This document shows positions 1-8,553 of a stretch of DNA of 8,553 nt, one piece after another (position 1 is the first letter of the stretch; every line of letters starts with the position of its first letter). A model generated the notes under the pieces. It saw only the letters and a list, made by a program, of their open reading frames with translations, was not told the origin of the DNA and searched no databases. Source of the stretch: Bacillota bacterium (GTDB lineage: Bacteria > Bacillota_A > Clostridia > DSM-8532); assembly GCA_023424865.1 (NCBI GenBank), contig JAFADM010000066.1, positions 1 through 8,553 of the forward strand, read 5' to 3'. Made by a program: the position numbers and the translations under genes.

Positions 1-2
1 GC

Positions 3-1253
3 ACTGTTTTCAGATGCTCCTGCCCAAGCCGACAGTTTCCCTGCAAGCATACCCTGGGCCTTATGTATGCCTATGCCGGCGGCAAAGCCTTTACTTCCGC
101 AGAGCTTCCGTCTGAACTGGCGGAAAAACGGGAAAAGGCGGAAAAAAGGCAGGAAAAGCAGCAGGAAAAACAGGAAAAGAATAAGACGGATGAGGCTGAG
201 AAGCCTAAAAAGGTTAATAAAAGCGCTCTGACAAAGAAAATTAAGACACAGCTGGAGGGCCTGGAGCTTCTTGAAAAAAACACTTATTCCATTGTCCAGT
301 CCGGTCTTGGCACGCTTAATATTAAATCCCTAAAGCTTCTTGAGGAGCAGGCAAAGCAATTGGGGAACTATTATGTTCCCGGTGCCCAGAATGCTTTAAG
401 AGAGCTTATTGTACTCTTTGACAGCACGGAAAATCCTGAAGCCGTTTACACTGAGGCGATGGATTGCCTTACCCGCCTCTATGCACTGTGCAAGAAAGGG
501 AAGGAGTACTTAAATAAACGGCTGGAGGATCCTGAACTGCCGCCGGAAACCGACACCTCTTTGATGGAATGGCTTGGCCATGCCTGGCAATTATCGGAGC
601 TTAAGGAAATGGGCAGGGTGGAAAACGATGCGGAGCTCCTTCAGCTCTCCTTCAATTCTTATTCCAATGAAGCCAGGCAGGAATACGTGGATGTGGGCGT
701 CTGGCTCAACCTGAAAACCGGTGCCATTGTGGAAACCAGAAACTACCGGCCTTATAAGGCGGCCAAATACATCCGTGAGGACGATTCCTTCTTTTCGGTT
801 GTAAAGCTTCCCGAGATGTATATTTATCCCGGCGACATGAATCCGAGAGTCCGTTGGGACACCATGACGGTACGTGACGTTGAAAAGGAGGATTATCTGA
901 AGGTGAAAAGCTTTGCACCCGCCTCCCTCCAGGATGTTATAAAATCAGTAAAGAATCAGATAAAAAATCCTCTTTCAGCCAAATACCCTGTTGCGCTTAT
1001 TCGTTATGAAGGTATTGGCAGAGTAGGAGAAGAGCTTGTGGCGGAGGGCGCGGGAGGCCAGCGTATTATCCTGAAGGACCTTCCGGGACAGATGGAGCCT
1101 CCTGTTATGAATCTGCTTCATCTTATAACAAAGGATAAGCTCAAGCAGCAGGTGATGGTAGTCCGCTTTCACAATGACATGGATGCAGGGAGACTCTATG
1201 CCCATCCCTTAAGCATCGTGACGGATACCGGCCTAATACGTTTGAGTTATTAG
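3..1253 (+). CDS. SWIM zinc-finger family protein, 5'-truncated by window edge
   Basis: This is the C-terminal 416 residues of a SWIM zinc-finger protein. The frame is open from the left edge through a TAG stop at 1251-1253. The ATG at 63 is not the start, because in-frame codons before it encode CSCPSRQFPCKH (bases 15-50), a perfect CxCx(n)CxH SWIM zinc ligand set. After it comes a strongly charged Lys/Glu/Gln linker (bases 120-221), probably helical or coiled-coil. A globular C-terminal region follows, with segments such as NYRPYKAAKY and IYPGDMNPRVRW. SWIM domains bind DNA or proteins in known families; which applies here is unknown. Bacterial SWIM proteins of this type often sit beside MoxR and VWA genes, as here, and E. 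coli YehQ is a probable relative (recalled). It is likely a cytoplasmic recognition or scaffold subunit of the downstream ATPase system. The SWIM call is firm; the role is inferred. Confidence 0.88.
   Translation, partial: TVFRCSCPSRQFPCKHTLGLMYAYAGGKAFTSAELPSELAEKREKAEKRQEKQQEKQEKNKTDEAEKPKKVNKSALTKKIKTQLEGLELLEKNTYSIVQSGLGTLNIKSLKLLEEQAKQLGNYYVPGAQNALRELIVLFDSTENPEAVYTEAMDCLTRLYALCKKGKEYLNKRLEDPELPPETDTSLMEWLGHAWQLSELKEMGRVENDAELLQLSFNSYSNEARQEYVDVGVWLNLKTGAIVETRNYRPYKAAKYIREDDSFFSVVKLPEMYIYPGDMNPRVRWDTMTVRDVEKEDYLKVKSFAPASLQDVIKSVKNQIKNPLSAKYPVALIRYEGIGRVGEELVAEGAGGQRIILKDLPGQMEPPVMNLLHLITKDKLKQQVMVVRFHNDMDAGRLYAHPLSIVTDTGLIRLSY
120..221 (+). repeat. Lys/Glu/Gln-rich low-complexity coding stretch
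   Basis: Imperfect short tandem units of the type CAGGAAAA / GCGGAAAA, clearest at 122-180, encode an EKREKAEKRQEKQQEKQEK segment just after the SWIM motif. The DNA is almost entirely purine on the plus strand apart from single C or T positions. It is most simply a flexible or coiled-coil linker that could vary in length between strains by slippage. Confidence 0.6.
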
Positions 1254-1267
1254 TGGCTTATAGCTGA

Positions 1268-1302
1268 GAAGCGCTTGGTTAAGTTGTTTTATCGGTGCTT
1301 CG
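1268..1302 (+). promoter_or_regulatory. Possible leader stem-loop upstream of HEAT-repeat gene
   Basis: GAAGCGC (1268-1274) can pair with GGTGCTTC (1294-1301) as a stem of about seven pairs including one G-U pair, with a loop of about 20 bases. The left arm also contains the perfect palindrome AAGCGCTT (1269-1276). No T-tract follows, so it does not look like a terminator. It lies in the 93-base gap between the SWIM and HEAT genes, the longest spacer in the cluster. Function is unknown and pairing strength is moderate. Confidence 0.3.
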
Positions 1303-1314
1303 TATCAATTGGAT

Positions 1315-1332
1315 TGCGGGTAAAAGCCCGCA
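1315..1332 (+). promoter_or_regulatory. Hairpin abutting the ribosome binding site of the HEAT-repeat gene
   Basis: TGCGGG (1315-1320) and CCCGCA (1327-1332) form a perfect six-pair, GC-rich stem around the loop TAAAAG. The stem ends two bases before the Shine-Dalgarno sequence AGAGGTG. It is not followed by a T-run, so a terminator is unlikely. It could protect the mRNA end after processing, or modulate access to the ribosome site. Confidence 0.45.
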
Positions 1333-1334
1333 TT

Positions 1335-1341
1335 AGAGGTG
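1335..1341 (+). promoter_or_regulatory. Ribosome binding site fixing the start of the HEAT-repeat gene
   Basis: AGAGGTG lies five bases before ATG 1347. It selects that ATG over the in-frame TTG at 1275, which would place the two leader hairpins inside coding sequence and add 24 residues unlike the rest of the protein. Confidence 0.75.
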
Positions 1342-1346
1342 AAAAA

Positions 1347-3128
1347 ATGAGTATTCCATTAGTCATAGAAACACAGAGTGAGGTTCGGCGGCTCCTGATT
1401 GCGGGAAGCAGTCTGGCCGCGGGAGATTACAGGCTTAAAAAGCTTCTGCCTCAGATGCAGAAGGCCGGGGAAGCGGTTCCCGTTTTCAAGCGTATTGCAG
1501 AAGCCCTGGAAAAGGTTATTGTCTCGGAAAATGAAGCCCTGCCGGAAAAGCTTCTGGAGCTTGCCAATTTAGTAAATGCCGTTCTCTATACCCAGGGGAA
1601 AACCGGCGTCGATGGCCCCCTTGAGGAAATTGAAACAGCGGGCATGGCTTTTATGACTTCTATTCCTTACCGCAGGCTGAAGCCTATTATTGAGGCTCTT
1701 ACCACCAAGGGGGCAGGAAGGCTGGAAATTATCAGCTCAGCCCATAAGGACGGAATTTTTAAGGATTTAAGGCTTTTAAGGCCATTGGTATACGCTCTTG
1801 ACACCAATAACTTTCCGGAAATAAATGATTTGCTTGTAAACATTACGGAGAGTCTTGGCGTTGCTGCCGTGCCCATTTTAAAGGAAGGCTTTGACTTTAA
1901 AGGCGGTAAGGCTTATGCATGCCGTCTGGAGCTTATTTCAAAGCTTTCTGGAAAGAATGAAGCTTCCTTTATAACACGGGCAGTGGAAGAGGGCAGTGAT
2001 GAGGTACGGGTAAGCGCGGTAAAAGCGCTGAAAGACTTTCCCGAATATGAAGCTTCGCTTTTGGAGCTTTCAAAGGAGAGAAAGAAGGATATCCGGGAAG
2101 CCAGCCTCATTGCCCTTGCCCATATTGACAGTGAAGCGGCTGTGAAAAAGTTTTATGAGGCTTTTTACGGCAAGGACAAAGAGCTCGTTTTAAAGCCCCT
2201 TCAGGATAGTCGTACAACGGGCGTAGTTAATATGCTGCTGGAAGAAGGGGAAAAGTATCTGGCATCCTTTACAAGAACTGATAAAGGGCTGAACCTGTTT
2301 GCGAAAAAGGAAGAGCCTGTGGAGGATGATACAGTGAACGCTTTTGCAGCAGTCCTTTTTTGCCTGGAAGGTAAAAAAGATAGAGCTGTTTTTGACTTTT
2401 TATCAAGCTGTCTGGACCAGACAAAGAGCTTGCTCAAGTACAAGGCCATGTCCTTAAAGGGTTATGTGGGTGAAATCACCCTGGCACGGCTGGCAGCACG
2501 AGCCATGATACGGATTGAAACACGGGAAGCCTTTGAGGTACTGGACCAGGTTCAGGCAAAATTCGGCCCCGCTGTATTAGCCTATTCCTTTGAAGCGGCT
2601 TTGAGGAGCATGGAGCATGAATATGTGTATAACCGTTATTCAGGTTATGGGAAAAACGGCAGAAGATCCGATGAGGGAAAGCAAATTTTTACCGTAATGG
2701 ATCGCTATGTCCAGAGTGAGGATCTTAAGTGGGATCCCCGCTGGTTGCGGGTACTCATGGAAAAGAAGGAAGTGAAGCTGTTTTGCTCGCTTCACAACAA
2801 AGAGAATACCAGCTCGCTGTATGTTAAATTTCTTTTGAAAGAGCTGGAAACCGCAAACGATTTTAACTCCACTCATTTTGAGCCTATCATTAATAGCCTT
2901 ATTGATGTGTCTTATCCGGACATTACGAACGTTATCCTTCAGGCTGTGGAGTTTAACTTTAAAAAGGCAAGCGCCTATTCCAACTACTATCTGGACCATT
3001 ACGGAGAAACCTTCAGAAGGCTTCCCGCCGAAGCTGCCGGGCCTTTAGAAGAATTCGCAGCACGTTACAATACCGATGCGGCTCAAAAGCTTATAGCCAT
3101 AGCCCAGGACATAAAAAACAAAGCTTGA
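1347..3128 (+). CDS. HEAT-repeat-like alpha-helical protein of the MoxR/VWA cassette
   Basis: This encodes a protein of 593 residues with start ATG 1347, preceded by AGAGGTG, and stop TGA. It is predicted almost wholly alpha-helical. Residues about 177-273 contain successive helix pairs of HEAT type, for example DEVRVSAVKALKDF followed by KDIREASLIALAHID, with the Ala/Leu spacing and Asp/Arg positions typical of HEAT repeats. No signal peptide, membrane segment or catalytic motif is evident. The rest may be degenerate helical repeats, since Leu/Ala-rich pairs continue to the C-terminus. HEAT solenoids are protein-protein scaffolds, so here it likely docks a substrate or links the SWIM protein to the ATPase complex. 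Its place between the SWIM gene and the MoxR gene (33-base gap) supports membership of the same operon. It may correspond to the DUF5691-type proteins found beside such cassettes, but I cannot confirm that family name from sequence alone. Confidence 0.8.
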   Translation: MSIPLVIETQSEVRRLLIAGSSLAAGDYRLKKLLPQMQKAGEAVPVFKRIAEALEKVIVSENEALPEKLLELANLVNAVLYTQGKTGVDGPLEEIETAGMAFMTSIPYRRLKPIIEALTTKGAGRLEIISSAHKDGIFKDLRLLRPLVYALDTNNFPEINDLLVNITESLGVAAVPILKEGFDFKGGKAYACRLELISKLSGKNEASFITRAVEEGSDEVRVSAVKALKDFPEYEASLLELSKERKKDIREASLIALAHIDSEAAVKKFYEAFYGKDKELVLKPLQDSRTTGVVNMLLEEGEKYLASFTRTDKGLNLFAKKEEPVEDDTVNAFAAVLFCLEGKKDRAVFDFLSSCLDQTKSLLKYKAMSLKGYVGEITLARLAARAMIRIETREAFEVLDQVQAKFGPAVLAYSFEAALRSMEHEYVYNRYSGYGKNGRRSDEGKQIFTVMDRYVQSEDLKWDPRWLRVLMEKKEVKLFCSLHNKENTSSLYVKFLLKELETANDFNSTHFEPIINSLIDVSYPDITNVILQAVEFNFKKASAYSNYYLDHYGETFRRLPAEAAGPLEEFAARYNTDAAQKLIAIAQDIKNKA

Positions 3129-3161
3129 GTTATAAAATATAAAGAAACAGGAGAGTGTCAT

Positions 3162-4262
3162 ATGTCTGAAAACACTGTAAGCAGCAAGGTGTTAAGATTA
3201 ACTGCCGAACAGCAGTATAAGCATGAAATAGAAGCCCTCATTGCCAATGAAAAGGATTGGGTGCCTAAGGGCTGGCAAATGTCTCCCCGATCTGTCCTTA
3301 CCTATATTACGGGAGGGAAGACAGGCGGTGTAACCGTTTCACCCAAATACATCGGAAATAAAAGATCGGTAGAAATTGCCATATCTACACTGGTTACAGA
3401 TAGGGCCCTGCTTCTTATAGGTGAACCCGGAACAGCAAAATCCTGGCTCTCAGAGCACCTGACAGCCGCCATACACGGCGACTCCACAAAGGTGGTTCAG
3501 GGAACGGCAGGTACCACAGAGGAGCAGATTCGTTATTCCTGGAATTATGCCATGCTTCTGGCAAATGGCCCTACTGAGGAGGCTCTGGTTAAAAGCCCTA
3601 TTTACAAGGCCATGGAATGTGGGGGGATTGCCCGTTTTGAAGAAATCTCCCGGTGTGCCTCCGAGGTTCAGGATGCCCTCATTTCCATTCTGTCTGAAAA
3701 GCGGATCTCCATCCCGGAGCTTGGTACCGAATTAGCCGCAAACAGGGGCTTTTCCATCATTGCAACAGCGAACACAAGAGATAGAGGCGTCAACGACATG
3801 TCCTCGGCCTTAAAGCGGCGCTTTAATATTATTGTGCTGCCCACGCCGGGAGATATTGATACGGAAATTGCCATTGTACGCAGGAGAGTTAAGGACCTAG
3901 CAGCCGGTCTTGAGCTAAAGGCCGCACTTCCTGCCGACGAAGCCCTTATTAAAGTGGTGACCATTTTCCGTGAGCTCAGAAGCGGAGCCACTTTGGACAG
4001 CAAGGAGAAGGTAAAGTCACCCAGCGGCGTTATGTCCACCGCCGAGGCCATTTCCCTTTTAGCCAACAGCATGGCACTGGCGGCAAGCTTTGGCAACGGC
4101 AAGGTTACCAGCCAGGATATTGCCGCAGGCCTTCAGGGAGCCATTGTAAAGGATGAGGACAAGGATAAGCTGGTTTGGAAGGAATACATCGACAATGTTT
4201 TAAAGAAGCGCGGTTCGGAATGGCGTGATATGTACAATGCATGCAAGGAGATGAACGGGTGA
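3162..4262 (+). CDS. MoxR-type AAA+ ATPase
   Basis: This encodes 366 residues, with ATG 3162 preceded by AGGAGAG (3149-3155). The AAA+ core is clear. Walker A is GEPGTAKS (residues 87-94, catalytic K93). The Walker B region is GGIARFEEI (154-162), where the acidic pair is Glu-Glu (160-161) instead of the more common Asp-Glu. Sensor 1 is in TANTRDRG (N204). SALKRRFN (215-222) supplies the arginine-finger region, and a helical lid follows to the C-terminus. MoxR ATPases hydrolyse ATP in hexameric rings and remodel or activate client proteins, usually with a VWA-domain partner. One is encoded two genes downstream. E. coli YehL is the likely functional counterpart (recalled). The last four bases overlap the next gene, implying coupled synthesis with the DUF5682 protein. 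There is no signal peptide, so it is cytoplasmic. The family is firm; the client is unknown. Confidence 0.93.
   Translation: MSENTVSSKVLRLTAEQQYKHEIEALIANEKDWVPKGWQMSPRSVLTYITGGKTGGVTVSPKYIGNKRSVEIAISTLVTDRALLLIGEPGTAKSWLSEHLTAAIHGDSTKVVQGTAGTTEEQIRYSWNYAMLLANGPTEEALVKSPIYKAMECGGIARFEEISRCASEVQDALISILSEKRISIPELGTELAANRGFSIIATANTRDRGVNDMSSALKRRFNIIVLPTPGDIDTEIAIVRRRVKDLAAGLELKAALPADEALIKVVTIFRELRSGATLDSKEKVKSPSGVMSTAEAISLLANSMALAASFGNGKVTSQDIAAGLQGAIVKDEDKDKLVWKEYIDNVLKKRGSEWRDMYNACKEMNG
4245..4250 (+). promoter_or_regulatory. Ribosome binding site inside the ATPase gene, setting the DUF5682 start
   Basis: AAGGAG ends eight bases before GTG 4259. It supports the GTG start in the GTGA overlap over the in-frame ATG at 4241, which precedes this site and has no purine-rich site of its own. 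The arrangement is typical of translational coupling. Confidence 0.75.
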
Positions 4263-6613
4263 TAAGGACGGAAAAAACGCCCCATGTTTTCGGAGTCCGG
4301 CATCTGTCTCCGGCAGGCGCTTACCATTTGCTTCACTATTTGGACGAGGTAAAGCCCACCGCCGTCTTAATTGAGGGCCTGTCGGATGCCAATTCCCAGC
4401 TTGAGCATTTCACCTCCGGCGACGTGGTTCTTCCCATAGCCATACTGGCTTACACCGAAGAGCTTCCTGTAAGGACGCTGCTTTACCCTTTTGCGGAGTA
4501 TTCGCCCGAATACCAGGCCCTGATATGGGCTAAAAAGAACGGCAGCCATGCGGAGTTTATTGATCTTCCCTCGGATATTTCCATTCCCATGGATTACTAT
4601 ATAAAAGAAGAAGCGGTGGAAGAAGAAAATTCGGAAGAAGAAAAGGATAAAGAAAAAGCGAAGGAAGAAAAGACAGCAGGAGAAAAGACCAACGGGGAAT
4701 TAAAGCCCACCCGGGGCTCAATCTATGAAAAATGGGCCCGGCTTGCCGGTGAGGAAAACTATGATTCCTATTGGGAATACTATTTTGAGCATAACCTGAA
4801 CGAGGATGCCTACAGGCTGTCGGCTTTGGAGCTTGGAAAGGCTTTAAGAGAGCTTTTTTATGACAATCCGGTGGAGCAGGCCAAAAACCTTATTCGTGAG
4901 GGTTATATGCGAAACCGTATTCAAAAGGCTTTGGAAAAAGGACATGTAGCGGATAAAATTGTGGTTGTTACCGGTGCTTATCATGCTTCGGTTTTAAATT
5001 TGGACATTGAGCCCTTAAGCGACGAAGAAATTGAAAAGCTGCCCCGGGTAAAAACCCGGCTGACTTTAATGCCCTATTCCTACTACCGTTTATCCTCCCG
5101 CTCAGGCTACGGTGCGGGAAACAATGCTCCGGCCTATTACGGCATGATGTGGGAAAGCCTTATGAAAAAGGATTTTTCCAAGCTTCCTGCCGCTTATCTC
5201 ACAAAGGTTGTTTCCCACCTCAGGGAAAGCGGAACCTACCGCTCCTCTGCCGATGTCATTGAGGGCATTCGGCTTGCAAATGCACTGGCTGCACTGCATG
5301 AAGGAACAGCCCCTGTCCTTGCGGATTTGAGGGATGCGGCAGTTACCTGCCTGGGTCATGGGGAGCTGTCCATTGTGGCGGAGGCGTTGGCCCATACTGA
5401 GGTTGGAACAGCCATCGGAAGCCTGCCGGAGGGGGTGAGCCGCACCTCCATTCAGGACGATTTTTACCGCCAGCTCAAAAGGCTTAAACTGGAAAAATAT
5501 AAAAGTGTGGTGGCCATGGATCTGGACCTGGATTTGCGTGAAAACCGAAGGGTACAATCCCAGGAGGCAGCCTATCTGGATCTGAACCGGTCAAGCCTTC
5601 TTCATCGGCTTAAGGTTTTGGGAATTTCATTTCAACAGCTTAAGCAAAGCAACCAGCAATCCGCCACCTGGGCGGAAGCCTGGGTTCTAAGATGGACGCC
5701 GGAAGCGGAAATCGAGCTGGTGGAATCCACACTTCGGGGGGAAACCATTGAGCTGGCAGCGGCTTTTGAGTTTAAGGAACGCCTGGAGAAAAGCAGCAGC
5801 ATTGATGAAGCGGCGCGGATTATAAGGGAAGCCTGTGAATGCGGCATGACCGAATCCATGGAGCAGGCCAGGATAGCTCTTCAGAGGCTTGCTGTGGATT
5901 CCGGTTCCTTTAATGAGATTGCATCGGCGGCCTATGACCTTTCCACTGTCATCCATTTTGGCGATATCCGGCGCTTTGATTCGTCCCAGCTGATTCCTCT
6001 TTTGCAGCAGCTTTTCTTACGGGGAGCTCTCATTTTGGAGGAGTCGGCCAAATGCGACAATAACGCGGCTAAGGTGATGCTGGAATCCATTCACAGAATG
6101 AACCTCATTTCTTTGGAGCATTTTTCCATCGTGGATGAAGCCCTCTGGATTGAAAGGCTGACAGGTCTTTCCGACTCGGATGACCGTAATCCCCTTTTGT
6201 CCGGCTATGCCTGCTCCATTCTTCTGGAGCGGAATATCATCGATAACGATAAAATTGCCCAGGAGGTGTCCAGGAGATTGTCTCCCGGAATTGAAGCGGA
6301 TCTTGGCGCAGGGTGGTTTGAAGGCTTGTCCATGAGAAACCGTTATGCCCTGCTTGCGCGGCTGAACCTGTGGGAGCTTCTGGACAATTACGTAGCCTCC
6401 CTGGACGAAGAGCAGTTTAAGCGGGCTCTGGTCTTTCTCAGAAGAGCTTTTGGCGATTTCGGACCACCTGAGAAACGGAATATCTGCGAGAACCTGGGTG
6501 AAATATGGGGTGTGGGCAAAGAAAATGCCGACGACCTATTGAGCCGGGAACTTAATGAGGAAGAACAGCAAAACCTTGACGAACTGAACGATTTTGATTT
6601 TGGAGATATTTAG
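4259..6613 (+). CDS. DUF5682 family protein (YehM-like), partner of the MoxR ATPase
   Basis: This is a protein of 784 residues from the GTG start at 4259. A start at ATG 4241 would add six residues but lacks a ribosome site. The N-terminal block HVFGVRHLSPAGAYHLLHYL (9-28), the PTAVLIEG segment ending in E39-G40, and VVVTGAYHASVL (235-246) match my recollection of DUF5682 proteins. The His, Glu and Gly-x-x-His pattern also resembles the TraB/Tiki/ChaN/EreA enzyme superfamily; that link is inference. A Glu/Lys linker spans about 116-152. The C-terminal half (about 430-784) is helical and ends with an acidic tail, FDFGDI. No signal peptide or membrane helix is seen. It overlaps the ATPase gene by four bases and abuts the VWA gene, so it is likely a stoichiometric component of the ATPase-VWA complex. 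It may be an enzyme or a large adaptor; biochemical activity is unknown. E. coli YehM is the probable analogue. Confidence 0.85.
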   Translation: MIRTEKTPHVFGVRHLSPAGAYHLLHYLDEVKPTAVLIEGLSDANSQLEHFTSGDVVLPIAILAYTEELPVRTLLYPFAEYSPEYQALIWAKKNGSHAEFIDLPSDISIPMDYYIKEEAVEEENSEEEKDKEKAKEEKTAGEKTNGELKPTRGSIYEKWARLAGEENYDSYWEYYFEHNLNEDAYRLSALELGKALRELFYDNPVEQAKNLIREGYMRNRIQKALEKGHVADKIVVVTGAYHASVLNLDIEPLSDEEIEKLPRVKTRLTLMPYSYYRLSSRSGYGAGNNAPAYYGMMWESLMKKDFSKLPAAYLTKVVSHLRESGTYRSSADVIEGIRLANALAALHEGTAPVLADLRDAAVTCLGHGELSIVAEALAHTEVGTAIGSLPEGVSRTSIQDDFYRQLKRLKLEKYKSVVAMDLDLDLRENRRVQSQEAAYLDLNRSSLLHRLKVLGISFQQLKQSNQQSATWAEAWVLRWTPEAEIELVESTLRGETIELAAAFEFKERLEKSSSIDEAARIIREACECGMTESMEQARIALQRLAVDSGSFNEIASAAYDLSTVIHFGDIRRFDSSQLIPLLQQLFLRGALILEESAKCDNNAAKVMLESIHRMNLISLEHFSIVDEALWIERLTGLSDSDDRNPLLSGYACSILLERNIIDNDKIAQEVSRRLSPGIEADLGAGWFEGLSMRNRYALLARLNLWELLDNYVASLDEEQFKRALVFLRRAFGDFGPPEKRNICENLGEIWGVGKENADDLLSRELNEEEQQNLDELNDFDFGDI
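4604..4714 (+). repeat. Glu/Lys-rich low-complexity linker, polypurine DNA
   Basis: This stretch encodes a highly charged segment such as EEENSEEEKDKEKAKEEK inside the DUF5682 protein, between the N-terminal alpha/beta block and the next conserved part. The DNA is a long GAAGAA/AAAGAA-type purine tract with very few pyrimidines. It is likely a disordered or single-helix spacer and a candidate for length variation between strains. Confidence 0.6.
5044..5059 (+). other. Intragenic hairpin CCGGGT-AAAA-ACCCGG
   Basis: A perfect six-pair stem with an AAAA loop lies within the DUF5682 coding sequence. Its core CGGGTAAAAACCCG differs at one base from the core of the hairpin before the HEAT gene (1317-1330). 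It encodes the PRVKTR part of the protein, so coincidence under coding constraint is plausible. No function is assigned. Confidence 0.3.
6602..6605 (+). promoter_or_regulatory. Ribosome binding site of the VWA gene, inside the DUF5682 gene
   Basis: GGAG lies seven bases before GTG 6613 and ten before ATG 6616, so both starts are possible. The stop TAG of the upstream gene falls directly between this site and the ATG, a layout that allows terminating ribosomes to reinitiate. Confidence 0.55.
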
Positions 6614-6615
6614 TG

Positions 6616-7824
6616 ATGTTGGAAAACACCCAGTTAAAAAGATGGCGGCTTATTCTGGGCAGCAGTGCCCAGGAGGCGCTTGAAGGCTTTGACCCCGAGG
6701 GATTAAGGCTTGACTCGGATGAGCTTATTATGGATGAAGCCCTGGCCGCCATTTACGATAAATCCACAGATGGTCAGGAAACGACCGGCAGCTCCAATCA
6801 ACGCTCCGGATCCCGGGCGGCGGGTTTGGGAGCCTCTTCGCCCAAGCTGGCAAAGTGGCTTGGGGATATACGCACCTTTTTTTCAGAGGATGTGGTATCG
6901 GTGATTCAATCCGATGCCATTGAGCGGAAAGGCCTCTCCCAGCTTCTGTTTGAGCCGGAGGTGCTTAAAAATGTCCAGCCGAGTATTGAAATGGTGGCAA
7001 CCCTCATGTCGTTAAAGGGCAAGATCCCTGAGCGAACAAAAGAAACGGCAAGGCAGTTGGTGGCAGCGGTTGTAGAGGAAATCAACAAAAGGCTGGTCAA
7101 TGACATACAAAGAGCGGTGACCGGTGCTTTGAACAAAAGACAGCATTCGCCCACTCCCAATGTGGCGAGTATCGATTGGAAGTATACCATCCGTCGAAAC
7201 CTTAAAAACTATAACCTTCAGCATAAAAAAATCATACCTGAAAGATTCTATTTTTTTGACAGGGCCAAACGAAGCAACCATTGGAATATCATTCTTGATA
7301 TGGATCAGAGTGGTTCCATGGCCAATTCCATTATTTACGGCTCCATTGCAGGCTCAATTTTTGCCAGCATGCCGGCATTGAATACCAGGATTGTGGCCTT
7401 TGATACTGAAATTGTGGATTTAAGCGAGCAATACGATAACGATCCTGTGGATATGCTGTTTGGTATTCAGCTGGGAGGGGGAACGGATATCAATAAATCC
7501 GTGGCCTATTGCCAGCAGTTTATCACCGACCCCTCCAAGACGCTGTTTATCCTTATTTCCGATTTGTACGAGGGCGGAAATCAGGCCTCCCTGGTTCGGA
7601 GAATGGAGGAAATGGCAGAATCAGGGGTTAAGGTGGTTTGCCTGCTCGCTCTCTCGGATAATGGAGCGCCCAGCTACGACGAAGGCCTGGCCCGCAGATT
7701 AGGCCAGCTTGGCATCCCCTGCTTTGCCTGCACCCCCGCGCTGCTTCCGGAGCTTTTGGAGGGTGCGCTCAAAGGCAGGGATCTCAATGAAATTGCTGCC
7801 GCATTAAAGTCAAAGAAGGCATGA
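6616..7824 (+). CDS. VWA domain-containing protein (CoxE/YehP-like), MoxR partner
   Basis: This encodes 402 residues from ATG 6616. The adjacent GTG 6613 would add one residue and overlap the preceding stop by one base. The N-terminal half is mostly helical, with a Gly/Ser-rich linker near residues 56-75 and a KWLGDIRTFF block. A VWA domain follows from about residue 223. Its MIDAS is complete: DQSGS (230-234), the threonine of GGGTD (T290) and the aspartate of ISDLYEGG (D316), so metal-dependent ligand binding is expected. No signal peptide or transmembrane helix is seen, so it is probably cytoplasmic. VWA proteins paired with MoxR ATPases typically serve as adaptors or substrates of the ATPase. 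Here it ends the tightly coupled three-gene core. E. coli YehP is the probable counterpart (recalled). The domain call is firm; the ligand is unknown. Confidence 0.92.
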   Translation: MLENTQLKRWRLILGSSAQEALEGFDPEGLRLDSDELIMDEALAAIYDKSTDGQETTGSSNQRSGSRAAGLGASSPKLAKWLGDIRTFFSEDVVSVIQSDAIERKGLSQLLFEPEVLKNVQPSIEMVATLMSLKGKIPERTKETARQLVAAVVEEINKRLVNDIQRAVTGALNKRQHSPTPNVASIDWKYTIRRNLKNYNLQHKKIIPERFYFFDRAKRSNHWNIILDMDQSGSMANSIIYGSIAGSIFASMPALNTRIVAFDTEIVDLSEQYDNDPVDMLFGIQLGGGTDINKSVAYCQQFITDPSKTLFILISDLYEGGNQASLVRRMEEMAESGVKVVCLLALSDNGAPSYDEGLARRLGQLGIPCFACTPALLPELLEGALKGRDLNEIAAALKSKKA

Positions 7825-7865
7825 GAGGAAGATTTTAAGGGAGCCTGGTATTTTTGTTTAACCTG

Positions 7866-7874
7866 AAGGAGAGG
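7866..7874 (+). promoter_or_regulatory. Strong ribosome binding site for the 101-residue protein
   Basis: AAGGAGAGG is a near-ideal Shine-Dalgarno sequence; its AAGGAG core ends six bases before ATG 7878. It excludes the in-frame TTG at 7854, which lies upstream of this site. Confidence 0.8.
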
Positions 7875-7877
7875 GAT

Positions 7878-8183
7878 ATGATTTTTATTGGAGAAATACG
7901 GGAGCACATTAAAGATAACAGCCTTCCATCAATTTGGGATCTCATAAATAAGCCCGTCAGAGAAAAAGAAAAAGTACTCAGATACATGAAAAAATGCTCT
8001 GTTGATGCAGTGGCTCCGGCTATTGTCCGGGATGTTATTAATCCTGAAAAGAGAATTCCGGAGCTCTTCTTGATGTCGGATGGTACTTATGGCTGGCGTT
8101 CAGATGTGATTTATTATGTGGAGAAATACGACATGGCCCTTCCGGAGGAATTTGTGCGGCATGTGCTGAGCAAGGTTAAATAA
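7878..8183 (+). CDS. Hypothetical small protein, unrecognised family
   Basis: This encodes 101 residues starting at ATG 7878 behind a strong ribosome site and ending at TAA. I do not recognise a named family. It is soluble, with no signal peptide or membrane helix. An amphipathic N-terminal part (IGEIREHIKDN) is followed by DLINKPVREKEKVLRYMKKC. A distinctive C-terminal block contains SDGTYGWRSDVIYYVEKY (67-84) and then LPEEFVRHVL. The aromatic and charged pattern SDG-Y-WRSD-YYVE looks like a conserved signature. It lies 53 bases after the VWA gene and 73 bases before an ADP-ribosyltransferase-like gene, all in the same direction. It could be an immunity or antitoxin partner of that protein, or an accessory subunit of the MoxR cassette. 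Both ideas rest on context only. Confidence 0.75.
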   Translation: MIFIGEIREHIKDNSLPSIWDLINKPVREKEKVLRYMKKCSVDAVAPAIVRDVINPEKRIPELFLMSDGTYGWRSDVIYYVEKYDMALPEEFVRHVLSKVK

Positions 8184-8203
8184 ATCGCAATAAATGCTAT
8201 GGA

Positions 8204-8219
8204 AGGGCAAATATGCCCT
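8204..8219 (+). other. Small intergenic hairpin before the ART-like gene
   Basis: AGGGCA and TGCCCT form a perfect six-pair stem with an AATA loop, in the 73-base gap after the 101-residue protein. No T-tract follows, so it is not a typical rho-independent terminator. It may be an mRNA processing or stability element, or a weak attenuator separating the last gene from the operon. Confidence 0.4.
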
Positions 8220-8239
8220 CTGAAGCTAAACCTGAAGAC

Positions 8240-8247
8240 AGGAGGAG
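8240..8247 (+). promoter_or_regulatory. Ribosome binding site for the ART-like gene
   Basis: AGGAGGAG ends nine bases before ATG 8257 and is the strongest ribosome site in this part of the window. It supports the frame starting at 8257 over the overlapping frame that starts at 8213, which has no comparable site before it. Confidence 0.7.
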
Positions 8248-8256
8248 TGAGGTTAA

Positions 8257-8553
8257 ATGGATTTTGAAATTAATTCGGGGGGCGTATGGTATCACGGCTC
8301 CAATCGGCTCTTTAGCATCCTGGAGGCAGGAAGTACCATCACCCAATGGGATAAGCTGGCGGAAGCTTTTTCACATAAGCCTGCCGTACTCTGCATCGAT
8401 GATGACGGATCAATCGTTCATAATGGCAAGGAGTACGGCTATTTGTATATTATTGATGAACCTGTTGTAATGGACGCCGATATTTATCACCATCCCAGGT
8501 CCAGCATGGGTAAGAATCTTGAATTTCTTACAAAGCGTGAATTAAAGGTAAAG
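8257..8553 (+). CDS. ADP-ribosyltransferase-like (Arr-like) protein, 3'-truncated by window edge
   Basis: An open frame from ATG 8257 reaches the right edge without a stop (99 codons visible). The translation has a layout I associate with small ADP-ribosyltransferase-fold proteins such as Arr. These are an early YHGS (12-15, His13 as candidate NAD-binding residue), LEAGSTIT (22-29), an AFSHKP segment (37-42), a strand GYLYIIDEP (61-69) matching the 'IYIVEP' strand of Arr enzymes, and a terminal TKRELKV (92-98). If correct it would transfer ADP-ribose from NAD+ to a target, or be a related 2'-phosphotransferase-like fold. The substrate is unknown. There is no signal peptide. The protein probably ends shortly past the window. 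It sits after the unrecognised 101-residue gene and may form a pair with it. The existence of the gene is well supported; the fold assignment is inference from pattern only. Confidence 0.7.
   Translation, partial: MDFEINSGGVWYHGSNRLFSILEAGSTITQWDKLAEAFSHKPAVLCIDDDGSIVHNGKEYGYLYIIDEPVVMDADIYHHPRSSMGKNLEFLTKRELKVK

Follow-up and report, generated by a model that had tools for sequence, protein, structure and literature searches.

The locus analysed here raises the question of what is accomplished jointly by five adjacent genes that encode a SWIM zinc-finger protein, a HEAT-repeat protein, a MoxR-family AAA+ ATPase, a DUF5682 protein and a VWA protein. The window, that is, the whole stretch of 8,553 nucleotides from a Bacillota bacterium contig, had originally been predicted to encode a dedicated ATP-driven complex in which the SWIM and HEAT proteins recognise a target. 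The reading preferred here, to which we assign a probability of roughly 45%, is that the products form an intracellular machine of the YehL type, built from two modules and serving surveillance or quality control. What the present analysis adds to the original prediction is the superfamily assignment of DUF5682, the exchangeability of the helical partner and the finding that this partner changes fastest.

All five open reading frames in the ORF listing lie on the forward strand, to which all coordinates below refer, and together fill positions 3–7824 in the order (5′ to 3′) SWIM, HEAT, MoxR, DUF5682 and VWA. The predicted collinear arrangement on a single strand was thus confirmed by the ORFs and by a Pfam profile search of the window proteins, in which family-specific bit scores served as cut-offs. 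The SWIM gene (3–1253; product YehQ-like) lacks its 5′ end because it is truncated by the left edge of the window, with approximately 66 residues missing relative to relative L011 in an alignment with 11 relatives. Its SWIM domain (PF04434, residues 4–24) scored 21.7 bits against a cut-off of 19.6, and the three Cys and the His of the finger (CxCx6CxH, 12–74) are 100% conserved in 73 sequences including the window. The HEAT gene (1347–3128) most likely starts at ATG 1347 rather than at TTG 1275, as judged from the Met1-Ser2 invariant across 12 aligned rows. Two further frames (7878–8183 and 8257–8553) downstream of the VWA gene yielded no library match above cut-off and no relative among 88 loci, which places the most probable end of the five-gene set at the VWA gene. 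No Rfam match was found in the window, and promoter- or terminator-like sites showed no clear excess over shuffled sequence.

The MoxR-family ATPase (3162–4262) matches AAA_5 with an E-value of 2e-38 and contains complete AAA+ motifs that are conserved among 78 aligned sequences including the window: Walker A (GEPGTAKS, 3420–3443; 97–98% per position), the Glu-Glu of the Walker B region (RFEE, 3633–3644; E160 and E161, both 100%) and an Arg-Arg pair (R219-R220, 3816–3821; 100%), which we take to be a candidate arginine finger. The VWA protein (6613–7824) is of the CoxE type (VWA_CoxE, E 2e-47) and carries a complete MIDAS, conserved among 80 aligned sequences including the window, which consists of DxSxS (7303–7317; D231, S233 and S235, 100%), Thr291 (7483–7485; 91%) and Asp317 (7561–7563; 100%). 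Between these two genes lies the DUF5682 gene (4259–6613; product YehM-like; PF18934, E 2e-146), whose most probable start, GTG 4259, overlaps the MoxR stop codon.

The predicted kinship with the Escherichia coli yehL-yehM-yehP-yehQ cluster was upheld. The E. coli cluster combines a SWIM gene with MoxR, DUF5682 and VWA genes ordered as in the window, and the aligned parts share 40% (MoxR versus K-12 YehL, 233 bits), 25% (DUF5682) and 35% (VWA versus K-12 YehP, 245 bits) identity with the window proteins. It differs in that the SWIM gene is last and in that DUF4132 and WGR-DUF4132 proteins take the place of the HEAT protein. In K-12, the annotation of the WGR-DUF4132 region comprises yehF and a pseudogene, yehH. 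RavA-ViaA is likewise a MoxR-VWA pair, but matches the window proteins with just 24 and 22 bits, respectively, and by these scores the window MoxR is closer to YehL than to RavA, the subfamily with which it was compared. The window thus holds a YehL-type cluster, with DUF5682 directly after MoxR, VWA directly after DUF5682, and a SWIM gene present.

All five genes were found in the same order and on the same strand in 71 of the 80 closest relatives, which are the best 80 of at least 567 matches and not an unbiased sample, and this order is far beyond chance. In seven of the other nine, the locus is interrupted by contig ends. One relative (L018) gave no SWIM or HEAT match, and in another (L065) none of the partners was matched in the vicinity. 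Median intergene gaps range from −43 to +19 bases (frames taken from the first start). The five proteins have correlated pairwise distances (0.78–0.96 across 73 sets, namely the window, L008 and the 71 loci), and shared species history contributes to this correlation. The flanking genes, which were identified in part, are not common to the loci, the best recurring neighbour family being present in 11 of 80. The five families are linked in Bacillota, Planctomycetota, one Verrucomicrobiia contig and Fusobacterium, and two planctomycete copies contain MoxR. Fusions were also detected, namely SWIM-DUF5691 in Hymenobacter and DUF5682-VWA in Streptomyces and one planctomycete.

Of the 119 genomes in a separate panel, 13 contain DUF5682 above cut-off (14 at 1e-3). 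All seven genomes with this SWIM type lie within the 13 (hypergeometric 3e-8), as do all four with the full-length HEAT type (E < 1e-40; hypergeometric 9e-5) and the three counted with a strong DUF5691 match (E < 1e-20). HEAT matches occur in 75 of the 119 genomes; only those below 1e-40 were counted as partners because the others, at E 1.7e-12 or weaker, are for the most part short hits confined to the repeats. DUF5691 was found in nine genomes at 1e-3 and in four above cut-off, one of which (G217) is outside the 13. DUF4132 was found without DUF5682 in 12 of the 119 genomes, and two (G202 and G239) of the five genomes with both carry DUF4132 on other contigs only. The five families thus co-occur, rather than meeting only rarely, and the proposal of a dedicated functional unit is borne out by linkage across phyla, the two fusions and the panel. 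An assembly of chance neighbours, or one of transcriptional convenience with no joint function, is very improbable in view of the 71 of 80 loci, the panel and the fusions; moreover, one genome (G182) retains the SWIM-DUF5691 pair although it lies approximately 345 kb from MoxR-DUF5682-VWA. Spread by phages or plasmids was also considered and rejected: the single ‘phage’ record (L006) is marked UNVERIFIED and lies beside bacterial-looking genes, several of the 36 PLSDB records are chromosome-sized, and two viral-contig scans revealed no relative.

The predicted HEAT protein is present, and represents one of three alternative helical partners (HEAT, DUF5691 or WGR-DUF4132) in such sets. In the window its HEAT_2 match (1971–2183, residues 233–303 of the frame from 1275) scored 22.8 bits, below the cut-off of 27.7, while relatives exceed this value (27.9 and 31.7 bits for the two tandem HEAT genes of L030; 30.0 bits for P0122) and many homologues contain PF13646. 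No DUF4132 profile match was obtained in the window, where the HEAT protein stands instead. DUF5691 serves as the helical partner in Rhizobium, Deinococcus and Hymenobacter, and DUF4132 was for this reason counted as a variable, non-defining part. Among the 13 DUF5682 genomes of the panel, the three types are mutually exclusive (four with HEAT, three with DUF5691, five with DUF4132 and one without any) at the stated thresholds, which were chosen after the results were seen. Common ancestry of the three types was not supported by profile comparison, as HEAT-DUF5691 comparisons gave probabilities of 24 or 3.5 depending on direction and those with DUF4132 less than 1; their assignment to the same slot thus rests on position and mutual exclusion. 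Weak DUF5691 matches (E 1.9e-6 to 6.7e-4) in five of nine scanned HEAT relatives (P0152, P0157, P0150, P0160 and P0162), one of them above cut-off, are confined to the HEAT repeats. The HEAT protein is also the fastest-evolving of the five, with a mean pairwise identity of 37% and a slope of 3.7 against MoxR distances (73 sets). Because the helical protein is both exchangeable and the fastest-changing member, the predicted role in target recognition is supported, albeit indirectly.

In the E. coli strains read, the WGR-DUF4132 proteins share a mean identity of 65%, falling to 40–61% in the middle, beside YehL, YehM, YehP and YehQ at 96–99% (98.9% for the ATPase). Such a mosaic, hypervariable recogniser next to a constant motor would suit an anti-phage or inter-bacterial conflict system, in which the variable helical protein would be a receptor for the invader and DUF5682 an effector harming the invader or the host cell. 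The one or two WGR-DUF4132 genes carried besides yehI by ten strains read, and the tandem HEAT copy of L030, also point in this direction. Against it, yehM was matched in 5284 and yehQ in 5310 of 5426 E. coli genomes, with a chromosomal location in 5289 of 5291 cases for yehM and in 5323 of 5325 for yehQ, and the low pN/pS of yehL (0.05) indicates strong purifying selection. In the window, the highest scores of PADLOC-DB 2.0.0 models are 10 and 16 bits, eight relatives gave no match at E ≤ 0.01, and an unsystematic look at the surroundings revealed no defence-island pattern. On balance, a conflict system appears rather unlikely. With respect to yehI itself, general hypervariability was rejected, since each of the 5285 records with a match shows 90% identity or more over the DNA matched; the gene is covered to at least 80% in 5177 of 5426 genomes by megablast, in which diverged blocks stay unmatched, and one allele (L157) is strongly mosaic. 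Mosaic blocks of the E. coli style were also sought in the window-type HEAT protein, but none as stark was seen in the 12 closest pairs profiled.

MoxR-VWA sets of other kinds have been proposed as conflict systems (PMC7159879), which favours the conflict reading. These ternary systems resemble the window in that a MoxR and VWA core is joined by a constant third partner and by parts that vary. The four published third components are VMAP, iSTAND, FtsH and a beta-propeller; that of the window is DUF5682, which is none of these, and the terms SWIM, yehL and DUF5682 do not occur in the main text of PMC7159879. No Pfam match above cut-off to VMAP (sought via libraries), iSTAND, FtsH or the vWA-fused beta-propeller was found in the five proteins, and the bpMoxR match of the window MoxR scored 23.0 against a cut-off of 27.

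The predicted DUF5682 component is present and can be refined to a predicted enzyme. By profile comparison, the first ~260 residues (4259–5050) match the TIKI/TraB/EreA/ChaN superfamily, with the GxxH, Glu, Arg and second GxxH motifs in register. An N-domain alignment of 51 sequences gave a probability of 92.8 and a score of 58.7 against TraB (best of 60 shuffles, 17.6) and of 83.9 and 48.0 against ChaN (best of 60 shuffles, 22.7), compared with 93.5 and 53.8 for the TraB-ChaN positive control; shuffled, reversed and other-family profiles served as controls. The probability shifts with the choice of alignment, being 61.9/62.6 for an N-domain alignment of 18 sequences, 40.5/71.7 for the whole protein, and 87.3 and 66.6 for a third alignment. 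The latter registers 235 columns with TraB, with the motifs in order, although local alignments at default settings span 31–92 columns and end-to-end registration required a permissive setting. The putative active-site residues are nearly invariant: H15 of GVRH (4301–4303; His in all 50 readable sequences, with a gap in one more), E39 of VLIEG (4373–4375; 50 of 50 readable), D102 of FIDLP (4562–4564; Asp in 50 of 50 readable), R213-E214 of RExxM (4895–4900; Arg in 51 of 51, Glu in 50 of 51) and H242 of GAYH (4982–4984; 51 of 51). H15, E39, R213 and H242 would correspond to the His of strand 1, the Glu of strand 2, the basic residue and the late-strand His, respectively (PMC6254334 describes residue roles in other members). 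Ere and ChaN have a Glu two residues ahead of the first His, which DUF5682 lacks, as do the TraB sequences used; E84 (Glu in 47 of 50), D102, E177 or E214 may be the second catalytic acidic residue. DUF5682 differs from other superfamily members in its ATPase partners and its long C-terminal part (5051–6610), in which PF18934 alone exceeds the cut-off, and no significant sequence relative was found in the PDB (best E 0.09 and 0.48). Judged by these motifs, DUF5682 is probably a hydrolase.

ChaN-type proteins are not necessarily hydrolases. The resemblance to ChaN, together with the CoxE type of the VWA protein and the presence of NorQ, beside Midasin, among the solved structures nearest to the window MoxR, would suit a role in metalloenzyme or cofactor maturation, in which the MoxR-VWA pair inserts metal, as in CoxD-CoxE and NorQ-NorD, and DUF5682 carries metal or haem in the manner of ChaN. 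The product of E. coli molR, which contains a WGR domain, is cited as possibly involved in molybdate metabolism in PMC8533742, in which moeA, moeB and other genes of this metabolism are given as not differentially expressed. No metalloenzyme or other family recurs beside the set beyond the 11 of 80 loci noted above, and an exchangeable, hypervariable partner is not expected of a housekeeping inserter; maturation is thus an unlikely explanation. NorQ-NorD, CbbQ-CbbO and CoxD-CoxE do share with the window an AAA+ ring with a VWA partner, presumed to work by a finger in the pore (PMC13036017), but unlike them the window set has no recurrent client gene nearby and includes extra hydrolase-like and recognition proteins.

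The occurrence of WGR and SWIM domains in these sets is also compatible with a remodeller of protein-DNA complexes in the DNA-damage or stress response, in which SWIM and WGR would bind nucleic acid. Two papers point the same way: depletion of the damage-response repressor DdrO in Deinococcus radiodurans strongly upregulates both a WGR protein and an operon with DUF4132 (PMC8533742), and a multi-stress study includes yehQ and yehH among its tabulated genes (PMC9501238). The window proteins gave no WGR match in Pfam, however, and the Deinococcus genes are not shown to be adjacent to MoxR-DUF5682. We regard this role as improbable.

In the two-module surveillance or quality-control machine that we prefer, the large helical protein, of HEAT type here and of DUF5691 or WGR-DUF4132 type elsewhere, would bind a specific target, with the SWIM zinc-finger protein as its constant adaptor. 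Target binding would couple this recognition module to an effector module composed of the MoxR ring, the VWA protein and DUF5682, in which the VWA MIDAS would clamp an acidic residue of the client. The ring would then twist the VWA protein by ATP, as in the finger-in-pore mechanism proposed for NorQ-NorD (PMC13036017), thereby opening or loading DUF5682, which would cut either a regulatory protein or the target that is bound. The physical complex, the direction of coupling, hydrolysis and the nature of the substrate are inferred in this model; the gene set, its conservation, co-occurrence and fusions, the superfamily match by profile, the retention of the putative active site, and the exchange and rapid change of the recogniser are observed. 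As a tentative and more doubtful extension, the set may represent a further MoxR-VWA surveillance class beyond the four published, in which a helical receptor, exchangeable or hypervariable, and a SWIM adaptor trigger an ATP-gated cytosolic TIKI-type protease (DUF5682), one version of which would have gone unrecognised in ~95–97% of E. coli genomes.

The five-gene set is widespread in bacteria. At its core there seems to be a hydrolase that an ATP-powered ring drives and a rapidly changing recogniser directs. The cluster is near-universal in E. coli, the best-studied bacterium, yet is barely mentioned in the open-licence literature searched, in which yehL, yehM, yehP and yehQ received passing mentions only and no mention of DUF5682 was found. 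If DUF5682 is indeed a hydrolase, the MoxR-VWA family would gain a protease-like effector, and the presence of recognition proteins in the set would be explained. With a likely active site (H15, E39, D102, R213 and H242) and a probable sensor now named, a cluster of unknown function becomes testable.

The plus strand of the window is filled from 3 to 7824 by five open frames, which encode, in order, a SWIM zinc-finger protein (its 5' part is lost at the left edge of the window), a HEAT-repeat protein, a MoxR-type AAA+ ATPase, a DUF5682 protein and a CoxE-type VWA protein. The SWIM motif CxCx6CxH, Walker A, a Glu-Glu Walker B, a candidate arginine finger and a full MIDAS are present and conserved among 73–82 aligned sequences, the window included; the five collinear genes of the original prediction were correctly identified, and its interpretation was broadly right but unspecific. 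The named organisms nearest to this set are uncultured Clostridia, Pseudobacteroides and Acetivibrio. Two downstream plus-strand frames (7878–8183 and 8257–8553) gave no above-cut-off match in Pfam, NCBIfam or PADLOC, and none of 88 loci contains a relative; these non-recurrent frames are probably unrelated to the operon.

The first ~260 residues of DUF5682 contain the motifs GxxH, VLIEG, FIDLP, RExxM and GAxH in this order, resembling those of the TIKI superfamily (TraB, EreA and ChaN), for which PMC6254334 describes the catalytic residues. In profile comparisons with TraB (n = 11) and ChaN (n = 12) from elsewhere in the same genomes, the N-domain of 18 DUF5682 sequences scored 39.5 (probability 61.9) and 38.4 (62.6), respectively, the best of 50 shuffles reaching 20.0 and 24.8; for the whole protein, the probabilities were 40.5 and 71.7. 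With 51 N-domain sequences (<65% identity, including E. coli, Streptomyces and three divergent partial-match proteins), the scores were 58.7 (92.8) and 48.0 (83.9), compared with 17.6 and 22.7 for the best of 60 shuffles, 17–20 for MoxR, VWA and SWIM controls and 53.8 (93.5) for the positive control, TraB versus ChaN. Nineteen very diverse sequences gave 47.5 (87.3) and 38.6 (66.6), with 20.2 and 17.1 as the best of 40 shuffles, and a permissive setting brought 235 TraB columns and 191 ChaN columns into register, aligning the GxxH, Glu, Arg motif and final GxxH of DUF5682 with their TraB counterparts. In the 51-sequence set, R213 and H242 are conserved in 51/51, H15, E39 and D102 in all 50 readable sequences, and E84 in 47 of 50. 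Ere and ChaN carry a Glu two places ahead of the first His, which is absent from DUF5682 and from the TraB sequences used, and no PDB chain shows significant sequence similarity to DUF5682. From these profiles and motifs, we judge that the N-domain belongs to the TIKI/TraB/EreA/ChaN superfamily (probability about 0.85), and predicted catalysis by DUF5682 is likely. Proteins of ~600–720 residues matching the DUF5682 start only were found at five loci (L109–L113; phylum of genome G005), three of them having P-x-L-H in place of G-x-R-H; three wider stretches of this type (L125–L127) contain no match to the MoxR or VWA models.

A scan with one genome per species yielded at least 567 stretches with DUF5682 relatives. 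The best 80 were kept, and these form a biased sample because they are close relatives, chiefly Paenibacillus. The original prediction proposed neighbourhood conservation, with DUF5682 and SWIM as queries, as one check; all five genes occur with unchanged order and strand in 71 of these 80 best loci. Seven of the other nine reach contig ends (L009, L015, L028, L051, L054, L064 and L079), L018 has the MoxR–DUF5682–VWA trio only, and L065 has DUF5682 only. The order in a Fusobacterium locus (L008) is identical to that in the window. Flanking genes are not common to the loci, the commonest neighbour family being found in 11 of the 80.

In a separate panel of 119 genomes from the phylum of the planctomycete Limnoglobus roseus (G006; L087), DUF5682 exceeded its cut-off in 13. 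The window-type SWIM was found in seven genomes, all within these 13 (hypergeometric 3e-8), as were all four with the full-length HEAT type (E < 1e-40; 9e-5) and all three with strong DUF5691 (E < 1e-20), whereas only 5 of the 17 DUF4132 genomes were. The HEAT, DUF5691 and DUF4132 types are mutually exclusive across the 13 (4 + 3 + 5) at these thresholds, which were chosen after the results were known; one genome (G205) has none of them, and in G202 and G239 DUF4132 and DUF5682 are on different contigs. In G182, adjacent SWIM and DUF5691 genes lie ~345 kb away from a DUF5682 gene flanked by MoxR and VWA, which argues for two modules, recognition and motor. DUF5682 is scarcer in the Pseudobacteroides-phylum panel (3/149, including Pseudobacteroides itself) and in the Desulfococcaceae-phylum panel (6/118, the match in the five other than Desulfococcaceae being confined to the first ~90 profile positions), and it occurs in 2/14 control genomes. 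Among 14 wider stretches, 10 contain the trio and one contains DUF5682 alone, and those of three partial-match genomes lack the trio. Another planctomycete genome (G007) carries DUF5682 at three loci (L088, L117 and L118), with MoxR and VWA close by at all of them, and in L117 DUF5682 and VWA share a single frame.

Several variant layouts were identified: DUF5691–MoxR–DUF5682–VWA with a SWIM-like frame upstream (Rhizobium), SWIM–DUF5691–MoxR–small gene–DUF5682–VWA (Deinococcus) and DUF4132 genes–MoxR–DUF5682–VWA–SWIM (E. coli and Iodobacter). A single frame encodes SWIM and DUF5691 in Hymenobacter, and DUF5682 and VWA in Streptomyces, where a protein with a SWIM match below the cut-off follows. 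WGR-DUF4132 adjoins the trio in a second Pseudobacteroides copy (L114) and in a planctomycete-phylum genome (L123), and DUF4132 and SWIM lie downstream of it in a Bacillota-phylum copy (L115). An UNVERIFIED 'Bacteriophage sp.' record (MT835988; L006) carries the trio amid bacterial-looking genes and is likely a bacterial contig deposited as phage. PLSDB 'plasmid' records, NZ_OL790811, NZ_CP141089 and NZ_CP084075 among them, are 2–5 Mb and chromosome-like; CP088875 carries the yeh–bts region, which is chromosomal in the other strains examined.

The helical protein is the most variable component. Mean pairwise identities in 73 sets were 77 (MoxR), 67 (VWA), 60 (DUF5682), 53 (SWIM) and 37% (HEAT), and one locus contains tandem HEAT genes (L030:5139-6965 and 7111-8913) between SWIM and MoxR, which are 90% identical, with the second half diverging faster. 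Fourteen WGR-DUF4132 proteins from 10 E. coli strains share a mean identity of 65% (84% at the WGR end, 40–61% over residues ~76–750, then 70–90%, and 67–74% in the tail) and form two groups, ~47% apart. The second group adjoins yehI in nine strains, with allele groups there differing at 72–81%, and the first takes this place in L158. In the yehI product of E. coli GN25 (L157:17578-21222), residues ~400–600 are 25–47% identical to those of three other strains, the following hundred 70–75% and the remainder >=89%.

In 11 hand-picked E. coli chromosomes (L155–L165), the cluster is flanked by metG and yehR. Mean identities are 98.9% for YehL (n = 11), 98.0 for YehP (9), 96.6 for YehM (10), 96.1 for YehQ (12) and 91.5% for the yehI product (11), with 99.5% for the flanking MetG (11) and 99.6 for YehR (12). 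The pN/pS ratios (4–8 strains each) are 0.05 (yehL), 0.08 (yehP), 0.13 (yehQ), 0.15 (yehM), 0.26 (yehI), 0.27 and 0.37 (two WGR-DUF4132 groups) and 0.02 (metG), synonymous differences in the last genes (0.25–0.35) being near saturation or due to recombination. Selection thus maintains the motor, whereas the helical protein changes. Matches, which do not prove intactness, were found in 5284 (yehM), 5310 (yehQ) and 5283 (yehI) of 5426 E. coli genomes, covering >=80% of the gene in 5166, 5269 and 5177, respectively. Because yehI, yehM or yehP has annotated breaks (frameshift, stop or truncation) in 5 of the 11 chromosomes (L156, L157, L158, L164 and L165) and, according to PMC12795559, a ~7-kb stretch holding yehM and yehL is missing from two lineages of Shigella sonnei, an essential role is disfavoured. 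L158 also has a broken yehK, and L156 has no annotated yehL. Loss in the yeh cluster is recurrent, alongside strong purifying selection elsewhere.

The solved structures nearest to the window's MoxR are Midasin and NorQ, and the NorQ–NorD cryo-EM study (PMC13036017) places a VWA finger inside the pore of the AAA+ ring and lends support to twisting driven by ATP. The HEAT, DUF5691 or WGR-DUF4132 protein, together with SWIM, may bind a target, and this binding would recruit or release the MoxR–VWA motor, which would in turn open or feed the putative hydrolase DUF5682; we infer the direction of coupling and the substrate in this scheme. Contacts between SWIM and the helical protein and between DUF5682 and VWA are supported by the fusions of these neighbours.

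PMC3893208 divides MoxR proteins into seven subfamilies, YehL among them, and the portions of the open-licence PMC literature covered mention yehL/M/P/Q-type gene names in passing; no mention of DUF5682 was found in that literature. None of the four MoxR–vWA ternary systems listed in a portion of PMC7159879 is defined there by DUF5682 or SWIM. From this comparison, the window set represents a cluster of the YehL type whose helical partner differs, and it is a MoxR–VWA machine with a third component for which no description was found in open-licence PMC. What is gained is a predicted enzyme (DUF5682) and a proposed sensor (the helical protein), testable in laboratory strains.
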